Assembly: GCF_007859935.1 (NCBI RefSeq)
Contig: NZ_SJPO01000001.1
Span: forward strand, 186,001 to 250,000
DNA length: 64,000 nt
Direction of reading: 5' to 3'
From: Posidoniimonas polymericola
GTDB lineage: Bacteria > Planctomycetota > Planctomycetia > Pirellulales > Lacipirellulaceae
Below, piece after piece: positions 1-64,000 of the stretch (its first letter is position 1; every line of letters starts with the position of its first letter). Made by a program: the position numbers and the translations under genes. The notes beneath the pieces are model-generated. The model was given only the letters and a program-made list of their open reading frames with translations. It was not told where the DNA came from and did not search any database.

Positions 1-522
1 GGGCTGGGCGAGGCCGTCGATATCGCCATAAAGCTGACGCGGAACGCCACCGCCGGCGTGGCGGCGGTCGCCATCGACGGGGAATCGCTCTCGCACCGGA
101 TGGTTGGCTACGAGGGCGAAATCTGCCAGGTAATGGTCAACCTCATCGCCAACGCAGTCGACGCTATCCAAGAGCGGCCCGGCTCCGAGCGGGGCGGCGC
201 ACAGATCCGGATCGAGGGCCGCCGACTGCCCGATGGCGGCCTGGAGGTGGTGTGCGCCGACACGGGCGTCGGGATGGAGCCGGACGTAGTGACACGGGCA
301 TTCGACCGCTTCTTCACCACCAAGGATACGGGCGGCGTCGGCCTAGGTTTGTGGCTGTGCTACGACGTGGTCGTCAACCGCCACGGCGGCCAGATCCGGA
401 TCGACAGCGAGCCGGGACGCGGAGCGGTTTTTACACTCTGGTTCCCGCCGTCGTGTCTGGTTGACGGCGATAGACACGTGGACGAGAACCCGCGGTCGGC
501 CGATCTGTCGCCGGCCCGGTAA
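1..522 (+). CDS. Sensor histidine kinase, C-terminal part (cut by window edge)
   Basis: The reading frame is open to base 1, so only the ATP-binding end of a larger kinase is present. The visible 173 residues form a HATPase_c domain: an N-box (NLIANAVDAI), a G1 box (DTGVGM), an F-box region (FDRFFTTK) and a G2 box (GVGLGL), followed by the usual last strands (PGRGAVFTLWFP). The FFTTK-GVGLGL style is common in NtrB-like and PAS-type kinases. The substrate would be ATP and a histidine in the missing dimerisation domain. Sensor input and partner regulator cannot be seen. No response regulator follows; the next gene is convergent. Confidence 0.9.
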   Translation, partial: GLGEAVDIAIKLTRNATAGVAAVAIDGESLSHRMVGYEGEICQVMVNLIANAVDAIQERPGSERGGAQIRIEGRRLPDGGLEVVCADTGVGMEPDVVTRAFDRFFTTKDTGGVGLGLWLCYDVVVNRHGGQIRIDSEPGRGAVFTLWFPPSCLVDGDRHVDENPRSADLSPAR

Positions 523-538
523 GTCGACCTGACGAGAC

Positions 539-584
539 ACGCCCCCGCCGGGCGACCGACGAGTCGCCGAGGCGATCGGGGCGT
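539..584. terminator. Imperfect stem-loop between convergent genes
   Basis: ACGCCCC at 539-545 pairs with GGGGCGT at 578-584, with an inner GGCGAC/GTCGCC stem. A T-rich stretch follows on the plus strand. It sits between the kinase stop (522) and the convergent PEP-CTERM stop (608), so it may end both transcripts. There is no clean T-run. Confidence 0.4.
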
Positions 585-607
585 TGCTTGTTGGGTTTTG
601 CCGGTTG

Positions 608-1318
608 CTAGCGGACCCGCCGCCGCAGGCCGAACAGGCCGGCGACCGACAGCAGACCAAGAACCGACGGCTCGGGCACGTTGGTCGTGATGCGCATCGC
701 GTTGATGTAGAAGAACCGCTGGCTGGTGTCGTTGGTGGCTCCGGCGGTCATGGAGAGGCTGATCTCGCCGTTTGCGTCCGCGACCAGGCCGTTGACCGCA
801 ATCACCTCGGACGTGTTGAGCGAGGCGTCGTAATCGGTGAACGCAACCGATCCGTTGGCGTCGGTGAACACGTAGTCGCCAGCGCGGATGCTGCCGCCGT
901 TGCGGCCGGCGTAGAGCACGAAGTCGTAGGTCGTGGCGCCGGAGGCGTCGAGGTCGCTGAACGTGATGATCGGGTTTGGCGCGAGGAACCCGTTGAAGTC
1001 GTTGGTGTGACCGAATAGCGAGTCGCTGGTCGCCCCGTCAGCAAAGATGGCCGCGTCGCCGGTGACGCCGGTGTGCCCGGCCGAGTTGCCGTTCGCCGGG
1101 AAGCCGACGTGGCCGACATCGATGGCGGTCGGGACGCCGTTCGAGTCGAGCATGTCTGTGAACGAGATCGCGGCGCCGTTGATGGTCGAGCTGACGATGC
1201 TGTTGTAGCCCGGCGTGTCGGGGCGGTTGTTGTGTTGAAAGTCGAGGAAGATCGTGTTCGCGTGCGCCGCCGACGCGCAGCACGCGACAATCGCAAGCGA
1301 GAGCAGTTTCCGGGTCAT
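608..1318 (-). CDS. PEP-CTERM sorting domain-containing exported protein
   Basis: 236 residues from the ATG at 1318, chosen because a Sec signal peptide follows directly (MTRKLLSLAIVACCASAAHA, cleavage after AHA) and a GGAGA ribosome site lies about 6 bases upstream; the frame is open further upstream but reads as Arg/Pro-rich noise. The C-terminus has the PEP-CTERM tripartite signal: VPEP, a hydrophobic helix (LGLLSVAGLFGL) and a basic tail (RRRVR). Such tails are recognised by exosortase and the protein is retained or processed at the envelope. The middle has no family I recognise; it is Asp/Asn/Thr-rich and probably beta-sheet. It stands alone, convergent with the kinase. Confidence 0.88.
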   Translation of the reverse strand: MTRKLLSLAIVACCASAAHANTIFLDFQHNNRPDTPGYNSIVSSTINGAAISFTDMLDSNGVPTAIDVGHVGFPANGNSAGHTGVTGDAAIFADGATSDSLFGHTNDFNGFLAPNPIITFSDLDASGATTYDFVLYAGRNGGSIRAGDYVFTDANGSVAFTDYDASLNTSEVIAVNGLVADANGEISLSMTAGATNDTSQRFFYINAMRITTNVPEPSVLGLLSVAGLFGLRRRVR

Positions 1319-2140
1319 GGGGTCTTCTCCAGGTGATGAGTGCGGCGGCGTGGCGCCGGCGTGACTCGGGGCGCCCGACCAGCAGCGCGTGTTCGAGCAA
1401 GCCCGCGTCGACGGCGGACGACACGACAGGGCCCCGAGGGCGAGACGCACCCCAGGGCGAAATGACGAGCAGCCAGCTAGATTAACCGATCGCGACGACC
1501 GTTCGCCAATCAGCGCCGACAGGAATTGCATCGCGAAGAGCCGGGTGTACCGGCAAATAGACGCCGAAATGCCAGGCGATGCGGCCACTGCCGCAGGGAC
1601 CGAACGGTAAAAAACACAGCTGGTTTGCGTGAAAACAAGGCCCTGGGATCCCCGCATCCCGCTGTCCAGTGGCGCGCAGGCCGTTGGACACCGTTTCGTG
1701 GTGCTGCGCGGCGAACCTCCCAGGCCGGGCCGAGGACCGCCCGTATAGTGCGACCGCTTTCCCCAGGATCCACGCGGAGTTTGCGCTGCAATCATCCGAC
1801 TGCTTTGCGTCGGGGCCGGGCTGCTCTGCCTGGCAGGACCCGCCCCGCCGAGCCGGACCAAGACCTGGCGCCGATCACCGTTGACGGGATGCGTCGACGA
1901 GATGCGTTAGCAAGAGTTGTTTGGCGGCGCCGGGCTCGCTCGCCGGAACCGAAGAGCGCTAAAGGCTGGAGAAACGTTACTCGGCGAAACTTCTTTGGCC
2001 ATTGGCCTGAAAGCGCTACCATTCGATCTGCGTTTTACGTAGAATCCGAAATACGTGGCAGACCTACTCTGGCTGCATTTTGACGGCCACGTCGGTAACG
2101 TTTCTTGTCTTTTCCCGTTACACCCGTGAGAGTGAATCTA
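1319..2140. other. Intergenic region between two divergent PEP-CTERM genes
   Basis: About 820 bases with no gene I can support. Open frames here translate to Arg/Pro-rich sequence with no domain features. The part nearest the downstream gene is less G+C-rich and holds a 10-bp inverted pair, GAAACGTTAC at 1971-1980 and GTAACGTTTC at 2095-2104, plus CGTTAC at 2116-2121. These could be operator-like sites for the gene at 2141. No convincing -35/-10 pair was found. Confidence 0.5.
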
Positions 2141-2797
2141 ATGAGCTGCATCAAATTAGCGGCCTGCGCAGCGGCGCTGGGCCTGGGCTGCCTGGCCGGC
2201 GCTTCTACGGCGCTCGCCGTCCATCTCGACTATTACAATCGCATTGCGGACCCGAGTTTCGAGGGGACGCTGACCTTCGACGGCGCGCCGTTTGTCGGAA
2301 CCTGGGAAGGCTTTAGCGGCGACCCGGTCGCCAGTTCTGAGTTCACGAGCAACATGCCCCGCACCGGCGCGCAGTCGCTCGAACTCAACATCGATCAGAC
2401 CGCGAACTCCTTCGCGGGCGCTTTCCAGGACGCCGTGCTGGACGCCGGTTCGGCAGGCAAGACCGCTTACTTTAGCGGGTGGCACAAAGCGACCGGCGAA
2501 GCCGCCAGCGAGATCCGCGTCGAGTGGCGCGACTCCGTGGCGGGCGTTGAGGTCTCACGGACTCCGAACCTCTCTCCAATGCTGAGCACCGACTTCGAGG
2601 AGTTCATCGTGAGCGCCGAGATCCCTGCCGGCGCCGACTCGGCGCGGCTGGTCTACGCGATCCAGAGCTTCGGCGGCGTGCTGACGCAGCAGGTGTTCGT
2701 CGATGACGTCAACTTCAACTACGCGCCGGAGCCGGTGTCCGCCGGCCTGGCCGCGCTGGCGTTGCTGTCGGTTGTCGCCCGCCGCGGCCGCGACTAG
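2141..2797 (+). CDS. PEP-CTERM sorting domain-containing exported protein
   Basis: 218 residues from the ATG at 2141, which directly opens a signal peptide (MSCIKLAACAAALGLGCLAG, predicted cleavage after ALA). An in-frame TTG at 2105 lies upstream but adds a non-signal leader, so it is less likely. The body (DPSFEG...FSGWHKA...VDDVNF) resembles the galactose-binding/CBM-like jelly-roll fold common in PEP-CTERM proteins; that is inference from pattern only. The C-terminus shows APEP, a hydrophobic helix (AGLAALALLSVVA) and RRGRD. A strong terminator follows at 2829. Likely exported and anchored by the exosortase system. Confidence 0.87.
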   Translation: MSCIKLAACAAALGLGCLAGASTALAVHLDYYNRIADPSFEGTLTFDGAPFVGTWEGFSGDPVASSEFTSNMPRTGAQSLELNIDQTANSFAGAFQDAVLDAGSAGKTAYFSGWHKATGEAASEIRVEWRDSVAGVEVSRTPNLSPMLSTDFEEFIVSAEIPAGADSARLVYAIQSFGGVLTQQVFVDDVNFNYAPEPVSAGLAALALLSVVARRGRD

Positions 2798-2828
2798 CTC
2801 ACAGGATCTTTTTGCCGCGCACGACAGA

Positions 2829-2863
2829 GGGGCGCTCCGCACTGGCGGGGCGCCCCTTTTTTT
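2829..2863 (+). terminator. Rho-independent terminator
   Basis: A 12-bp stem (2829-2840 with 2845-2856, one G-T pair), a 4-base loop ACTG and a run of seven T at 2857-2863. It closes the PEP-CTERM gene at 2797 and lies just before the convergent redoxin stop at 2875. Confidence 0.9.
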
Positions 2864-2874
2864 GTCGCGGTTGG

Positions 2875-3462
2875 CTACTCTGCCTTCTGCAACTCCTTCA
2901 GCACCTTGGCCACCGGCACGCGGCCGCCGTGGCTCTTGCTGACCACGGCGAAGGTCGCCTTGCGGTCCGGTCCGATGATGTAGGTAGAAGGGTAGGCGGT
3001 CTCGTTTGGCGCGTCCCACCGCAGGCCGTAGGCGTCGGTCAGCGCGTACTCGGGGTCGAGCACCATAGTGAGCGGCTCGGGCAGCTTCTTCTCGGCGAGG
3101 AACTCTTCGGCCCGCTCGGCCAGATTGCTGACGCCGCCCGGGTAGACCAGCACGACCTGCGCACCGGCCTCGCGCAGCTTGGCGGCCGCCTGGATGTACT
3201 CGCCGACCTGCCGAGAGCAGAGTGGGCACTGGTAACCGGGGTAGCCGCGAAGGACGACCAGCACGGTCGGGCCCTCGGCAAAGACCTTGGCGAGGTCGAT
3301 CGGTTTGTCGGCGCCGAATTCCGGCAGCGTCGGCGCCGGCGCGGTGTCGGCGACCTCGAGCGGCGTGTCGCGGATGGTGGGCTCGGCGGTGTCCGCGGCG
3401 TTCGCTGCCCCGGCGGTAAGGGCGGCGGCGAGCACGGAGAGGGCAATGCAGCGCGTCATCAT
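2875..3462 (-). CDS. Exported redoxin-family (AhpC/TSA-like) thiol protein
   Basis: 195 residues with a signal peptide (cleavage near residue 22, ANA-AD), so it acts outside the cytoplasm. The thioredoxin fold follows: beta strand VLVVLRGYPG, then the redox motif C79-P-L-C82, then QVVLVYPGG and later YPSTYIIGPDRK, which carries the cis-Pro-type strand. The CPLC pair sits where peroxiredoxins have the peroxidatic Cys (PxxxTxxC), so this is the CxxC type, better described as a peroxiredoxin-like or TlpA-like thiol oxidoreductase than a classical peroxidase. Substrate is unknown. It starts MM; the first ATG is used, the second would lose only one residue. Confidence 0.85.
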   Translation of the reverse strand: MMTRCIALSVLAAALTAGAANAADTAEPTIRDTPLEVADTAPAPTLPEFGADKPIDLAKVFAEGPTVLVVLRGYPGYQCPLCSRQVGEYIQAAAKLREAGAQVVLVYPGGVSNLAERAEEFLAEKKLPEPLTMVLDPEYALTDAYGLRWDAPNETAYPSTYIIGPDRKATFAVVSKSHGGRVPVAKVLKELQKAE

Positions 3463-3655
3463 GGCGACTCCTGGAGACTAGTTGCGGGTGAGGGCGAGCC
3501 CCATCCTACCGGCTCGCCGATGGCTGGTCGGTGTGCAGCCGCACACTACCGCTCGCCGTCAAAGTCAGCAGGACCCCGGTCACGCTGCGTGGTTCGGGCG
3601 TGGCGGTGCGGGCCGCCGCCTTGTTTGTTGGGTACGCAGGGCGGAGCTTGTAGCC

Positions 3656-5002
3656 TCACTCGGCCGACAGGTCCACGCACACGATCTCCTTGTCGTTCCG
3701 CGCGAACACCGCCTGGTACGCGAACGCCGGGCAGCTCCACACGACGTCGCGTCCGAACGAGCTGCTGGTCGGCGCCAGCACGTGCATGCGGCCGGTCTCG
3801 GTGTAGGCGTCGGGCGTCAGCCGGGCGGTGATCAGGTCGCCCTGCTCGTTGAACAGGAAGTAGTCGCCCGACGGCGTGTGGGGCACGACGAAAGCCGTGC
3901 CGTGCCGGCCGCGCTCGTCGCCCATGGTCGGCCGCTTGGTCGCCCACAGCCGCGACCCGTCCTCTGGGCTGAGCGCCACCAGCTCGCTGCTCTGGCAGTC
4001 GGGTCCGTAGATCGCTTCGGGCGTGAAGATCGGCGTGACGTTGGCCGCCTGCAGGCTGTCGCTCGCGCCGCCCGACCACAGCACCTCGACGTCCGACCCG
4101 TCGGGCTTCAACTGCATCAGCACCGACACGCCGCCGATCGCGCTGACGTACAGCTTGTCGCCCTGCTTCTGCGGCCGCGCGATCGCCATGCCGTAGGACG
4201 GCTTGGCCGGCACGCTCCAGATGACCTCGCCCGAGTTTGGCTTGAGCGCGTACAGGTTCTGCGGCGACCAGATTAACAGCTGCGGCTGCTTGCCCGCGAG
4301 AATGATATTCGGCGGGCAGTAGCCCGGCTCGGAGTCGTTGAGGGCAGACCACTTCTCTTCGCCGGTCTGCTTGTCGAACGCCACGACCAACGCGTCGGCC
4401 CCGCCGACCATGCAGTACAGGGTGTCGCCGTCTACCAGCGGGTGGGCCGCGTGCCCCCAGATCGGAGTGGCGGCGCTGTAGTCGTCCCTGAAGTTCTTCT
4501 TCCAGACCACCGAGCCGTCCGCTGTGTTGAGGCAGTGCAGGTCGCCCTCGGCGCCGAGCGTGTAGACGCGGTCGCCGTCGACCGTCGGCGTGCAGCGGGG
4601 GCCACCGCCGTACGAGACTCGGTACGGCCGCTTGTACTCGTGCTTCCAGAGCTCCTCGCCGGTCTCGGCGTCGAGGCAGCGCAGGCGTTCCGTGCCGTCC
4701 AGTTCGTCGGGGCGGCCGGCGGAGAAGGTCAGCTCGCCGTCGGTGATCTCGTACTCGAAGAGGAACACCTTGCCGTCCGCCACCGCCGGGCCGGCGTAGC
4801 CGGTGGCCGCCGGCACGCGCCACTTGATCGGCAGCCCGTCGGCCGGGATCTCGGTCACCACGCCCGACTCGCTGTAGGTCGCGTCGCGGTCGGGGCCGAG
4901 CCACTGCGGCCACTCGTCGGCGAGGGCGAGCGGCGAGAGGACGGAGCAGGCCAGCAAGCAGGCGGCGCAGCGATAGGCAACCGAGGACAGGCGGAGCGTC
5001 AT
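3656..5002 (-). CDS. Exported PQQ-binding-like beta-propeller repeat protein
   Basis: 448 residues from the ATG at 5002, which begins a signal peptide ending LALADEW; longer in-frame starts only add Pro/Gly-rich residues. The mature start EWPQWLGPDRD is the hallmark of the planctomycete outer-membrane BamB-like/PQQ-like propellers. Repeats of the form CLDAETGEELWKHEY, CLNTADGSVVWKKNF, AFDKQTGEEKWSALN and ALSPEDGSRLWATKR are propeller blades. No PQQ-dehydrogenase catalytic residues can be asserted, so it is probably a structural or binding protein of the periplasm rather than an enzyme. It is the second gene of a minus-strand run ending with the redoxin gene, but 193 bases separate them. Confidence 0.88.
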   Translation of the reverse strand: MTLRLSSVAYRCAACLLACSVLSPLALADEWPQWLGPDRDATYSESGVVTEIPADGLPIKWRVPAATGYAGPAVADGKVFLFEYEITDGELTFSAGRPDELDGTERLRCLDAETGEELWKHEYKRPYRVSYGGGPRCTPTVDGDRVYTLGAEGDLHCLNTADGSVVWKKNFRDDYSAATPIWGHAAHPLVDGDTLYCMVGGADALVVAFDKQTGEEKWSALNDSEPGYCPPNIILAGKQPQLLIWSPQNLYALKPNSGEVIWSVPAKPSYGMAIARPQKQGDKLYVSAIGGVSVLMQLKPDGSDVEVLWSGGASDSLQAANVTPIFTPEAIYGPDCQSSELVALSPEDGSRLWATKRPTMGDERGRHGTAFVVPHTPSGDYFLFNEQGDLITARLTPDAYTETGRMHVLAPTSSSFGRDVVWSCPAFAYQAVFARNDKEIVCVDLSAE

Positions 5003-5184
5003 GGCGTCATCCGGAGGGGGGGCGGGTGAGGTTCGTACCGAGTGTGAGAACTCGATCCTACGGCCCCCGCCTGCCCCGGGCAATGACACGCAGCCCGCCG
5101 CTGCGGCCTCCCTAAGTTACGGTGGCGGCCACGCCATCGGCGACGACACCGCCCCGAGACAGCCGATCTCGCTCGACGCCCGCC

Positions 5185-5529
5185 CTAACTACTGCGGACG
5201 ACCAGCCTTGCGAGCACCGCCAAGAAGAACACGCTGCCAGCTGCGTCGGCCGCCAAGAGCGGCGTCAGCCCATCGGCGTGCAGCCGGGCGCCGAGGAACA
5301 GCAGGTAGACCGAGCCGTACACCGCCGCGTGCAGCAGCAGCCACTCTAGCCGCCGCTCCGACGAGACCCGCGCCACGAGTGACACGCCCGCCCCCAGCGC
5401 AATCAACGCGACGCCGGTCAGCTCTGCCAGCCCGCTGCCGAGTGCGGCCAACGCGACCATCCCCACGCCAGCCAGCATCAGCCCCGGCGCAGCGGCAGGA
5501 GATTCAAGCGTCGAGAGCGTGCGTTGCAT
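5185..5529 (-). CDS. Small hydrophobic membrane protein of unknown function
   Basis: 114 residues from the ATG at 5529. Four hydrophobic stretches are visible: GLMLAGVGMVALAALG, LTGVALIALGAGVSLVA, LLLHAAVYGSVYLLFLG and LLAADAAGSVFFLAVLARLVV. The N-terminal 14 residues are polar. I do not recognise a family. No clear Shine-Dalgarno sequence precedes the ATG, and a longer frame to 5613 exists, so the start is uncertain. It is transcribed toward the propeller gene with 182 bases between them. Confidence 0.62.
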   Translation of the reverse strand: MQRTLSTLESPAAAPGLMLAGVGMVALAALGSGLAELTGVALIALGAGVSLVARVSSERRLEWLLLHAAVYGSVYLLFLGARLHADGLTPLLAADAAGSVFFLAVLARLVVRSS

Positions 5530-5782
5530 GGCGGGGCAGAGCGGGGGGCCAGGTCGGGAAGACGAGGAGGGACTCCCTCCAGCCTGATCAGCCCGGAGCA
5601 GTGCGCCAATCAACGCGGTGCGGTTGAGTGCCTAAGGAAAGCCGGCGCCGGTCCGGCTGTGCGGGCTGTAGCGGGCGCGATGGGGAGAGGGCCGGTAGAG
5701 ATGAACAGGAGAGGGCGGAGAGAGCAGAGTTGGTTTGGCCACAACGGCTAGCGGCCGAGCTTTCTGGTATCCTGCTTCCGCG

Positions 5783-6169
5783 ATGAAGCCACCGATCAGC
5801 CTCAGAATCACCGACAACCAAATTGGGTCGGGACGCGTTTGCGTGCCGGGCGATGTCGCCGTCTGTCACTGGGTTTGCCGGCGACGCAAAGGCGACATCC
5901 TCTTCGCATCGGATGCGGACTCGCCGCACCCAATTCGCGTCGGCGCCCGCGACTACTGTGTAGGGGTCGAGTACGGGCTGCTCGGGATGCGCGTCGGCGG
6001 GCGAAGGACGATTGTCGTCCCGCCGAATCTGACGTACGTTGAGCAGAAGATCTACCCAGAACTACCGGCAAACGGGCTGCTCATTTACCAGCTGGAGTTG
6101 ATCGACCTGCCCAAGAAGTGGGACCCCGATATGGAGCAGCGTCTGTCGCCGCCGCCGCCTTCAGGTTAA
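5783..6169 (+). CDS. FKBP-type peptidyl-prolyl isomerase-like protein
   Basis: 128 residues. The FKBP pattern can be read in order: GSGRVCVPGDVAVCHW, KGDILFAS (KG.....FDSS position), VGVEYGLLGMRVGGRRTIVVPPNL (the GW..gl.gM..G.k...ipp.l motif), YGxxG replaced by YVEQKIYPELPANGLLIYQLELIDL. FKBPs catalyse cis-trans isomerisation at proline. No signal peptide from the ATG at 5783, so cytoplasmic; an in-frame start at 5735 adds 16 residues without a ribosome site. Key aromatic active-site residues are only partly kept, so activity is uncertain. Convergent with the lipoprotein gene. Confidence 0.75.
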   Translation: MKPPISLRITDNQIGSGRVCVPGDVAVCHWVCRRRKGDILFASDADSPHPIRVGARDYCVGVEYGLLGMRVGGRRTIVVPPNLTYVEQKIYPELPANGLLIYQLELIDLPKKWDPDMEQRLSPPPPSG

Positions 6170-6250
6170 GAGGGGCTGAGCGACGCTTAAGATCGGGGCA
6201 GCGACTCTAGCTTGCTCAGGGGATCCCACTTGGAAGAGCCGGCCCCTTTC

Positions 6251-6817
6251 TCAATCCGCCACGCGACGAGCTCGATTCGACGGTGCGCTGACAATTTCCT
6301 CTATGTGCTTCCGAACGCAGTTGAGAAGGTCGTTGCCATCGGCTGTGATGGTGCTGCACCACATGCCGTGTTCGATCACGGCGGAGTACCCGTCCTCCGC
6401 CATGCACTCGGCAAGCTCTTGGGGCTTGTCGATGAAGCGATAGAAAAGCCATTCGTCTTGAATGGCGGCGACGGCAAGGTACTTGCTACCCGCGAAGCCC
6501 TCGCCTACGAGCTGCAATTCGAGTAGGGCTTGGCTATGGTCATCGTTGAGGGAAACGGCTTGGCAAATTGCTTTGCAGACCTTTCCCTCAAAGCTGATTT
6601 CGTACCGACCGTCCTGCAAACGGCGCACGCTATAGGGCTCGCCGGCGGGATCGTCGCCAAACACGGGAGATTCAAAGGACTGCCACTTGCCCTCCAGGGG
6701 AAATCGCGAAGCCTGCGGGTCGGTGACTATAGCTCTTGCAACAATGACCGACGTACTCTTATCACATCCCAAGAAGAGTAGGGCGGAGAGACCAAGCACC
6801 GTAGCTGTCTTAACCAT
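6251..6817 (-). CDS. Predicted lipoprotein of unknown function
   Basis: 188 residues with a lipoprotein signal: MVKTATVLGLSALLFLGC, where LFLGC is the lipobox and C18 would be acylated. The rest is a soluble domain with GKWQSFESPVF, YSVRRLQDGRYEISFEGKVCKAICQAV and WLFYRFIDKP. This layout resembles small beta-barrel lipocalin-like planctomycete lipoproteins, but no family was recognised. AGGGG about 8 bases upstream of the ATG serves as ribosome site. Base composition is clearly lower in G+C than its neighbours and codon use looks different, which is compatible with recent acquisition. Confidence 0.75.
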   Translation of the reverse strand: MVKTATVLGLSALLFLGCDKSTSVIVARAIVTDPQASRFPLEGKWQSFESPVFGDDPAGEPYSVRRLQDGRYEISFEGKVCKAICQAVSLNDDHSQALLELQLVGEGFAGSKYLAVAAIQDEWLFYRFIDKPQELAECMAEDGYSAVIEHGMWCSTITADGNDLLNCVRKHIEEIVSAPSNRARRVAD

Positions 6818-7009
6818 GGAGGCACCCCTGTTAGTAGCAACCTGTCAGGCGGAGAGGTGGTGAACAGCAGCGTCAACAGGCGAGCGCATTGCCGACGCGA
6901 CGAGCCGCAAATGTGAATCAACTGAAAACATCTAGGGCGAGCCATCTCTCTGCGCGGTTGCTAGCGTGTGCGCCTTGCCTCGCGGGCTGACGAGGTAGTC
7001 CACAGCAGC

Positions 7010-7028
7010 CGACGGATTACATCCGTCG
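7010..7028. repeat. Dispersed palindrome CGACGGAT-N3-ATCCGTCG, copy 1
   Basis: Perfect 8-bp arms around TAC. The same arms around TGC occur at 11907-11925, and both copies are followed by related sequence (ACCTGGGGTTGTGGTTGC here, ACCCGGGATTGAGATTGC there). It is probably one end of the MITE-like element described at 8636 and 11904; the partner end is not clear at this locus. Confidence 0.65.
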
Positions 7029-7120
7029 GACGGACCTGGGGTTGTGGTTGCAATCTCGCAGGGCATGCGCCGTAGCCCCGACTGCGGGACTCCTCATCCA
7101 CTCGGCGAACGCCCCAATTC

Positions 7121-7150
7121 CTGGCAGGGGGTTCCGTTGGCATTTATAAT
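7121..7150 (+). promoter_or_regulatory. Sigma-70-type promoter for the GH43-like gene
   Basis: CTGGCA at 7121-7126, 18 bases, then a perfect TATAAT at 7145-7150. It points at the gene starting at 7334, giving a leader of roughly 175 bases. No experimental support. Confidence 0.5.
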
Positions 7151-7333
7151 AATGAGGCTCTCGGAACAGGGCTCTTACTATGGCGCTCTCTGCGGTCGCA
7201 GGTCGGATTCGAAGGCCTGGCCAGAGGGCCCGCTTCTGGGGGAAGCAACCGCCTTTCTTCCCCGCTCACTGATGGCCGCTCCGCGCGGCCCAACCGTCGG
7301 CGCCTCCCGCGATTGACCTCGAAAGACCTCCCC

Positions 7334-8635
7334 ATGTTTGCTGCTACGCGTCACGCCGATTCGCCCAACCAGACTCGCTACCGCTGCGGGCTGGCCTTCG
7401 TGCTGATGGCGGCCGCGCTCGCGCCGGGCGTGGCGGTGGCCGCGAACGGCACGGGGCAGGTCTTTGCCTACTTCCAGGGCCCGTGGCCGACCGGCGGGCA
7501 CAGCGGCGTCTACATGAGCTACAGCTCCGACGGGCTCAACTTTCAGCCGATGAACAACGGCGACCCGGTGTACGTCCCGCCTGAGGCTTGGGGCCCCGGC
7601 TCCAGCACCAACACCATCGACGAAGACCAGACCCGCGACCCGTCGGTCCTGTACGGGCCGGACGGCTACTTCCACATGGTGTGGACCTCGGGCATCTCGA
7701 CGCGGTCGATCGGCTACGCGAAGTCGGCCGACCTGAAGACCTGGACCGACGAGCAGCTGATCGACATCTGGAGCCCCAGCACGGTGGTCGACCACACCTG
7801 GGCGCCCGAGCTGTTCTACGACGCCGCGAACTCGCAGTACCAGATCATCTTCGCGTCGAACCTGAACGGCGGCGACCACAAGCTGTACTCGATCACCACG
7901 AGCGACTTCTCGAGCTTCAGCACGGCCGACCCCAACAACCCGTACTTCTACAACGGCGCCACGATTATCGACGCGATGATCGCGGAGGACTCGGCCAACA
8001 ACCGCTACCTGATGGCGGTGAAGGACGAGCAGAACGGCGCCAAGAACATCCGCCTGGCGACCGCCCCGACCGCGCAGGGGCCGTGGACCACCGACAACCC
8101 GGTCATCGTCGGGCCCGGCTCGGCGATCGAGGGGAACGTGACCGAGGGGCCCTCGCTCCTCAAGGTCGACGACACCTGGCTGCTGTACTACGACGCCTAC
8201 GGCGCCGGCTACTTCGGCGTCGCGGCCACGTCGGACGCCGACCCGGCCAACGCCGCCTCGTGGGTCAACCTGACCGGCGACGCGAACCTGCCCGACGGCC
8301 ACCACGGCACGGTGTTCAACGCCCCTAACAGTGTGCTGTCGTTCGACTTCCTGCCCTACTCGCGCAGCGATCTAAACGGCGATCAGGACCTCACCCCCGA
8401 CGACTGGCTGCTATTCCTGGGCAACCACCTGACCACCACCAGCATCGGCGACCTCGACGCCGACGGCGACAACGACTTCGACGATTTCCGCCTGTTCAAG
8501 ACCGACTACGAGACGTTCCACGGATCGGGCGCGTTCGCGTCGATGCTGGCCTCGGTCGCCGCGCCGGAACCGTCGGCGGCGCTGCTGGCGCTGATGGGCG
8601 TGCCCGTGGTGTTGGGGCGGCGTCGCGGGAAGTAG
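7334..8635 (+). CDS. Exported GH43-like five-bladed propeller protein with dockerin-like segment and PEP-CTERM tail
   Basis: 433 residues from the ATG at 7334; a TTG at 7313 is in frame but less likely. Order: signal peptide (residues ~15-36, ending AVAANG); a propeller region with DPSVLYGPDGYFHMVWTS, HTWAPELFYD and TEGPSLLKVDDTWLLYYDAY, motifs typical of glycoside hydrolase family 43/62/117-type folds acting on arabinans, xylans or algal polysaccharides; at ~344-395 two EF-hand-like repeats (DLNGDQDLTPDDW, DLDADGDNDFDDF) as in type I dockerins; then PEP (~410), a hydrophobic helix and GRRRGK. So it is a secreted, probably surface-retained carbohydrate-active or binding protein. Substrate cannot be decided from sequence. 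Confidence 0.85.
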   Translation: MFAATRHADSPNQTRYRCGLAFVLMAAALAPGVAVAANGTGQVFAYFQGPWPTGGHSGVYMSYSSDGLNFQPMNNGDPVYVPPEAWGPGSSTNTIDEDQTRDPSVLYGPDGYFHMVWTSGISTRSIGYAKSADLKTWTDEQLIDIWSPSTVVDHTWAPELFYDAANSQYQIIFASNLNGGDHKLYSITTSDFSSFSTADPNNPYFYNGATIIDAMIAEDSANNRYLMAVKDEQNGAKNIRLATAPTAQGPWTTDNPVIVGPGSAIEGNVTEGPSLLKVDDTWLLYYDAYGAGYFGVAATSDADPANAASWVNLTGDANLPDGHHGTVFNAPNSVLSFDFLPYSRSDLNGDQDLTPDDWLLFLGNHLTTTSIGDLDADGDNDFDDFRLFKTDYETFHGSGAFASMLASVAAPEPSAALLALMGVPVVLGRRRGK

Positions 8636-8733
8636 CCGACGGATGCCACCCGCCGGACGGGCCCGGTGCTGAGGTCGTTCAGCAGCGAACCGTCGAACCG
8701 TCGCCCCCGAACGATGCAATCCATCGGCTAGCG
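8636..8733. repeat. MITE-like element, ~97 bp, copy between convergent genes
   Basis: The left end reads GCCGACGGATGCCACC and the right end, read on the opposite strand, GCCGATGGATTGCATC, so the ends are inverted repeats. The same layout and length occur at 11904-12002. It fills the whole gap between the GH43-like stop (8635) and the UPF0126 stop (8740) and could fold into one long hairpin acting as a bidirectional terminator. No coding capacity. Confidence 0.6.
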
Positions 8734-8739
8734 GATTGC

Positions 8740-9381
8740 CTACGGGTCGGCTGGCTCGGACGCTTCGTCCTCCACCCCGTCCGAGTACGCCGGCAGTTTC
8801 CAGTCGTACCGCAACGCGGCCAGGCGGAACGCGATGATCAGCGTGACCCCGATCGGCGCCGCGAAGCCGTTGGCCGCGGGGAACTGCTTGAGGCCGGCGT
8901 ACAGCAGCGCGCCGGTGAACGAGCAGGTCGCGTACATCGGCGTCGACGGTCGGAAGATGCTGGGGATGCGGTTGCAGATCGTGTCGGCCATCACGCCGCC
9001 GAAGGTGCCGGTCACCGCGCCCATCATCGCGGCGATGAACAGCGGCGCGCCCTCGGCCAACGCGGCGCCTGCGCCGGCGATGCTGAAGAACGCCAGGCCG
9101 ATGGCGTCGGGGATGTTCAGGCTCCGCTCGGTCTGCTCCGGGAGCTTCGGCAGGAAGAACGCCGCCACGGCCATCGCGAACACAATCACGGGGTAGTGCG
9201 GGGCCGCGATCCAGAACAGCGGGTGGCGGTCGAGGAACAGGTCGCGCAGCGTGCCGCCGCCGAACGCGACCATGAACGCCACGCTGTACACCCCGACAAA
9301 GTCGAGCTTCAGCCGTCGCGCCAGCAGCACGCCGTACAACGCGCTGAACACAACCGCCAGGAATTCGACAATCTGCAGCAT
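8740..9381 (-). CDS. UPF0126/TRIC-like inner-membrane protein
   Basis: 213 residues, seven hydrophobic segments arranged as two repeated halves. Each half has the UPF0126 signature: AFGGGTLRDLFLDRHPLFW in the first and GAVTGTFGGVMADTICNRIPSIF in the second. Family members include E. coli YicG, linked to glycine uptake, and they are structurally related to trimeric intracellular cation channels. Length is normal for the family (~205). Which substrate it moves here is not known. Single gene, convergent with the GH43-like gene, head-to-head with the dehydrogenase at 9671. Confidence 0.88.
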   Translation of the reverse strand: MLQIVEFLAVVFSALYGVLLARRLKLDFVGVYSVAFMVAFGGGTLRDLFLDRHPLFWIAAPHYPVIVFAMAVAAFFLPKLPEQTERSLNIPDAIGLAFFSIAGAGAALAEGAPLFIAAMMGAVTGTFGGVMADTICNRIPSIFRPSTPMYATCSFTGALLYAGLKQFPAANGFAAPIGVTLIIAFRLAALRYDWKLPAYSDGVEDEASEPADP

Positions 9382-9670
9382 TTGGGGGCGGTGCGGCGGT
9401 TGGGAGGGGGGGTGGGATGGGGGTAGCCCCTCATTCTAGCACCGGGCCCCCGGGCGTTCGATTGCCCGCAGCCTTGGGTTGCCGGGCCTGCTCGCCGGGA
9501 CGCGGCTGCGGGCGGTATCCACGCAAGGTGGTTCGATTCGTGCCAATCGGAGAATCGGCGGGGGGCCACTGCCTGCGCAGGCAGCCCCGTGCGTGCCTTC
9601 GCGGCATTGGCATAGGGAGTGCACTTAAGAGGGGCATAACCGTAACGAAACAACCGTCTAGGAGTACGCC

Positions 9671-11035
9671 ATGACCATTACTGCCGTAAGCCCTGCTACG
9701 AACAAGCCGATCAAGACCTTCAAAGAGATGTCGAAGAAGGAGTGCCTGGCGGCTGTCGGCAAGGCCGACGACGCGTACCAGCAGTGGCGCGCCACTTCGT
9801 ACGATCAGCGGAAGCAGGTGATCCTGGCGTTTGCCAAGGAGCTCCGCAACCGGACCGACGAGCTCGCCCGGCTGATCACGCTCGACATGGGCAAGCGGAT
9901 CTCCGAGAGCCGCCGCGAGATCGAGTACTGCGCCGAGATCGCCGAGTTCTACGCCAACGGCGCCGAGGAGTTCCTGGCCGACCAGCCGATGGACCGCGTC
10001 CCCGAGAACGCCTACCTGCACTACGAGCCGCTCGGCGTGCTGCTGGGCGTGATGCCGTGGAACTTCCCGTTCTACCAGGTCGTCCGGTTCGCCACGCCCA
10101 ACCTGATGGCGGGCAACACCGTGCTGGTCAAGCACGCCAGCAACGTGCCGCAGTGCGCCCAGGCGATCGAGAGCCTGTTCGCCGAGTGCGGCCTGCCCGA
10201 CGGCGCGTACGCCAACCTGTTTGTCCCGACCGACTACGTCGAGGACATCATCGCCGACCACCGCGTGCAGGGCGTGTCGCTGACCGGCAGCGAGAAGGCC
10301 GGCGCGGCGGTCGCCGAGTTGGCGGGCAAGCACCTGAAGCGGTCGGTGCTGGAGCTCGGCGGCAACGACCCGTTCATCGTGCTCGAGGACGCCGACATCG
10401 CCCAGGCGGCCGAGCTGGCCGTGCAGGGCCGGATGGTCAACGCCGGCCAGTCGTGCGTCGCGTCTAAGCGGTTCATTGTCGTCAAGTCCGTGGCCGATGA
10501 GTTCCTCGAGCGCTTCAAGGAGGCATTGGGAGAGCTTGAGCCCGGCGACCCGCTCAACGAAGACACGACCCTCGCGCCGCTCTCGACCGAGGACGCCGCG
10601 CAGCAGCTGCACGACCAGGTGCAGAGCGCCATCGACGCCGGCGCAACCGTGCTGCTCGGCGGCGACCGCCCCGACCGCGACGGCGCCTACTTCAACCCGA
10701 CGATCCTGACCGGCGTCACGCCCGACTCGCCGACCTTCGACCAGGAGCTGTTCGGCCCCGTGGCCACCGTGTACGTCGTGAAGGACGAGGACGAGGCCGT
10801 CGAGCTCGCCAACCGCTCGTCGTATGGTTTAGGCGGCAGCGTCTACACCCAGGACAAAGACCGCGGCCAAAGAGTCGCCGAACGGGTCGAAACCGGTATG
10901 ATGTTCCTCAACCAGCCAACCAAGTCCCAGGCCGAGCTGCCGTTCGGCGGCATCAAGAACTCCGGCTACGGCCGCGAGCTGTCGCATCTCGGGATCCTGG
11001 AGTTCGTGAACAAGAAGCTGGTTCATCTGGGGTAG
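9671..11035 (+). CDS. gabD: NAD(P)-dependent succinate-semialdehyde dehydrogenase (GabD1/Sad type)
   Basis: 454 residues, the short form of the family. Aldehyde dehydrogenase landmarks are all present: MPWNFPFYQV (Asn of the oxyanion hole), the Rossmann KHASNVP and TGSEKAG, general base E228 in LELGGNDPF, and nucleophile C262 in NAGQSCVASKRF. It would oxidise succinate semialdehyde to succinate, closing a GABA or 2-oxoglutarate bypass into the TCA cycle; related aldehydes are possible. The ATG at 9671 has GGAG 6-8 bases upstream. No gab operon partners are nearby, so the physiological substrate is inferred from family only. Confidence 0.88.
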   Translation: MTITAVSPATNKPIKTFKEMSKKECLAAVGKADDAYQQWRATSYDQRKQVILAFAKELRNRTDELARLITLDMGKRISESRREIEYCAEIAEFYANGAEEFLADQPMDRVPENAYLHYEPLGVLLGVMPWNFPFYQVVRFATPNLMAGNTVLVKHASNVPQCAQAIESLFAECGLPDGAYANLFVPTDYVEDIIADHRVQGVSLTGSEKAGAAVAELAGKHLKRSVLELGGNDPFIVLEDADIAQAAELAVQGRMVNAGQSCVASKRFIVVKSVADEFLERFKEALGELEPGDPLNEDTTLAPLSTEDAAQQLHDQVQSAIDAGATVLLGGDRPDRDGAYFNPTILTGVTPDSPTFDQELFGPVATVYVVKDEDEAVELANRSSYGLGGSVYTQDKDRGQRVAERVETGMMFLNQPTKSQAELPFGGIKNSGYGRELSHLGILEFVNKKLVHLG

Positions 11036-11183
11036 GGCGCCCGTTGAAGCAGCGCAGGTCCGGCTGCGAGTAGCGTTAATCCGACTCTGCTAGGGCGCCT
11101 CCTTTGCCGCCAAGGAACGCCATTCCCTCTACCGGGCTGCTGCGTCTTCAGTGCCGCCCTGCAAGCCGGGGTTTGTCGGAATT

Positions 11184-11753
11184 TCATCGGGACCAGCTCT
11201 CGGATTTCATCGATTCCCGGTCGGCGGAGGTGGGCTTGGCGATCGTGCCGTAAAGAAAATCTCCGATCGGCAACGCAACGTTGAAGTTCTTGTTGGGGTG
11301 CCGATGGTGCAGGAAGTGGTGCCTCGCGACAAACTTGTAGAGCGGCCAGCTTGAGAAGAAACGATCCTCGGGCTTGTGCATCTCCATGTGCACCTGATTC
11401 CATAGAACGTGGTGCAGACACACGACGATCGGAAACATGAGCGCGGCCGTCGTCGAGAAACAATAGAGCAGCAGGCTGACGGGCAGTGACTCGATTAATC
11501 CTTCCCGCAGGTTCAGCCGAATGCCACGGTCCTCGCCGTGCGGCAACGGCTCGTCGTGAAAGACCTTGCGGTACTGGCCGTGGTGGTCGACCGCATGGCT
11601 CATGAAGATCTTGTTCCGCACCGCGAGTCGCCGCAAGAACAAGAATCGCGGCTTCTTGTGCATCAGGCGTTGGTGCACCTGGTGCTCAATGAGCGACATC
11701 AGCACGACAAGAACGGGAAACCAGAGAAGGACCTGCCACACTTGCCACAGCAT
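11184..11753 (-). CDS. Fatty acid hydroxylase/sterol desaturase superfamily membrane protein
   Basis: 189 residues. Three hydrophobic stretches (LLWFPVLVVLMSLIEH, LPVSLLLYCFSTTAALMFPIVVCL) frame the histidine clusters of the non-haem di-iron superfamily: HQVHQRLMH, HAVDHHGQYRKVFH, HHVLWNQVHMEMH and HHFLHHRHPNKN. Such enzymes use O2 to hydroxylate or desaturate lipid chains in the membrane. The protein is short (families are usually 200-300), mainly lacking N-terminal helices, but the His boxes are complete. Local G+C is lower than that of neighbours. Substrate unknown; single gene. Confidence 0.78.
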   Translation of the reverse strand: MLWQVWQVLLWFPVLVVLMSLIEHQVHQRLMHKKPRFLFLRRLAVRNKIFMSHAVDHHGQYRKVFHDEPLPHGEDRGIRLNLREGLIESLPVSLLLYCFSTTAALMFPIVVCLHHVLWNQVHMEMHKPEDRFFSSWPLYKFVARHHFLHHRHPNKNFNVALPIGDFLYGTIAKPTSADRESMKSESWSR

Positions 11754-11903
11754 TTTGATCTAAGAAGCCATTGACGATCTGCGAAAGAGGAACCTTTCGC
11801 GCTTGCTAGTGCTCTGCCGAAGCAGGAACTGCATGGGAAACAGGAGCGTACTCCCCGCTGGCCCCGCAGTCTAGGTGGACCTGGGCGTCTAACCTGCCGC
11901 TCT

Positions 11904-12002
11904 AGGCGACGGATTGCATCCGTCGGGCGAACCCGGGATTGAGATTGCCTCACATGGAGAGCCATCCCCGGGGCCTCCGGTTGACGCAATCCATCGGCGA
12001 TT
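11904..12002. repeat. MITE-like element, ~98 bp
   Basis: The left end contains the perfect palindrome CGACGGAT-TGC-ATCCGTCG (11907-11925). The right end, read on the opposite strand, is CGCCGATGGATTGCGTC, so both termini share the core CGAYGGATTGC in inverted orientation. It resembles the element at 8636-8733 in length and ends and lies just downstream of the ActP stop at 12018. No coding capacity; likely a non-autonomous repeat. Confidence 0.62.
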
Positions 12003-12017
12003 GCCGTCGCGGTTGGT

Positions 12018-13739
12018 TTACGCCGCCGCCGCGTCCTCGTGCCGCGGCGTCATCAGCGACACCACGACCAGCGTCAGGAAGCCGAGCGGGATCGTCACGA
12101 TCCCCGGCTGGCTGAACGGGGTGAGCCAGCCGGACTCCAGGCCGTAGACCATCGTGAAGGTGTCCTCGCTCAGCAGGATCCAGGCGAGCGAGCTCACCAT
12201 GCCCATGAGGATGGCGGCGATGATGCCCTGCTTGGTGGTCCGCTCCCAGAACAGCAGCATCACCAGCGCGGGGAGGTTGGCCGACGCGGCGACACTAAAC
12301 GCCCAGCCGACCAGGTAGCCGACGTTCATCGTTTCGAACACGATGCCAAGCGCGATGGCGATCGCCCCGACCACGACCGAGGCGATCTTGGCGATCCTCA
12401 CCCGCTGGTGGTCGGTGAGGTCCTCGATGGCCATGGTTTCGACGAGGTCGTGGGCGACGGCGCCGGCCGAGGCCAGGATCAGGCCGCTGACGGTGCCGAG
12501 CACCGTGGTGAAGGCAATCGCCGAGATGATGGCGAACAGCGTGGGGTCGATGGTCTTAGCCAGCAGCGGCGCGGCCATGTTGGAGTTGAAGTTGAAGATC
12601 TCCCCGCTGGTCATCGCCCCCAGGCCGAGGTACAGCGTCAGCACGTAGAAGAAGCCGATGCACGCGATGCCGACGATCGTGCTCTTGCGGGCGGCGGCCT
12701 CGTCGCGGACGGTGTAGTAGCGGATCAGGATGTGCGGCAGCGACGCGGTGCCGCAGAACAACGCCAGCATCAGCGACAGGAAGTTGAGCTTGTCGACCAG
12801 CTTGTCACTGCGGATGCCGGTGAACTTCTCGCCCGGCTTCATGACGTCGGCGCCCGGCTTCTTGGTGGGCGTGTAGGTGGTGGTTTCGACGCCGTCGACG
12901 CTTGTTGGGCCGTCCTTGGTCCACAGCACGACCTCGCTGTTCTGCAGCGTGCTGAAGAACTCGAGCGGGCCGAGCGGCCCGGTGCTCTTTTCTCCGTCCG
13001 GCAGCGAGACGACCTCGCTGATCGGCCGCTCGGCCGCGGCGGCCGCTTCCTCGTCGGCGGGCTGGCCGTTGACTGTAACGCCTGACTCGGAGCGGACGAT
13101 CACCTGCTGCTCAATCGGGCGGTCGGTCACGGTGAAGCCGCGGCCGAGGATCAGCACGGTCAGCACCGCGCTGAAGATCACCAGCAGCGAGCCCTTGAGG
13201 AACTGCACCCACGTGGTCGAGACCATGCCGGCGGTTACAACAATCAGGATCACCACGGCGCCGACTACGACTACGCCGGCCCACGGCGGCCAGCCCAGCA
13301 GCGGGTAGACCAACGCGCCGGCGCCGACCATCTGCGGGATCAGGTAGAACACGCTCACCGCCAGCGTGCTGACGCCGGCGGCGATCTTGATGCCGGGCGA
13401 GTCGAAGCGGTGGTTTAGCGCGTCGGCGAAGGTGAATTTTCCAAGCCGCTTCATCGGCTCGGCCACGACAAACAGGGCCACGATCCAGCCCGCCAGGAAG
13501 CCGATGGAGTAGAGGAACCCGTCGTACCCCTTGAAGGCGATCAGGCCGCAGATGCCTAGGAACGACGCCGCGGAGAGGTAGTCGCCGGCGAACGCCACGC
13601 CGTTCACAAACCACGGGATCTGACCGTGCGCGGCGAAGTAGCCCTGCGAGCTGCTCGCCTGACGGCCGAGGTAGAAGCTGATGCCGAGCGTCAGCCCGAC
13701 AAACGCCAGAAAGATCCAGACAGCGGGGTCGATGCCCAT
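12018..13739 (-). CDS. actP: Sodium/solute symporter, acetate permease-like (ActP type)
   Basis: 573 residues with about 13 membrane helices of the SSS family. Recognisable parts are FYLGRQASSSQGYFAAHGQIPW, the Na-site helix FAGDYLSAASFLGICGLIAF, and FCGTASLPHILIRYYT, a signature of the ActP branch. A long polar loop (roughly residues 200-310, ending near GEKFTGIRSDKLVDK) is larger than in E. coli ActP. The start at 13739 overlaps the stop of the DUF485 gene by one base (TAATG), showing translational coupling. It imports acetate or a similar short carboxylate with Na+. Substrate is inferred from family. Confidence 0.85.
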   Translation of the reverse strand: MGIDPAVWIFLAFVGLTLGISFYLGRQASSSQGYFAAHGQIPWFVNGVAFAGDYLSAASFLGICGLIAFKGYDGFLYSIGFLAGWIVALFVVAEPMKRLGKFTFADALNHRFDSPGIKIAAGVSTLAVSVFYLIPQMVGAGALVYPLLGWPPWAGVVVVGAVVILIVVTAGMVSTTWVQFLKGSLLVIFSAVLTVLILGRGFTVTDRPIEQQVIVRSESGVTVNGQPADEEAAAAAERPISEVVSLPDGEKSTGPLGPLEFFSTLQNSEVVLWTKDGPTSVDGVETTTYTPTKKPGADVMKPGEKFTGIRSDKLVDKLNFLSLMLALFCGTASLPHILIRYYTVRDEAAARKSTIVGIACIGFFYVLTLYLGLGAMTSGEIFNFNSNMAAPLLAKTIDPTLFAIISAIAFTTVLGTVSGLILASAGAVAHDLVETMAIEDLTDHQRVRIAKIASVVVGAIAIALGIVFETMNVGYLVGWAFSVAASANLPALVMLLFWERTTKQGIIAAILMGMVSSLAWILLSEDTFTMVYGLESGWLTPFSQPGIVTIPLGFLTLVVVSLMTPRHEDAAAA

Positions 13740-13981
13740 TACTTCTGCCCCCCCGCGCCGTTGGCGTCCTGCGAGCCGCGGCACATCCAGCCGTAGATCA
13801 TCGCCAGCACGAACGCCACGATGATCAGGGCGAACCCGTACCAGATGGCGAGGTTCACGCCGGCCGCCGGCGTGGCCTCCATCGCTTCTGGCTTGAAGGC
13901 AGTTAGCAGCACGAAGCCGCCGTAGAACACCAGGTACACGAGGAACAGCCGGAGGCCGATCCGGGCGTTGCGTTGAGCCAT
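13739..13981 (-). CDS. DUF485-type small membrane partner of the symporter
   Basis: 80 residues with two membrane helices: LRLFLVYLVFYGGFVLLTAF and AIWYGFALIIVAFVLAMIYGWM. This is the YjcH/DUF485 layout found directly upstream of actP in many bacteria, thought to be an accessory subunit. Its stop codon overlaps the ATG of the symporter, so the two are made together. The tail is short and polar. Confidence 0.82.
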   Translation of the reverse strand: MAQRNARIGLRLFLVYLVFYGGFVLLTAFKPEAMEATPAAGVNLAIWYGFALIIVAFVLAMIYGWMCRGSQDANGAGGQK

Positions 13982-14129
13982 AGAGCAGATTCCGGCAGAG
14001 CAGATGAGCGGACGAGAGCGTCTAGACTAATCCAAACTCTGTGCCGATGGTAGCGCTGAGGGCTCGGCGGCGGTCGGTGCGCTGTGGTGTCCTGCAGGAG
14101 GGCTCGCACGGCTGCCCGGTTGGCAGCGG

Positions 14130-14810
14130 CTAGGCGATGGTCTCGCTGGGGGGGATCGGCGTGGCGCCGCCGGTCAGCTGGACGGAACTCGCCTTGCGCT
14201 CGTCGAGCTCGCAGGCGGCCTTGACGCACATGCCGAGGTCGCGGAGCCGGCCGTCGTTGAGGCCGTAGATCCAGCCGTGCACGGCCAGCGGCTGCGCCCG
14301 GTCCCAGGCGTCGCGGACGATGGTGGTGCGGCAGAGGTTCGCGACCTGGGCGATTACGTTCAGCTCGCACAGGCGGTTGACCTTCGCGGTCGGGTCGGTG
14401 ATCGAATCGAGGTGCTGCCGGTGCTCGTTGCGGACGTCCTGGATGTAGCGGAGCCAGTTCTCGATCAGCCCCAGCTTCTGCTCGGCGAGCGCCGCCGCGA
14501 CGCCGCCGCAGCCGTAGTGGCCGCAGACAATGATGTGCTCGACCTTCAGCGCCTCGACCGCGTACTGCACGACCGACAAGCAGTTGACGTCCGAGTGCAC
14601 GACCAGGTTCGCCACGTTGCGGTGCACGAACAGCTCGCCCGGGTCGAGGCCCACCACCTGGTTGGCCGGCACGCGGCTGTCGGCGCAGCCGATCCACAGG
14701 TACTTGGGCGCCTGCTGCTTCGACAGCCGGTCGAAGAACGCGGGGTCGGCCTCGGTGGTCTTGCGGGACCAGTCGGCGTTCTTCTGGAACAGTTCGGGGA
14801 GGGCTCTCAT
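14130..14810 (-). CDS. can: Beta-class carbonic anhydrase
   Basis: 226 residues, close to the usual ~220. Zinc ligands are C42 in WIGCADSR, and H98 and C101 in GHYGCGG; the D44-R46 dyad is kept. Further family motifs are PGELFVHRNVANLV, LSVVQYAVEAL, CELNVIAQV and HGWIYGLNDGRLRDL. It interconverts CO2 and bicarbonate in the cytoplasm. It lies downstream of a SulP transporter on the same strand with 62 bases between, so bicarbonate handling by the pair is likely. The C-terminal 30 residues are divergent. Confidence 0.93.
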   Translation of the reverse strand: MRALPELFQKNADWSRKTTEADPAFFDRLSKQQAPKYLWIGCADSRVPANQVVGLDPGELFVHRNVANLVVHSDVNCLSVVQYAVEALKVEHIIVCGHYGCGGVAAALAEQKLGLIENWLRYIQDVRNEHRQHLDSITDPTAKVNRLCELNVIAQVANLCRTTIVRDAWDRAQPLAVHGWIYGLNDGRLRDLGMCVKAACELDERKASSVQLTGGATPIPPSETIA

Positions 14811-14872
14811 GGTTGCCTCTCTTGGGGGCGAAGGGGATGTTGAGGAAGTTTACGGGTCGGCCGCGCCAGCGG

Positions 14873-16813
14873 CTAGCGCGGGGCTGCTTCGGCAGACCGG
14901 GGCGACTGTCCGACCGGGCTGAAACGCGCGTGCAGCGATTCCCAGTCGATCACGAGCCGCCCGCCGGTGTTCTCGTGCTGCTTGGCCCAGGTCATCATCA
15001 GCTCCAGGCAGGCGTGATCGATGTAGCGGAGGTCCTGGAAGTCGACGTGCAGCTCGCACCCGGGGGGGACCTTCTCGAGCTCCGCCGCCAGCATCGGCAG
15101 GCGGATGAAGGTCGCTGCGCCGTGCAGCTGCAGCCGGCAGATGCGCTCGTTGTCGGCGTCGGTGCGGAGGTGGGCCTCGAGGTGGCTGAAGGTGTACAGC
15201 AGCTTGAATGCGGCCAGAGCGATGCCGACCAGCACGCCGGTCAGCAGGTCCTCGGCGACAATCGTGATGACTGTTGCGAAGTAAATCAGGACCTCGCTCT
15301 TGCCGTAGTTGGCCAGCTTGCGGATGTCATTGATGTTGACCAGCTTGAAGCCGGTGTAGACCAGGATCGCCGCCAGGCACGCGGTGGGGATCTGCCGCAG
15401 CAGGAAGCCGAACACCGCCACAAACAGCAGCAGCCACACGCCGTGCAGGATGGCCGACGCGCGGGTCTGACCGCCCGCCTGGATGTTGGCCGAGCTGCGG
15501 ACAATCACGCCGGTCATCGGCAGCACGCCGAGCACACCGCACACCGTGTTGCCGACCCCCTGCGCGAACAGCTCGCGATCGTAATTGGTGCGGACGCCGT
15601 TGTGCAGCTGGTCGACCGCGGTGGCGCACAGCAGGGTCTCGGCGCTGGCGACCACGGCGATCAGGATCGCGCTCTTCAGGAGCGCCGCGATGCCGGTCTC
15701 GTGCACCACGGCCCACGACGGCAGGTGCACGCCCTCCCACAGCCGGTCGGGGATCTCCACGTACAGCACCGGCAGCGCGAACGCCGCGGCGATGAGCGTC
15801 CCGACGCAGACCGCCACCAGTGGGCCGGGGATCAGCTTCAGCGACTTCGGGACGAACTGCCAGCCGATGATCGACAGGATCGACAGCACCCCGACCCACG
15901 CCGCGAAGTGGTGGTTCTTGAGGCTGACCAGCAGCTTCTGGATCGCCGCCACCGACGCGTCCTGCTCGGTGAGGATCGCCGCCGGGTCGCCCCCGCTGAA
16001 TGCCGCCAGCGCCGCGTGGTTCTGCTCGACCGCCGCGTCGGCCGCCGCCGCCGCCCGGGCGGCCCGCTGGGGGGTGGCGAAGTGCTCGTCGAGCCGCTGC
16101 AGCTTGGCGGTCGCGGACTCGAGGTCGTCCTGGATCGCCTGCTGCACGACGGCCAGGGCCTCGAGGTCGGCGGCGTCGGCGGTGCGTTGCGTCTCGGTGT
16201 ACTCGAGCTCCGGGTTGTGCACGTGCGGGTAGATCTCCGCGACCCGCTCCTCAAGGTCCTGCTGCCGGCGGTGCAGCTCGCCGACTTCCTGCAGCATGTC
16301 GCGGCGGAAGCGGCGTGACTCCTGGCTCTGCACGCTCGGCCACGCGAACGACTTGGCCACCGCCTGCGGGATGGTCACCAGGTTCTCAATGCCGTTGCCC
16401 TTCGGCTTGTCGTCGACCATCACGTGCAGCTGGCTGCCGATGATCAGCACACCGATGCCGGCCAGCATCCCCCGCACCACCGCCGGCGAGACCGCGCGGA
16501 ACCATTGGCCCAAGCGGAGCAGACCGGCGGCGCCCTGCAGCAGCCCCGCCATCAGCACCGCCACGCCGAGCGACTCCAGGCCGAACTCCCGCACCAGATC
16601 GAGGATGATCACCGTCAGGCCGGCCGCCGGGCCGCTCACCTGCAGCGGGCAGCCCGCGATGAACCCCACCACCAGCCCGCCCACGATGCCGGTGATCAGC
16701 CCCGCCGCCACCGGCACGCCCGACGCGATCGCGATGCCCATGCAGAGTGGCAGCGCCACCAGGAACACCACGAACGACGCCATCAGGTCTTGTTTGAACG
16801 TGCTTGCGTTCAT
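14873..16813 (-). CDS. SulP-family anion transporter with STAS domain and a coiled-coil insert
   Basis: 646 residues. The first ~155 residues contain the SulP start (DLMASFVVFLVALPLCMGIAIASG, GFIAGCPLQVSGPAAGLTV). Residues ~160-298 are then a polar, charged, mostly helical insert (RRFRRDMLQEVGELHRRQQ..., AARAAAAADAAVEQNHAALA) that normal SulP proteins lack at this place. The membrane region resumes at AAWVGVLSILSIIGWQF and includes a normal ATAVDQLHNGVRTNYDRELFAQG and GVIVRSSANI. A STAS domain (~555-630, VDFQDLRYIDHACLELMM) closes the protein. With carbonic anhydrase next to it, bicarbonate is the likeliest substrate, but sulfate cannot be excluded. Confidence 0.88.
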   Translation of the reverse strand: MNASTFKQDLMASFVVFLVALPLCMGIAIASGVPVAAGLITGIVGGLVVGFIAGCPLQVSGPAAGLTVIILDLVREFGLESLGVAVLMAGLLQGAAGLLRLGQWFRAVSPAVVRGMLAGIGVLIIGSQLHVMVDDKPKGNGIENLVTIPQAVAKSFAWPSVQSQESRRFRRDMLQEVGELHRRQQDLEERVAEIYPHVHNPELEYTETQRTADAADLEALAVVQQAIQDDLESATAKLQRLDEHFATPQRAARAAAAADAAVEQNHAALAAFSGGDPAAILTEQDASVAAIQKLLVSLKNHHFAAWVGVLSILSIIGWQFVPKSLKLIPGPLVAVCVGTLIAAAFALPVLYVEIPDRLWEGVHLPSWAVVHETGIAALLKSAILIAVVASAETLLCATAVDQLHNGVRTNYDRELFAQGVGNTVCGVLGVLPMTGVIVRSSANIQAGGQTRASAILHGVWLLLFVAVFGFLLRQIPTACLAAILVYTGFKLVNINDIRKLANYGKSEVLIYFATVITIVAEDLLTGVLVGIALAAFKLLYTFSHLEAHLRTDADNERICRLQLHGAATFIRLPMLAAELEKVPPGCELHVDFQDLRYIDHACLELMMTWAKQHENTGGRLVIDWESLHARFSPVGQSPRSAEAAPR

Positions 16814-16920
16814 ACGCGCAGACTCGGGGGAGAGAAGGGCCCGGCTCGGCCGGGGAGGTAGCGGTGCGGCCAGCAGGGCTGCGCCAGGTATTCAGCAATG
16901 GGCGGACGCCGCGGGCCGGC

Positions 16921-17268
16921 CTAGCAGCGCAGCGGCCCGCCGACCCCGTTGCGCGCGCGCTGCTCGCCCGCGGCGGGGCAGGGCGTCGGGTCCGCAACGC
17001 GGCGCTGGGCGTAGTCGGCGGCCACCAGCGGCGGCTGGTCCGACGGGAGCTGCCGCTCGAGTCGGCCGCGGCACTGCTTGTGGCGGGCGGCCTCGCAGAG
17101 GGTCGCCTCGACCTCGAGCGACTCGACGTCGGTCGCCCCCTCGGCGGCGCCCGACCGCTGCGCCGCGGCCCCCAGCAGCCCCCCCGCCAGCACAACCACC
17201 CCCAGCAGCAGCGTCTGGACGACGGCCGTCAGCAAAGCGGGGCGGCGGGTGCGGGGCGTCCGGTGCAT
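16921..17268 (-). CDS. Small single-span membrane or exported protein, unknown function
   Basis: 115 residues from the ATG at 17268. A basic start (MHRTPRTRRP) is followed by one hydrophobic helix (LLTAVVQTLLLGVVVLAGGLLG), then a polar domain with four cysteines (LCEAARHKQC, PTPC, and a last residue Cys). The helix could be a signal peptide or an anchor. I recognise no family. It is on the same strand as the SulP and carbonic anhydrase genes, 107 bases upstream of SulP, and may be co-transcribed. A longer frame to 17442 has no better start. Confidence 0.55.
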   Translation of the reverse strand: MHRTPRTRRPALLTAVVQTLLLGVVVLAGGLLGAAAQRSGAAEGATDVESLEVEATLCEAARHKQCRGRLERQLPSDQPPLVAADYAQRRVADPTPCPAAGEQRARNGVGGPLRC

Positions 17269-17517
17269 GGGGCTCGATGGGGGTCGCCGTGGCCAGCGGC
17301 CAAGCGGCTTTGATTCAGTTGGCACGACAAGGAGGAAGAGCCCCCGCAGGATACTAGCGGGGGGTACGCCTCTCAATACGAGTATAGCAGCAGGAAGAAC
17401 GCCGTGGCCCACGGCATCGACGCCCCCCAAGAAAGCCCACAAGCACCGGGCGGCGTCAGAATCGATCGGCAGAATCGATCGGAACGAGAAGCCGCCGCGA
17501 CGCCCCGGCCCGCGCCT

Positions 17518-17608
17518 GCGTGTCCAGGTTGCGTGTCCAGGTTGCGTGTCTAGGTTGCGTGTCTAGGTTGCGTGTCTAGGTTGCGTGTCTAGGTTGCGTG
17601 TCTAGGTT
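17518..17608. repeat. Seven tandem copies of a 13-bp unit
   Basis: Seven head-to-tail copies of GCGTGTCYAGGTT; the first two have C, the last five have T at the variable base. The array ends sharply at 17608. It lies in the gap between the divergent small membrane protein gene and the DUF4142 gene, 141 bases before the sigma-54-type promoter. The near identity suggests recent slippage, so copy number may vary between strains. No protein function is expected. Confidence 0.97.
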
Positions 17609-17748
17609 GCTGGTCCGGCGGCTTTGCTCCCACTGCTCACGGAACCTGGCGTACGCCGCCATGGGAATTCGGCGCGGTGCGGTTGCCGGGTGAGCCGCCG
17701 CCCGCGCCGCGTCGAACCAGCGAGCGAACTGGCGGCTTGCTGACGGCG

Positions 17749-17764
17749 TTGGTACGACCTTTGC
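17749..17764 (+). promoter_or_regulatory. Sigma-54-type promoter upstream of the DUF4142 gene
   Basis: TTGGTACGACCTTTGC carries GG at 17751-17752 and GC at 17763-17764, exactly ten bases apart, as required for RpoN promoters (consensus TTGGCACG-N4-TTGC). Only one base of the -24 core differs. Transcription would start near 17775, about 64 bases before the ATG at 17839. An almost identical site precedes the paralogue at 61967. Confidence 0.72.
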
Positions 17765-17838
17765 GACCGTGCCTGGCTCTTGTCCACCGATGCGTATCGG
17801 CGGGCGCCCATTCTCTTCCGTGTGAAGGAGTAGCAAAG

Positions 17839-18873
17839 ATGAGTAACAAGCTAGCAATGGCGATGGCAGTCACGTTGGGTCTGCCAATCGCCGCGGTCGC
17901 TCAACAATCAATCACCGAGCCAACCGCCCAAGGTGTCGACTCTCCGCTCGCGGCGCCGCTGCAGGAACAGCCGCTGCAAGACCAAGCGATGCGAGAAGAT
18001 CTGAGGCAGCAGCAAGACGGCACGGCTCCGCTGCGTCGCCAGGCCAACTTCCGCGGCGACCAAGACTCGCAGTCGCAGAGTAGCCAATCGAGCAGCCAGG
18101 CCAACCAAGAGCTGATCCACTACTTGGCGGCCAAGCTGATGCTGGCCAACCAGTGTGAAGTAGAAGCGGCCACCATGGCTGCCGAGCGTGCGCAGCACGA
18201 CGACGTCAAGAACCTCGCCAACAAAATCAAGCAGTCGCACGAGCAGCTCAACCAGCAGCTCAAGCAGGCCATGCCTGGTTTGAAGAGTATCGAAGGGATG
18301 GCGTTCGCCAGCGCCACCGGGGACGCCAACCGCCGCTCGGCGACCAACAACGCCGCTGGGGGAGCCCGTTTGGGCGAACCGGTCGACCGCTTCAACAGCC
18401 GCACCGATCGCAATGACCCCGCAGGCGTGGACCAGTACGGCGCCGACATGAACACCCGCAACCAGGTCGCGGACCGCGGCGCCAGCACGGACGCGCCGCA
18501 GCGTAGCGGGCAGGATGGACAGCAGGGCGACTTCCTCGACGGCGGCGCCCAGACGCTCATCGACATCACCCGCCGGGCGGCGGAGAACAACCACCAGATG
18601 GTCAAGCGTGAGCTGAGCGAGAAGCAGGGTCTGGAGTTCGACCGCTGCTTCGTGAACCAGCAGATTGGCGCCCACATGTGGATGCACTCGGAGCTGAAGG
18701 CCATCCAGGACCTTGGCCCCAGCAGCTTCACGAGCATTGTGCAGGAGTCTGAGCAGCAGGTGAAGTCGCACCTGGACGCCGCCAAGAAGCTGGCGAAGAA
18801 GCTGGAGAGCGATTCGCAGCGCAGCGACCGTAACCCGGTCCAGGACGCGGCCCGCGACGCCTACCAGAACTAA
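17839..18873 (+). CDS. Exported DUF4142-like (ferritin-like helical) protein
   Basis: 344 residues from the ATG at 17839, which has a strong GAAGGAG site 9 bases upstream. A signal peptide ends AVAQQ (residue ~23). Residues 24-95 are a Gln/Ser-rich linker. Two helical DUF4142-type halves follow: NQELIHYLAAKLMLANQCEV...AQHDDVKNLANKIKQSHEQLNQQL and later ITRRAAENNHQMVKRELS...DRCFVNQQIGAHMWMHSELKAI, with His/Glu positions of a four-helix bundle. A long polar linker (residues ~165-240) splits the bundle, which is unusual. DUF4142 proteins are periplasmic or outer-membrane associated and of unknown biochemical role. Control by sigma-54 is predicted. A terminator follows. Confidence 0.82.
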   Translation: MSNKLAMAMAVTLGLPIAAVAQQSITEPTAQGVDSPLAAPLQEQPLQDQAMREDLRQQQDGTAPLRRQANFRGDQDSQSQSSQSSSQANQELIHYLAAKLMLANQCEVEAATMAAERAQHDDVKNLANKIKQSHEQLNQQLKQAMPGLKSIEGMAFASATGDANRRSATNNAAGGARLGEPVDRFNSRTDRNDPAGVDQYGADMNTRNQVADRGASTDAPQRSGQDGQQGDFLDGGAQTLIDITRRAAENNHQMVKRELSEKQGLEFDRCFVNQQIGAHMWMHSELKAIQDLGPSSFTSIVQESEQQVKSHLDAAKKLAKKLESDSQRSDRNPVQDAARDAYQN

Positions 18874-18933
18874 CCCGCCGCCGGGTTAGCAACCGACTGG
18901 CGGCGCCGATCTGCCCCCGGCCCCGCCAAGACG

Positions 18934-18968
18934 CCAGGCGACCGCTCACGCGGTCGTCTGGTTTTTTT
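18934..18968 (+). terminator. Rho-independent terminator of the DUF4142 gene
   Basis: A 12-bp stem (18934-18945 with 18950-18961, one G-T pair), loop TCAC, then seven T at 18962-18968. Confidence 0.92.
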
Positions 18969-19323
18969 GTGCGCGGGGGTGAGAACGCGGGGCGAATCCT
19001 GCGAACCCGAGGAGGGCGTGGAGCTGTCCGGCTTGCCCAGCGGTGCAAGGTTGCCTCGCCCGTTGGTGAGCCAACCGCGTCCCGTGCAACTTGGCCGTGT
19101 ACCTGGTTCACACTGCCAGACAAGCTTGCAGTGGCACACAGCTACTGCTTGGCGGTTCAACACTTCTCATGCCCGCCGCTGATGGCTGTCGCGAGCCGCG
19201 ACTTCTTCCCTGTTCTTCCTAGAAAAGAGCCGCCCAGCGCGGTCCAATACGGTGTTGCTGCGTGGTCTGTCCGAGGCTGCTCTTAGATGGCTCTGGGTTT
19301 TGTCCCTGCTTGTGCGCAGCAAA

Positions 19324-19460
19324 GGACAAAAGTCGGCGCTCGAAAACGGAGGCGGAACTCACCGAGGCTGCTATAGCAGTGCGAAACGGCCCTTGGGGCC
19401 AATGACGGAGCCCGACTTTTGTCCTTAGGAATCGTTGTCGGAATGGGGGACAAAAGTCGG
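19324..19460. repeat. GGACAAAAGTCGG repeat, three copies
   Basis: The 13-mer GGACAAAAGTCGG is at 19324-19336 and 19448-19460, and its exact reverse complement at 19412-19424. A further degenerate copy (GGACAAAAACCGG) starts at about 19466. The A-rich core in a G+C-rich genome marks these as a repeat family rather than chance. Confidence 0.85.
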
Positions 19461-19490
19461 GGAGTGGACAAAAACCGGCGCTGGGGCGCG

Positions 19491-19567
19491 GTCCCACCCC
19501 TGGCGGGGTGGGCTGCCCGAGGGCGAACGCTGCAAGTTCCTCTAGCCCACCCCGCCAGGGGTGGGAC
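19491..19567. repeat. Perfect 24-bp inverted repeat, 29-base loop
   Basis: Bases 19491-19514 are the exact reverse complement of 19544-19567 (core CCACCCCTGGCGGGGTGG). It would form a very stable hairpin. It lies about 80 bases past the stop of the decarboxylase gene on the minus strand and could act as its terminator or be a REP-like element. Confidence 0.93.
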
Positions 19568-19645
19568 AAACCCTTCACCAAGTTCACCACCCTCAAGAGA
19601 CCCAATCTTCAAACGCCAGCCACGAGCCACCAGCCACCGACCCTA

Positions 19646-21325
19646 CTAATCCCCGACCACCGTGCGTTGCATCCGCTCGCCGAGGCGTTTGAGCGCGGTG
19701 CTTGGCTCGCCGGTCAGGTGGGCGTGGATCAGGCTCGGGCCGGTGTGGTCGTTCCAGGCGGCGGTCAGGGCGGCGTCGAATTGGGCCTCGGTGCGGACCT
19801 CGTAGCCGCGGCCGCCGCCGACCAGCTCGGGCAGCTTGTGGTACGCCCAGGGCTGCACGTCGTTGAAGCGGTAGTCGCCCGGGTGGAGGAGCCGCTCGGT
19901 GTTGTAGCCGCCGTTGTCGAGCACGATCACGATGGCGCTCGCGCCGCGGCGGGCGAGGCTGCTGAACTCCGAACCGGTCATCTGGAAGGCGCCGTCGCCG
20001 ACCAGGGCCACGACCCGCGCGTCGGGCCGCGCGACGCAGGCCCCCAGCGCGGCCGGCGTGGCGAAGCCCATCGAGGTGTAGTAGGCGGGGCTGAGAAACT
20101 CCGTGCCGCCGTGCGTGGTGAGCTCGGTCGACGCGAACAGCGAGTCGCCGATGTCGGCGATCACGATGGTGTCCTTGGTGAGCTGTCCGTCGAGCCGCGC
20201 GACCAGCCGCATGACCGACAGCGGCTCTTCGGGCTGCAGGGCGAAGGCGGGCTTGTCCCACTCGGTGGGGGCGGGCGGCGGCGGCGAGGAGGGTTTGGGC
20301 GCGGCCTCGACGAGCTGCTTGAGGAAGTCCTCGAGGCGGACGTCGTGGTAGTGGTGGCGGCGGACACGCAGCTCCTCGCTCGTGGCGTAGATGCAGTTGC
20401 CCAGGTCGAGGTTGGCGGTGTAGATGCCGAGGTTGATGTCGGTCATGAAGGTGCCGAGCATGAGCACGCAGTCGCTTTGTTCGACGTACTTGGTCACCTC
20501 GGCGCGGCCGAGGGCGCCCTCGTACAGGCCCATGTAGAGCGGGTGGGTCTCGGCGATGACGCCCTTGCCGAGCATCGTGGCGGCGATCGGGATGCCGGCC
20601 GACTCCGCGAGCCGCAGCGCCAGGTCCTGCAGGCCGAAGCGGTGCACCTCGACCCCCAGCAGCAGCACCGGCTGGCGGGCGTCGCGGATGCGGGCGGCGG
20701 TCTCCTCGACCGCCTCGGCGAGGGCGTGCGGGTCGGACTCGGAGGGGGGCGATTCGAAGGGCGGAGCAGCGTCGGGCGTGACGCGGACCATGTCGCGGGG
20801 GATCTCGAGGTAGACCGGGCGGCTGAACCGCTGGCACGCGGCCAGCACGCGGTCGATCTCACGGAAGGCGGTCAGCGGGTCGCTGAGCTCGGCGCCCGCG
20901 ACGCACAGCTTTTCGAACACGTCGTACTGGGTGCGCCAGTTGCGGACCATGTGGTGCAGGAGTGGATTGTGGATCCTTTCGCGGAGGCCGGGCGAGCCGG
21001 TGATCATCACCACGGGGGACTTCTCTGCGTACGCGCCGGCGACCGAGTTGCACACGCTCAGCCCGCCGACACAGTAGGTCACGCAGAGGGCGCCCATGCC
21101 GTTGACGCGCGCGTACGCGTCGGCGGCGAAGCCGGCGCAGTCCTCGCGGGTGCAGCCGATCGCCTCGAGCGGGCTCTCCTCGAGCATGGTGTAGAACGAG
21201 AGGACGTAGTCGCCGGGGATGCCGAACACGTGGCCGACGCCGTAGTCCTGCAGCCGCTGGAGCAGGTAGCCGCCGATCGACAGGCCGGCGCCGTTAGGGT
21301 CCCGAGAGATGGCTCCGCGTGTCAT
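19646..21325 (-). CDS. Thiamine-diphosphate-dependent 2-oxo acid decarboxylase (pyruvate/indolepyruvate type)
   Basis: 559 residues, normal for the family. The N-terminal ThDP Pyr domain has GIPGDYVLSFYTMLEE and the catalytic glutamate region GCTREDCAGFAADAYAR; the central domain has RPVYLEIPRDMV; the C-terminal PP domain has the ThDP motif starting GDGAFQMTGSEFSSLARRG and ending in NNGGY-like DNGGYNTER. The HH pair typical of pyruvate decarboxylase appears as LLHHMV. It would decarboxylate pyruvate, phenylpyruvate or indolepyruvate to the aldehyde. The start has AAGGAGG seven bases upstream. Single gene; aldehyde disposal could involve the dehydrogenase at 9671, but this is a guess. Confidence 0.85.
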   Translation of the reverse strand: MTRGAISRDPNGAGLSIGGYLLQRLQDYGVGHVFGIPGDYVLSFYTMLEESPLEAIGCTREDCAGFAADAYARVNGMGALCVTYCVGGLSVCNSVAGAYAEKSPVVMITGSPGLRERIHNPLLHHMVRNWRTQYDVFEKLCVAGAELSDPLTAFREIDRVLAACQRFSRPVYLEIPRDMVRVTPDAAPPFESPPSESDPHALAEAVEETAARIRDARQPVLLLGVEVHRFGLQDLALRLAESAGIPIAATMLGKGVIAETHPLYMGLYEGALGRAEVTKYVEQSDCVLMLGTFMTDINLGIYTANLDLGNCIYATSEELRVRRHHYHDVRLEDFLKQLVEAAPKPSSPPPPAPTEWDKPAFALQPEEPLSVMRLVARLDGQLTKDTIVIADIGDSLFASTELTTHGGTEFLSPAYYTSMGFATPAALGACVARPDARVVALVGDGAFQMTGSEFSSLARRGASAIVIVLDNGGYNTERLLHPGDYRFNDVQPWAYHKLPELVGGGRGYEVRTEAQFDAALTAAWNDHTGPSLIHAHLTGEPSTALKRLGERMQRTVVGD

Positions 21326-21337
21326 TCACGTTCCTCC

Positions 21338-21366
21338 TTGGTGACGGCAGAAATTGGTGACGGCAG
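21338..21366. repeat. Direct repeat TTGGTGACGGCAG in the decarboxylase leader
   Basis: Two exact 13-base copies at 21338-21350 and 21354-21366, spaced 16 bases start to start. On the minus strand they sit in the leader of the decarboxylase gene, and the first borders the ribosome site. They may be a regulator site or a short duplication. Confidence 0.6.
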
Positions 21367-21515
21367 CATAGAGTAACCGCATAGTAATTCTAGCTCAGCC
21401 GGGCGAAGATGGACGATCGGCGCCAGAGTTGCTCTGACAAGGAGTTTCCGAAGGCCTCCCGAGGGATGCCCGCACGGCGCCGCACAATCACGAACTGGAC
21501 ACTACAGGAACCGCA

Positions 21516-22244
21516 GTGGATTTCAAGCGACTCAAACAGAGACTCTTGAGCGAACCGGCCATCATCGGCGCCCTGATCCTGGCCTCCGGCGGGGTGTGGG
21601 CGTTCTGCGAGATCGCCGACGAGGTGCTCGAGGGCGACTCGCACGAGATCGACAAGCGGCTGGTGCTGGCGATGCGCAACGCCGACGACCTGACCGACCC
21701 GATCGGCCCGAAGTGGTTCGAGGAGATGATGCGCGACTTCACCGCGCTGGGCGGCGTGGCCGTGGTCACCATGGCCGGGGTGACCGGAGTGGTGTTCCTG
21801 TGGGTCCTCGATCGGCGCCAGCAGGCGCTCTTGCTGTTGGCGGCGGTCGTCGGCGGGTTCCTGTTGAGCTTCGGCATGAAGGCGGCGTTCGACCGCCCCC
21901 GGCCCGACCTCACGCCGCACGGCTCGTACGTCTACACGCGGAGCTTCCCCAGCGGCCACGCGATGGCCGCGACCTGCATCTACTTGTCGCTCGGCGCAAT
22001 CCTGGCCGAGCTGGTCCGCCCCCGCCCGCTGAAGGTGTTCCTGGTGGTCGGCGCTATCCTGCTGACGGTCGCGGTGGGCATCAGCCGCGTCTACCTCGGC
22101 GTGCACTGGCCGACCGACGTGCTAGCCGGCTGGGCCGCCGGCGGCGCCTGGGCGCTAGGTTGCTGGTCGGTCGCGCGGTTGCTGCACCAGGGGAAGATTG
22201 TGATCGAGACCGACGAACCGCCGGAGGCAGCACCGCACGGCTAG
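21516..22244 (+). CDS. PAP2-superfamily membrane phosphatase
   Basis: 242 residues from a GTG start at 21516 with AGGAA upstream. Membrane helices alternate with the three phosphatase motifs: K122-A-A-F-D-R-P-R-P, P145-S-G-H148, and S190-R...H197...D201 (SRVYLGVHWPTD). All catalytic residues are present. Enzymes of this type dephosphorylate lipid phosphates such as undecaprenyl pyrophosphate or phosphatidic acid on the outer face of the inner membrane. The N-terminal part (residues 30-75) has no recognised domain. Divergent from the decarboxylase. Confidence 0.9.
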   Translation: MDFKRLKQRLLSEPAIIGALILASGGVWAFCEIADEVLEGDSHEIDKRLVLAMRNADDLTDPIGPKWFEEMMRDFTALGGVAVVTMAGVTGVVFLWVLDRRQQALLLLAAVVGGFLLSFGMKAAFDRPRPDLTPHGSYVYTRSFPSGHAMAATCIYLSLGAILAELVRPRPLKVFLVVGAILLTVAVGISRVYLGVHWPTDVLAGWAAGGAWALGCWSVARLLHQGKIVIETDEPPEAAPHG

Positions 22245-22251
22245 CCAACGG

Positions 22252-22497
22252 CTAAGCGACGTCGCGGGTGCACTCGGGGCAGACCGACGCCTCGCGGTCG
22301 ATGCTCGACTTGCAGTGGGGGCAAGCCTTCTGCGACCGGGCAGCCAGCATGATGAGGAGGAAGATTGGTCCGAAGATCACCGCGTGCGGCAGCGAGAACA
22401 ACGCTGCCGCTGTAGCTCGGCCCTTGTACGCGGACTTGCTGAGCATGATCCCCGTGCCGATTAGACCAAGCACGCTCCACAGCACGAAGTAACCCAT
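22252..22497 (-). CDS. Small two-helix membrane protein with C-terminal zinc ribbon
   Basis: 81 residues from the ATG at 22497. Two membrane helices (YFVLWSVLGLIGTGIMLS, HAVIFGPIFLLIMLAA) are followed by CPHCKSSIDREASVCPEC, two CxxC knuckles of a zinc ribbon facing the cytoplasm. Longer in-frame starts up to 22881 give low-complexity sequence antisense to the DUF1559 gene and were rejected. Function unknown. It converges on the PAP2 gene with 7 bases between stops. Confidence 0.72.
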   Translation of the reverse strand: MGYFVLWSVLGLIGTGIMLSKSAYKGRATAAALFSLPHAVIFGPIFLLIMLAARSQKACPHCKSSIDREASVCPECTRDVA

Positions 22498-22684
22498 CGC
22501 GATTCTAAAACCCTGAGCCAAGCGGAACGTCAGCCGACCGGAGGTCGCCCCGGGCGATCGTCGTTGCGAGAACGGCGACACGCAGCTAACGATTGTAGCG
22601 GTTGATTGCCCGCCGGAGTCTAGGGCGGCAACTATACTAGAGGGGAGATTCAATCCATGACTTGCCCACTGGAGCCCTGCAACC

Positions 22685-23689
22685 ATGCGCCGCTTGTCGG
22701 CCCGTCCCTGCCGGCGGGCGTTTACCTTGGTTGAGCTGCTGGTGGTGATCGCCATCATCGGCGTGCTTGTTGCCCTGCTGCTGCCGGCGGTGCAGGCGGC
22801 GCGCGCGGCGGCGCGGCGGACGCACTGCGCCAACAACCTCAAGCAGCTCGGACTTGCGCTGCACGGCCACCACGCGGCCAAGCGGTCGTTCCCGCCGGCG
22901 GGCGAGGACTACGGCTGGTGCCGCTTCCCGGAGCAGCGCAGGATCAACCACGTCCGCAACTACAGCGGGCTGCTGTACCTGCTGCCGTACCTGGAAGAGA
23001 GCACGCTTTACGACAGCTTTGACCGAGGCGCCGCGGCCGCGAACGTGCTGACCGGCAACAACGCCTGCTGCTCGCCGACCGGGGCATTGTCGCCGCTGCT
23101 GGGCGACGCGGTCGCGAGCGGCAACACCACCGTGGCGGCCACGGTGCTCGCCATGCTCGCCTGCCCGGCCGACGATGGCGACCCGCTGCTGCCCGCCACG
23201 GGCAGCTACTCGGCGGGCGACCCCGCCCGGCAGGGCGTCAAGACAAGCTACGACTTTGTGGTCGGCGACAGCCTGGTGTGCTCCTTGTGGGAGCGCCAGC
23301 CGACCGACCAGAGGACGATGTTCGGCGAGAACAGCGACTCGGCCGCCCGCCGCGTCACCGACGGGCTGTCGCACACGATCGCGGTGGCCGAGACCCTCCG
23401 CAGCGTCTACAACGGCTCCGCGCCCGCGTGGTCGTTCCGCGGTTGGGCGATGCCCGGCGTGGCGATCGGCGTCACCAAGATCAATGTCTGGCAGCTGCCC
23501 GGCGACACGACCTACGAGGGCAGGGCGGGAACGCTCCGCTCGCACTCGTCGGCCGGCAGCCTGCACGGCGACTACTGCCAGGTGCTGATGGGCGACGGCG
23601 CCGCGCGGGTGCTGCGGGAGCAGACCGACCCGGCGGTGTTGGCGGCGCTCGCCACGATGGCCGGCGAGGAGACCTCCACCGACTTCTAG
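22685..23689 (+). CDS. DUF1559 protein with pilin-type N-terminus and H-X9-DG motif
   Basis: 334 residues. The start [20 protein letters not shown] is a type IV pilin/pseudopilin methylation site: cleavage before F13, with Glu at +5. After the helix comes [21 protein letters not shown], the DUF1559 signature, and the protein ends with [12 protein letters not shown], the H-X9-DG motif. This family is greatly expanded in Planctomycetes; members are probably assembled or secreted by a type II/IV pilus-like system, but roles are unknown. Its stop shares CTAG with the stop of the convergent PEP-CTERM gene. Confidence 0.93.
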
Positions 23690-24489
23690 CGGCGCCGCCG
23701 CCGCGCGACGAGCGTCGTCAGGCCGGCCAGCAGGCACACGCCGGCGGGCTCCGGCACGTCGCCGGTGGTGAACGTGATGTCGGTCAGGCTGGCGAGGACC
23801 GAGCTGCCGACGCCGGTCGCAAAACCGCCCCGTGGGTCATCGACTTCCGAGGCGAACTCGGCCGAAAGAATGTACGTCGTGTTGGGGGCAAGCGTCCCCG
23901 CGGGCACGCTCAGCGAGGTCTGCCCGGTGGCGTCCTCGGCGAGCACCGCCGGCCCGCCGGCGAGCGGCTCGATGCGAATCGTGGTGCGGGTGACTTCGGT
24001 CCCGGGCGTGTTCCATTGAAGAGGGATCGCCGCCGCCGGGTTCACACTGGCGAGGATGTCGTAGAGCGACCCGGTGAAATACGGCACCGAGGCGAGGTCG
24101 CCTCTGCGGAGATCGACAAGCTCGACCGCCGTTTCAAGAAAGTTGGCGGCGGTTAGAACGTAGACACCATCCGGGAAGGCCCCGCTGAACGTAGTCGGCG
24201 GCGGCGGGGCGAAGATCCCGTCCCACTGCGTCCCACCAGGCTGCGCATCGAGGGGCCGATCGCCTAGTGGCGAGCCGCCGAGCGTCACCGACAAGTACTC
24301 CAGCGGCGTGTCGGTCGCGAACTCGGCGTAGACGTACCTGTAGGGGAAGGTCGGCGGCGTGTCGGCGGTGGTCTGGGAGTAGAGCGAAACCTTGCCCAGT
24401 TCCCACTCCATCACCACCGCCGTGGCGTTTGGGGCGAGGAGGGTGATCAGTGACAACGAACAAGCAAACAGCGCGCAGCGGGAACTCAT
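23686..24489 (-). CDS. PEP-CTERM sorting domain-containing exported protein
   Basis: 267 residues. A signal peptide ends NATAVV (~residue 25). The body has beta-rich repeats ([58 protein letters not shown]). The end shows [18 protein letters not shown] and RRRRR. No catalytic domain recognised. The last four bases overlap the DUF1559 gene: the palindrome CTAG at 23686-23689 supplies both stop codons. There is no room for a separate terminator. Confidence 0.88.
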
Positions 24490-24721
24490 AAACAGCCTGT
24501 AAGGGAGAAAGCGAAGGCTCAGGAATGCCGGGCCCCGAACTGCCGAGTAGGCCAGCGGGCGGCGGTGAAGATGTCACGCGGGGGTGATTGCGTGAGCGTG
24601 TCCTGGGCGCGATAGGAGGTTCCGAACCAACGACGGTATTCTCCACGCCTAGCGCCGGGCGTCAAGGCCGAATGCGCCGGCCTTGGCCGCACTGCTGGCG
24701 TGCTTGAGCCGCTCGGGCTGA

Positions 24722-25333
24722 CTACTCCAGCCGCGCACGGAGGTACGCTGTCATCGCTCCTAAAATCTCCGGATCGAGCGTCACTTTGTGCCCCCGCGGG
24801 TTGGCGTCCGGCACGTACGTAGAGGGGCTGCCGAGCCCGGTAAGCCGGGCGCGGAGGACTTCCATCTGGTGCAGGGCGTCGGGGCCTTCGGCGGTGTTGA
24901 TGGTCAGCAGCAGCGGGATGGTTGGCTTGGTGAGGTAGTCGAGCGCCCCGTGGGCCCGCCAGGCGTCGCGGTGAGTTTCGCGGTCGCCCCACGCCTTGGC
25001 GTAGCGGGGCAGCATGCGGTCGTCGTCGAGCAGGTCGAGGTAGGTGAACCGGCCCGACATCATCACGGCCGCCTGCACGCGGCTGTCTTCCGCGCGGGGT
25101 TCGCCTTGGCAGTCGAACTCGGCCATGCTGCCGGTGGTCGCCAGCATCAGGGCCATGCCGCTGCCCCGTGAGAAGCCGACCACGCCGATTTTGCCATTCA
25201 GCGGCAGGTCTGACTGCTGGGCCCGCAGCGTGCGGGCGGCGGCCTTGATCTTCCAGGCCGAGTCGGGCATCGGGTCGATCCCCTTGTACGGCGCGGCGAC
25301 CGGGTGGTCGGCCATCGCCACCGCGAAGCCCGC
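24722..25333 (-). pseudogene. Alpha/beta hydrolase, C-terminal fragment fused to a transposase remnant
   Basis: The last ~200 residues of a dienelactone-hydrolase or acetyl-esterase-like protein. The nucleophile elbow GFSRGSG is intact (Ser), and a late RGH may be the catalytic His. The upstream half is missing. The frame runs without a stop into the IS3 transposase fragment (open from a GTG at 25711), so one chimeric 329-residue protein could be read, but the fold would lack its first strands. The start of the original gene is found separately at 25716-25883. Confidence 0.8.
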
Positions 25334-25715
25334 TGACCTGCCCCCGGTAGTGGAACCAGCGTCAGTGTTATAGCCCAGCCAGCTCGCTTCGTGGAGGCGT
25401 AGCCGGAACGAAGCGAGCTGGCTGGGTCGCCTCCGGGGCGGGGGCCGGTAGCCAAGTGAGCTGTGCGGTCGGGCCGTGTTGTAGTGTCGGCGCCATCGCT
25501 CAATGAGGACCTTGGCCTCGAGCAGCGTGTCGAACTGCTCGCGGGCCAGCAGCTCGTCGCGGAGTTTGCCATTGAACGACTCGACGTAGCCGTTCTCCCA
25601 CGGCGATCCCGGCTCGATGAACAGCGTCTGCACGCCGACCCTCGCGAGCCACTCACGAACCGCCTTGGCGGTGAACTCCGACCCGTTGTCCGAGCGGATG
25701 TACTTGGGCACGCCC
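25334..25715 (-). mobile_element. IS3-family insertion sequence remnant (end of orfB)
   Basis: About 380 bases. On the minus strand it encodes the last part of an rve/DDE integrase: YIRSDNGSEF (second Asp), then GSPWENGYVESFNGKLRDE (final Glu), RWRRHYNTARPHSSLGYRPP. The right end reads TGACCTGCCCCCGG on the plus strand at 25334, a typical IS3 terminal repeat with TG at the tip. The left end, orfA and the first catalytic Asp are gone. The element interrupts an alpha/beta hydrolase gene. It cannot transpose by itself. Confidence 0.85.
25374..25426. repeat. 18-bp perfect inverted repeat inside the IS remnant
   Basis: CCCAGCCAGCTCGCTTCG at 25374-25391 is the exact reverse complement of 25409-25426, with a 17-base loop. 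It falls near the end of the transposase frame (translated PSQLASFRLRLHEASWLG). It might be a smaller hairpin element inserted in the IS or a transposon-borne terminator. Confidence 0.9.
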
Positions 25716-25883
25716 CGCCGTGGCGGGGCCCGGTGTGGCGATGGTCAGTCTGTGCATTGCGCCGGTCGCCGTGCTCTGCCACTGTTCGGCGGCGGGCGCC
25801 GCCGCGACGGCGACCGCGAGCAGCAGGGCGACAACGCCGGGCAAGGCGACTCGACCGCCGCGAAGGAAAGACACGGATTGCAT
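25716..25883 (-). pseudogene. Alpha/beta hydrolase, N-terminal fragment with signal peptide
   Basis: From the ATG at 25883 the frame gives a basic start, a hydrophobic core (VALPGVVALLLAVAVAAAP) and a mature start AAEQWQSTATGAMHRLTI. This looks like the exported front end of the hydrolase whose rear end lies at 24722-25333. The frame differs from the transposase frame by one base, so the two halves cannot be read as one protein. Exact breakpoint near 25716-25735 is uncertain. Confidence 0.68.
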
Positions 25884-25920
25884 GGCGGGCGCCGTGGGGG
25901 CGGGGCAGGGCGGAAAGCAA

Positions 25921-25950
25921 AGAAGCCGCCGGCGCGAGCCGGCGGCTTCT
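25921..25950 (-). terminator. Hairpin terminator of the PEP-CTERM gene
   Basis: A perfect 13-bp stem with a 4-base loop (AGAAGCCGCCGGC, loop, complement). On the minus strand it is followed by a T-rich TTTGCTTTCC. It lies 48 bases past the stop at 25999. Confidence 0.82.
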
Positions 25951-25998
25951 GGATCGATCGCAACAAACGTCGCTCAACTTGCGGTAAGCCAACGCAAC

Positions 25999-26631
25999 TC
26001 AGCAGGCGGTGCGGCGCCGGACGCAGGCCAGGGCTAGGCCACCGAGGCCGAGGACGCCGAGCGAGGTCGGCTCCGGAACCGTGCTGATCGACAGCTCGTC
26101 GAAGTTGGTGAACCAGGTCCCGGCGCCGTCGACGCGGACGCCCAGGGTCTGACCAACGGACGCGGCGGTGGCGGCGATCGTGCCCCCGTACTCGGTCCAG
26201 GCGTCGGTCAGGACGCCGGTGTTGAACGATCCGATCACGTTGGTCGACGCGTCGGCGCCGTGGAACAGCGTGACGACCATCTCGGGCGCGTCGTTGGAAT
26301 TCCACCGCTTGGCGAAGGTCGAGATATCGAACACATCGCCGCTCTGAATGACGTAGGAGCTGAGGTTGTAGAGGCCCTCGCCCGACTTCACAAAGGCGGA
26401 GTACTCCTGAAGGGGGCCCCACCAGGCGCCTTCGAACTCGATGCCGCCGTCGGTGATCGCGGTGGCGTTCTGCCAGCCGGGGATGTCGTAGGTCGCCGAA
26501 TCCCAACCGTCCGGGAAGTGGGCCTGAGTCGACGCGTCGAAATCCAGGTTTGTAAAGGTAGAGTCAAGGAGGGCCGCGTGCGCAATAGACGCCGTTAGCA
26601 TAGCCGCGGTGATGAGACAAAGCTGCTTCAT
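25999..26631 (-). CDS. PEP-CTERM sorting domain-containing exported protein
   Basis: 210 residues from the ATG at 26631, immediately opening a signal peptide (MKQLCLITAAMLTASIAHA). The body reads like a carbohydrate-binding jelly roll: FPDGWDSATYDIPGWQNA, WWGPLQEYSAFVKSGEGLYNLSSYV, WTEYGGTIAATAASVGQTLGVRVD and NFDELSIS. The C-terminus has VPEP, LGVLGLGGLALACV and RRRTAC. A good promoter is found about 200 bases upstream and a hairpin terminator downstream, so it is a monocistronic gene. Confidence 0.9.
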   Translation of the reverse strand: MKQLCLITAAMLTASIAHAALLDSTFTNLDFDASTQAHFPDGWDSATYDIPGWQNATAITDGGIEFEGAWWGPLQEYSAFVKSGEGLYNLSSYVIQSGDVFDISTFAKRWNSNDAPEMVVTLFHGADASTNVIGSFNTGVLTDAWTEYGGTIAATAASVGQTLGVRVDGAGTWFTNFDELSISTVPEPTSLGVLGLGGLALACVRRRTAC

Positions 26632-26840
26632 TAGACTGCTTCTTTCGCCAGGGGTGTGGAACAGAGGAGGAGGTAGCAAACCATCGAACGAGTTGATGAG
26701 CGGGAGGCCTTTTTCACGAGACCACAAATGCTTGTCGTTGGCTTTTGGCCGCCTGCTTTGAATCGCTGAAAAGGCTTCACGCAGGACCGACGACCGTGTC
26801 GCAACGAGAGCGGTCAAAGAGGAGAACGGGTCACTTTCCT

Positions 26841-26869
26841 CATAATGGTCCCAGTGACGGGGGATGTCA
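26841..26869 (-). promoter_or_regulatory. Sigma-70-type promoter of the PEP-CTERM gene
   Basis: On the minus strand a perfect TTGACA (26864-26869) is followed after 17 bases by CATTAT (26841-26846). Transcription would begin near 26834 and give a leader of about 200 bases before the ATG at 26631. Confidence 0.62.
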
Positions 26870-26945
26870 AATAAATAAATGCGAGTGAGGTTTTGCGCTT
26901 CGTCGCATTTGCAAGAATGGGACGCCGCTCCGGCGTCTTCCATGC

Positions 26946-26980
26946 AAAAACCCCGGTCGACCAGGAGGCCGACCGGGGTT
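26946..26980 (-). terminator. Rho-independent terminator of groEL
   Basis: An 11-bp stem (26949-26959 with 26970-26980) ending in a T-run on the minus strand (26946-26950 read AAAAA on the plus strand). It is 80 bases past the groEL stop. Confidence 0.85.
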
Positions 26981-27060
26981 CTGTCGCTATCCGCCGCGGC
27001 AAGTGGGAGCCGCGGAGCGGGTTGCTTAGGGTGAGCGGCTGCCCGCTCACCGATCGTCGA

Positions 27061-28776
<1,716 letters not shown>

Positions 28777-28837
28777 CTAGCTCACGCGTGGAAGGTCAGG
28801 CCCTAGGAACCAGCGCCCGGCGCCTTCCAGCTAGCGC

Positions 28838-29170
28838 CTACTCGATCACCGCGAGGATGTCGCTCTCGCTCATCAGCAGGTACTCGTTGTCGTCCAGCTC
28901 GATGGTCTCGGGGGCGTAGCTGGTGAATAGCACGCGGTCGCCGACCTTCACCTGCAGCTCACCACGCGAGCCGTCGTCCAGCACCTTGCCGGGTCCCACG
29001 GCGACGATGGTGCCGCGGTTGGCCTTGTCCTTGGCCGAGTCCGGCAGCACGATGCCGCCAGCGGTGACGTCTTCCGACTCGTCACGCTCGACCACAACGC
29101 GGTCGTTCATCGGTTCGAGCTTGACCTTGCCTTTTTTGCTGGGAGCGGGCTTCTTGGTAGCGGTCGCCAT
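28838..29170 (-). CDS. groES: Co-chaperonin GroES (10-kDa)
   Basis: 110 residues; the family norm is ~97. The extra part is an N-terminal Lys-rich leader (MATATKKPAPSKKGKVK). The core has PMNDRVVVERDESEDVTAGGIVLPDSAKDKANRGTI, whose middle is the mobile loop that touches GroEL, then VLFTSYAPETIELDDNEYLLMSESDILAVI. An AGGAGGA site precedes the ATG at 29170. It heads the groES-groEL pair. No CIRCE operator (TTAGCACTC-N9-GAGTGCTAA) is visible upstream. Confidence 0.96.
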   Translation of the reverse strand: MATATKKPAPSKKGKVKLEPMNDRVVVERDESEDVTAGGIVLPDSAKDKANRGTIVAVGPGKVLDDGSRGELQVKVGDRVLFTSYAPETIELDDNEYLLMSESDILAVIE

Positions 29171-29536
29171 GCGAGGTTTCCTCCTGGACTGGGCTGTTGA
29201 AGGGGCCGCCGAGCGGCCATCTTGTTGGTTGGTCGTGGGTGCAGAAGCCTGACCCGCCGTGCTCAGAGACTACCGGCAACCGGCGGGAGAGTGTGCGTTT
29301 GGCAGGCACGCGCGTAGGCGCAGCGTGACCGCCTCACAGAGAAAGCAAGTCGTGCGCCAGTCGCGTATAAAGGTGTAAGTCGAATGAGAATAGTGACTTA
29401 GGTGGATAAGCGACGGCAGACGCAACTGCCAATCTGGCGCCGAGCCCCTACAGGGCAGGGCGCCACCGCCTATCGCTGCCATTTTGGCAGCGCCGGCCCG
29501 CTCCAGAGAGGGCGCCCGGCAGTACCGCCCAGCGGT
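29171..29536. other. groES upstream region with small palindromes
   Basis: About 365 bases. An A+T-richer patch at 29360-29400 contains TATACG on the minus strand and probably holds the groES promoter, but no matching -35 box was found. A palindrome CGCTGCCA-TTT-TGGCAGCG lies at 29474-29492, downstream of the coiled-coil gene, and may end its transcript. No CIRCE element and no further gene. Confidence 0.5.
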
Positions 29537-31798
29537 CTACTCGTCGTCGCCGCCCAGGCCGAGTTTCTTCAGCCAGTTGCTCTGACGCCGGCCGTCGTCC
29601 CGCCCGCCGGCTCCCGGGGGTGCCGCCGGTCGGGCCGCCTCGAGGTCGATCAGCTTCTGCTCCATGTCGGCCTTCTGCCGGGCAAGCGACGCCCGCTCCA
29701 CCGACAGCTCTAGCTCGGTCTTGCGGAGCTGATCGTTGAGCTTGTCCTCAAGCTTGCGGATCCGCGCCCGTTCGGCCTCTAGCCGCTCGTCGTCGGCAAA
29801 CTCGTCGCTGAGCTGCTGATCGCCGGCGGTCTGGATCTCGGCTAGCTGCTGCTTGAGCTCGGCGATGACGCGGTCCTTGCCCAGGATCACCTCGTCGGTG
29901 ATGTGGATGGTGCCCTCGATAGTGGCCCGCTCTTCGACCCGCTCGGGGGCGGGAGGGACCGCGCTCTGGGCTTCCGCTTCGACCTCTCCCTCCAGGCTCG
30001 CCAGCAGCCGCCGCTTCTGGGCTTCCCAGTCGTTGGCGTCGCCTTCCACCTGCCCGGTAGGGTGAGACGAACCCTGGGCCGCTTCCAGGCGGGTCTCGAG
30101 CTCGTGCTTCTCCCGCTTCAGCTCCCGGACGTCCTCGACCGCCATCTCGAACCGCCGCTGCAGTTCTTCCATGTCCTCGTCGGCGTCGCCCAGCGTGGCG
30201 GGCTGGTTCTCGAGCTCGACGACCTGCTCCCGCAGACGGTCGCACTCCTCGCGCAGCCGCACCATTTCGGCGCTGTCCCCCTCGTCCCGGGCGGGGCGTT
30301 CGGACAGCTCGAGCTCGAGTTCGTCGATGCGGTTGCGGAGTTGCTGCGCGTCGGAGACCGCCAGCTCGAACCGCCGCTGCAACTCTTGCAGCTCGTCCGA
30401 TTGGTCGTCTTGCGAAGCCTGCTCCAGCGCGGTCTGGGCATCTTCCAGCTGCTGCTGCAGTTCGGCGACCTGCTGTTGAGCCTGTTGTTCAGTTTGGCCG
30501 GAGGACGCGAGCTGCTGCTCCAGCTCCTTGAGCTGCGAGGAGCGTTCAGCGGCCTGGCTGACAGCCTTCTCAAGCTGCTGCTGGAGCTCGGTGACCTTGC
30601 CGGACAGGTCTTCCTGGGGCGCCTTGGTCAGGGCCTCCTGGGCCTCGGACAGCTGCTGCTGGAGCTTGCCGGCCTGGGCGTCGCGTTCGGTGGCCTGGCG
30701 GCCTGCCTTTTCTAGCTGCTGCTGCAGCTCGGCGACCTTGGCGGAAAGGTCCTGCTTGGGCGCCTTGGCGAGGGCGGCTTGGGCGGTCGCCAGCTCCTGC
30801 TGCAGGGACTTGGCCTGCTGCTGGAGCTGAACGGTGTGCTGCTTGTCGCCGCTGGCGTCGGCCAACTGCTGCTGCATCTGCTCAATCTGGGCGTCGCGAC
30901 GCTTGGCCTGATCAAGCGCCTGCTGCAGCTGCGCCTGCAGCTCCTGGAGCTCTACGCTCTGGCTGCTGTGGTCCTGCTTAGCCTGGTCGAGTTCTTGCTG
31001 GAGCTGCTCGGCGTGAGCAGACGCGTCGTCGGCTTTTTGGGCGGTTTCCTCGGTGGCGGCCAGGTCGGCCCGGAGCGCGGCCTCCTGCTCCTGGGCGGCG
31101 GCCAGCTGTTGTTCCTGCGTCGTAAGCTGCTGCTGCAGCCCTGCCAGCTCGCCGGCGTGCGCGTCGCGGGCGGCGGCGAGCTCGGCCTCGTGCTGCTTAG
31201 CGAGCTGCTGCTGCGCGTCGCTGGCGCCCTGGTCGAGACTCGTGCGGAGGGTCTCGAGCTCCTGCCGCTGGCGGTCGAGTTGGTCCCGTTGGTCGGCTAG
31301 CTCGGCCTCCTGCTGATCGAGGGCCTCACGCCGCTCGATGGCCTGCTGCTCCTCATCGCCGAGTGCCTGACGCTGCGCCTCTAGCTCTTCCTGCGTCTTC
31401 TCGAGCTCCTGCTGCCGGCGTTCGAGGGCTTCAGACTCGCGGGCCGCCTCTTCACTGTTCTGGGTTATCTCGAGCAGGACAACGTCCCGCTGGGCCTCGA
31501 AGGCCGCACGTTCTTGGGTGAGCTGGTTCCGCTCGGACTCAAGCCGTTCCCGCTCTTCTGCGAGGGCGGCCGTTTGGTGGTCGAGTTCCTCGGCCGCTTC
31601 CTGGGAAAGGGCGGTGGTCAGCTCGGCAAGGCTGGCTTCGAGCTGCTGCTCGAGTCCCTGGGTCAGCTCCCGTTGACCCTGCAGCGCGGCCTCGGCCTTC
31701 GCGCGGATCTCCCGCAGCGCTTCCGACGAGGGGACGTCGGGCGTGGGGGCGTCGAGCGCGGGCGCCTGTGTCGGGTCGGGTGGGCGGACGGGTTCCAT
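29537..31798 (-). CDS. Large Gln/Glu-rich coiled-coil protein
   Basis: 753 residues with no signal peptide and no membrane helix. After a Pro-rich start (residues 1-25) almost the whole length is heptad coiled coil (LAEERERLESERNQLTQERAAFEAQR, LEQQLEASLAEL). In the middle, units like QDLSAKVAELQQQLEKA and EDLSGKVTELQQQLEKA recur, and LQRRFEMAVEDVRELKREK repeats LQRRFELAVSDAQQLRNR, so it grew by internal duplication. A short conserved-looking end is QSNWLKKLGLGGDDE. Function is unknown: a cytoskeletal or scaffold role is plausible for such proteins. A strong promoter lies 75 bases upstream. Confidence 0.85.
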   Translation of the reverse strand: MEPVRPPDPTQAPALDAPTPDVPSSEALREIRAKAEAALQGQRELTQGLEQQLEASLAELTTALSQEAAEELDHQTAALAEERERLESERNQLTQERAAFEAQRDVVLLEITQNSEEAARESEALERRQQELEKTQEELEAQRQALGDEEQQAIERREALDQQEAELADQRDQLDRQRQELETLRTSLDQGASDAQQQLAKQHEAELAAARDAHAGELAGLQQQLTTQEQQLAAAQEQEAALRADLAATEETAQKADDASAHAEQLQQELDQAKQDHSSQSVELQELQAQLQQALDQAKRRDAQIEQMQQQLADASGDKQHTVQLQQQAKSLQQELATAQAALAKAPKQDLSAKVAELQQQLEKAGRQATERDAQAGKLQQQLSEAQEALTKAPQEDLSGKVTELQQQLEKAVSQAAERSSQLKELEQQLASSGQTEQQAQQQVAELQQQLEDAQTALEQASQDDQSDELQELQRRFELAVSDAQQLRNRIDELELELSERPARDEGDSAEMVRLREECDRLREQVVELENQPATLGDADEDMEELQRRFEMAVEDVRELKREKHELETRLEAAQGSSHPTGQVEGDANDWEAQKRRLLASLEGEVEAEAQSAVPPAPERVEERATIEGTIHITDEVILGKDRVIAELKQQLAEIQTAGDQQLSDEFADDERLEAERARIRKLEDKLNDQLRKTELELSVERASLARQKADMEQKLIDLEAARPAAPPGAGGRDDGRRQSNWLKKLGLGGDDE

Positions 31799-32166
31799 GT
31801 CCGGGAGGATTCCTAAGGGAGTTCAGCAGCAGGACATAGGGCCGGTTCGGCAGCAGTCGAAACCAGCCCACACGTATATAGGTCGCGATGAACCACCGGT
31901 CAAAACTACGTGGTCGTGTTGCGCGGGCCCCTCGGAACCCTCCGGTCGTGCCGGTTCCGCCGGCCCGCGACCGGCGAGCGGTCGATTGCCAGCACGACGG
32001 CCATTGGCGATCATGCGGTCTGTGTCGGCGCCCCCGCCTGTCGGCGAAGCACAACCGGACCTCGCCCGACGCACAGGGCTGGGAGCGGATCGGAAAACCG
32101 CGGAGCCGGGGGCCACGACACGGAGCGTTTCAAACAACCTCGGTGTTCTTTGCGGTTCCCGACCCC
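31799..32166. other. Divergent promoter region
   Basis: About 370 bases between the coiled-coil gene and the dehydrogenase gene. The minus-strand promoter at 31875-31903 is listed separately. On the plus strand I see no clear promoter. In-frame extension of the dehydrogenase to 31888 exists, but reads as Arg/Pro-rich sequence and is not accepted. Confidence 0.45.
31875..31903 (-). promoter_or_regulatory. Sigma-70-type promoter of the coiled-coil gene
   Basis: TTGACC (31898-31903, minus strand), 17 bases, then TATATA (31875-31880). Five of six bases match in both boxes. The leader to the ATG at 31798 would be about 70 bases. Confidence 0.68.
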
Positions 32167-33135
32167 ATGCCCACCCACAACGCCCTCTACACCGACTTCC
32201 CTTGGGCCGACCCCGACATCGAGCGGGCGCTGCTGGCCGAGGCCGACTGCGAGCTGGTCCTCTCGCCCGACAACAAGGAACAGACCCTCGTCGCCGAGGC
32301 CGAGCGGCTCAACCCGGTGCTGATCGTCACCTGCTGGGCGCCGACCACCGCGCGGGTGATCGACGCCGCGCCGAACTGCCGTCACATCGCGCGGACCGGC
32401 ATCGGGCTCGACAACATCGACGTGCCGCACGCCACCGGCAAGGGCATCCTGGTCACGAACGTCCCCGACTACTGCGTCCGTGAGGTCGCCGAGCACTCGC
32501 TGGCGATGGTCATGGACTTGGGCCGCAAGCTGTCGGTCTGCCACCACGCGACCAAGTCCGGCGTGTACGATTTGGTCGCCGCACAGCCGATCTACCGGCT
32601 CAAGGGGCAGACGCTCGGCGTTGTTGGCCTTGGCGCCACCGGCACGATCCTGGCCGAGCTCGCGCAGGCGATCGGCATGCGGGTGATCGGCACGAACCGC
32701 TCAAAGGACGTGCCGCCCGGCGTCACTTGGAAACCGCTCGAAGAGCTGCTCGCCGTGGCCGACTACGTCAGCATCAACTTCCCGCTGAGCGACGAAACCG
32801 CCAATCTGATGAACGCCGACACGTTCGCCCTCATGAAGCCCACCGCGTACCTGATCAATACCGCCCGGGGCGGCATTGTCGACCACGACGCGCTCGCCGC
32901 GGCGCTCGACAAGGGCCAGCTCGCCGGAGCCGCGCTCGACGTGCAGGTCCCCGAGCCGCCGGACCTGTCCCGCCCCCCGTACAACGACCCCCGCGTGATC
33001 GTCACCCCGCACTCCGCGTTCTGCTCGCCCCAGGCAATCGTCGAGCTCCGCGAACGCGTCGGACGCCAGGCCCGCGACTTCCTGCTCGGCAAGACTCCCG
33101 AGTGCGTGGTGAACCCCGGCGTGCTTAAGCAGTAG
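32167..33135 (+). CDS. D-2-hydroxyacid dehydrogenase (NAD-binding, CtBP/SerA-like)
   Basis: 322 residues from the ATG at 32167. Landmarks are: ARTGIGLDNIDVPHATGKGILVTNVP, the NAD-binding GVVGLGATG with flanking helix, the catalytic Arg region NTARGGIVDHDAL, a Glu-like position in VPEPPDLSRPP, and the catalytic His in VTPHSAFCS. It would reduce a 2-oxo acid or oxidise the D-hydroxy acid. It lacks the ACT and regulatory domain of long SerA. Substrate is not defined. Convergent with the fucosidase gene, 8 bases between stops. Confidence 0.87.
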   Translation: MPTHNALYTDFPWADPDIERALLAEADCELVLSPDNKEQTLVAEAERLNPVLIVTCWAPTTARVIDAAPNCRHIARTGIGLDNIDVPHATGKGILVTNVPDYCVREVAEHSLAMVMDLGRKLSVCHHATKSGVYDLVAAQPIYRLKGQTLGVVGLGATGTILAELAQAIGMRVIGTNRSKDVPPGVTWKPLEELLAVADYVSINFPLSDETANLMNADTFALMKPTAYLINTARGGIVDHDALAAALDKGQLAGAALDVQVPEPPDLSRPPYNDPRVIVTPHSAFCSPQAIVELRERVGRQARDFLLGKTPECVVNPGVLKQ

Positions 33136-33143
33136 CCGGCTAG

Positions 33144-34574
33144 CTACTCTCCAGCAAAAGTCAGCTGGACAACCGGTACGAGCGTGCCCTGGGCGCCCAC
33201 AGGCAGCGTCAGCCGGATTTCTTCGCCATCGCGGTCAAGCTCAATCGCCTCGCCGCTCCCCAGCAACATTGCGCGTGTGAATTTCGTCGGAACGCCCGCC
33301 AGCTCCAGCCGGCCATCCTCGGGCGCGTCGAACACACACAGGTACAGCGCGGCGCCATCGCGGCTCTGGGTGACGCGGCCCCAGGCGGGGCTCGCGACGC
33401 CGCTGATCGTGGCGCCGTAGATCGCCTGGCCGTTGGTCGCCATCCAGTCGCCCACCGCCTGCATCCGCTCGACGCTTTCTGGCGGGATCGTGCCGTCGCC
33501 GGTGGGGCCGATGTTCAGCAGGTAGTTGCCCCCCTTGCTGACGATGTCGACCAGGTTGCGGACGAGCGTCTCGGTCGACTTCCAGGCGTGGTCGTGCTCG
33601 CTGTAGCCCCAGGTGGTGTTCATGGTCATGCAGGTCTCCCAATCGACGCCGGGCATCCCTTCGTCTGGCACGTGCTGCTCGGGCGTGATGAAGTCGCCGT
33701 ACTTCGGGTCGAGCTGCGTCGAGAAACCGGCGGTCCCCATGCTCTTCCAGCCCGCCTCGGGGATACGGAACAGGCGGTTGTTCATGATGACGCCCGGCTG
33801 GCGCTTCCGGACCTTTGCCATCAGGTTGAACGCATCCCACGCCTCGTCGCCCTGGTAGTCGATGGCGCTGTAGTCCCACCACACGATGTCGACCGGGCCG
33901 TAGTTGTTCATCAGTTCGTCGACCTGCTTGTGGAGGAATTCGACGTACTTCGAGTGGTCGCGCTCGCCGTTGGGGTAGGGCTTTCCCTTGAGCGGGTGGG
34001 GCAGCTGCTGCGAGTTGGCGTAGCCGTACTGGTCGTGGTGCCAGTCGATCACGGAGTGGTAGAACCCGACCCGCAGCCCCTGGGCCCGGCAGGCGTCGAC
34101 GATCTCGCGCACCAGGTCGCGCTCGAGCACCGAGCCGGCGTCGTAGTCGCTGACGTGCGAGTCGTGCAGGGCGAAGCCGTCGTGGTGTTTGGTGGTGAAC
34201 ACCACGTACTTGCAGCCCGCCTGCTTGGCCAGCCGCGCCCACTCCTCGGCGAAGCCCTGCTTCGGCTTGAAGAGCGGAATCGCCGCCTCGGCGTAGGTGT
34301 CAGTGTCCGCTCCCACGTTGTTCTGGATCCATTCCATGCCGCCCCGGTCGCTGACCGCCTTGCCTTCCCACGTGCCAGCCAGGCCGGAGTACAGCCCCCA
34401 GTGAACGAACATGCCGAATCGGGCTTCACGCCACCACTCCATCCGCTGGTCACGCTCGGTCATCTTGGGACTCCCCGCCGCCGGCTTGTCGGGAGATTCT
34501 TCCGAGACGCCGGGCGTCGCCAAGACGCAGACAATAAGCAGGGGCAAAACGACTGAGATTCTCGAGAAGGGCAT
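33144..34574 (-). CDS. Exported alpha-L-fucosidase, GH29
   Basis: 476 residues. A signal peptide covers ~1-25. Mature GH29 motifs follow: EWWREARFGMFVHWGLYS (58-60 HWG), KYVVFTTKHHDGFALHDS (H130-H131), GFYHSVIDWHHDQYGY, and the nucleophile D234 in VDIVWWDYS. NLVDIVSKGGNYLLNIGPTGDGTIP is the usual end of the barrel. The last ~100 residues are a short beta-sandwich. It cleaves terminal alpha-L-fucose from fucan or host-type glycans outside the cytoplasm. The acid/base residue is not identified with certainty. Fits a marine polysaccharide degrader, but no CAZyme cluster surrounds it. Confidence 0.93.
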   Translation of the reverse strand: MPFSRISVVLPLLIVCVLATPGVSEESPDKPAAGSPKMTERDQRMEWWREARFGMFVHWGLYSGLAGTWEGKAVSDRGGMEWIQNNVGADTDTYAEAAIPLFKPKQGFAEEWARLAKQAGCKYVVFTTKHHDGFALHDSHVSDYDAGSVLERDLVREIVDACRAQGLRVGFYHSVIDWHHDQYGYANSQQLPHPLKGKPYPNGERDHSKYVEFLHKQVDELMNNYGPVDIVWWDYSAIDYQGDEAWDAFNLMAKVRKRQPGVIMNNRLFRIPEAGWKSMGTAGFSTQLDPKYGDFITPEQHVPDEGMPGVDWETCMTMNTTWGYSEHDHAWKSTETLVRNLVDIVSKGGNYLLNIGPTGDGTIPPESVERMQAVGDWMATNGQAIYGATISGVASPAWGRVTQSRDGAALYLCVFDAPEDGRLELAGVPTKFTRAMLLGSGEAIELDRDGEEIRLTLPVGAQGTLVPVVQLTFAGE

Positions 34575-34704
34575 CGCGGGCTGCCTATAGGTGTGGGGAA
34601 GGCGTCAGGAGAGCTGCTCGCTCTCGCCGCGTTATAACCGAGCCGGCGTCACGCCGCCAATTTTCTGCCGCAACGACCGTGGCGATCCCAGCGCAGAAAG
34701 CTTG

Positions 34705-34732
34705 TATCCGGCGAGCTACGTCTCGCCGGATA
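34705..34732. repeat. Palindrome TATCCGGCGAG-N6-CTCGCCGGATA
   Basis: Perfect 11-bp arms and a 6-base loop, between the fucosidase start and the pheT stop. It may end the pheT transcript (44 bases past its stop) or belong to a dispersed intergenic repeat family. No T-run follows on the minus strand. A second, smaller hairpin (GCGGGC-N5-GCCCGC) overlaps the pheT stop at about 34770. Confidence 0.85.
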
Positions 34733-34775
34733 GTCCTGGGGAGCGAGTCTCCTGGCGGGTTCGCTACAGCGGGCG

Positions 34776-36794
34776 TTAAGCCCGCAGTGTGCCGCCGAGT
34801 TCTTTGCCGAGGTGCGCGACGATCTGGTCGCGGACGGCGTCGGCCTCTTCGCTGGTCAGGGTGCCGTCGGGCTTGCGGAGCTGGATGCTGAACAGAACGC
34901 TCTTCTTCCCCTCGCCGAGTTGCTTGGGGTCGCGGTAGGAGTCGTCCTGGAAGGCGAGCGACTCGAGCGTCACGCCGCCGGCGGAGCGGGCGATCCGCTC
35001 GACGTCGGCCCAGCGGACCGATTCGTCGAGCACGATGTTCAGGTCGCGCGTGACCGGCTGGTAGCTCGAAAGCGGCCCGGCGGCCGGCACCAGCCGCGCG
35101 GCGGCGATGATCGGCGCGAGGTCGATCTCGGCGATGGTCGACCCGCCGCGGAGGTTGAAGCGGTCCTGGCCCGCGGTGCTCAGCTCGCCAAGCACGCCAA
35201 GCTGCTCCCCGTCCACGACAAGCCGGCAGCACCGCGCCGCGTCGAGCAGCTCGTGCTCGGTTGATTCGACCGACCAAGCGAGTTCCGGCGCGATGTGGGC
35301 GAGCAGCGTCTCGAGCACGCCCTTTACCTCGCGGAAGCCGCCGCCGGAAGTCAGCGCCAGCACCCGCTTCTCGCCCGGCAGGGCGCCCGGCTTGGGGAGG
35401 TAGACCTTGGCGATCTCGAACAGCTCGATGGTCGGGTTGGACTGGGTCTCGTTCAGGCGGCGGCACTCCAAGAGACTCGGCACGACCGTCTGCCGCAGGC
35501 GGTTCGCGCGACGCAGCACCGGCGTGCCGGTCGCCAATGGCGCCTCGGAGGTCCAGGGGTGGAATGCCTCGGAGCTGTTCTCGTCGACCGCGCTGAGGGT
35601 CAGCGCCTCGTCGAAGCCGGCGGCGGTCATCGCGTGCCGCACCCGCTCCAGCACGACGTCCTCCCGCGTGCGGTGCGACGGCGCCATCCGCACGCCGGCG
35701 TCCTCGGGGATGCGGTCGTAGCCGTGGATCCGCGCGACCTCTTCCAGCAGGTCCACCTCGCGCGTGACGTCCGCCCGCCAGGTCGGCGGGACTACCTTGA
35801 CGCAGTGGTCGCAGTTGTGGGTCTCCTCGCAGCCGAGGTCGGTCAGGATGCGCCGCACCTCGTCGTTTTCAACCTCGATGCCGAGGATGCGGGGGATCTG
35901 GTCGTAGCGGAGTTTTATTGTCGGGCGGGTGTCCTCTTGGTTGCCCTCGTCGATGACGCCCTCGCACAGCTCGCCGCCGGCCAGCTCGAGGATCAGCTCG
36001 CAGCAGCGGCGGCTGGCCCAGTCGATGCCTTCGGGGTCGACGCCGCGCTCGAACCGGTAGCTCGACGGGCTGAACAGCACGTGCCGCCGGGCGGCGCCGC
36101 GGACCGCCATCGGGTCGAAGTCGGCGGCCTCGATCAGCACGTCGACCGTGTCATCAGTGACTTCGGTGTCGTAGCCGCCCATCACGCCGCCCAGCGCAAC
36201 CGGCCGCTCGGCGTCGGCGATCACGACCTCCTCGCCGGTCAGCGTGAAGGTCTTGTGGTCGATGGCCGTGAACTCCTCGCCCTTTGTGCTGCGACGGACG
36301 AGGATCTTGCCCCCCTTCAGCTTCGCGAAGTCAAACGCGTGCAACGGCTGGCCGATCTCCATCATCACGTAGTTGGTGATGTCGACCACGTTGTTGATCA
36401 CGGCGATCCCCAGCGAGCGGAGCCGGTTGGCCAGCCAATCGGGGCTCGGGCCTATCTTCACGCCCTTGATGAGCCGGGCGGTGTAGCGGGGGCAGAGGTC
36501 GTCGGCCTCGATCGTGACGCTGGTCGCCGAGGCGACCTTCGCGCCGGTCGCCTTGGGCTGCGGGTCGGGCTTGCAGAGGTCTTTGCCGAAGATCACCGCC
36601 ACCTCCCGGGCCACACCGATGTGCCCCAGGCAGTCGGGCCGGTTGCTGGTGACCTCGAGGTCGATGGCCGTGTCGGCGCCCACCTCTTCGATGCCCTCGA
36701 GGTTAAGCCCCGTGATCGTAAGCCGGTCGGTCAGCTCCTCCATCGGCATGGAGAGGTTAACGTAGTCGGCGAGCCATTCTTTGGAGACGATCAT
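34776..36794 (-). CDS. pheT: Phenylalanyl-tRNA synthetase beta chain, short form without OB-fold
   Basis: 672 residues; typical bacterial PheT is ~790-800. The N-terminal VSKEWLADYVNL and ITGLNLEGIEEVGADT run straight into the B1/B3 part (DLEVTSNRPDCLGHIGVAREVA), skipping the ~110-residue EMAP-like OB-fold tRNA-binding domain usually near residues 40-150. B3/B4 (RYTARLIKGVKI, VVDITNYVMMEIGQPLHAFD), B5, the catalytic-like core (DLLEEVARIHGYDRIPE, ELFEIAKVY) and the C-terminal anticodon-binding FDX domain (PVTRDLNIVLDE...GKKSVLFSIQLR) are present. It pairs with PheS to charge tRNA-Phe. pheS lies 225 bases upstream, separated by repeats. Confidence 0.94.
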   Translation of the reverse strand: MIVSKEWLADYVNLSMPMEELTDRLTITGLNLEGIEEVGADTAIDLEVTSNRPDCLGHIGVAREVAVIFGKDLCKPDPQPKATGAKVASATSVTIEADDLCPRYTARLIKGVKIGPSPDWLANRLRSLGIAVINNVVDITNYVMMEIGQPLHAFDFAKLKGGKILVRRSTKGEEFTAIDHKTFTLTGEEVVIADAERPVALGGVMGGYDTEVTDDTVDVLIEAADFDPMAVRGAARRHVLFSPSSYRFERGVDPEGIDWASRRCCELILELAGGELCEGVIDEGNQEDTRPTIKLRYDQIPRILGIEVENDEVRRILTDLGCEETHNCDHCVKVVPPTWRADVTREVDLLEEVARIHGYDRIPEDAGVRMAPSHRTREDVVLERVRHAMTAAGFDEALTLSAVDENSSEAFHPWTSEAPLATGTPVLRRANRLRQTVVPSLLECRRLNETQSNPTIELFEIAKVYLPKPGALPGEKRVLALTSGGGFREVKGVLETLLAHIAPELAWSVESTEHELLDAARCCRLVVDGEQLGVLGELSTAGQDRFNLRGGSTIAEIDLAPIIAAARLVPAAGPLSSYQPVTRDLNIVLDESVRWADVERIARSAGGVTLESLAFQDDSYRDPKQLGEGKKSVLFSIQLRKPDGTLTSEEADAVRDQIVAHLGKELGGTLRA

Positions 36795-36805
36795 TGGGTT
36801 CCGTC

Positions 36806-37009
36806 AGCCCTGAAGGGGCGCGCTTTGATAGCCCAGGGCGCAGCCCTGGGAACGGGTTGGCTAGGGACACAGCCCTGAAGGGGCGCGCTAACAGGCGGGG
36901 CAGGTAGCGCGCCCCTTCAGGGCTAACGGACTCGTTGTCATACGTTGTCCCAGGGCGCCGCGGCTGCGCCGCTTTGCCCTGGGCTGTGATAGCGCGCCCC
37001 GTCGGGGCT
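36806..37009. repeat. REP-like cluster between pheS and pheT
   Basis: The 19-mer AGCCCTGAAGGGGCGCGCT is at 36806-36824 and 36871-36889; its exact reverse complement is at 36906-36924, and a degenerate reverse copy at 36991-37009. Between them are palindromes CCCAGGGCGCAGCCCTGGG (36832-36850) and a longer CCCAGGGC...GCCCTGGG hairpin (36949-36983). The whole pheS-pheT gap is built of these units, which must be transcribed with the operon. Confidence 0.92.
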
Positions 37010-37019
37010 CACTGCCACA

Positions 37020-38102
37020 TTAAAACTGCGACAGGAAACGCACGTCGTTCGCGTACAGGTCGCGGATATCCTTGATGCCGTGCTGGCGCATGGCGATCCG
37101 TTCCACGCCCATGCCGAAGGCGAAGCCGCTGACCTCTTCGGGGTCGTAGCCGACGGCGCGGAGCACGTTGGGGTCGACCATGCCGGCGCCGCCGATCTCC
37201 ATCCAGCCGCCCTGCCAATTAATATCAACTTCCACGCTCGGCTCGGTGAACGGGAAGAAGCTGGTGCGGAACCGCACGTGGACGTCCTCCTGCTCGCCGT
37301 AGTAGGCCTGGCAGAACATCCGCAGCACGCTCTTCAGGTCCGCCATCGTGACGTGCTTGTCGATCAGCAGGCCCTCGATCTGGTGGAACATCGGGTAGTG
37401 CGTCGCGTCGGCCGTGTCGGGCCGGTAGACGCGGCCGAGGGACACAATCCGCACGGGAGGCTGAGCCCCCTCCGCGGCAGCGGCGATACGCTGCTCCATG
37501 ACACGGATCTGCACCGTGCTGGTCTGGCTCCGCAGCAAGAGCGGCTTGCCATCCGGCCCAATCGCCGGGGCAGGGGAGCTATCGCCTTCCCCTTTCGCAG
37601 CCACCGACAAGTAGAAGTTGTCGAGCGGGTCGCGGGCCGGGTGGCTCAGCGGGATGTTGAGGGCCTCGAAGTTGTGCCAGTCGTCCTCGATCTCGGGGCC
37701 CTCGACCGCCGTGAAGCCGAGGCGGCCCATGATCTCCTTCATCCGCTCGATCGTCTGCGTGATCGGGTGCAGGTGGCCGAGGCGGAACGGGCGACCGGGC
37801 ACGGTGGGGTCGAACGCTTCCCGAGCGGCGCCGGACCCGCCGGAGGCGAGGCGCTTCATGGCCGACTCGAGGGCCGACTCGACCGAGCTCTTGACCGCGT
37901 TGAGCTTCTGGCCGGCGGCAGGCTTGTCGGCCTTGTCCACCTTGCCCATCCCCTTCTGCACCGACTTCAGCCGACCCGCCTTGGCGCCAAGGAACTCGAC
38001 GCGGGCGGCCTCGAGCGCATCGGTATCGCTGGCCGCGTCAAACGCTGATTGCGCGTCCGAAGCGAGCGAGTCGAGCTCGGCGATGAAGTCAGAAAGGGCC
38101 AC
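37020..38102 (-). CDS. pheS: Phenylalanyl-tRNA synthetase alpha chain
   Basis: 360 residues, normal length. An N-terminal coiled coil (residues 1-90) binds tRNA. The class II core follows: motif 1 [45 protein letters not shown], motif 2 [27 protein letters not shown], and motif 3 [13 protein letters not shown]. It activates phenylalanine and works as alpha2-beta2 with PheT. It follows rplT on the same strand after 117 bases, in the conserved rpmI-rplT-pheST order. Confidence 0.97.
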
Positions 38103-38219
38103 GGTCGCGACAACTTAGGGCGTTGGGTGGCACTGCGGGCTCGTCCCGCAGTGGGTGCCGGGTGCCGGGTTCGCACCGCCGGGCAGACCGGCGGTGACGC
38201 CCAGCTCGTAGGCAACGCC

Positions 38220-38576
38220 TTAGGCCGCCAGCGCTTCTTTGACCTTCGCACAAACCGCGGTGAACGCGGGAGCGTCTTCGATGGCCATCTGGCTGAGCGT
38301 CTTGCGGTCCATCTCGATGCCGGCCTTCTTGAGGCCGTGAATGAACTCGCTGTAGCGCAGGCCTTCCGCCCGGCAGGCGGCGTTGATGCGGATGATCCAC
38401 AGCTTGCGGAACTCGCGGGCGCGGACCTTACGGTCGCGGAAGCTGTAGGCTCCGGCCTTGAGGGTGGTCTCCTTCATGGTGCGGAGCAGCTTGCCCCGCC
38501 CGCCGCGACGTCCCTTGGCCTCTTTGAAAAGCCGCTTCTTCTTCTTGTGCCGTGCGGCGCCGATTGTCGTACGCAT
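38220..38576 (-). CDS. rplT: Ribosomal protein L20
   Basis: 118 residues, normal size. The long basic N-terminal helix ([22 protein letters not shown]) and the globular end ([28 protein letters not shown]) are typical. It binds 23S rRNA early in 50S assembly and in other bacteria represses its own operon. The gap upstream (38577-38738) is long and folds, which might be a control leader. Confidence 0.97.
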
Positions 38577-38662
38577 CGATGTTCACCTTGTGGTGTTGGC
38601 TCGCTTCCAGGCCGCTGTCGGGTGTGACAGCCGTTCTAATGCCCGAGGAGCTGGGTAAAGGG

Positions 38663-38729
38663 AGCTGTTGGCTCTTTGCTGCTGGCGATCGGCGGCAGCA
38701 AGGAAGCCAACGGCCGATAGCTAACAGCC
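38663..38729. repeat. Imperfect long hairpin between rpmI and rplT
   Basis: AGCTGTTGGCT...TTTGCTGC at 38663-38682 is nearly complementary to GGCAGCAAGGAAGCCAA...AGCTAACAGCC ending at 38729. On the minus strand the structure lies in the rpmI-rplT spacer. It could be an attenuating or processing structure, or a repeat insertion. Confidence 0.5.
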
Positions 38730-38738
38730 AAAGGCTTG

Positions 38739-38942
38739 CTAGTAGCTGTTGCCGGCCAGCGCGGCGCGGACTGCCTTGGCCGAGGCATCGGCGGTCACCG
38801 TGGTGCCGCGGAGGTTGCGCTTACGCTTCTGGCTCATGCGGCCGGCCAGGTGGCTGGTGCCAGACTGGCGGTGCAGGGCCTTGCCCTTGGCGGACAGGCG
38901 GAACCGCTTCTTGGTGCCTTTGTGGGTCTTCTGCTTGGGCAT
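38739..38942 (-). CDS. rpmI: Ribosomal protein L35
   Basis: 67 residues. MPKQKTHKGTKKRFRLSAKG is the family start, and HLAGRMSQKRKRNLRG the conserved middle. A structural protein of the 50S subunit. It begins the visible ribosomal/pheST group. The usual infC partner is not directly upstream in this window; the next gene upstream is a DPF-repeat protein. Confidence 0.95.
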   Translation of the reverse strand: MPKQKTHKGTKKRFRLSAKGKALHRQSGTSHLAGRMSQKRKRNLRGTTVTADASAKAVRAALAGNSY

Positions 38943-39178
38943 AACGTCACTCTTGTTTCGTTGCAGCGGCCGCTGGGCCGCTCACTAAATAGGCCGAGAG
39001 CCCCGCATTGTAGCAGGATCCCCGGAGGAGAAAAGGCTAACCCGCCCGATCGTCAGACGCGGCGCCCGCCCAGAACCGCGGCCCGGCGGACCACCCGGCA
39101 CGCTAAGCCGTTGCCAGCAGACAGGTTCGGTCGCCCGGCGGCCGGATTGGTGCTATCGGCTCGCCAGGGCGGCCGCGC

Positions 39179-40261
39179 TCAAGAAAACGGGTCTTCGCCC
39201 GCAAACGGGTCGTCACCGCCACCGAAGGGGTCATCGCCGCCACCAAAAGGATCCTCGGCCGCGGGCTCGCTCGGCGCTCCGGCCGGGGGCGTGGCGTTTT
39301 CGTCTGCCGGCATCGGCTCGGCGGCGCCGAATGGGTCGTCTTCAGCCGGAGGAGCGCCGAACGGGTCATCGCCTGCCGGAGGGGCGCCGAATGGGTCGTC
39401 GTCGGCCGGCAGCGGTTCTCCGCCGAACGGCGCCTGGTCGCCGGCGTCACCAAACGGGTCGTTCCCGCCGGCGGGCGGGGCGCCGAAGCCGCCGGCCGAT
39501 GCCGGTGGCTTCGGCAGCAGGCCCTTGATCATGCCGCCAAACAGGCCGCCGAGCTGCTTGGTCGAAACCGCGCCGCGGGCCGCGTCGGGGACGTCGATCG
39601 GGGTTGGGGTGGCGGCTGGCTGGCTGGGAGCGGGGGCTTCAGCGGCCAAGTCGTCGGTCATCGGGGCAGCGGCGGCGGTCTCCTCGGAGACCGGCTCATC
39701 GGCGAACGGGTCGCCAGACGACTCGGCCTGCTCAGCGACAAGCTGCGCGATAGCATCGGGCGACGCGTCCGATGAAAGCATCCCGAGCGGCAGCCGGAAT
39801 TCGGCCCGCATCGCCCGCTTGCCGGGCTGGCTGGCGGGCTGGTAGCGGGAACGCCGGTCCTCTTTGGTGGTCGCTTGGAACGCCTCGCGGGCCTCGCGGC
39901 GGATCCGCTCGAGCAGCAGCCGCTCGCCCCCCTGGATACGCTGCAGGGCGTGGCCGATGCCGAGCGTGCCTGCGGCGCGGCGGGCCTCGATCGCGGCGCC
40001 GATCTGGAAGTCGGCTTCGGCCTCGTACCGGCGGCCCTGCCGGTGCTTGGCAAGACCGCGGTAGTAGTACACCAGCGGGTCGTTGGGGCGGGCCCCGGCG
40101 GCCTGGTCCAGCCACCCCTCGGCCTGGTTGGCAGAGCCGTTGAAGTAGGCGTTCACGCCCCGCGCGTAGGCGTCGGCGGTGTCCTGGGCGCCGGCCGGCG
40201 CCGCGGCCAGCGGGAGCAGCAGGGCGGTAAGGACGGTTAGCCTGAGCGAGCGAGCGGCCAT
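39179..40261 (-). CDS. Exported protein with TPR-like front and DPF-repeat tail
   Basis: 360 residues from the ATG at 40261, which begins a signal peptide ending PAGAQD (~residue 26). Residues 27-100 form two or three TPR-like helices (AYARGVNAYFNGSANQAEGWLDQAAG, PLVYYYRGLAKHRQGRRYEAEADF). After a linker, the last ~110 residues are low-complexity with about nine DPF repeats (DDPFGAPPAG, DDPFGGG, EDPFS). Such tails are common on planctomycete exported proteins, and their role is unknown. It lies just downstream of the giant TPR gene (120 bases), so the two may act together. Confidence 0.8.
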   Translation of the reverse strand: MAARSLRLTVLTALLLPLAAAPAGAQDTADAYARGVNAYFNGSANQAEGWLDQAAGARPNDPLVYYYRGLAKHRQGRRYEAEADFQIGAAIEARRAAGTLGIGHALQRIQGGERLLLERIRREAREAFQATTKEDRRSRYQPASQPGKRAMRAEFRLPLGMLSSDASPDAIAQLVAEQAESSGDPFADEPVSEETAAAAPMTDDLAAEAPAPSQPAATPTPIDVPDAARGAVSTKQLGGLFGGMIKGLLPKPPASAGGFGAPPAGGNDPFGDAGDQAPFGGEPLPADDDPFGAPPAGDDPFGAPPAEDDPFGAAEPMPADENATPPAGAPSEPAAEDPFGGGDDPFGGGDDPFAGEDPFS

Positions 40262-40381
40262 GGAAGTCTGAAGGGGTTCGTGGAAAACGGACAGCCCGCG
40301 CACATCGCGCAGGCTGTCCGCCATAGTAATCCGCCGATCAGCCAATCTCAAACAACGCCCCACGGGGGCCGCCGCCCGGGA

Positions 40382-43300
40382 TCAGGCTGCGGGTTGCTGC
40401 GAAGTGCCGGAGGACTTCAGCCGTTCGATCTGCTGCTTGGCCTTCTCGTAGGCGTCGCGTTCGACCAGGCCGAGCTCGTTGGGGTCGAGGTCCATGTCGA
40501 CGGCCTTGTCCCACGCGGAGACCGCCTGCTGGGTCTGACCGGCGAGCAGGTGCGCCCGGGCCTTGTGGTAGTACTTCGAGGCGGTGGCGCCCTCGGTGAC
40601 CGCCAGGTCCATGTCGGCGACTGCCTCTTCGGCCTGGCCCATCGCCATGTGGACCACGGCGCGGGTGTCGAGGATGTCGGAGCGGGGGCCGAGGATGTCG
40701 GCCGCCTCCGCGACATAGCCCATGGCCTCTTCCATGGTGTTCTTGTCGGACGTGGTCATGGCGAGCTGGTACGCCAGGTTGTTGAGCACGACCGCCCGTT
40801 CGAACTTCTTGAGGTCCTCGCGGGCCAGCAGCTTGAGGTACACGCTGCTCGAGCCATCGTAGTCGCGGTGGATGTCGAGGAGTTCGGCCTTCTGCATCAG
40901 CAGCCGGACCGACTCGGGGTCCTCGCGGAGCATCCGCTCGAGCCGCGACTGGACGCGGTCGAAGTGCTCGTCGGTGGCCCCTTCGCCGGCGTACTTCAGC
41001 AGGCCGGTGCCCCGCTGCACGATCAGGAACGCGACGTCGTCGTCGTCATCGTCGACGGTGTCGAGCATATCGAGCGCCTCGTCGAGGCTGCGGTGCTTGC
41101 CGATGAAGTCGGCGTACTCGACCTTGGTCCGCGGCGCCATGTTGGCCGCGGCCTGGTACAGCTTCTCGGCGTTGTCCACATCGTCGAGTTCGGCCAGCAG
41201 CTTGGCGACCCGGAGGATCACCGACACGTCGCGGCGGTTCTCGGGACGCTGCAGCAGGCCACGCAGCACGGGGATGACGTCCTGCTTGCGGCCCATCTTG
41301 CTGGAGATTCGCACCAGCAGTTCGAGGGTGCGGGTGTCGGTCGGGGCGACCCGCTGCAGGTTCTTCAGCTGGTTGGCGGCGGTCTTGAGGTCGCCGGGCC
41401 CGTCCTTCGCCAGCAGCATCCGGATGAACGCCTCGCGGGCGGCGACAAAGTCGCGGTTGCGGCTGGTGAGCTCGACCATGGTCCGCTGGGCCTTCTCCCA
41501 GTCGTTGGTCGCGAAGTACAGCTGGCCGAGGTTCAGCTTGTCGCCCGGCTCGAGGTCTTGCACCCCCTGCACGCTCTCGTACAGCTTGATCGCCTTGAGT
41601 CGCGAGCCGGGCTCGGGCCGCGAAGCAAGGATCTTGGCCATCGTGAGGGTGTCCTCGTTCGACAGCCGCCCGTTTACGACGTTCGACCGCAGCAGCCGCT
41701 CGGCGTCGAGCGCCTTCTGGTAGTCGCCCGCCTGGGCCAGGATCTTGGCGGCGGTGCGGTGGGCCCACATCACCTCGCTGGTGGTCGCCAGCTGGGGGTC
41801 CTCCTCGCCGGCCTTGATCAGGCGGTTCATCAGCGGGGTCGCCTTCTGCAGCTTGTCGGCGCGGGGGTAGCCGTTGCCCAGGTAGAAGCGGGCCAGCCGG
41901 CTGATCACCAAGCGGTTATCGGGGTCGGACTCGAGCGCCCGCTTGTAGACGTTCTCGGCGTCGAACCAGCGTTTCTGCAGTTCGTAGCCGGCGGCCAGGA
42001 CCAGCGGCGCGGTGTCCTCGGTCAGTTCGAGCTGCAGCTGGCGGACCGCCTCGGCGCTGGCTTCCTCATCGCCGGTGGTCGACAGGTAGCCGAGGAACGC
42101 GAGCCACGCCTCTTCCGACTTGGGGGTAAGCTCAACCGCCTTGCGGAAGGCGACGTCGGCCGCGGCGGCGGCGCGTTCGCGGGTTGACTCCTTCAGGCGG
42201 TCGGACATCGAGGCCTTGAGCATGAAGCGTCCCAGCCAGAGCTGAACGTCGCCGCTGTCGGGGTTCTGCTCGGCCACGTTCTGGGCGGCGTCGACCGATT
42301 CTTCCCAGCGGTCCTTTATGCCGAGGTAGCGGGCGTTGAGCAGGGCCTCGGCAAACTGGCGGCCGAGCAGACGCTCGCGGAAGGCGGGCGTCGCGCGGTC
42401 GAGCTGCTTGAGCGCGTCGTCGAAGCGGCCGCTCTGCATCAGCAGCGAGACGTGCTGCAGCAGCGAGCGGGCGGTCGGCTGCCCGTAGTCGGCGGCCTCG
42501 TCGAGGTTGTTGAGGGCCTCGGCGGCGTCGTTCCTGGCGAGGGCCAGGTCGGCCAGCAGGAGGTACGGCAGGTGCCACTCGGGCCGCTGCTGGCGCGCCT
42601 TCTCGGCGAGCTGCTCGGCCTCCTTCAGTGTCGATCCGTCTTCCAGGCCACGCTGGACCAGAGAGATCTTGCGGTTGGCCTCGGTGTACAGCCAGTTGGC
42701 GTCGTTCTTGTCGCCGACGACCTCAAGAATCTTGTTCTGGATGTCGGTCATGCGGGCGTCGTCGTTGTCGGCGCGGGCGGCGACAAACATGTCGAGCAGG
42801 TTGGAGAGCTCGCCGGGGGCCAGCTCGGCCACCTTGGTGCGGGCCTTGTCGAGGGCCTCGGCGGCGCGGAGCGCCTCGAAGCGGGTGATCAGGCCCTGCC
42901 ACACCATCTGCTGCTGCCGCTTGGGCCAGCTCTCGATGCCGTCGGTGACGGCCAGCATCCGCTCGACGGTTTGCTCGTCGTTGATCTGCATGTACATGTC
43001 GGCACGGTCCAGGCGGAGGAGCGCCTCGAGGTTGCGCTCGTCGTCGAACCGGTCGGCGAACCGCTTCTCAACCGCGTCGAGCATCTTGAGCGCCTGCACG
43101 GCCCCGCCTTCCGGGTCGCTGGCGGTCAGACGGCACGCTAGGCGCCAGGTGTTGATGTTGTCCGGCTCCTCGTTGATCGCGGCCTTGATCAGAGAGGTCG
43201 CCTTCTTGTAGTCCTGGGACCGCATGTGGATTTCGGACAGCAGCAGCTTCTTGGCCGCCGGGGTCATCAGGCCTTCCTCGATCTTCTCGTCGGCGTACTG

Positions 43301-44788
43301 GTCGGCGGCGGTGAGCACGCCATCCCAGTTCCGCTCGTCTTCGGGCAGGCGCATCTGCTCGGCCACTCGGTCGTTGATCGAGCCGCCGCCGCCGCCGCCG
43401 GCGGTAGTCGAAGGCGACCTGCCGATTTTCCGCTCGGCATTCGCCTTCAGGTCGATGGCAATCTGGCTCTGCGGGTTGATCTGCAGGACCGACCCAGCGG
43501 CGTCGATCACCTTCTCCCACATCTCGAGCCGCGTGTAGCACAGCGCGAGCATGCCGTTGAGCTCCTCGCTGATCTCCGAGTTGCCCTGCAGGAGCGGCCG
43601 CAGCGTCGAGAGCTGGTCGGCGGCCTGGTACCAGTTCTCCTCGGACACCATCAGCCGGGCCCTCAGGTAGTCCAGCATGATCTTCTGCAGGTTGGGGATC
43701 TTGGCGAGCTGATTGATCAGCTTGCGGGCCTCGCCCAGCTTCTTGGCGTTGATCAGCGCCCGGGCCTGGGAGACCTGCAGCGAGATCTGCTCGCCGCCGG
43801 TGGTCTCTTTGACGCCCCGCTCGTACCAGTCGAGGGCCGCCTCGGCGCCGTCCTCCCGGGCCGCGACGTACGCGCCGGTTAGGTACAGCGAACCCGAGTC
43901 GGGCGACTCGGCCAGGCCGCGGTTGAGCAGCTCCTTGGCCTTGCCGTACTCCTCGTCCTGGGCGTAGATACGCGCCCGCAGCAACAGGGCGTCGAGGTTC
44001 TTCTCGTCGACCTCGAGCGCCTTCTCGAGGTCGGCAATGCCGGCCTCCTTGCCGTCGTCGCCCTTGCTCAGCCGGAGCCGCGCCCGCGCGACGTACGCGT
44101 CGCCGCTCTCGGGGTTGGCGTCGACCGCGTGGTCCATGACGCTCTCCGCCTTGGCCGGGTCGGCGTTGGTCCGCGAGAGCGCGGTGGCGAGCAGGCCGTA
44201 GAGGTCGATCTCGTCCGGCGCCACGGCCTTCTCGTCATCGAACTTGTTGCGTTCGGGGTCGTAGCCGAGCGCGCCCGCGCAATGGCGCAGCGCCTTCTCG
44301 TTTTGATTCATCCGCAGGTAGCAGGTCCCCAGCATCGCCAGCAGCTCTGGGTCCTTGGGGTTGTCGTTGATCAGGATCTGCAGGTGCTCGGAGGCGTCCT
44401 TGGTGAGGCCGAACTTCATCATCAGGTCGACCAGCCGGCGGCGGAGCTCAGTGTTCTTGCGCCACTTGCGGGTGGTGGCCTCCATGATGCCCAGGGCCTG
44501 GCGTTTGTCGTCCATCTCCGAGTCTTCCGCCTCGGCGATTTCGGCGAAGGTCATCGCCATTTCGATGGCGTGCTCTTCGTCGTGCTCCCGCTTCTGCGTG
44601 AAGCGGTAGAGGTTCATCGCGGCGGAGTGCAGGTCGCCCGCCTTGCGGTCTTCTTCCGCCATGGTCAGCAGCTTCTCGGCCCCGCGGTAGCTCTGCACCA
44701 GCAGCAGGCCGTACAGGGCGCCGCCCACGGCGACAGCCCCCACAACCAGACCAACAAGCAGTTTGTAGTTGACTTGATAGCGTTGCAT
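40382..44788 (-). CDS. Giant membrane-anchored TPR protein
   Basis: 1468 residues. One membrane helix near the N-terminus (YKLLVGLVVGAVAVGGALYGLLLV) is followed by TPR repeats to the end, e.g. DPELLAMLGTCYLRMNQNEKALRHCAGALGYDP, SGDAYVARARLRLSKGDDGKEAGIADLEKAL, DNRLVISRLARFYLGNG. A Gly run (GGGGGG) with Ser-Pro-rich linker near residue 470 divides the protein. TPR arrays make protein-protein contacts; with one anchor and most of the mass on one side this is a scaffold, perhaps of an export or envelope complex (PEP-CTERM and exosortase loci often have large TPR proteins). That link is inference. Confidence 0.88.
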   Translation of the reverse strand: MQRYQVNYKLLVGLVVGAVAVGGALYGLLLVQSYRGAEKLLTMAEEDRKAGDLHSAAMNLYRFTQKREHDEEHAIEMAMTFAEIAEAEDSEMDDKRQALGIMEATTRKWRKNTELRRRLVDLMMKFGLTKDASEHLQILINDNPKDPELLAMLGTCYLRMNQNEKALRHCAGALGYDPERNKFDDEKAVAPDEIDLYGLLATALSRTNADPAKAESVMDHAVDANPESGDAYVARARLRLSKGDDGKEAGIADLEKALEVDEKNLDALLLRARIYAQDEEYGKAKELLNRGLAESPDSGSLYLTGAYVAAREDGAEAALDWYERGVKETTGGEQISLQVSQARALINAKKLGEARKLINQLAKIPNLQKIMLDYLRARLMVSEENWYQAADQLSTLRPLLQGNSEISEELNGMLALCYTRLEMWEKVIDAAGSVLQINPQSQIAIDLKANAERKIGRSPSTTAGGGGGGSINDRVAEQMRLPEDERNWDGVLTAADQYADEKIEEGLMTPAAKKLLLSEIHMRSQDYKKATSLIKAAINEEPDNINTWRLACRLTASDPEGGAVQALKMLDAVEKRFADRFDDERNLEALLRLDRADMYMQINDEQTVERMLAVTDGIESWPKRQQQMVWQGLITRFEALRAAEALDKARTKVAELAPGELSNLLDMFVAARADNDDARMTDIQNKILEVVGDKNDANWLYTEANRKISLVQRGLEDGSTLKEAEQLAEKARQQRPEWHLPYLLLADLALARNDAAEALNNLDEAADYGQPTARSLLQHVSLLMQSGRFDDALKQLDRATPAFRERLLGRQFAEALLNARYLGIKDRWEESVDAAQNVAEQNPDSGDVQLWLGRFMLKASMSDRLKESTRERAAAAADVAFRKAVELTPKSEEAWLAFLGYLSTTGDEEASAEAVRQLQLELTEDTAPLVLAAGYELQKRWFDAENVYKRALESDPDNRLVISRLARFYLGNGYPRADKLQKATPLMNRLIKAGEEDPQLATTSEVMWAHRTAAKILAQAGDYQKALDAERLLRSNVVNGRLSNEDTLTMAKILASRPEPGSRLKAIKLYESVQGVQDLEPGDKLNLGQLYFATNDWEKAQRTMVELTSRNRDFVAAREAFIRMLLAKDGPGDLKTAANQLKNLQRVAPTDTRTLELLVRISSKMGRKQDVIPVLRGLLQRPENRRDVSVILRVAKLLAELDDVDNAEKLYQAAANMAPRTKVEYADFIGKHRSLDEALDMLDTVDDDDDDVAFLIVQRGTGLLKYAGEGATDEHFDRVQSRLERMLREDPESVRLLMQKAELLDIHRDYDGSSSVYLKLLAREDLKKFERAVVLNNLAYQLAMTTSDKNTMEEAMGYVAEAADILGPRSDILDTRAVVHMAMGQAEEAVADMDLAVTEGATASKYYHKARAHLLAGQTQQAVSAWDKAVDMDLDPNELGLVERDAYEKAKQQIERLKSSGTSQQPAA

Positions 44789-45175
44789 AACGTTCTCTGA
44801 TGTTTCCGCTGAGACGGTGGGGCCCGAAAATGGAAGGGGCGCCGCGTTGGTTGCTTGTACGATCGGTGTTGCTACGGCTCCGCCGTAGGCGTCGCGTCCT
44901 CACGGGGATCCGCCCGCCACGGCGGACGGCGACGCGGAGGTCGCTGGGGAAGAGAAGCAGCGGCCCCCGGCGGAGGTTCCTCAGGCTCTGGGAGCCGTTA
45001 TAACCGGCCCCGTCGCCCAGGGTTGTCCTGTCGGCCACCCGTTCATCGTATCTTCGCAGCCTAGCGTGTCAACGAATGGGAAGGCGGCGTAAGGCCTGAT
45101 GGGCGAACAGCTTGGGTGGGCTGTAGCGGCTGGTCCGCATGCACTACGCGGGCCGGCGGCCGATGGTTCGATAAC
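44789..45175. other. Intergenic region upstream of the TPR gene
   Basis: About 390 bases between the TPR gene start and the stop of the TIGR03790 gene, both on the minus strand. It is G+C-rich with no clear promoter, terminator or conserved frame. I see no gene in it. Confidence 0.5.
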
Positions 45176-46918
45176 CTATTCCACCCAAACCCAAATCGGC
45201 GCCGAACGACGCCCCGAAACCGGGTCTTCCGCCGCCAAAGCAACCGGCCCCTGGCCCAGCTCGGCGGCCTCGATCCGCAGCACCGCGGGCGTCCCCTGCG
45301 CCTGACCGATAGTGCGTGAGTTCTGCTGGATCACATAGCGGCTGGCGTCGCCGTCGACCCGCAGCTCGAGGGTCTGGTCGACGCCTACCCGCCGTTCTGG
45401 GGTGCTCGAAAGGGCGATCGGCTCCGCCGCGGTGTTCCGGACGTCCACCCGCACGGTGAAGCGGCCGCGGGTCTCGATTGGGTCGTTGCGAACGGCGACC
45501 AGCCGGATCTCGTGGCTGCCGTCGGTGAGTTTGGTTGAATCGAGCGAGATCTTGCCGCCCCGCGGCAGCGCGCCCTGCAGCCTGCCGTCGACGTACAACT
45601 CGCAGAGCCCGGCCGCCGAAGACAGCCGCGGCTTGATCTCCAACGGGCCCTTCACCAGCTTGTCGTCAACCAGGTTGAAGGCGTCGCAGTCGGGCGGGTC
45701 GGCCCACGGCTGGCAGAGCGGGTCGCCCACCACCAGCAGCTGGTACGGCCCCGCGACCGACTGGTAGAACGCCTCGGCGAGCGAGCAGCCACGGAAGTAG
45801 TGCAGGTGGATCGTTGGCAGCGGGAACTTGGCCTGGATAGCGAGTGGCTCGGTTACCGTGCCCGACGCGCCAGCGGCGCCTGCCCGAATGAAGCTTGTCA
45901 GCAACGTCTGCCCGAGATCCTTGTCGGTGATCCCCCCAAAGCTGGTCAGGTTGTCGCAGATGGCGCCCGGCAGGATCCGCATGCCAGCGCCAGCGACGTC
46001 CTGCTTGCGGAATCCGGTTGTCAGGCCCACGACGTCCTGCGCGGCCTTGGGGAGCATGCCGGTGGTCACCTCGGCCATCGCGCCGTCCTCCCGCAGCGCC
46101 GCCGCGACCGCGTCGAAACACTTGTGGCGGGTGGTCGAGCGCACGTCTTTGTTTCGGGCGAAGTAGAACGTCCCCCGCGGGCGCGACGCGTCCGCCGAGG
46201 TGGCGGTGATCAGGCAGTGGGCGATCTCCTCGACCGTGTTCCCCATTTCGTGCCTGACGCCCAGCATGCACGACAGGAAGTACCGCGGGCCCTTACTGGG
46301 GTCCGCCTCGCGCTTGCCGCCGCGGCGCCAGGCGTAACGGCCCCGAAAACCCTGGGTTGGGGCGTTGGCCGCTTCGGCGCAGCGGGCCAGGTCCTGCACG
46401 CCCGCGTCCGGCACGTACCAGTTAGTGTTGAGCCCCATCAGCGTTGGTTCTTCCTGCAGCACGACCTGCCACAGGTACGTCGCGCCGGTGATCGACGCGA
46501 TGGGCCGCATCTGCTTGGGGAACTTCTCGCCGGGGAAGAAGTCCTGGAAGTTGACCCGCATCGGCAGGTCGCACGAATAGACGACGTAGTCGATCTGCGC
46601 GGAGAGCTTCCTCCGGTCGATCGTTTCCAAAGTCGGCTTGAGGATCTTGTCGCGGAAGGTGTGGCCGCTGATCTGGGCCGGGTCGCCTTGCCAGTCGAGG
46701 TACAGCACGTTCTGCGGCGGGATCTGCCGCAGCCGGGTGTAGTAGTTGGCGACCGTCAGCGACTCGCTGCTGTTCTGGTTGACCACCAGCAGCACATTTT
46801 CCGGTCCGCCGCCGGCCAGGCAGCAGCAGGGCGCGAGCAGGGTGGCCAGCCCCAGGCAGCACGCCGGGAGCAGCAGGTCTGCTGCGGATCGGAATAGACG
46901 CAGGGGGCGTGGAGGCAT
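45176..46918 (-). CDS. TIGR03790-family exported protein
   Basis: 580 residues with a signal peptide (ending CCCLAGGG, ~residue 37). The TIGR03790 pattern is clear: ENVLLVVNQNSSESLTVANYYTRLRQIPPQNVLYLDW, IDYVVYSCDLPMRV, and later GAICDNLTSFGG, GQTLLTSFIRAGAAGASGTVTEPLAIQAKFP, IHLHYFRGCSLAEAFYQSV and QLLVVGDPLCQPW. The family has a caspase-like/gingipain-like fold by its GDP end but no proven function. The last ~190 residues are Ig-like beta sheets. It faces the ABC ATPase gene head-to-head. Confidence 0.85.
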   Translation of the reverse strand: MPPRPLRLFRSAADLLLPACCLGLATLLAPCCCLAGGGPENVLLVVNQNSSESLTVANYYTRLRQIPPQNVLYLDWQGDPAQISGHTFRDKILKPTLETIDRRKLSAQIDYVVYSCDLPMRVNFQDFFPGEKFPKQMRPIASITGATYLWQVVLQEEPTLMGLNTNWYVPDAGVQDLARCAEAANAPTQGFRGRYAWRRGGKREADPSKGPRYFLSCMLGVRHEMGNTVEEIAHCLITATSADASRPRGTFYFARNKDVRSTTRHKCFDAVAAALREDGAMAEVTTGMLPKAAQDVVGLTTGFRKQDVAGAGMRILPGAICDNLTSFGGITDKDLGQTLLTSFIRAGAAGASGTVTEPLAIQAKFPLPTIHLHYFRGCSLAEAFYQSVAGPYQLLVVGDPLCQPWADPPDCDAFNLVDDKLVKGPLEIKPRLSSAAGLCELYVDGRLQGALPRGGKISLDSTKLTDGSHEIRLVAVRNDPIETRGRFTVRVDVRNTAAEPIALSSTPERRVGVDQTLELRVDGDASRYVIQQNSRTIGQAQGTPAVLRIEAAELGQGPVALAAEDPVSGRRSAPIWVWVE

Positions 46919-46996
46919 GCTGTGGTTGTAAGGCGAGGCGGCGGCTGGGCAAAGGGCGGCGCGTCGCCTTTCGGCCCACTCAGCAACCCGCCATAC

Positions 46997-47021
46997 TGGC
47001 TCTGCCGGGATCGAACCCCGG
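46997..47021 (-). other. tRNA 3'-end-like sequence without a 5' half
   Basis: On the minus strand, CCGGG-GTTCGAT-CCCGG (47005-47021) is a perfect T-arm with a GTTCGAT loop, followed by CAGAGCC and A at 46997-47004, like an acceptor 3' half and discriminator base. No matching 5' acceptor strand (GGCTCTG) is seen in the ~90 bases upstream on that strand, so this is not an intact tRNA gene. It may be a leftover attachment site or chance. Confidence 0.35.
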
Positions 47022-47099
47022 TGGCCAACGCCCTACGCAATCCTACGGTACGCAAGCCGCGGCGTGCTTGTTCATCCGCTCAGACGCCCCCACCCACCC

Positions 47100-47849
47100 A
47101 TGGCCCCCGACACGTCAACCGCCGGCACGAAGTCTGCAAGCGACCGCGAGTGCGTGTTCGCCGCCCGCGACGTCACCAAGGTCTACCACATGGGCGAGGT
47201 CGACGTGCACGCGCTGCGCGGCGTCACGATGGACCTGTTCGCCGGCGAATTTGTCGTGCTGCTCGGCCCCTCGGGCAGCGGCAAGAGCACGCTGCTCAAT
47301 ATCCTAGGCGGCCTCGACGCGCCGACCACCGGCAGCGTTCACTACCGCGACAGCGAGCTGACCGACTTCGACGCCGCCGCGCTGACCCGCTACCGGCGGC
47401 GGCATGTCGGATTCGTGTTCCAGTTCTATAACCTGATACCGAGCCTCACCGCCCGAGAGAACGTGCAGCTCATCACCGAGATCGCCGACAACCCGCTCGA
47501 CCCGGCCGAGGCGCTCGCGCTGGTCGACCTGGAGAACCGCATGGACCACTTCCCGTCACAGCTCTCCGGCGGCGAGCAGCAGCGGGTCGCCATCGCCAGG
47601 GCGGTCGCCAAGCGGCCTGACGTGCTGCTGTGCGACGAGCCAACCGGCGCCCTCGACGTGCACACCGGCGTGCTGGTGCTCGACGCCATCCAGAAGATCA
47701 ACGAGGAGCTCGGCAGCACCACCGCCGTCATCACCCACAACGCCGTAATCGCCGACATGGCCGACCGCGTGATCAGCGTCTCCGACGGACGGATCCACGA
47801 CGTGCGGAGCAACGCCACCAAACGGACCGCCAGCGAGCTAGCGTGGTGA
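47100..47849 (+). CDS. ABC transporter ATP-binding protein, LolD/MacB type
   Basis: 249 residues. The Walker [11 protein letters not shown]-loop [10 protein letters not shown], signature [14 protein letters not shown], Walker [13 protein letters not shown] and the switch His in TAVITHN are intact, so it is an active ATPase. The family powers permeases that extract lipoproteins or export small molecules from the inner membrane. No FtsX-like permease follows; the next gene is UbiD-like, so the partner must be elsewhere or upstream of the ATPase locus it came from. The ATG at 47100 is chosen over a GTG-like longer frame because the sequence upstream is not conserved-looking. Confidence 0.9.
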
Positions 47850-48005
47850 GACCAGCGGATGCCCAAGGACCAAGTCGAAGTGACCAAGCGCGTGACCATC
47901 GGCGTCGTTGTCCAGCAATGGGGCAGTTTGGCTTGGTCGTTCTGAAGCCGAGCAGGCGAACGCCAGCATCAGGCACACAAAACCGGGACCGATTGATTTA
48001 AGTCT

Positions 48006-49937
48006 ATGGGCTACAAGTCGCTTCAGCAGTGCGTCACGGACCTCGAGCAGCACGACCACCTGCGCCGCATCGACGCGCCGATCGACGCGTACCTCCAGGC
48101 GGCGGCCATCCACCGCCGGGTCTACGCCGCTGGGGGGCCTGCGCTGCTGTTCACCAACGTTGCCGGCTGCCGCTTCCCGATGGTCAGCAATTTGTTCGGC
48201 ACGCTCGAGCGGTCGCGGTTCATGTTCCGCGACACCTACGAGACCGTGCAGCGGCTGATCGGCCTGAAGATCGACCCCAGCGGAGCGCTGCGGGCGCCGT
48301 TTGCCGCGGCCAAGGCTTCGTTCTCGGCGCTGCACATGCTGCCCCGCATCGTCCGCACCGGCCCGGTGATGGCGAACGAGACCCAAGTCAGCCAGCTGCC
48401 GCAGCTGGTGAGCTGGCCCCGCGACGGTGGCGCCTTCGTCACTCTGCCGCAGGTCTACACCGAGGACCCCACGGCGCCCGGCGTGAAGCGGTCGAACCTC
48501 GGCATGTACCGCATCCAGCTCTCTGGCAATGAGTACGCCAAGGATGAGGAGATCGGCCTGCACTACCAGTTGCACCGCTCAATCGGCGTGCACCAGGCGG
48601 CGGCGATGCGGATGGGCAAGCCGTTCCGCGTCAACATCTTTGTCGGCGGCACGCCGGCCATGAACCTGTCTGCCGTGATGCCGCTGCCCGAGGGGATGAG
48701 CGAGCTGACCTTTGCCGGCGCGCTGGGCGGCGGCCGCATCCGCATGGTCGCCCGCTCAAAAGGGCTGCCGGTGCACGCCGACACCGACTTCGCCATCTGC
48801 GGCACGGTGGTTGACGGGCGGATGCTGCCCGAGGGGCCGTTCGGCGACCACCTCGGTTACTACTCGCTGCAGCACCCGTTCCCCGTGCTCAAGGTCGAGC
48901 ACGTCTACCACCGCACCGATGCTATCTGGCCGTTCACGGTGGTCGGGCGGCCGCCGCAGGAGGACACCGCATTCGGTCAACTCATTCACGACCTTACCGG
49001 GCCGATCATCCCCACGGTGCTGCCGGGAGTTCACGGCGTGCACGCGGTCGACCAGGCAGGCGTGCACCCGTTGCTGCTGGCGATCGGCAGTGAGCGCTAC
49101 ATGCCGTTCATGAAAGCAGTCCGGCCGCAGGAGCTGCTCACCCAGGCGTGCGCGATCCTCGGGCAGGGGCAGCTCTCGCTCGCCAAGTTCCTGATGATCA
49201 TCAACCACGGCGACGCGCCGAACCTCAACCTGCACGATATCTGCACGTTCCTGACGCACGTGCTGCAGCGGGCCGACTGGACGCGGGACCTGCACTTCCA
49301 CACGCAGACCACAATCGACACGCTCGACTACTCGGGCGATTCGCTCAACGCCGGCAGCAAGCTGGTGATCGCCGCGGCCGGGCCCGAGCGGTTCGAGCTC
49401 GAGTCCCGCATTGAAGATCCGATTGGCCTGCCCGATGGGTTCAGCGAGCCGCACGTCGTCATGCCCGGCGTGGTGGCGATCCGCGGCTCGCGCCTGCCGC
49501 AGCCCTCGTTTGACTACGACGCCGCCCGCCGCGATTCGGCGGCCGGGCCGCTGGTGGAAGAGCAGGGCATGAGCGAGTCCGCCGCCCGCGCGGCGGCCGA
49601 CATCAATCGGCTTACCGACGCCATTCCGCCGGGGCACGCGCTCCGCAGGTTCCGGTTAATCGTTGTGTGCGACGATCCTGCTTTTGTTGCGGACGCGTCG
49701 GGCGGGTCGTCGATAGACAACTTCTTGTGGGCCACATTCACCCGGGCGAACCCCGCCGCCGACGTGTACGGCGTCGATGCGTTCACGCACCAGAAGCACT
49801 GGGGCTGCCGCGGCCCGCTGGTGATCGACGCCCGCATCAAGCCGCACCACGCGCCGGTGCTGGAGGAAGACCCCGAGTTAACGAAGAAGGTAGAATCCAT
49901 GGCCGCCAGCGGCGGCCCCTTAGCTGGATTATTCTGA
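48006..49937 (+). CDS. UbiD-family (prenylated-FMN) decarboxylase
   Basis: 643 residues; E. coli UbiD is ~497. The core has RVNIFVGGTPAMNLSAVMPLPEGMSE (substrate and prFMN region), GRMLPEGPFGDHLGYYS (the catalytic E-x-x-x-D/G-H-x-G motif), and YHRTDAIWPFTVVGRPPQEDT (Arg near the active site). The C-terminal extension is normal for the planctomycete subgroup. UbiD enzymes reversibly decarboxylate aromatic or alpha-beta-unsaturated acids and require the UbiX flavin prenyltransferase. In bacteria with menaquinone this group may work on futalosine-pathway intermediates (MqnP/MqnL type), but that is only a family-based guess. Confidence 0.88.
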   Translation: MGYKSLQQCVTDLEQHDHLRRIDAPIDAYLQAAAIHRRVYAAGGPALLFTNVAGCRFPMVSNLFGTLERSRFMFRDTYETVQRLIGLKIDPSGALRAPFAAAKASFSALHMLPRIVRTGPVMANETQVSQLPQLVSWPRDGGAFVTLPQVYTEDPTAPGVKRSNLGMYRIQLSGNEYAKDEEIGLHYQLHRSIGVHQAAAMRMGKPFRVNIFVGGTPAMNLSAVMPLPEGMSELTFAGALGGGRIRMVARSKGLPVHADTDFAICGTVVDGRMLPEGPFGDHLGYYSLQHPFPVLKVEHVYHRTDAIWPFTVVGRPPQEDTAFGQLIHDLTGPIIPTVLPGVHGVHAVDQAGVHPLLLAIGSERYMPFMKAVRPQELLTQACAILGQGQLSLAKFLMIINHGDAPNLNLHDICTFLTHVLQRADWTRDLHFHTQTTIDTLDYSGDSLNAGSKLVIAAAGPERFELESRIEDPIGLPDGFSEPHVVMPGVVAIRGSRLPQPSFDYDAARRDSAAGPLVEEQGMSESAARAAADINRLTDAIPPGHALRRFRLIVVCDDPAFVADASGGSSIDNFLWATFTRANPAADVYGVDAFTHQKHWGCRGPLVIDARIKPHHAPVLEEDPELTKKVESMAASGGPLAGLF

Positions 49938-49948
49938 GTTCATACCCC

Positions 49949-49994
49949 ATGAAGCGTCGCGGCTCCGCCGCGCGGCAGAGCCGCGACGCTTCAT
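49949..49994. terminator. 17-bp stem hairpin after the ubiD-like gene
   Basis: ATGAAGCGTCGCGGCTC (49949-49965) pairs perfectly with 49978-49994. The inner 12 bases are also mostly self-complementary. It lies 12 bases past the stop. A copy of its right arm (GCCGCGACGCTTCAT) occurs right after the stop of the SHD1 gene (53664 onward), and related CGCGACGCTTC is at ~59036, so it is also a dispersed repeat. Confidence 0.75.
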
Positions 49995-50036
49995 GATTTC
50001 GCTCGAACCAAACTGAAATCCGAATTCCGCAATCCC

Positions 50037-50378
50037 ATGTGGGACTGGCTCAACACCACCGAAGTGCCGACCTGGCTTGAAGCCGCGCCGCTTGTTGCGC
50101 TCGAGCTGTGGTTGTTCGCCGTTGGGGGGTGCATCGGCAGCTTCCTGAACGTGGTGTACCACCGCGTGCCGCGGGGCGAGGACATCGTGGTCCGCGGGTC
50201 GCACTGCCCGGTCTGCGACCACCCAATCCGCTGGCGGCACAACCTGCCAGTGATTGGCTGGCTGGTGCTCCGCGGCAAGTGCTACGACTGCAAGGCTCCG
50301 ATTCCGATTCGCTACTGGCTGTTCGAACTGTTCTTCGGCGCGTTGTTTGCAATTGTCGGCTGGTGGGTTTGGGGATAG
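50037..50378 (+). CDS. Stand-alone prepilin peptidase N-terminal domain (DiS_P_DiS)
   Basis: 113 residues. The first membrane helix with GGCIGSFLNVVYHRVPRGED is the classic start of type IV prepilin peptidases. Two CxxC pairs follow (CPVCDHPIRWRHNLPVIGWL, CYDCKAPIPIRYWLFE), as in the zinc-binding methyltransferase-like loop. The protein then stops after one more helix, so the six-helix A24 aspartyl protease part with its GD and GxGD motifs is absent. In frame, the stop TAG is clean; no fragment of the peptidase is visible downstream. It may be a regulatory or split subunit. Confidence 0.85.
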   Translation: MWDWLNTTEVPTWLEAAPLVALELWLFAVGGCIGSFLNVVYHRVPRGEDIVVRGSHCPVCDHPIRWRHNLPVIGWLVLRGKCYDCKAPIPIRYWLFELFFGALFAIVGWWVWG

Positions 50379-50510
50379 TCAGGTGGCAGGCCCGAGCAGG
50401 GCGTGGCCGGGATGCTAGCGATTCACCCCGCCCTTTTATGGCGTGGCAGCCGGATCTGCTACACTGCCTTCTCCATTGCCAATCCAATCTTTGACTCCTC
50501 ACACTTCCTT

Positions 50511-51896
50511 ATGATCCGACTCACGTTCCACGGCGCGGCGCACACGGTCACCGGCTCCAAGTACCTGCTCGAGGCCGACGGCGCCAGCGTGCTGATCGAC
50601 TGCGGTCTGTTCCAGGGGCTCAAGAAGCTCCGCGAGCTGAACTGGGCCGGCACACCGTTCAAAGCCGGCGAGCTCGACGCCATCCTGTTGACACACGCGC
50701 ACCTCGACCACTGCGGCTACCTCCCGCGGGTGGTCAAGGAGGGCTACAACCACCGCGTGTTCTGCACGCCGGCCACCGCCAAGCTGGCAGAGATCAACAT
50801 GCTCGATTCGGCGAAGATCCAGGAGCAGGACGCCGAGTACGCCAACAAGAAGGGCTTCAGCAAGCACAAGCCCGCGCTGCCGCTGTACGACGGCCGCGAC
50901 GTCCTCGACACGATCAAGCTGTTCCGTGAGTGCGAGCGCGAGGACTGGTACAACGTCGCGGGACCGATCTGGGCCCGCTTCCACGACGCCGGGCACCTGC
51001 TCGGCTCGAACATGATCGAGGTCGAGGTCCGGCAGCACGAGAAGGTCACCCGCATCCTGTTCTCCGGCGACGTCGGCCGCTACGACGGACCCCTGTACCA
51101 CGACCCCACACCGCCGCCAGAGTGCGACTACCTGGTCTGCGAGAGCACCTACGGCAACCGCGATCACCCGGAGACCGACCTTCAGAAGTCGCTCGGCGAG
51201 GTGATCAACCGCGGCATCGAGCGGGGCGGGGTGATCTTGATGGCCTCGTTCGCGGTGGGCCGCGCGCAGCAGCTCATCTACCTGCTGCAGCTCTTGAAGT
51301 GCGACAACGTCATCCCCGACCTGCCGATCTACCTCGACAGCCCAATGGCCTGCAACGCCACGGACATCTACCGCGAGCATAGCATCGACCACGACCTCTC
51401 CGAGGGCGAGCTGTGCGGCGACCGCCCGGTGCTCGGCGGCCCGGCGGTGCACCTCTGCCGCTCGCCAGACGAGTCCAAGGCCCTCAACAACATCGACCAC
51501 TCGGCCATCATCATTGCCTCGAGCGGTATGATGACCGGCGGCCGCATCATCCACCACCTCAAGCGGCGGCTCTCCGACCCGCGCACCACTCTAATCATGG
51601 GCGGTTACCAGGCGGTCGGCACCCGCGGTCGGCGGCTGGAAGAAGGCGCCGAGACCCTCCGCATGCACGGCCAGGACATCGCGGTCAACGCGGCCCTCGA
51701 GAAGGTGCCCGGCCTGTCCGGCCACGCCGACCGCAGCGGCCTCTTGCGTTGGCTCAAGGACCTGCCCACGCCTAAGCAGACCTTCATGACCCACGGCGAG
51801 CCCGACAGCGCCGAGGCGCTCGCCCACACGCTCCGCACCGACCGCGGCTGGGAGGTGACGGTGCCGAAGCTGGGCGATAGCGTGGAATTGGGGTAA
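50511..51896 (+). CDS. Metallo-beta-lactamase fold exonuclease, beta-CASP family
   Basis: 461 residues. Motif I-V residues are present: THAHLDHCG (H-x-H-x-D-H), FHDAGHLLGS, the Asp in FSGDVGRYDG, CESTYGNRDH, and the beta-CASP set SFAVGRAQQL (motif A region), MACNATDIYR and SSGMMTGGRIIHHLK plus VPGLSGHADRSGLLRW. It is of the same type as bacterial RNase and YsiC-like/KH-less CPSF homologues (e.g. TTHA0252), which cut RNA. The ATG at 50511 is preceded by a poor ribosome site. Single gene, probably cytoplasmic. Confidence 0.9.
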   Translation: MIRLTFHGAAHTVTGSKYLLEADGASVLIDCGLFQGLKKLRELNWAGTPFKAGELDAILLTHAHLDHCGYLPRVVKEGYNHRVFCTPATAKLAEINMLDSAKIQEQDAEYANKKGFSKHKPALPLYDGRDVLDTIKLFRECEREDWYNVAGPIWARFHDAGHLLGSNMIEVEVRQHEKVTRILFSGDVGRYDGPLYHDPTPPPECDYLVCESTYGNRDHPETDLQKSLGEVINRGIERGGVILMASFAVGRAQQLIYLLQLLKCDNVIPDLPIYLDSPMACNATDIYREHSIDHDLSEGELCGDRPVLGGPAVHLCRSPDESKALNNIDHSAIIIASSGMMTGGRIIHHLKRRLSDPRTTLIMGGYQAVGTRGRRLEEGAETLRMHGQDIAVNAALEKVPGLSGHADRSGLLRWLKDLPTPKQTFMTHGEPDSAEALAHTLRTDRGWEVTVPKLGDSVELG

Positions 51897-52018
51897 CGGT
51901 GGCGGGCGGGGACGATGGCGTCCTGGCATCGCGCCGGAGTTTTGCCGCCCGCGGCGGCGGCGAATATGATGGAGAGTTGGACCTTACGCACCGCCCCATC
52001 AACGACTTGGGTTTCACT

Positions 52019-53659
52019 ATGCCCTCAGCGCCGCGCCCTAGCCTCCTGGCTTCTGCCGTATTACTGATGCTGGCGGCTCACGCCACCGCGGCCGACCAGA
52101 CGCTGCTGGTCGCCCCGGACGACGCCCCACGCTACCAACTCGGGGGCGTGCGGGTTGAGCCAGGCCGGTTTGGCCGCGATGAGATCGTCATCGGCTACAC
52201 ACGCACCCGCGAGGGTGACGTCGGGGTCTCGCTCGCTGGCCGCTCCAAGGAGGGCGCGATTTCGATCATGGGGATCTCGCCCCGCAGGGACGAGGTCTCC
52301 GGCGAGTTCCGCCTGAACCAGATGTTCGGCGGCCGCGGCGGGGCGCTCGACTACGAGTTCTATCTTGTTTCCTCTGCAAGCTGGGCCGGCGAGAACTTCG
52401 GCCAGTGCCTTGTCTCCAACACGGTGTCGATCGGTTCGCCCGGCGGCAGCGTCCGCACCCGGCAGTGGACGGCCGAGGAACGGGCCGCGTACGAGAAGCA
52501 TCAGCTAGGGAAAGAGCCCCCCGCATCGCTGCCGAGCGGCTACCAGGCGGTCGAGCGAGGGACGACCCTGGTCCCCGGCATGCCGATCAAGGTCGGCTAC
52601 TACGGCGACTGGAAGGACGCCGAATACATCAACGATGTGAACGAGGTGCTCGTGAACTTCCGCTTCCATGACGAGAGGCTTCTCAATCAGAAGACCCGTA
52701 CCGGTTGGGTCGCCGTCGACCCCGAGGTGCTGAAGCAGACCCGCCAGAACCTGAGCCAATTCGCGCCCAGCGTGTCGGTGCTGCCCGGCGGCCGGGTGCC
52801 GCTGGAGGAGGGTATGGCGCCGCTGCCTAAGGGGACCGAGCTGCTCGTGGGCACGCCGCTCTACTACGCCCGCGGCAACGAGTGGCGCGAAGCCTATGTA
52901 CTCAACGCTGACAGCAGCGGCGTGAAGGTGCGTTACGAGGGGCTCTCTTCGGCCTTCGACCGGCAGAACGACTGGAGCGAGTACGCGATCCGCAAGGAGA
53001 CCCTCACCCGGCTCTCCGAGCCCGGCGCCGCGGAGGAGTTCGCCGCCAACATCCCGTCCGAACGCAAGAGCTCCTCGGACGCCTTCCCGAGTGGCGAGTC
53101 GGTCCGCGCCGGCGTGGCCCGCGCCGCCGCCAAGCGGTTCAAGGAGTACAAGGTGTCGATCGACGTTCCCGAGCGGGCCCAGTTTGTACCCGACGACCTG
53201 ACCATCGAAGAGGGAACCCCGCTGGCGGGATGCTGGGCGCGGAAGTGGAATCCGATCACCGCCATCTCCGAGAACGACGACGGCACCGTCAACGTCCACT
53301 GGGACGACTACTCCGACGCCTGGGACTGCAGCATGAGCCGCGACCAGCTGATCATCCAGGACAAGACCGTCCGCAAGCTGCGGCGCAAGTACGGCGAGAA
53401 GAGCGGACCGGCGTCGTCGGGCCGCGTCTCGGAAGTGGTGTCGGCAAGCGAGCTCACCAAGACCCTCCGCACTTGGGCCGACGCCTCGGGCCAGCACAAG
53501 ATCGAGGCCCGCTTCGTCAGCCGCACGGCCGACAAGGTGACCATCAAGACCGACGCCGGGCGGGAGATCAGCCTGGCGATCGACAAGCTGAGCGAAGTCG
53601 ACCAAGAGCTCTTGAGCAAGGTCAAGCCGGCCGCGGCGGTGGCGAACCCGTTCGAGTGA
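52019..53659 (+). CDS. Exported protein with C-terminal SHD1 domain
   Basis: 546 residues from the ATG at 52019 that starts a signal peptide (ending HATAAD). The middle region repeats a pattern of PLPKGTELLVGTPLYYARGNEWREAYVLN and EGTPLAGCWARKWNPITAISEN, suggesting SH3-like barrels that bind polyproline or glycans (Tudor/SH3-like). The last ~60 residues are an SLA1-homology domain 1 (RTWADASGQHKIEARFVSRTADKVTIKTD), which in planctomycetes is common on exported proteins and of unknown role. Ends AAAVANPFE. Confidence 0.82.
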   Translation: MPSAPRPSLLASAVLLMLAAHATAADQTLLVAPDDAPRYQLGGVRVEPGRFGRDEIVIGYTRTREGDVGVSLAGRSKEGAISIMGISPRRDEVSGEFRLNQMFGGRGGALDYEFYLVSSASWAGENFGQCLVSNTVSIGSPGGSVRTRQWTAEERAAYEKHQLGKEPPASLPSGYQAVERGTTLVPGMPIKVGYYGDWKDAEYINDVNEVLVNFRFHDERLLNQKTRTGWVAVDPEVLKQTRQNLSQFAPSVSVLPGGRVPLEEGMAPLPKGTELLVGTPLYYARGNEWREAYVLNADSSGVKVRYEGLSSAFDRQNDWSEYAIRKETLTRLSEPGAAEEFAANIPSERKSSSDAFPSGESVRAGVARAAAKRFKEYKVSIDVPERAQFVPDDLTIEEGTPLAGCWARKWNPITAISENDDGTVNVHWDDYSDAWDCSMSRDQLIIQDKTVRKLRRKYGEKSGPASSGRVSEVVSASELTKTLRTWADASGQHKIEARFVSRTADKVTIKTDAGREISLAIDKLSEVDQELLSKVKPAAAVANPFE

Positions 53660-53696
53660 CGGGCCGCGACGCTTCATAAGCAGCTAGCAATCATCG

Positions 53697-54545
53697 CTAC
53701 CGCAGGTACCGCCGTTCCGGTTCATCGGTCACGCGGACGTTGATTTCGAGGTAGCCCTTGATCGGGCTGGCGTCGACCTTCGGCATCAGCACCTGCTCGA
53801 CCTGGAAGATGCCGGCGTAGTCGTCCATCAGGATCGAGATCGCCACCGGCTTGTTCTCGCCCTGCTCGATGCGGACCTCCTTGCAGGCGTCGGCGGAGAT
53901 CTTGTGCATGTCGCCGACGGCAGGGTCCTTGTGCAGCATGCCGACCAGCCGCGAGCGGCCGGAGGTCATGTCGGTGCCGTCGGCCACCAGGAGCGCGCCG
54001 GCCTCGACCGAGTAGACCTTCTCGTTGCCCATGTGGCCGATGATGATCTCGCGGGCTAGCGTGCGGACCATCACCTGGCTGGCGATGTCGTCGGGGAACA
54101 GCTTAGGGAGGTAGCGGTCGAACATGCGGTCGGCCATCGCGGCGGAGTGCCACTCGTGCTTCTGCCGCGTCACGCCCATCCCGACGTCGTGCATCAGGGC
54201 CCCGAGGACCAGGGCGACCTCGGCGTGCATGCGCTCGCCGTAGCCCTCCTGCACGACCGACGGCTCGACGCCCCCTTCGATCAGCTTGTGCATGATCCGC
54301 AGGCTGTGCAGCGCCGCGATTCGCATGTGCACCGGGCCGTGGTCGTTGTGCCGCAGACGTTTGACGGCGACCGAGTTGGCCCACTTCTGCATCGCCAGCA
54401 GCTCCGCGTCGACGAGGAACTCCTGCAGGAAACCGACCCAGCCGGGCGCGCACTCGGCGAGCAGCTGCCCGTCGAGCTTCTTGGCGGTTGTGCCGTACTT
54501 CTTCGGGTCGAACGGCGAACCCTCGAGTTCTGGGCGTTCGATCAT
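53697..54545 (-). CDS. HD-domain phosphohydrolase-like protein
   Basis: 282 residues from the ATG at 54545 with GAGGAGCG upstream; the longer frame to 54749 was rejected because it lacks a ribosome site and reads as Thr/Pro-rich. HD-domain residues are visible: H in HNDHGPVHMRIAALHSLRIMH, HD at LMHDVGMGVTRQKHEWH, and GHMGNEKVYSVEAGALLVADGTDM. The family hydrolyses nucleotides or cyclic dinucleotides with a divalent metal. A C-terminal ~50-residue beta domain (MPKVDASPIKGYLEINVRV) is extra. Divergent from the LOG gene. Confidence 0.82.
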   Translation of the reverse strand: MIERPELEGSPFDPKKYGTTAKKLDGQLLAECAPGWVGFLQEFLVDAELLAMQKWANSVAVKRLRHNDHGPVHMRIAALHSLRIMHKLIEGGVEPSVVQEGYGERMHAEVALVLGALMHDVGMGVTRQKHEWHSAAMADRMFDRYLPKLFPDDIASQVMVRTLAREIIIGHMGNEKVYSVEAGALLVADGTDMTSGRSRLVGMLHKDPAVGDMHKISADACKEVRIEQGENKPVAISILMDDYAGIFQVEQVLMPKVDASPIKGYLEINVRVTDEPERRYLR

Positions 54546-54751
54546 GGATCGCTCCTCGTGCTCTTGTGGCGTGCCTGCAGGCGAGCCCCGGTCGAACGCC
54601 GCGACGCGTGTCTCGGTGGGCGTCCCGGTGGGCGGGGTAATCGAATATACTTGGGTACTCCGCGGCAAGGGTATGTCAGTCTGGGTGGTTTCTCGCCCGG
54701 TTTTGCCGCCTTTTCTCTTGGTAACAGTCCCCGCGACCCCGCACGACACGC

Positions 54752-55636
54752 ATGACCTCCCCCAACGAATTCTCCCTGGACGCCCACCACGAGCAGCTGC
54801 CCGAAGAGGTCCAGCAGAACCGCCAGGCGATCCTCAGCTCGCCCAGCTACGTGCTGGCAGAGAAGGACGTGTTGTTCCTCTCGGAGCCCGAGATGCGGCC
54901 GGTCCGCATGCAGCTGGAGCTGCAGAAGACCGAGCAGGCGATGAACGCCGAGGGGATCGAGTCGACCGTGGTGGTGTTCGGCGGCACGCAGATCGTCCCC
55001 GAGCACCAGGCCCAGAGCAAGGTCAAGCTAGCCAGGCTCGAGCTCGACGGCGACCCCGACAACCAGCGGCTGCAGCGGGCGCTGGTGCGGGCCGAGAAGC
55101 AGCTCGAGAAGAGCCGCTTCTACGACGAGTGCCGCGAGTTCGCCAAGATCGTCTCGAGCAGCTGCCAGATCGACGGCAAGTGCGAGTTCGTGATCACCAC
55201 CGGCGGTGGGCCCGGCATCATGGAGGCCGGCAACCGCGGCGCCTTCGACGTCGGCGCCAAGAGCATCGGCCTGAACATCGAGCTGCCGCACGAGCAGGAG
55301 CCCAACCCGTACATCACGCCGAGCCTCTGCTTCCAGTTCCACTACTTCGCGATGCGCAAGTTCCACTTCATCCTGCGGGCGGCGGCGCTGGTGGTGTTCC
55401 CCGGCGGCTACGGCACGCTCGACGAGCTGTTCAACACGCTCTGCCTGCGGCAGACCGGCCGCATGCAGGCGATCCCGATCATCCTCTACGGACGCAAGTA
55501 CTGGGACAGCATCGTCAACCTGCAGAGCCTGGCCGACGAGGGCGTGATCGCCGACGAGCACCTCGACCTGGTGAGCTACGCCGAGACCCCCGAGGAGGCG
55601 TGGAAGATCATCGCCACGTTCCACGGCGTGGATTAG
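54752..55636 (+). CDS. LOG-family (TIGR00730) protein, probable cytokinin/nucleoside 5'-monophosphate phosphoribohydrolase
   Basis: 294 residues, longer than the ~190 of small LOG proteins because of an N-terminal ~90-residue extension with coiled-coil features (LQLELQKTEQAMNAEG). The signature is complete: GGGPGIMEAGNRGAF, and PGGYGTLDELFNTLCLRQTG. These enzymes split AMP-like substrates to base and ribose 5-phosphate. Older annotations call them lysine decarboxylases, which is wrong for this motif. The gene is followed by a strong hairpin. Confidence 0.88.
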   Translation: MTSPNEFSLDAHHEQLPEEVQQNRQAILSSPSYVLAEKDVLFLSEPEMRPVRMQLELQKTEQAMNAEGIESTVVVFGGTQIVPEHQAQSKVKLARLELDGDPDNQRLQRALVRAEKQLEKSRFYDECREFAKIVSSSCQIDGKCEFVITTGGGPGIMEAGNRGAFDVGAKSIGLNIELPHEQEPNPYITPSLCFQFHYFAMRKFHFILRAAALVVFPGGYGTLDELFNTLCLRQTGRMQAIPIILYGRKYWDSIVNLQSLADEGVIADEHLDLVSYAETPEEAWKIIATFHGVD

Positions 55637-55653
55637 TCGGCCGCCAATGTATC

Positions 55654-55672
55654 CCCGGCTCTCCGAGCCGGG
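55654..55672. terminator. Small GC-rich hairpin after the LOG gene
   Basis: CCCGGCTC-TCC-GAGCCGGG, perfect 8-bp stem. 18 bases past the stop, no T-run. It is one of several planctomycete-type intergenic palindromes, so termination is possible but not sure. Confidence 0.5.
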
Positions 55673-55732
55673 ACCGCTAGCGAGCCTAATCCCGCGGTAG
55701 AGCCATCGCCGGAGCCGCGGATGTTCGCTGCT

Positions 55733-55752
55733 CCGGCCGCTCACGCGGCCGG
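55733..55752. repeat. Palindrome CCGGCCGC-TCAC-GCGGCCGG
   Basis: Perfect 8-bp arms with loop TCAC in the gap between the LOG gene and sppA. The same TCAC-looped core occurs in the DUF4142 terminator at 18934. Probably a dispersed palindrome. Confidence 0.75.
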
Positions 55753-55847
55753 CTCTCGGACGGCAGAGCTGAATTCACGGCCCGCCTCGCCGTGCTACAA
55801 TTCCTCGATTCCGGACCCAACCGACCAGTCAGCACTAGGACCCCTGC

Positions 55848-56894
55848 ATGTCCCCCGACGCACAATCCCCCCAGACCATCGTCATCCAGCAGAAGGAGAG
55901 CCTGTTCGGCCGCTTCGGCAAGGTGCTGGTGGCGGTGGTGGTGATCCTGATCTTTTCGCTGATCGGGCTGTCCGCCCAGTACCAGCAGTACTTCAGCGAG
56001 CCGGGCGGGCCGCAGGAGAAGTACCACTCGCTCAGCAAGACCGCGACCGACAAAGTGGCGATCATCACGGTCGCCGGCACCATCATCGAGGGGGACGACT
56101 TCGTCAAGAAGCAGATCGACCTCGTCCGCGAGGACGACAGCGTCAAGGCCTTGGTGCTGCGGGTCAACTCGCCCGGCGGCACGGTAACCTACAGCGACTA
56201 CCTGCTGCACCACCTCAACGAGCTGAAGGTCGCCAAGGGGGGCGACGAATTCCCCGTGGTCGTCAGCATGGGCAGCCTGTGCGCCAGCGGCGGGTACTAC
56301 ATCGCGATGGCCGTGGGCGATCAGGAGGACGCGATCTTCGCCGAGCCGACCAGCTGGACCGGCTCGATCGGCGTGGTGATCCCGCACTACAACCTGGCCG
56401 GGCTGATGGACGAGTACGGCGTCAGCGAGGACTCCATCACCAGCGGCAAGTTCAAGCGGATGGGCTCGCCCACCCGCGAGATGCGCGAGGACGAGCGCGA
56501 GCTGTTCCAGGAACTGGTCGACGAGACCTACCAGGACTTCCGCGACATCGTCAAATCGGGGCGGCCCAAGTTCCGCGAGGACGACGCCGCGCTCGACGAG
56601 GTTGCCCAGGGCCAGATCTTCACCGCCAAGCAGGCGGTCGCCAACGGCCTGGTCGACCAGATCGGCTTCATCGAGCAGGCGGTCGAGCGGGCGTGCGAGC
56701 TGGCCGGCGTCTCGGTCGACGGCGTGCGGTGCGTGCAGTACAAGAAGCAGCTCACGCCGTTCGACGCGCTGATGAACGCCCAGGCCGCCAGCAACAGCCG
56801 CGGCCCGCTCGGCGAGCTGCGTTCGTTCTTCGACCTCACGACCCCGCGGGCGTACTATCTGTACACGACGCTGCCGACAATGATGCAGCGGTAA
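55848..56894 (+). CDS. sppA: Signal peptide peptidase SppA, short (67K half) type
   Basis: 348 residues with one N-terminal membrane helix (VLVAVVVILIFSLIGLSAQY). The peptidase S49 core has the Ser in MGSLCASGGYYIAMA and the Lys in ITSGKFKRMGSPTR, with VNSPGGTV as oxyanion-side strand and FAEPTSWTGSIGVV before the Lys. It digests leftover signal peptides in the membrane, consistent with the heavy exported protein load here. Single protease domain as in Bacillus SppA, not the double E. coli form. Confidence 0.93.
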   Translation: MSPDAQSPQTIVIQQKESLFGRFGKVLVAVVVILIFSLIGLSAQYQQYFSEPGGPQEKYHSLSKTATDKVAIITVAGTIIEGDDFVKKQIDLVREDDSVKALVLRVNSPGGTVTYSDYLLHHLNELKVAKGGDEFPVVVSMGSLCASGGYYIAMAVGDQEDAIFAEPTSWTGSIGVVIPHYNLAGLMDEYGVSEDSITSGKFKRMGSPTREMREDERELFQELVDETYQDFRDIVKSGRPKFREDDAALDEVAQGQIFTAKQAVANGLVDQIGFIEQAVERACELAGVSVDGVRCVQYKKQLTPFDALMNAQAASNSRGPLGELRSFFDLTTPRAYYLYTTLPTMMQR

Positions 56895-56923
56895 GGGCGT
56901 AAGCGTGCACCGGCGGAGACGCT

Positions 56924-57021
56924 GGGTGCCGGGGGCGCTCTGCGAAGCAGAAGCCCCCGAGATCGAAGGTTTCCGGCGAAGGATCCGGGGCTTCCGCTGT
57001 CGCGGAGCGCCCCGGGCACCC
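56924..57021. repeat. Long imperfect palindrome upstream of rlmN
   Basis: GGGTGCC and GGGGCGCTC (56924-56940) pair with GAGCGCCCC and GGCACCC (57005-57021), with a further AAGCCCC/GGGGCTT inner arm (56950-56956 with 56987-56993). The stem of ~100 bases ends 22 bases before the rlmN start. It may be a MITE-like element or terminator of sppA, and would sit next to the rlmN ribosome site. Confidence 0.8.
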
Positions 57022-57042
57022 CATGTATTAGGTTCATCTGCT

Positions 57043-58098
57043 TTGTCCCACCTCCTGACCAACATCGACCAGCATCTCGACGAGTTCGCCGCCCGGCACT
57101 CGCTGCCCGGCTACCGCCGCAAGCAGATCCGGCAGTGGCTGTTCGAGAAGCGGGCCGAGGGGTGGGACGCGATGAGCAACCTCTCCAAGCAGCTCCGGGC
57201 GGAGCTGGCTGAGGAGCTGACGCTGTGGGCGGCGCGGGTCGACCGGCATAGCGAGGCCTCCGACGGCACCGAGAAGCTGCTGGTCGGGTTGGAGCAGGGG
57301 GGGCAGATCGAGTGCGTGCTGCTGCGTGACGAGCACCGCCGCACGATGTGCGTCAGCACGCAGGTGGGTTGCGGCATGGGGTGCGTGTTCTGCGCCAGCG
57401 GGCTGGACGGCGTCGATCGCAACCTGACCACCGGCGAGATTATCGAGCAGTTCCTCCGCCTGCAGCACTGCCTGGCGCCCGAGGAACGGATGAGCCACAT
57501 CGTGGTGATGGGGATGGGCGAGCCGCTCGCGAACCTTGACGCGCTGCTGCCGGCCCTGCAGGAAGCCACCCGGCCCGACGGCCTGGGGATTAGCCACCGG
57601 CGGATCACGATCTCGACCGTCGGCCTGCCGAAGTCGATCCGCCGACTCGCCAAGGAAGAAACGCAGTACCGGCTGGCGATCTCGCTGCACGCGCCAGACG
57701 ACGAGCTGCGGAACCGGATTGTGCCGACCAACGCCAAGATCGGCATCGACGAGATCATGGCCGCGGCCGACGAGTACTACGAGGCGACCCGCCGTCGGCT
57801 GACCTTCGAGTACGTGCTGCTGGCCGACCTGAACGACCAGCCCGAGCACGCCCACCGGCTGGTGCGGCTGCTGCGGGGCCGCGAGGCGATGATCAACGTG
57901 ATCCCCTACAACCCGGTCGCGGGGCTGCCGTACCAGACGCCCAGCATGGAAGCCCAGAAGGCATTCCGAACAGTCCTCGAGCAGGGCGGGCTGGCGGTCC
58001 GCTTCCGCCACCGCAAGGGCGACAAGATCAACGCCGCGTGCGGCCAGCTCCGCCGCAGCCAAGCGGGCGCCCAGGACCTGGTTCAATTGGAGTCATGA
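57043..58098 (+). CDS. rlmN: 23S rRNA (adenine2503-C2)-methyltransferase RlmN
   Basis: 351 residues from a TTG at 57043. No ATG fits: the sequence before it is the palindrome, and the frame continues to 56905 with Arg-rich sequence. A TTG start is therefore inferred. The radical-SAM cluster motif is C110-G-M-G-C114-V-F-C117; flanks GEIIEQFLRLQ, MGMGEPLAN, ITISTVGLPKSI, AISLHAPDDELRN, and the C-terminal KINAACGQLR (with the methyl-carrier Cys) are typical. It methylates A2503 and tRNA A37. Confidence 0.93.
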   Translation: MSHLLTNIDQHLDEFAARHSLPGYRRKQIRQWLFEKRAEGWDAMSNLSKQLRAELAEELTLWAARVDRHSEASDGTEKLLVGLEQGGQIECVLLRDEHRRTMCVSTQVGCGMGCVFCASGLDGVDRNLTTGEIIEQFLRLQHCLAPEERMSHIVVMGMGEPLANLDALLPALQEATRPDGLGISHRRITISTVGLPKSIRRLAKEETQYRLAISLHAPDDELRNRIVPTNAKIGIDEIMAAADEYYEATRRRLTFEYVLLADLNDQPEHAHRLVRLLRGREAMINVIPYNPVAGLPYQTPSMEAQKAFRTVLEQGGLAVRFRHRKGDKINAACGQLRRSQAGAQDLVQLES

Positions 58099-58514
58099 CC
58101 GACGCCCGCCGCGGACAACGCCACAGCGGGCAATGACGGACCGGCGGGCGCCAGCTGCACGGAATCACGGCGCCGCCGCCTCTGGTGGGGGTCCGAGCTG
58201 ATCGACCGCCGCGCTAGGGAAGCAAGAATTTGGTTGGCGACCCATTCTGCCACGGAGCGCCATCGCCCACGTTTCCCGACAAAATTTTCGGTTGCCGCCG
58301 CTGCTAGCGGGGCGGATCCACGCAACGGACAAGCGCCGCGGCGCCGTTTGGCGCGCCGAATGCGGCTCCGACCAGCCACGACTTCGCACTCTACCGCGGA
58401 AGCATTGCGCTCTAGGTGCTGCCCGCGCTCCACCTCGCGAGGCTGGCGCCGGCGAAGCCCCGCCTCAAGCCCATGCCAATGCCTGCGCAGGCGCCACGGG
58501 ACAAAAGGAATGAG
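58099..58514. other. Intergenic region, nothing supported
   Basis: About 415 G+C-rich bases between rlmN and the small Pro-rich gene. Open frames are Arg/Pro-rich in more than one frame and none has domain features. No promoter box pair was recognised. Confidence 0.5.
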
Positions 58515-58874
58515 ATGATGAGGATACTAAAGACCGCGCTGGTCGGGGTTTGTGCTGTGGCCATGATCGCCGCCGCCGCGAAGGCCCAGGAGCGGACCAC
58601 TGGCCGCAGCCAGTTCTTCAACCCGTTTTCGGTGAGCCCCGTACGGCGGAGCACCTGGACAGACGTCTTTATGCCATCGGCAACCGCGGCGAACAGCGTT
58701 CCGCTCCGCACGCCCGCGACCGCGAATGGCAACGGCCCCCCAACCACGCCGCCGGGCAACGCCACCGGCCGGCCGATCACGCCGCCGCCGTTCCGCAGCC
58801 CCTACCAGCCGCCGCCACGGCCACCGTTCTTCCCGCCCGGGCCGCCCTTCAACCCGCCGGGGCCGCCGTTCTGA
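58515..58874 (+). CDS. Small exported Pro-rich protein
   Basis: 119 residues from the first ATG of a MM start, with AAAGGAA upstream. The signal peptide runs to residue ~25 (VGVCAVAMIAAAAKAQ). The mature part carries TTGRSQFFNPFSVSPVRR and then a Pro-rich tail (PPPFRSPYQPPPRPPFFPPG...NPPGPPF). This type of tail may bind SH3-like domains, such as those of the SHD1 protein, but this is speculative. No family recognised. A hairpin terminator follows at 58902. Confidence 0.68.
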   Translation: MMRILKTALVGVCAVAMIAAAAKAQERTTGRSQFFNPFSVSPVRRSTWTDVFMPSATAANSVPLRTPATANGNGPPTTPPGNATGRPITPPPFRSPYQPPPRPPFFPPGPPFNPPGPPF

Positions 58875-58901
58875 TCGGCAGCCCACGACAGCAATCACCC
58901 C

Positions 58902-58939
58902 AACAAACGCCGCCGCCTCAGCTGCGGCGTTTGTTGTTT
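58902..58939 (+). terminator. Rho-independent terminator
   Basis: A 12-bp stem (58902-58913 with 58924-58935; arm AACAAACGCCGC) followed by GTTTC. Ends the small Pro-rich gene. Confidence 0.78.
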
Positions 58940-59565
58940 CGGAGGCGGGGTCAAGCTGCCAGGGCCGTGCAACTCGCGAGCGGCCCGCCGGCAGGCTCCG
59001 GTGAGATTAACCCAACCAGTGTCACGACGCTTCTGTCGCGACGCTTCGCGGCGGCAGGTTAGTCTCGACATCGCAGCTCGCAGTCGGCAGTAGGCCAGCA
59101 AGAGAACACCCCGCGGGGCCTGCCCTCGACCGCGAGACGCGAAAGCGGAAGAAGCTTTACGGGGCGGTTTTCGCGAGAAATGACTCGGTAAGAGTCGGGC
59201 AGTTGACGGACAAGGGCGAACGCGTCAGCCGCTAGGAAAAGCACAGCAGCGGTCGCAAATGAACGCGACGAACCGAATCGTGGCTTTGATTTTCTTTGCC
59301 GGCGAGCCGCCGCGGCAAGTCGAGGCCGTGACGATGGCGCTAGTCGTGCTGGCGGGACGGCTGTGGGAACCACGCTGCCTGGGCGAAGCGGTCGGGTGGG
59401 GCAGGATTGCCGGCCGATCCCGCCGATGGACAACATATGCTTCAGCGGGGAGCTCTAGTTGTTTCGCGTACTACCCCTACCGACCGTCCCGGTTGCGCTT
59501 GGATCACCGCAGTTGTGAAGCCGCCAGCCAGGATGGCAGTCCAATCGACGCCCCGCGTCTGGTCC
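58940..59565. other. Intergenic region before the sensor kinase
   Basis: About 625 bases. It contains two tandem CGACGCTTC motifs near 59020-59050, related to the hairpin repeat at 49949. No gene is supported; in-frame extension of the kinase to 59407 exists but begins with non-conserved sequence. No promoter recognised. Confidence 0.5.
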
Positions 59566-61458
59566 ATGAACGCTACGAGCAAGATCAGGTTGCTGACGTT
59601 CGGCTCGGTGCTTGTCACCGCGGTCGCTATCAGCGTGACCGCGATCATCGGCATGCAGAGCATGCTGCGACGTTCTGAGGCCAAGAGTCTGCGGCACGAC
59701 GTGCTGCGGGAGTCGGAACGCCTCGGGCTGGCGCTGCAGGAGGCGCAGCACGACGTGCGCCTGCTGGCGTCGTTGCCCGCGGCCCGGCGGATTCTCCAGT
59801 CCCCAAACCCGGCGGAGGACGCCTCGAGCTTGAAGGATCAGCTGGCGGAGGTCTTCCGTCAGATGCTGCGCGCCAAGCCGACCTACACGCAAGTGCGGCT
59901 GCTCGGCGTCGCCGATGATGGGTTGGAGCTGGTTCGGGTAGATCACGTGGCGGGCAAAGTGGTACGCGCCGCCGACTCCGAATTGCAGGCCAAGGGAACG
60001 CGGCCCTACTTCCGCAAGGCGCTGGAGTCTCCGGCCGGGCGGGTGTACGTCTCGCCGATCTCGTTGAATCGCGAGCGCGGGCGGATCCAGCGGCCGCACC
60101 AGCCGATGCTGCGGGTGTCGCAGCGGATCGACGACTCCGCCGGCCAGACGATAGGCATCGTGGTCATCAATCAAGACTTCGCGGAGCTGACAGAGGGCTT
60201 GTTTGGGGGGCTCCCAGCTGGCCAAGAACTTTTCCTCACCAACGCGGCGGGCGACTACCTCGTCCACCCGGATCCAGGCCTCACGTTCGGGTTCGACCTT
60301 GGCGCCCGACGGCTGCTGCAGGCCGACTACCCCGCCGCGGGCGAGCTTTTTGAGGCGGGCGGGAAAGACGAGCTGTCGGTCGCGATCAAGGACCCTAGCT
60401 GGGAGCTGCTGCAACTCCGTCGGACGCCCTTGCTGGACTCGGACCCACAGAGCCACGTCGTGCTGGGGGTGCGTCAACGGCGCGGGTTTGTCGACGCCGG
60501 CGGCCTGGGCCTGCTCCGCAGCATCGGCGTGGTGACGTTTGTCTTGTGCGGCGCATGCGGCGCGGCGGCGGTCGCTATCGGCAGGGTGCAGACACGCCCC
60601 CTCGAGCAGGTGACCCAAGCGGCGGAGTGCGTCGCGCGGGGCGAGCCGCTGCCCGGCCTGCCGGTCCGACTCACCAACCAGATGGGTTCGCTGGCGCGTG
60701 CGGTGCAGAGCATGAACGATTCGCTGCTGAGCCGCCAGCGGGCGCTGACGCAGGCCAATCGCGAGCTGGAGAGCGCCAACGAGAACCTCGCCCACTTTGT
60801 TCAGATCGCCGCCCACGACCTCCGCGAACCGCTGCGCAAGCAGCGGAAACTGATCGATCTTCTGCTGCTGGAAGAGGGCGTCTCGCGGGACGCGGACGAG
60901 CTGCTCGGGCACGTCGGGCAGTGCTCTCACCGCATGCAGGCATTGATCGACGACTTCCGCGCGGTGGCGGGCGTCGAGCGTTCGGACCTGTCACAAGAGA
61001 CGGTCTGCCTCAGGCGGGTGATCGAGTCTGTGCTCGACGGCGTGCGCGACGAGCTGCAGAGCCGAAGCGTGCGGGTCGAATGGGAGGACCTGCCCGAGGA
61101 AACCCGCGTCTACCCCCAGCTGGTGCGGCTGCTCTACGAGAACCTGATCGAGAACGCGCTGAGTCACGTGGCGGTCGATCGGTTCACGCTCCGCCTCACG
61201 GCCCGACATCAGGCCGGCCGCTGGTGGTTCGGCGTGCTCAACACCGGTTCGACAATCCCCAGCGAGAAGCTCGGCGAGGTGTTCAAGGTGTTCCGGCAGG
61301 GACCCGCCGCCGACGGCGCTGGCAGCGGCGTCGGGCTGAGCGTCTGCCAGAAGATCGCCGAACGGCACCACGGCGCCATCGCCGCCGAATCGGACTCCGA
61401 CAGCGTGCACATCCGTTTCACTTTGGAGGAGGCGCGGGTTGCTCAATTCAATGCATGA
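59566..61458 (+). CDS. Membrane sensor histidine kinase
   Basis: 630 residues from the ATG at 59566. Helix 1 (LTFGSVLVTAVAISVTAIIG) and helix 2 (IGVVTFVLCGACGAAAVAIG, ~320-340) enclose a ~280-residue sensor domain outside the membrane, of dCache/CACHE-like layout (VRLLGVADDGLELVRVD, RPYFRKAL, YVSPISLNRERG, PHQPMLRVSQRI). A HAMP-like linker follows, then the H-box H417 in AAHDLREPLR, N-box ENLIEN (~525-530), a G1 box reading LNTGSTIP in place of DxGxG, and G2 GSGVGLSV. It overlaps the response regulator by 20 bases, so they are a two-component pair. Confidence 0.88.
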   Translation: MNATSKIRLLTFGSVLVTAVAISVTAIIGMQSMLRRSEAKSLRHDVLRESERLGLALQEAQHDVRLLASLPAARRILQSPNPAEDASSLKDQLAEVFRQMLRAKPTYTQVRLLGVADDGLELVRVDHVAGKVVRAADSELQAKGTRPYFRKALESPAGRVYVSPISLNRERGRIQRPHQPMLRVSQRIDDSAGQTIGIVVINQDFAELTEGLFGGLPAGQELFLTNAAGDYLVHPDPGLTFGFDLGARRLLQADYPAAGELFEAGGKDELSVAIKDPSWELLQLRRTPLLDSDPQSHVVLGVRQRRGFVDAGGLGLLRSIGVVTFVLCGACGAAAVAIGRVQTRPLEQVTQAAECVARGEPLPGLPVRLTNQMGSLARAVQSMNDSLLSRQRALTQANRELESANENLAHFVQIAAHDLREPLRKQRKLIDLLLLEEGVSRDADELLGHVGQCSHRMQALIDDFRAVAGVERSDLSQETVCLRRVIESVLDGVRDELQSRSVRVEWEDLPEETRVYPQLVRLLYENLIENALSHVAVDRFTLRLTARHQAGRWWFGVLNTGSTIPSEKLGEVFKVFRQGPAADGAGSGVGLSVCQKIAERHHGAIAAESDSDSVHIRFTLEEARVAQFNA

Positions 61459-61855
61459 TTGCCCGTTGGCGTTCGTCGACGACGACCCCACCGAGTTGCT
61501 GCTCGCCCGCAAGTACCTGCAGCGGTCGGGGCTCGACGTGCCGATGCTCGAGTTCACCTCGGGCGAGGCGTTCCTCGGCCACATCGACAGGGCGGCGGCC
61601 GGCGACGGTCCCATGCCGAGGGTGGCGTTGGTCGACATCCGCATGCCGGGCATGAACGGCTTCGAGGTGTTGGAGCGGTTGCGGAGCCGACCCGGCAGCG
61701 ACGGGGCGCCCCGGGTGGTGATGTTCTCCAACTCCGACGACCCACGCGACATCGAACGCGCACTAACCAGCGGCGCCGACGACTACGCCGTGAAGCCTGA
61801 CAGCGGCGAGGCGTTCCTCGAGCTGCTGCAGTCGCTGGTCGCCCAGTGCGCCTGA
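61439..61855 (+). CDS. Single-domain response regulator (Rcp1/CheY-like)
   Basis: 138 residues. I use the TTG at 61439 because GGAGGAGG lies six bases upstream (61425-61432), inside the kinase gene; an ATG at 61451 has no such site. Acidic pocket D14-D15, phospho-acceptor D66 in ALVDIRMPG, switch Ser in VVMFSNS and Lys in YAVKPD are all present. There is no output domain, so it passes its signal by protein contact. It is translated from within the kinase gene end, implying coupling. Confidence 0.92.
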   Translation: MLNSMHDCPLAFVDDDPTELLLARKYLQRSGLDVPMLEFTSGEAFLGHIDRAAAGDGPMPRVALVDIRMPGMNGFEVLERLRSRPGSDGAPRVVMFSNSDDPRDIERALTSGADDYAVKPDSGEAFLELLQSLVAQCA

Positions 61856-61877
61856 TTGCGGCGCCGGCTTGGCCGCG

Positions 61878-61894
61878 TTGGTACGCCCTTTGCA
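61878..61894 (+). promoter_or_regulatory. Sigma-54-type promoter for the short DUF4142 paralogue
   Basis: TTGGTACGCCCTTTGCA has GG at 61880-61881 and GC at 61892-61893, ten bases apart. It differs from the site at 17749 in only one base of 16. From the GC to the ATG at 61967 is 74 bases, against 75 at the other locus. Confidence 0.75.
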
Positions 61895-61966
61895 CCTGGG
61901 TGCTCTCGATCTCAACAGGTGGTTGAGGCGGAAACAAGCGACCCAGAGGCGAAAGCGAGAGAGACG

Positions 61967-62170
61967 ATGAAACGGTCAGTAGCGATGACGATGGTAGTGA
62001 CCATGGGCCTGCCAGTCACGGCCGTCGCGCAGCAGTCGCAGAGCGAACTCGAGAAGATGCGATTTAATCAACCGCGGGCAGAGCAGACCGACCACGCTGG
62101 TTCGGCGCCAGCCGCGAGCCCGGTTCACGCTTCGCTAGCCGCGCGACGCCCGCAGCAGGCAGTGGCGTAA
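61967..62170 (+). CDS. Truncated paralogue of the DUF4142 protein (signal peptide plus short tail)
   Basis: 67 residues. The N-terminus (MAMTMVVTMGLPVTAVAQQS-like, from VAMTMVVTMGLPVTAVAQQ) matches that of the DUF4142 protein at 17839 (LAMAMAVTLGLPIAAVAQQ). After about 30 residues similarity ends, and a polar Ala/Gln-rich tail stops at 62170. The helical bundle is absent. A different frame downstream (about 62110-62300) reads ATPAAGSGVTATPWVVNPAWAP without stops, so a frameshift is possible. It could be a small secreted peptide or a decayed gene. Its own sigma-54-type promoter is intact. Confidence 0.65.
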   Translation: MKRSVAMTMVVTMGLPVTAVAQQSQSELEKMRFNQPRAEQTDHAGSAPAASPVHASLAARRPQQAVA

Positions 62171-62366
62171 CGGCCACACCCTGGGTGGTGAATCCAGCTT
62201 GGGCCCCGGGCGGCCAGGCTGGAGGCCGGCAGAACACCACGGCGCCAGCAGTCGTGCAAGTAGTTGCACCTGCTGTGCAGCCAGCTGCCCGCTCGACTAG
62301 GAACTGCGACAGCCGCCCGACTTGGCGATGCTCCACGGGGCGGGGCGCCCCCTAGAGCGGCGCCCC
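62171..62366. other. Gap after the short DUF4142 paralogue
   Basis: About 195 bases. On the plus strand a frame offset from the preceding gene stays open to ~62354 and looks protein-like (Ala/Pro/Gln-rich). Towards the end are two tandem GGCGCCCCCTAGAGC copies (about 62343-62372), which reach the stop of the LuxR gene. Confidence 0.45.
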
Positions 62367-62900
62367 CTAGAGCATTGAACCGACTAGGCCGTGCTGCACC
62401 GCGAACAGCACGATCCCGGCAGTCCCCTTCACGCCGAGCTTCTGGCGGATGTTCTGCCGGTGGGTCTCGATGGTCGAGCTCTTCACGCCCAGCTCCGCGG
62501 CGATCTCACCGCAGCTCATGTCGCGGCAGATCAGCTTGACTATCTCGGTCTCGCGGTCGCTGAGGTCGGCCGGTTCTGGCAGGCGGCAGGTGATCGCGAT
62601 CGCGACCACCTCGTCGTCCGAGTGCATCATGCGGTCGGAGTGCTGCTCGACGGTCTCGAAGCGGGCGCGGAGCAGCTCGCCGTACTCCCCCCGCCAGGTG
62701 CAGGTCTGGGGCTCCCCGGTAAACAGGCACTCGGAAAACACCGCGCGGATCCGGCGGGCTTCTGCCTCGTTGTTCAGGTGCTCGCCAATCGGGCAGCCCA
62801 GCATCTTTGCCGGGTCGTACTGCAGGCTAGCCGAGCACTGGAAGAACGACACAAACCGGGCCTTGCGGTCGAAAGCCGACACATAGTGGATGTTTTGCAT
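62367..62900 (-). CDS. LuxR-family transcription regulator with PAS-like sensor
   Basis: 177 residues from the ATG at 62900 with a GGGGGA site upstream; longer frames were rejected. Residues 1-110 form a PAS-like domain (FVSFFQCSASLQYDPAKMLGCPIGEHL, FETVEQHSDRMMHSDDEVVAIAITCR). The HTH follows from ~113: LSDRETEIVKLICRDMSCGEIAAELGVKSSTIETHRQNIRQKLGVKG, the complete LuxR/GerE motif. There is no receiver domain, so it likely binds a small ligand or works constitutively. Head-to-head with the Rrf2 gene, sharing a ~185-base control region. Confidence 0.88.
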   Translation of the reverse strand: MQNIHYVSAFDRKARFVSFFQCSASLQYDPAKMLGCPIGEHLNNEAEARRIRAVFSECLFTGEPQTCTWRGEYGELLRARFETVEQHSDRMMHSDDEVVAIAITCRLPEPADLSDRETEIVKLICRDMSCGEIAAELGVKSSTIETHRQNIRQKLGVKGTAGIVLFAVQHGLVGSML

Positions 62901-63084
62901 AGCGATTCCCCCTAGCGCTCCCGGCGGCCTCCAAAAACTCGTGCGGAAAAGTGCGTGGCGCTGGCAGCCACCACGATACTCCATATCGCACGCGGGGCAT
63001 AGAAATGAAGGAGAACGAAACGGCGCCGCGGGGCGACGCCGACAGCTACCCCACCTCCTCTTTCCAGAGTATGAAGAAGTCCAA

Positions 63085-63603
63085 ATGAAGCTAACTAAGA
63101 CCGCCGAGTACGCCCTCACCGCGCTGCTGCAGCTCGCCGACTACTCGGGCGACGAGCCCGTCTCTTCGCACCGCCTGGCGCGCCGCGCCGCGCTCCCCGA
63201 ACGCTACTTTCTACAGGTGCTCCGGAGCCTGGTGACGCACGGGCTGCTGCAGTCGACCCGCGGCGTTGTCGGCGGTTACCGGCTCTGCGTGCCGCTGAAT
63301 GAGATCAGCCTGCTGCAGGTCATGGAGATCACCGACGGGCCCATCCGGACCAGCGTCGCGCCGTCGTCGGCGCTGCCGCCCCGCGTGATCGAGCGGATCA
63401 ATCGCACGCTGGCGGCGGTCGCCACCGCCGCCGAAGAGCAGCTGGCGGGGGTTAGTCTAGCCGACCTGACCGCCGAGCAGGACGCCCCCGACCAGACGGC
63501 GGGCCGCGCTGATGCCACCGCCACCCGCGAAGACGGCCCCGAGCCGACCGTGCGCGAGACGCACCTGCGCGGCTGCAACTGCGGGCAACGGTCGTCGGAG
63601 TAG
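63085..63603 (+). CDS. Rrf2-family transcription regulator
   Basis: 172 residues from the ATG at 63085. The winged helix is clear: MKLTKTAEYALTALLQLADY, VSSHRLARRAALPERYFLQVLRSLVTHGLLQSTRGVVGGYRL, then LLQVMEITDGPI. IscR/NsrR-type members carry three clustered Cys for an Fe-S cluster at about 90-105; here that region has none, and the only Cys besides C in YRLCVP are in the terminal CNCG. So it probably does not bind an Fe-S cluster the usual way. The acidic Ala/Asp-rich tail (~110-172) is unusual. Confidence 0.88.
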   Translation: MKLTKTAEYALTALLQLADYSGDEPVSSHRLARRAALPERYFLQVLRSLVTHGLLQSTRGVVGGYRLCVPLNEISLLQVMEITDGPIRTSVAPSSALPPRVIERINRTLAAVATAAEEQLAGVSLADLTAEQDAPDQTAGRADATATREDGPEPTVRETHLRGCNCGQRSSE

Positions 63604-63631
63604 GCGGCCTTCGTTGTTGGGCGCAAGATAA

Positions 63632-63656
63632 GGTCACGGCCGCGGGGGCCGTGACC
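63632..63656. terminator. Bidirectional hairpin between convergent genes
   Basis: GGTCACGGCC (63632-63641) pairs with GGCCGTGACC (63647-63656), loop of five. It lies 29 bases past the Rrf2 stop and 38 bases past the stop of the next gene on the opposite strand. No long T-run. Confidence 0.65.
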
Positions 63657-63693
63657 GAGGATTGATTGGGAGAGCGCGTCGAATGCAGCCCGC

Positions 63694-64000
63694 CTACTTG
63701 TCGGCGGGCACGTCCTCGGAAGAAGCTCCCTCGGCGGGAATCTCAACCTCGACCGCCGGGGCCGGGGGTTGGGGCGGTTCGAACGCCGGGGCAACGTCGT
63801 TTGCTGCCGGGGCCTCACCCGATTCTTCGCCGAGCCGGCTACGGAGCTGGTCGAGCTGACGCTCCAGCGCCTCCATGCGGCGACGCAGCCGCTCGTCACG
63901 CCGTCCGGCCCAGCGTTCGCCGAAGCCGTCGAACATCCCCTCGAGCTGCGGCAGCATGTCCTGCAGGTCGACGTTCACGTCGACGCCCTGACCGTTGATC
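63694..64000 (-). CDS. Protein end with coiled coil and Pro-rich tail (cut by window edge)
   Basis: The frame is open to base 64000. The visible end starts INGQGVDVNVDLQDMLPQLEGMFDGFGERW, then a basic coiled coil (RRDERLRRRMEALERQLDQLRSRLGEE) and an acidic, Pro/Ala-rich tail (PPQPPAPAVEVEIPAEG). The short coiled coil and tail are typical of planctomycete membrane or exported proteins. The main domain lies outside the window, so function cannot be called. It uses the minus strand and converges on the Rrf2 gene. Confidence 0.7.
   Translation of the reverse strand, partial: INGQGVDVNVDLQDMLPQLEGMFDGFGERWAGRRDERLRRRMEALERQLDQLRSRLGEESGEAPAANDVAPAFEPPQPPAPAVEVEIPAEGASSEDVPADK

Follow-up and report, generated by a model that had tools for sequence, protein, structure and literature searches.

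Dispersed hairpin doublets of Posidoniimonas polymericola as probable REPINs with a candidate tyrosine transposase partner

In Pseudomonas fluorescens SBW25, REPINs are described as inverted REP doublets that form the unit, with singlets as their remnants; there and in other genomes each REPIN type is reported with one RAYT and an adjoining REPIN cluster, several RAYTs occur per genome, and excision has been seen by sequencing (PMC3116915). The GTAG-tagged REPs and REPtrons have short stems with an unpaired tag at the foot and form head-to-head dimers, with a preference for heterodimers that Di Nocera et al. (2013, PMC3733652) left without obvious explanation. Planctomycetes are listed in the same paper among the hosts of these repeats, with R. 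baltica singled out for its many tyrosine transposase genes flanked by repeats. The class 3 HuH proteins are described as planctomycete-rich, with a conserved extension at the N-terminus, repeated hairpins on the flanks of their genes, the motifs NHVH, W[TA] and YV[VI][AENY]EQ and a CnGA foot (PMC6006769). For TnpAREP of Stenotrophomonas maltophilia and Marinomonas (group 3), the account given is of a perfect short palindrome with a small loop, in which the last two foot bases, AG, are strict and the first is variable, and of a GCAG foot that is barely cut (PMC8266576).

Here we describe a repeat family found in the window, i.e. the whole 64,000-nucleotide stretch of P. polymericola DNA that was analysed. 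We are confident that its elements are REPINs, most likely the substrates of a REP-associated tyrosine transposase-like protein that is encoded by a single gene of the same genome, with a head REP on one side and a tail REP on the other.

Copies in the window and their spread

Three copies in the window, the elements at 8633-8730 and 11903-12000 and an end copy at 7009-7029, are members of a single dispersed family, whose unit consists of two inverted 21-nt palindromes (CCGAYGGATTACATCCRTCGG) spaced mostly 68-72 or 53-55 nt apart. A 45-nt direct repeat starts at 7007, 8634 and 11904 (the latter two being 76% and 82% identical to the 7007 copy), and a 31-nt repeat links the far ends at 8698 and 11968 (77%). 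The sequence-only reading had proposed two elements of like length with inverted ends at about 8636 and 11904, and both the repeat comparison and the arm positions, from which the borders were set (TAG...CTA and TAG...CGA, respectively), bear it out. On the plus strand, the first has its head at 8636-8656 and its tail at 8707-8727, both decayed, with 7/9 stem pairs each, and the second its head at 11906-11926 (8/9 pairs) and its tail at 11977-11997 (6/9 pairs). The third end copy, previously placed at 7010-7028, does have an intact head palindrome, preceded by a CAG foot (7006-7008) and followed by a conserved stretch, but its tail is unrecognisable and it is best taken as a single or decayed copy (7006-7051, plus strand). 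The copies in the window are decayed, with 6-8 of 9 stem pairs per arm. The 11903-12000 copy is also present in a congener, at the syntenic place (L145, 3785-3874).

Across the 6.26-Mb genome, a search for the palindrome at up to two mismatches finds 42 places and none for its reversed control, so that the genome-wide search suggested by the earlier reading gives more than chance would. Of the sites that were read, 27 are in this genome, 18 of them with both ends, and 19 are in the congener, where 15 have both ends; for the 33/46 sites that have both ends the spacing is 68-72 in 22, 53-55 in nine, 61 in one and 108 in one. Some sites are shared between the two species and others are private. 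At three private places compared between them no alignable empty site was found. Among the 59 genomes searched the family is confined to these two species, a single one-mismatch match being found in 2/57 of the others. The exact pattern had no match in the genome_contigs collection, a result of little weight since that collection may omit records close to this genome.

According to crude gene calls, 41 of the 46 sites lie between genes, four overlap a called frame and one is at a contig end; 14/46 are in gaps between convergent genes (28/146 background gaps) and 5/46 between divergent ones (34/146). The placement of the copies at gene stops, as first proposed, holds for two of them in the window on the same crude calls: the stop codon of the upstream gene is the TAG foot of the 8633-8730 copy, and the 11903-12000 copy lies 18 nt beyond the stop of the minus-strand gene on its right, but the 7009 copy is flanked by divergent genes. 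There is a weak excess of TAG feet that end an open frame of at least 150 codons (11/51, compared with 341/2916 other TAGs).

This mostly intergenic placement, with its share of convergent gaps, and the strength of the hairpins on folding would suit transcription terminators or structured 3′ RNA elements that are kept by host selection and are not mobile. However, the window copies have no T-run and there is no excess of terminator-like sites: the scan gave none within 8633-8730 or at 7009 and only two overlapping weak sites at 11995-12010, which straddle a decayed end, and the total for 6900-12100 was four against 3.4 in shuffles (sd 2.1). The suggestion of a processed terminator repeat was thus not upheld. 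There was also no Rfam match at the gathering score across 5000-15000 of the window, the family is limited to one genus in the 59 genomes searched while the neighbouring genes are not, and the same hairpins flank a Y1-like gene. We regard selection as terminators as the least probable of the readings weighed here.

Hairpin ends and the gene that bears them

Each REP has a foot with consensus C-A-G-T/C-A-G, a 9-bp stem and a TAC loop, and the two are inverted around a middle of mostly 32-51 nt. Among 79 arms, stem pair 5/17 is C-G 54 times and T-A 22 times, and pair 6/16 is G-C 67 times and A-T 10 times; in the 25 distinct arms, 199/225 stem pairs are Watson-Crick, a count equalled by 0/2000 shuffles. 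Pairing within arms fails in 24/594, compared with 92/594 for pairing end to end. This covariation indicates that the ends keep internal hairpins through matched changes. When four intact elements were folded alone, one long hairpin was favoured over two small ones, which counts against the REPIN reading. Doublets in which both stems are intact are heterodimers in 17 of 18 cases, the one homodimer comparing with 6.7 expected from shuffling (36/20000 shuffles as low).

MITEs of the IS630/Tc1-mariner type are common in bacteria, and most copies here run TAG...CTA (51/79 feet are TAG), which can be read as a TA target followed by a terminal inverted repeat moved by a DDE transposase. This reading does not fit the foot well, as C replaces T in 23/79 feet and conservation extends outward past the TA, stopping only about 6-7 nt outside the stem; GTAG is the commonest foot (27/79), and AG is present in 76-78 of 79. 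Nor does it account for ends that retain internal hairpins. Moreover, the four DDE_3 matches (on C13, C7 and at C1:886706) have no family palindrome near them: C7 and C13 carry none at all, and on C1 the closest is about 319 kb away. The family ends are borne by a Y1-like gene instead. A TA-target MITE is therefore highly improbable. The earlier description of a MITE-like, non-autonomous mobile family is supported in kind, given the 27 sites, the two congeners and a transposase-like gene with the same ends, but not as a classical MITE, since each end is a hairpin in itself, the candidate enzyme is of the HUH/Y1 rather than the DDE kind, and no target duplication can be seen.

A candidate for the transposase with matching ends that the sequence-only reading had advised looking for was located by reading between the two far-spaced arms of one locus (L049). 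At C1:519511-520204, a frame of 184 codons that resembles HUH/Y1 transposases has a head palindrome on one side and a tail palindrome on the other. Its relative in the congener, 60-61% identical, is flanked by two whole copies (C5:163537-164264), and the locus is syntenic between the two species. Six places with PF01797 (Y1_Tnp) in the window's genome were also considered as the partner and rejected, none being beside a family palindrome (the nearest is about 8 kb away, on C9), and none turned up when their flanks were scanned loosely over 1.5 kb.

Neither of the two cognate proteins matches Pfam, NCBIfam or PHROGs at E <= 0.01, and because no curated REP transposase model matches them at that threshold we file them as RAYT-like. 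Model NF047646 is matched by 4/21 relatives at E <= 0.01 (best 9.8e-4), and against PDB sequences the profile scored no better than E 0.28, with the IS608 transposase second and third.

The gene-bearing copy could be seen as the autonomous parent of an IS200/IS605-type insertion sequence, the other copies being internally deleted derivatives: the gene does lie between one head and one tail, the fold predicted for a relative is nearest to IS200/IS605 enzymes, and the NCBIfam IS200/IS605 model is matched by 7/21 relatives at E <= 0.01. Yet each genome has one close gene, at a syntenic place (the next paralogue is 48% identical), and thus the gene itself has not spread in the two species; in the congener it is flanked by two whole doublets. 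The ends of IS200/IS605 elements are not known to be inverted, and those of this family are. We find an IS200/IS605 parent very unlikely.

Relatives of the protein and their hairpins

H101, H103 and Y161 are invariant in 21/21 relatives, as are the matching H86, H88 and Y146 in 23/23 rows of a second alignment, and the clade has the motifs [TSQ]HxH, mostly W[FL], and YLPxH. An HUH fold is predicted for one relative, L180, which was folded in place of the cognate protein (pLDDT 95.1). In Foldseek this model is closest to IS200/IS605 transposases and to 4er8, a REP transposase (E 1.6e-4, rank 5). VIA-align gave Z 12.7-14.1 against Y1 transposases; 4er8 scored Z 11.0 over 121 residues, level with the unrelated Thg1 (10.7). 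Most of the IS200/IS605 rows stop at model residue 134-138, short of the tyrosine (146), with 2fyx reaching 150 and 4er8 160. In the tree the 34 clade rows fall together except that the long-branch row L133 lies among them, and a single origin, which is likely, was recovered in 36% of bootstrap trees. Class-3-like proteins appear as weak matches of the profile.

The hairpin examination covered 36 distinct loci, merged from 47 where the same place was seen in two collections. It omitted, among other profile matches, C9:221010 and C1:401646 of the window's genome and the new loci L206-L231; the counts exclude L163 and L169 (broken frames), L205 (a fragment) and L170-L175 (weak matches), and L192 and L203 (broken frames) were kept there but dropped from the 23-row alignment, the tree and the distance test. 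A hairpin with an AGCC foot occurs within 350 nt of the gene in 28/36 loci, on both sides in 20, and is missing at the thresholds used in 8/36. With fully symmetrical hairpins counted on both strands, there are 78 in 30.3 kb near genes and nine in 104.0 kb further off. Other four-letter feet, used as controls, gave 0-2 hairpins near genes, the TAGCC-foot row not being comparable as its stem is read one base early. One genome (G034) has 20 occurrences of the hairpin that belongs to its own gene, and five other genomes together have one.

Protein and hairpin distances over the whole matrix were not significantly correlated (Spearman 0.105, 524/5000 permutations as high). In a test made after that outcome had been seen, nearest protein neighbours shared an arm in 11/27 cases against 1.0 expected (0/20000 permutations). 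The paralogue at C1:522213 has a repeat family of its own (57 matches at up to three mismatches, control 0), to which a single palindrome at 34705-34732 of the window, of no assigned strand and outside the family described above, is cognate.

Proposed mode of action and comparison with known systems

By analogy with work on TnpAREP of E. coli, Stenotrophomonas and Marinomonas, the enzyme would bind the REP hairpins on single-stranded DNA and nick beside the foot through its tyrosine, and the doublet would then be joined or copied into new, mostly intergenic sites, lone REPs being remnants. More tentatively, the proteins might form a separate class of REP transposases, not yet described, that has its centre in one planctomycete family and uses a relaxed guide foot, N[T/C]AG, and a REPIN in the window's genus might have to combine two different REP variants. 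Where the two ends differ, the long end-to-end hairpin would be less stable, which would favour the two-hairpin form that the enzyme cuts. A plainer alternative for the excess of heterodimers is descent from one heterodimeric master copy.

An intergenic repeat is hereby tied to a specific gene, and the findings suggest that a genome of this planctomycete family can harbour several REP-transposase pairs at once, every pair having a separate hairpin. The 28 gene-hairpin loci offer a natural series in which to ask how such enzymes recognise the stem, the loop and the foot and what makes heterodimers the usual form of the doublet. Proteins with weak matches or none to current family models are given a likely role.

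By its motifs the protein clade appears to differ from the published classes. With the IS200/IS605 transposases (ISDra2, IS608) it shares the predicted fold and the HUH-Y1 layout, at about 10% identity, but the ends here are inverted and dispersed without the gene. It resembles class 3 HuH, as described, in the N-terminal extension, the hairpin-flanked genes and the abundance in planctomycetes, but the motifs are those given above, with a [T/C]AG foot in place of the class 3 motifs and CnGA (PMC6006769). The repeats agree with the reported group 3 TnpAREP substrates in the perfect short palindrome, the small loop, the strict AG and the variable first foot base, although C stands at the GCAG place in 23/79 feet and the protein group differs (PMC8266576). 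The unpaired foot tag, the head-to-head dimers and the heterodimer preference are as described for the GTAG-REP superfamily (PMC3733652), a likeness of description and not of aligned sequences, but GTAG, though the commonest foot here, is found in 27/79, and it is rare beside the genes of relatives (8/78). The organisation is like that of the REPIN/RAYT system reported for SBW25 and others (PMC3116915), with the same unit, the same remnant singlets, one RAYT and adjoining REPIN cluster per type and several RAYTs per genome, here with 27 sites read and a protein of a divergent group.

The window family as probable dispersed REPINs

In genome coordinates the window is G000:C1:186001-250000. Its two elements (8633-8730 and 11903-12000) each carry both ends, and the copy at 7009 is a head only. 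The kinship proposed by the sequence-only reading for two elements and a third end copy stands: copies of a 45-nt repeat begin at 7007, 8634 and 11904, and a far end of 31 nt is common to both longer elements. The family also proved to be dispersed in a genome-wide search of the kind proposed there, with CCGAYGGATNNNATCCRTCGG found at ≤2 mismatches in 42 places of the 6,262,701-base Posidoniimonas polymericola genome and the reversed control in 0. A pattern one base longer, allowed ≤1 mismatch in 59 genomes, was abundant in P. polymericola (32 forward) and in one congener (26 forward), gave a single one-mismatch match in each of two others, and had no match in 55. Both ends were present in 33 of the 46 sites read with their surroundings (27 in P. 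polymericola, 19 in the congener).

In all doublets read, the head is followed by a tail that is its inverse, with a start-to-start spacing of 68-72 in 22 of the 33, 53-55 in nine, 61 in one and 108 in one. Each palindrome is built of nine stem base pairs and a loop of three nucleotides (TAC in 71 of 79 arms), and conserved positions extend from roughly -7 to +29 as counted from the stem. Across these 79 arms, substitutions on one side of the stem are matched on the other: 54 have C-G and 22 T-A at position 5/17, and 67 have G-C and 10 A-T at 6/16. Watson-Crick pairing held for 199 of 225 pairs in a set of 25 distinct arms; 0 of 2000 shuffles equalled this number, which is biased by the arms having been found with a palindromic pattern. 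Since pairing fails less often within an end (24/594 positions) than end to end (92/594), each end is maintained as its own hairpin. Folded as DNA in isolation, the two window elements outdid shuffled sequences by a modest margin (12 and 9 of 200 were equally good), and four intact elements did far better (0/200 each), chiefly as one long hairpin.

The foot reads C-A-G-T/C-A-G, with the final A and G near-invariant (76 and 78 of 79); GTAG is the commonest tetranucleotide (27 arms), followed by CTAG and ATAG (11 each) and GCAG (10). The TAG foot doubles as the stop codon of a neighbouring gene at window 8633-8635 and at L052, L136, L140, L144, L147 and other loci; open frames of ≥150 codons were ended by 11 of 51 such feet, against 341 of 2916 other TAGs, a weak excess. 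Mixed doublets, in which a window-family tail follows a head of another, still self-complementary stem type (e.g. CGGCGAG...CTCGCCG or CCGAGGGCC...GGCC), were observed at L059 2833-2926, L051 2946-3035, L141 3294-3384, L139 ~2811-2902 and L147 4290-4381.

The probable partner gene and its hairpin

A look for a transposase with matching ends had also been proposed, and a 184-codon HUH/Y1 transposase-like frame (3047-3598 of L049, the locus G000:C1:516500-523000) lies between a head (3013) and a tail (3684); none of the genome's six PF01797 matches corresponds to it. Its congener relative, 60-61% identical, is flanked by two complete doublets (C5:163537-163628 and 164173-164264) that share a 104-nt direct match, and both genomes have the same gene neighbourhood (90% across 1222 nt, 79% across 624 nt). 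Another gene, with 48% identity, begins 2.7 kb beyond the partner gene, and two further paralogues are at C9:221010 and C1:401646.

For the two cognate proteins, neither Pfam nor NCBIfam yielded a family at E ≤ 0.01; the best values, 0.27 and 0.082, were to unrelated families. In an alignment of 21 relatives, all rows keep H101, H103 and Y161, and the N-terminal start MPCYLFTYHAYGSWMPDRxQGYV is well conserved; Y1_Tnp is matched at E ≤ 0.01 by nine rows (2.5e-7 at best), the NCBIfam IS200/IS605 models by seven and those of REP transposases by four. Nine rows of a 23-row alignment also match Y1_Tnp at that threshold (best 1.2e-4), and from it the fold of relative L180 was predicted with pLDDT 95.1 and pTM 0.87. 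With this model, Foldseek returned 19 matches at E ≤ 0.001, namely IS200/IS605-type transposases and the REP transposase 4er8, and in VIA-align the Z scores were 12.7-14.1 against chains of IS200/IS605 type, 11.0 against 4er8 and 10.7 against Thg1, which is unrelated.

A profile search of 296 genomes of the order gave matches in 106. Among those listed, which comprise neither the 170 matchless genomes nor the weakest matches, 27 genomes had strong matches (>100 bits, the next being 81), namely 24 of the 43 listed as family f1 and 3 from other families. A named collection gave 26 loci, with hosts including Aeoliella straminimaris, a Bythopirellula, a Phycisphaerales MAG and an Acidobacteria MAG, as well as Lacipirellula limnantheis and Adhaeretor mobilis, whose frames are broken. 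The member at L193 1649-2197, on the contig labelled Acidobacteria MAG, has one like-built hairpin downstream and may reflect either inter-phylum transfer or a misplaced contig.

In this clade the gene is generally paired with a hairpin. Of the 36 distinct loci examined, 28 have a hairpin beginning AGCC within 350 nt of the gene, and 20 have one on both sides; counting fully symmetrical hairpins twice, there are 78 in the 30.3 kb near the genes versus 9 in the 104.0 kb further away. The base preceding the last three foot letters varies freely: the 78 read ATAG (31), CTAG (21), GTAG (8), TTAG (5) or others (13). The stem differs between gene lineages, and nearest protein neighbours share an identical arm in 11 of 27 cases (1.0 expected; 0 of 20000 permutations). 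A whole-matrix test of protein against hairpin distance was not significant. In G034, another genome compared, there are 20 occurrences of the hairpin belonging to its own gene, against one in total across five other genomes.

The paralogue C1:522213 is flanked by a hairpin of a second type, GGCGAGCTACG, matched in P. polymericola 57 times at ≤3 mismatches and 46 at ≤2 (control 0). The single palindrome at window 34705-34732 (match at 34706) is of this type, and its partner is likely this paralogue. Another, at G000:C3:191554-191577, lies ~0.4 kb from an ordinary Y1_Tnp match (C3:191995-192216), a closeness that may be due to chance.

Age and probable movement of the family

Four places are common to both species by synteny: window 11903-12000 with L145 3785, L052 3087 with L136 3132, L054 2914 with L142 2688, and the gene locus itself (L049 with L146). 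Others are private, including L143 2835 and L144 3057 in the congener and L045 2985 in P. polymericola; at these three, no empty site could be aligned. Given the common and the private places, part of the family predates the split of the two species and part is lineage-specific, and we infer that it has moved.

Window 9382-11903 (~2.5 kb, an aldehyde-dehydrogenase-like gene and another frame) is absent from the syntenic region in the congener, with 20 nt between the flanks. A short repeat unrelated to the REP palindromes (80-115 nt, 78-87% identical) recurs between loci of both genomes (L142 1739-1851, L046 4855-4965, L047 2778-2856).

Comparison with known REP systems

PMC3116915 describes the doublet as the unit that moves and singlets as its remnants. 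According to PMC8266576, TnpAREP cuts single-stranded REP substrates near the hairpin at CT, and in one system also at CA, with the foot helping in site choice; in S. maltophilia, changing the last two foot bases abolishes cutting, while CTAG merely reduces it. Most feet here fit this pattern; the 23 of 79 with C for T fit poorly, because GCAG is barely cut in that system. The window family most likely behaves as in these two accounts: REP hairpins would become exposed on single strands and bound, nicked near the foot and then joined elsewhere.

Among the titles listed in literature searches on RAYTs, REPtrons, TnpAREP, REPs and Planctomycetes or Lacipirellulaceae transposases, none names the clade. 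REPINs, REPtrons and Planctomycetes REPs are already described in PMC3733652, as are planctomycete-rich class 3 HuH proteins in PMC6006769, the latter with motifs and a foot other than those reported here.
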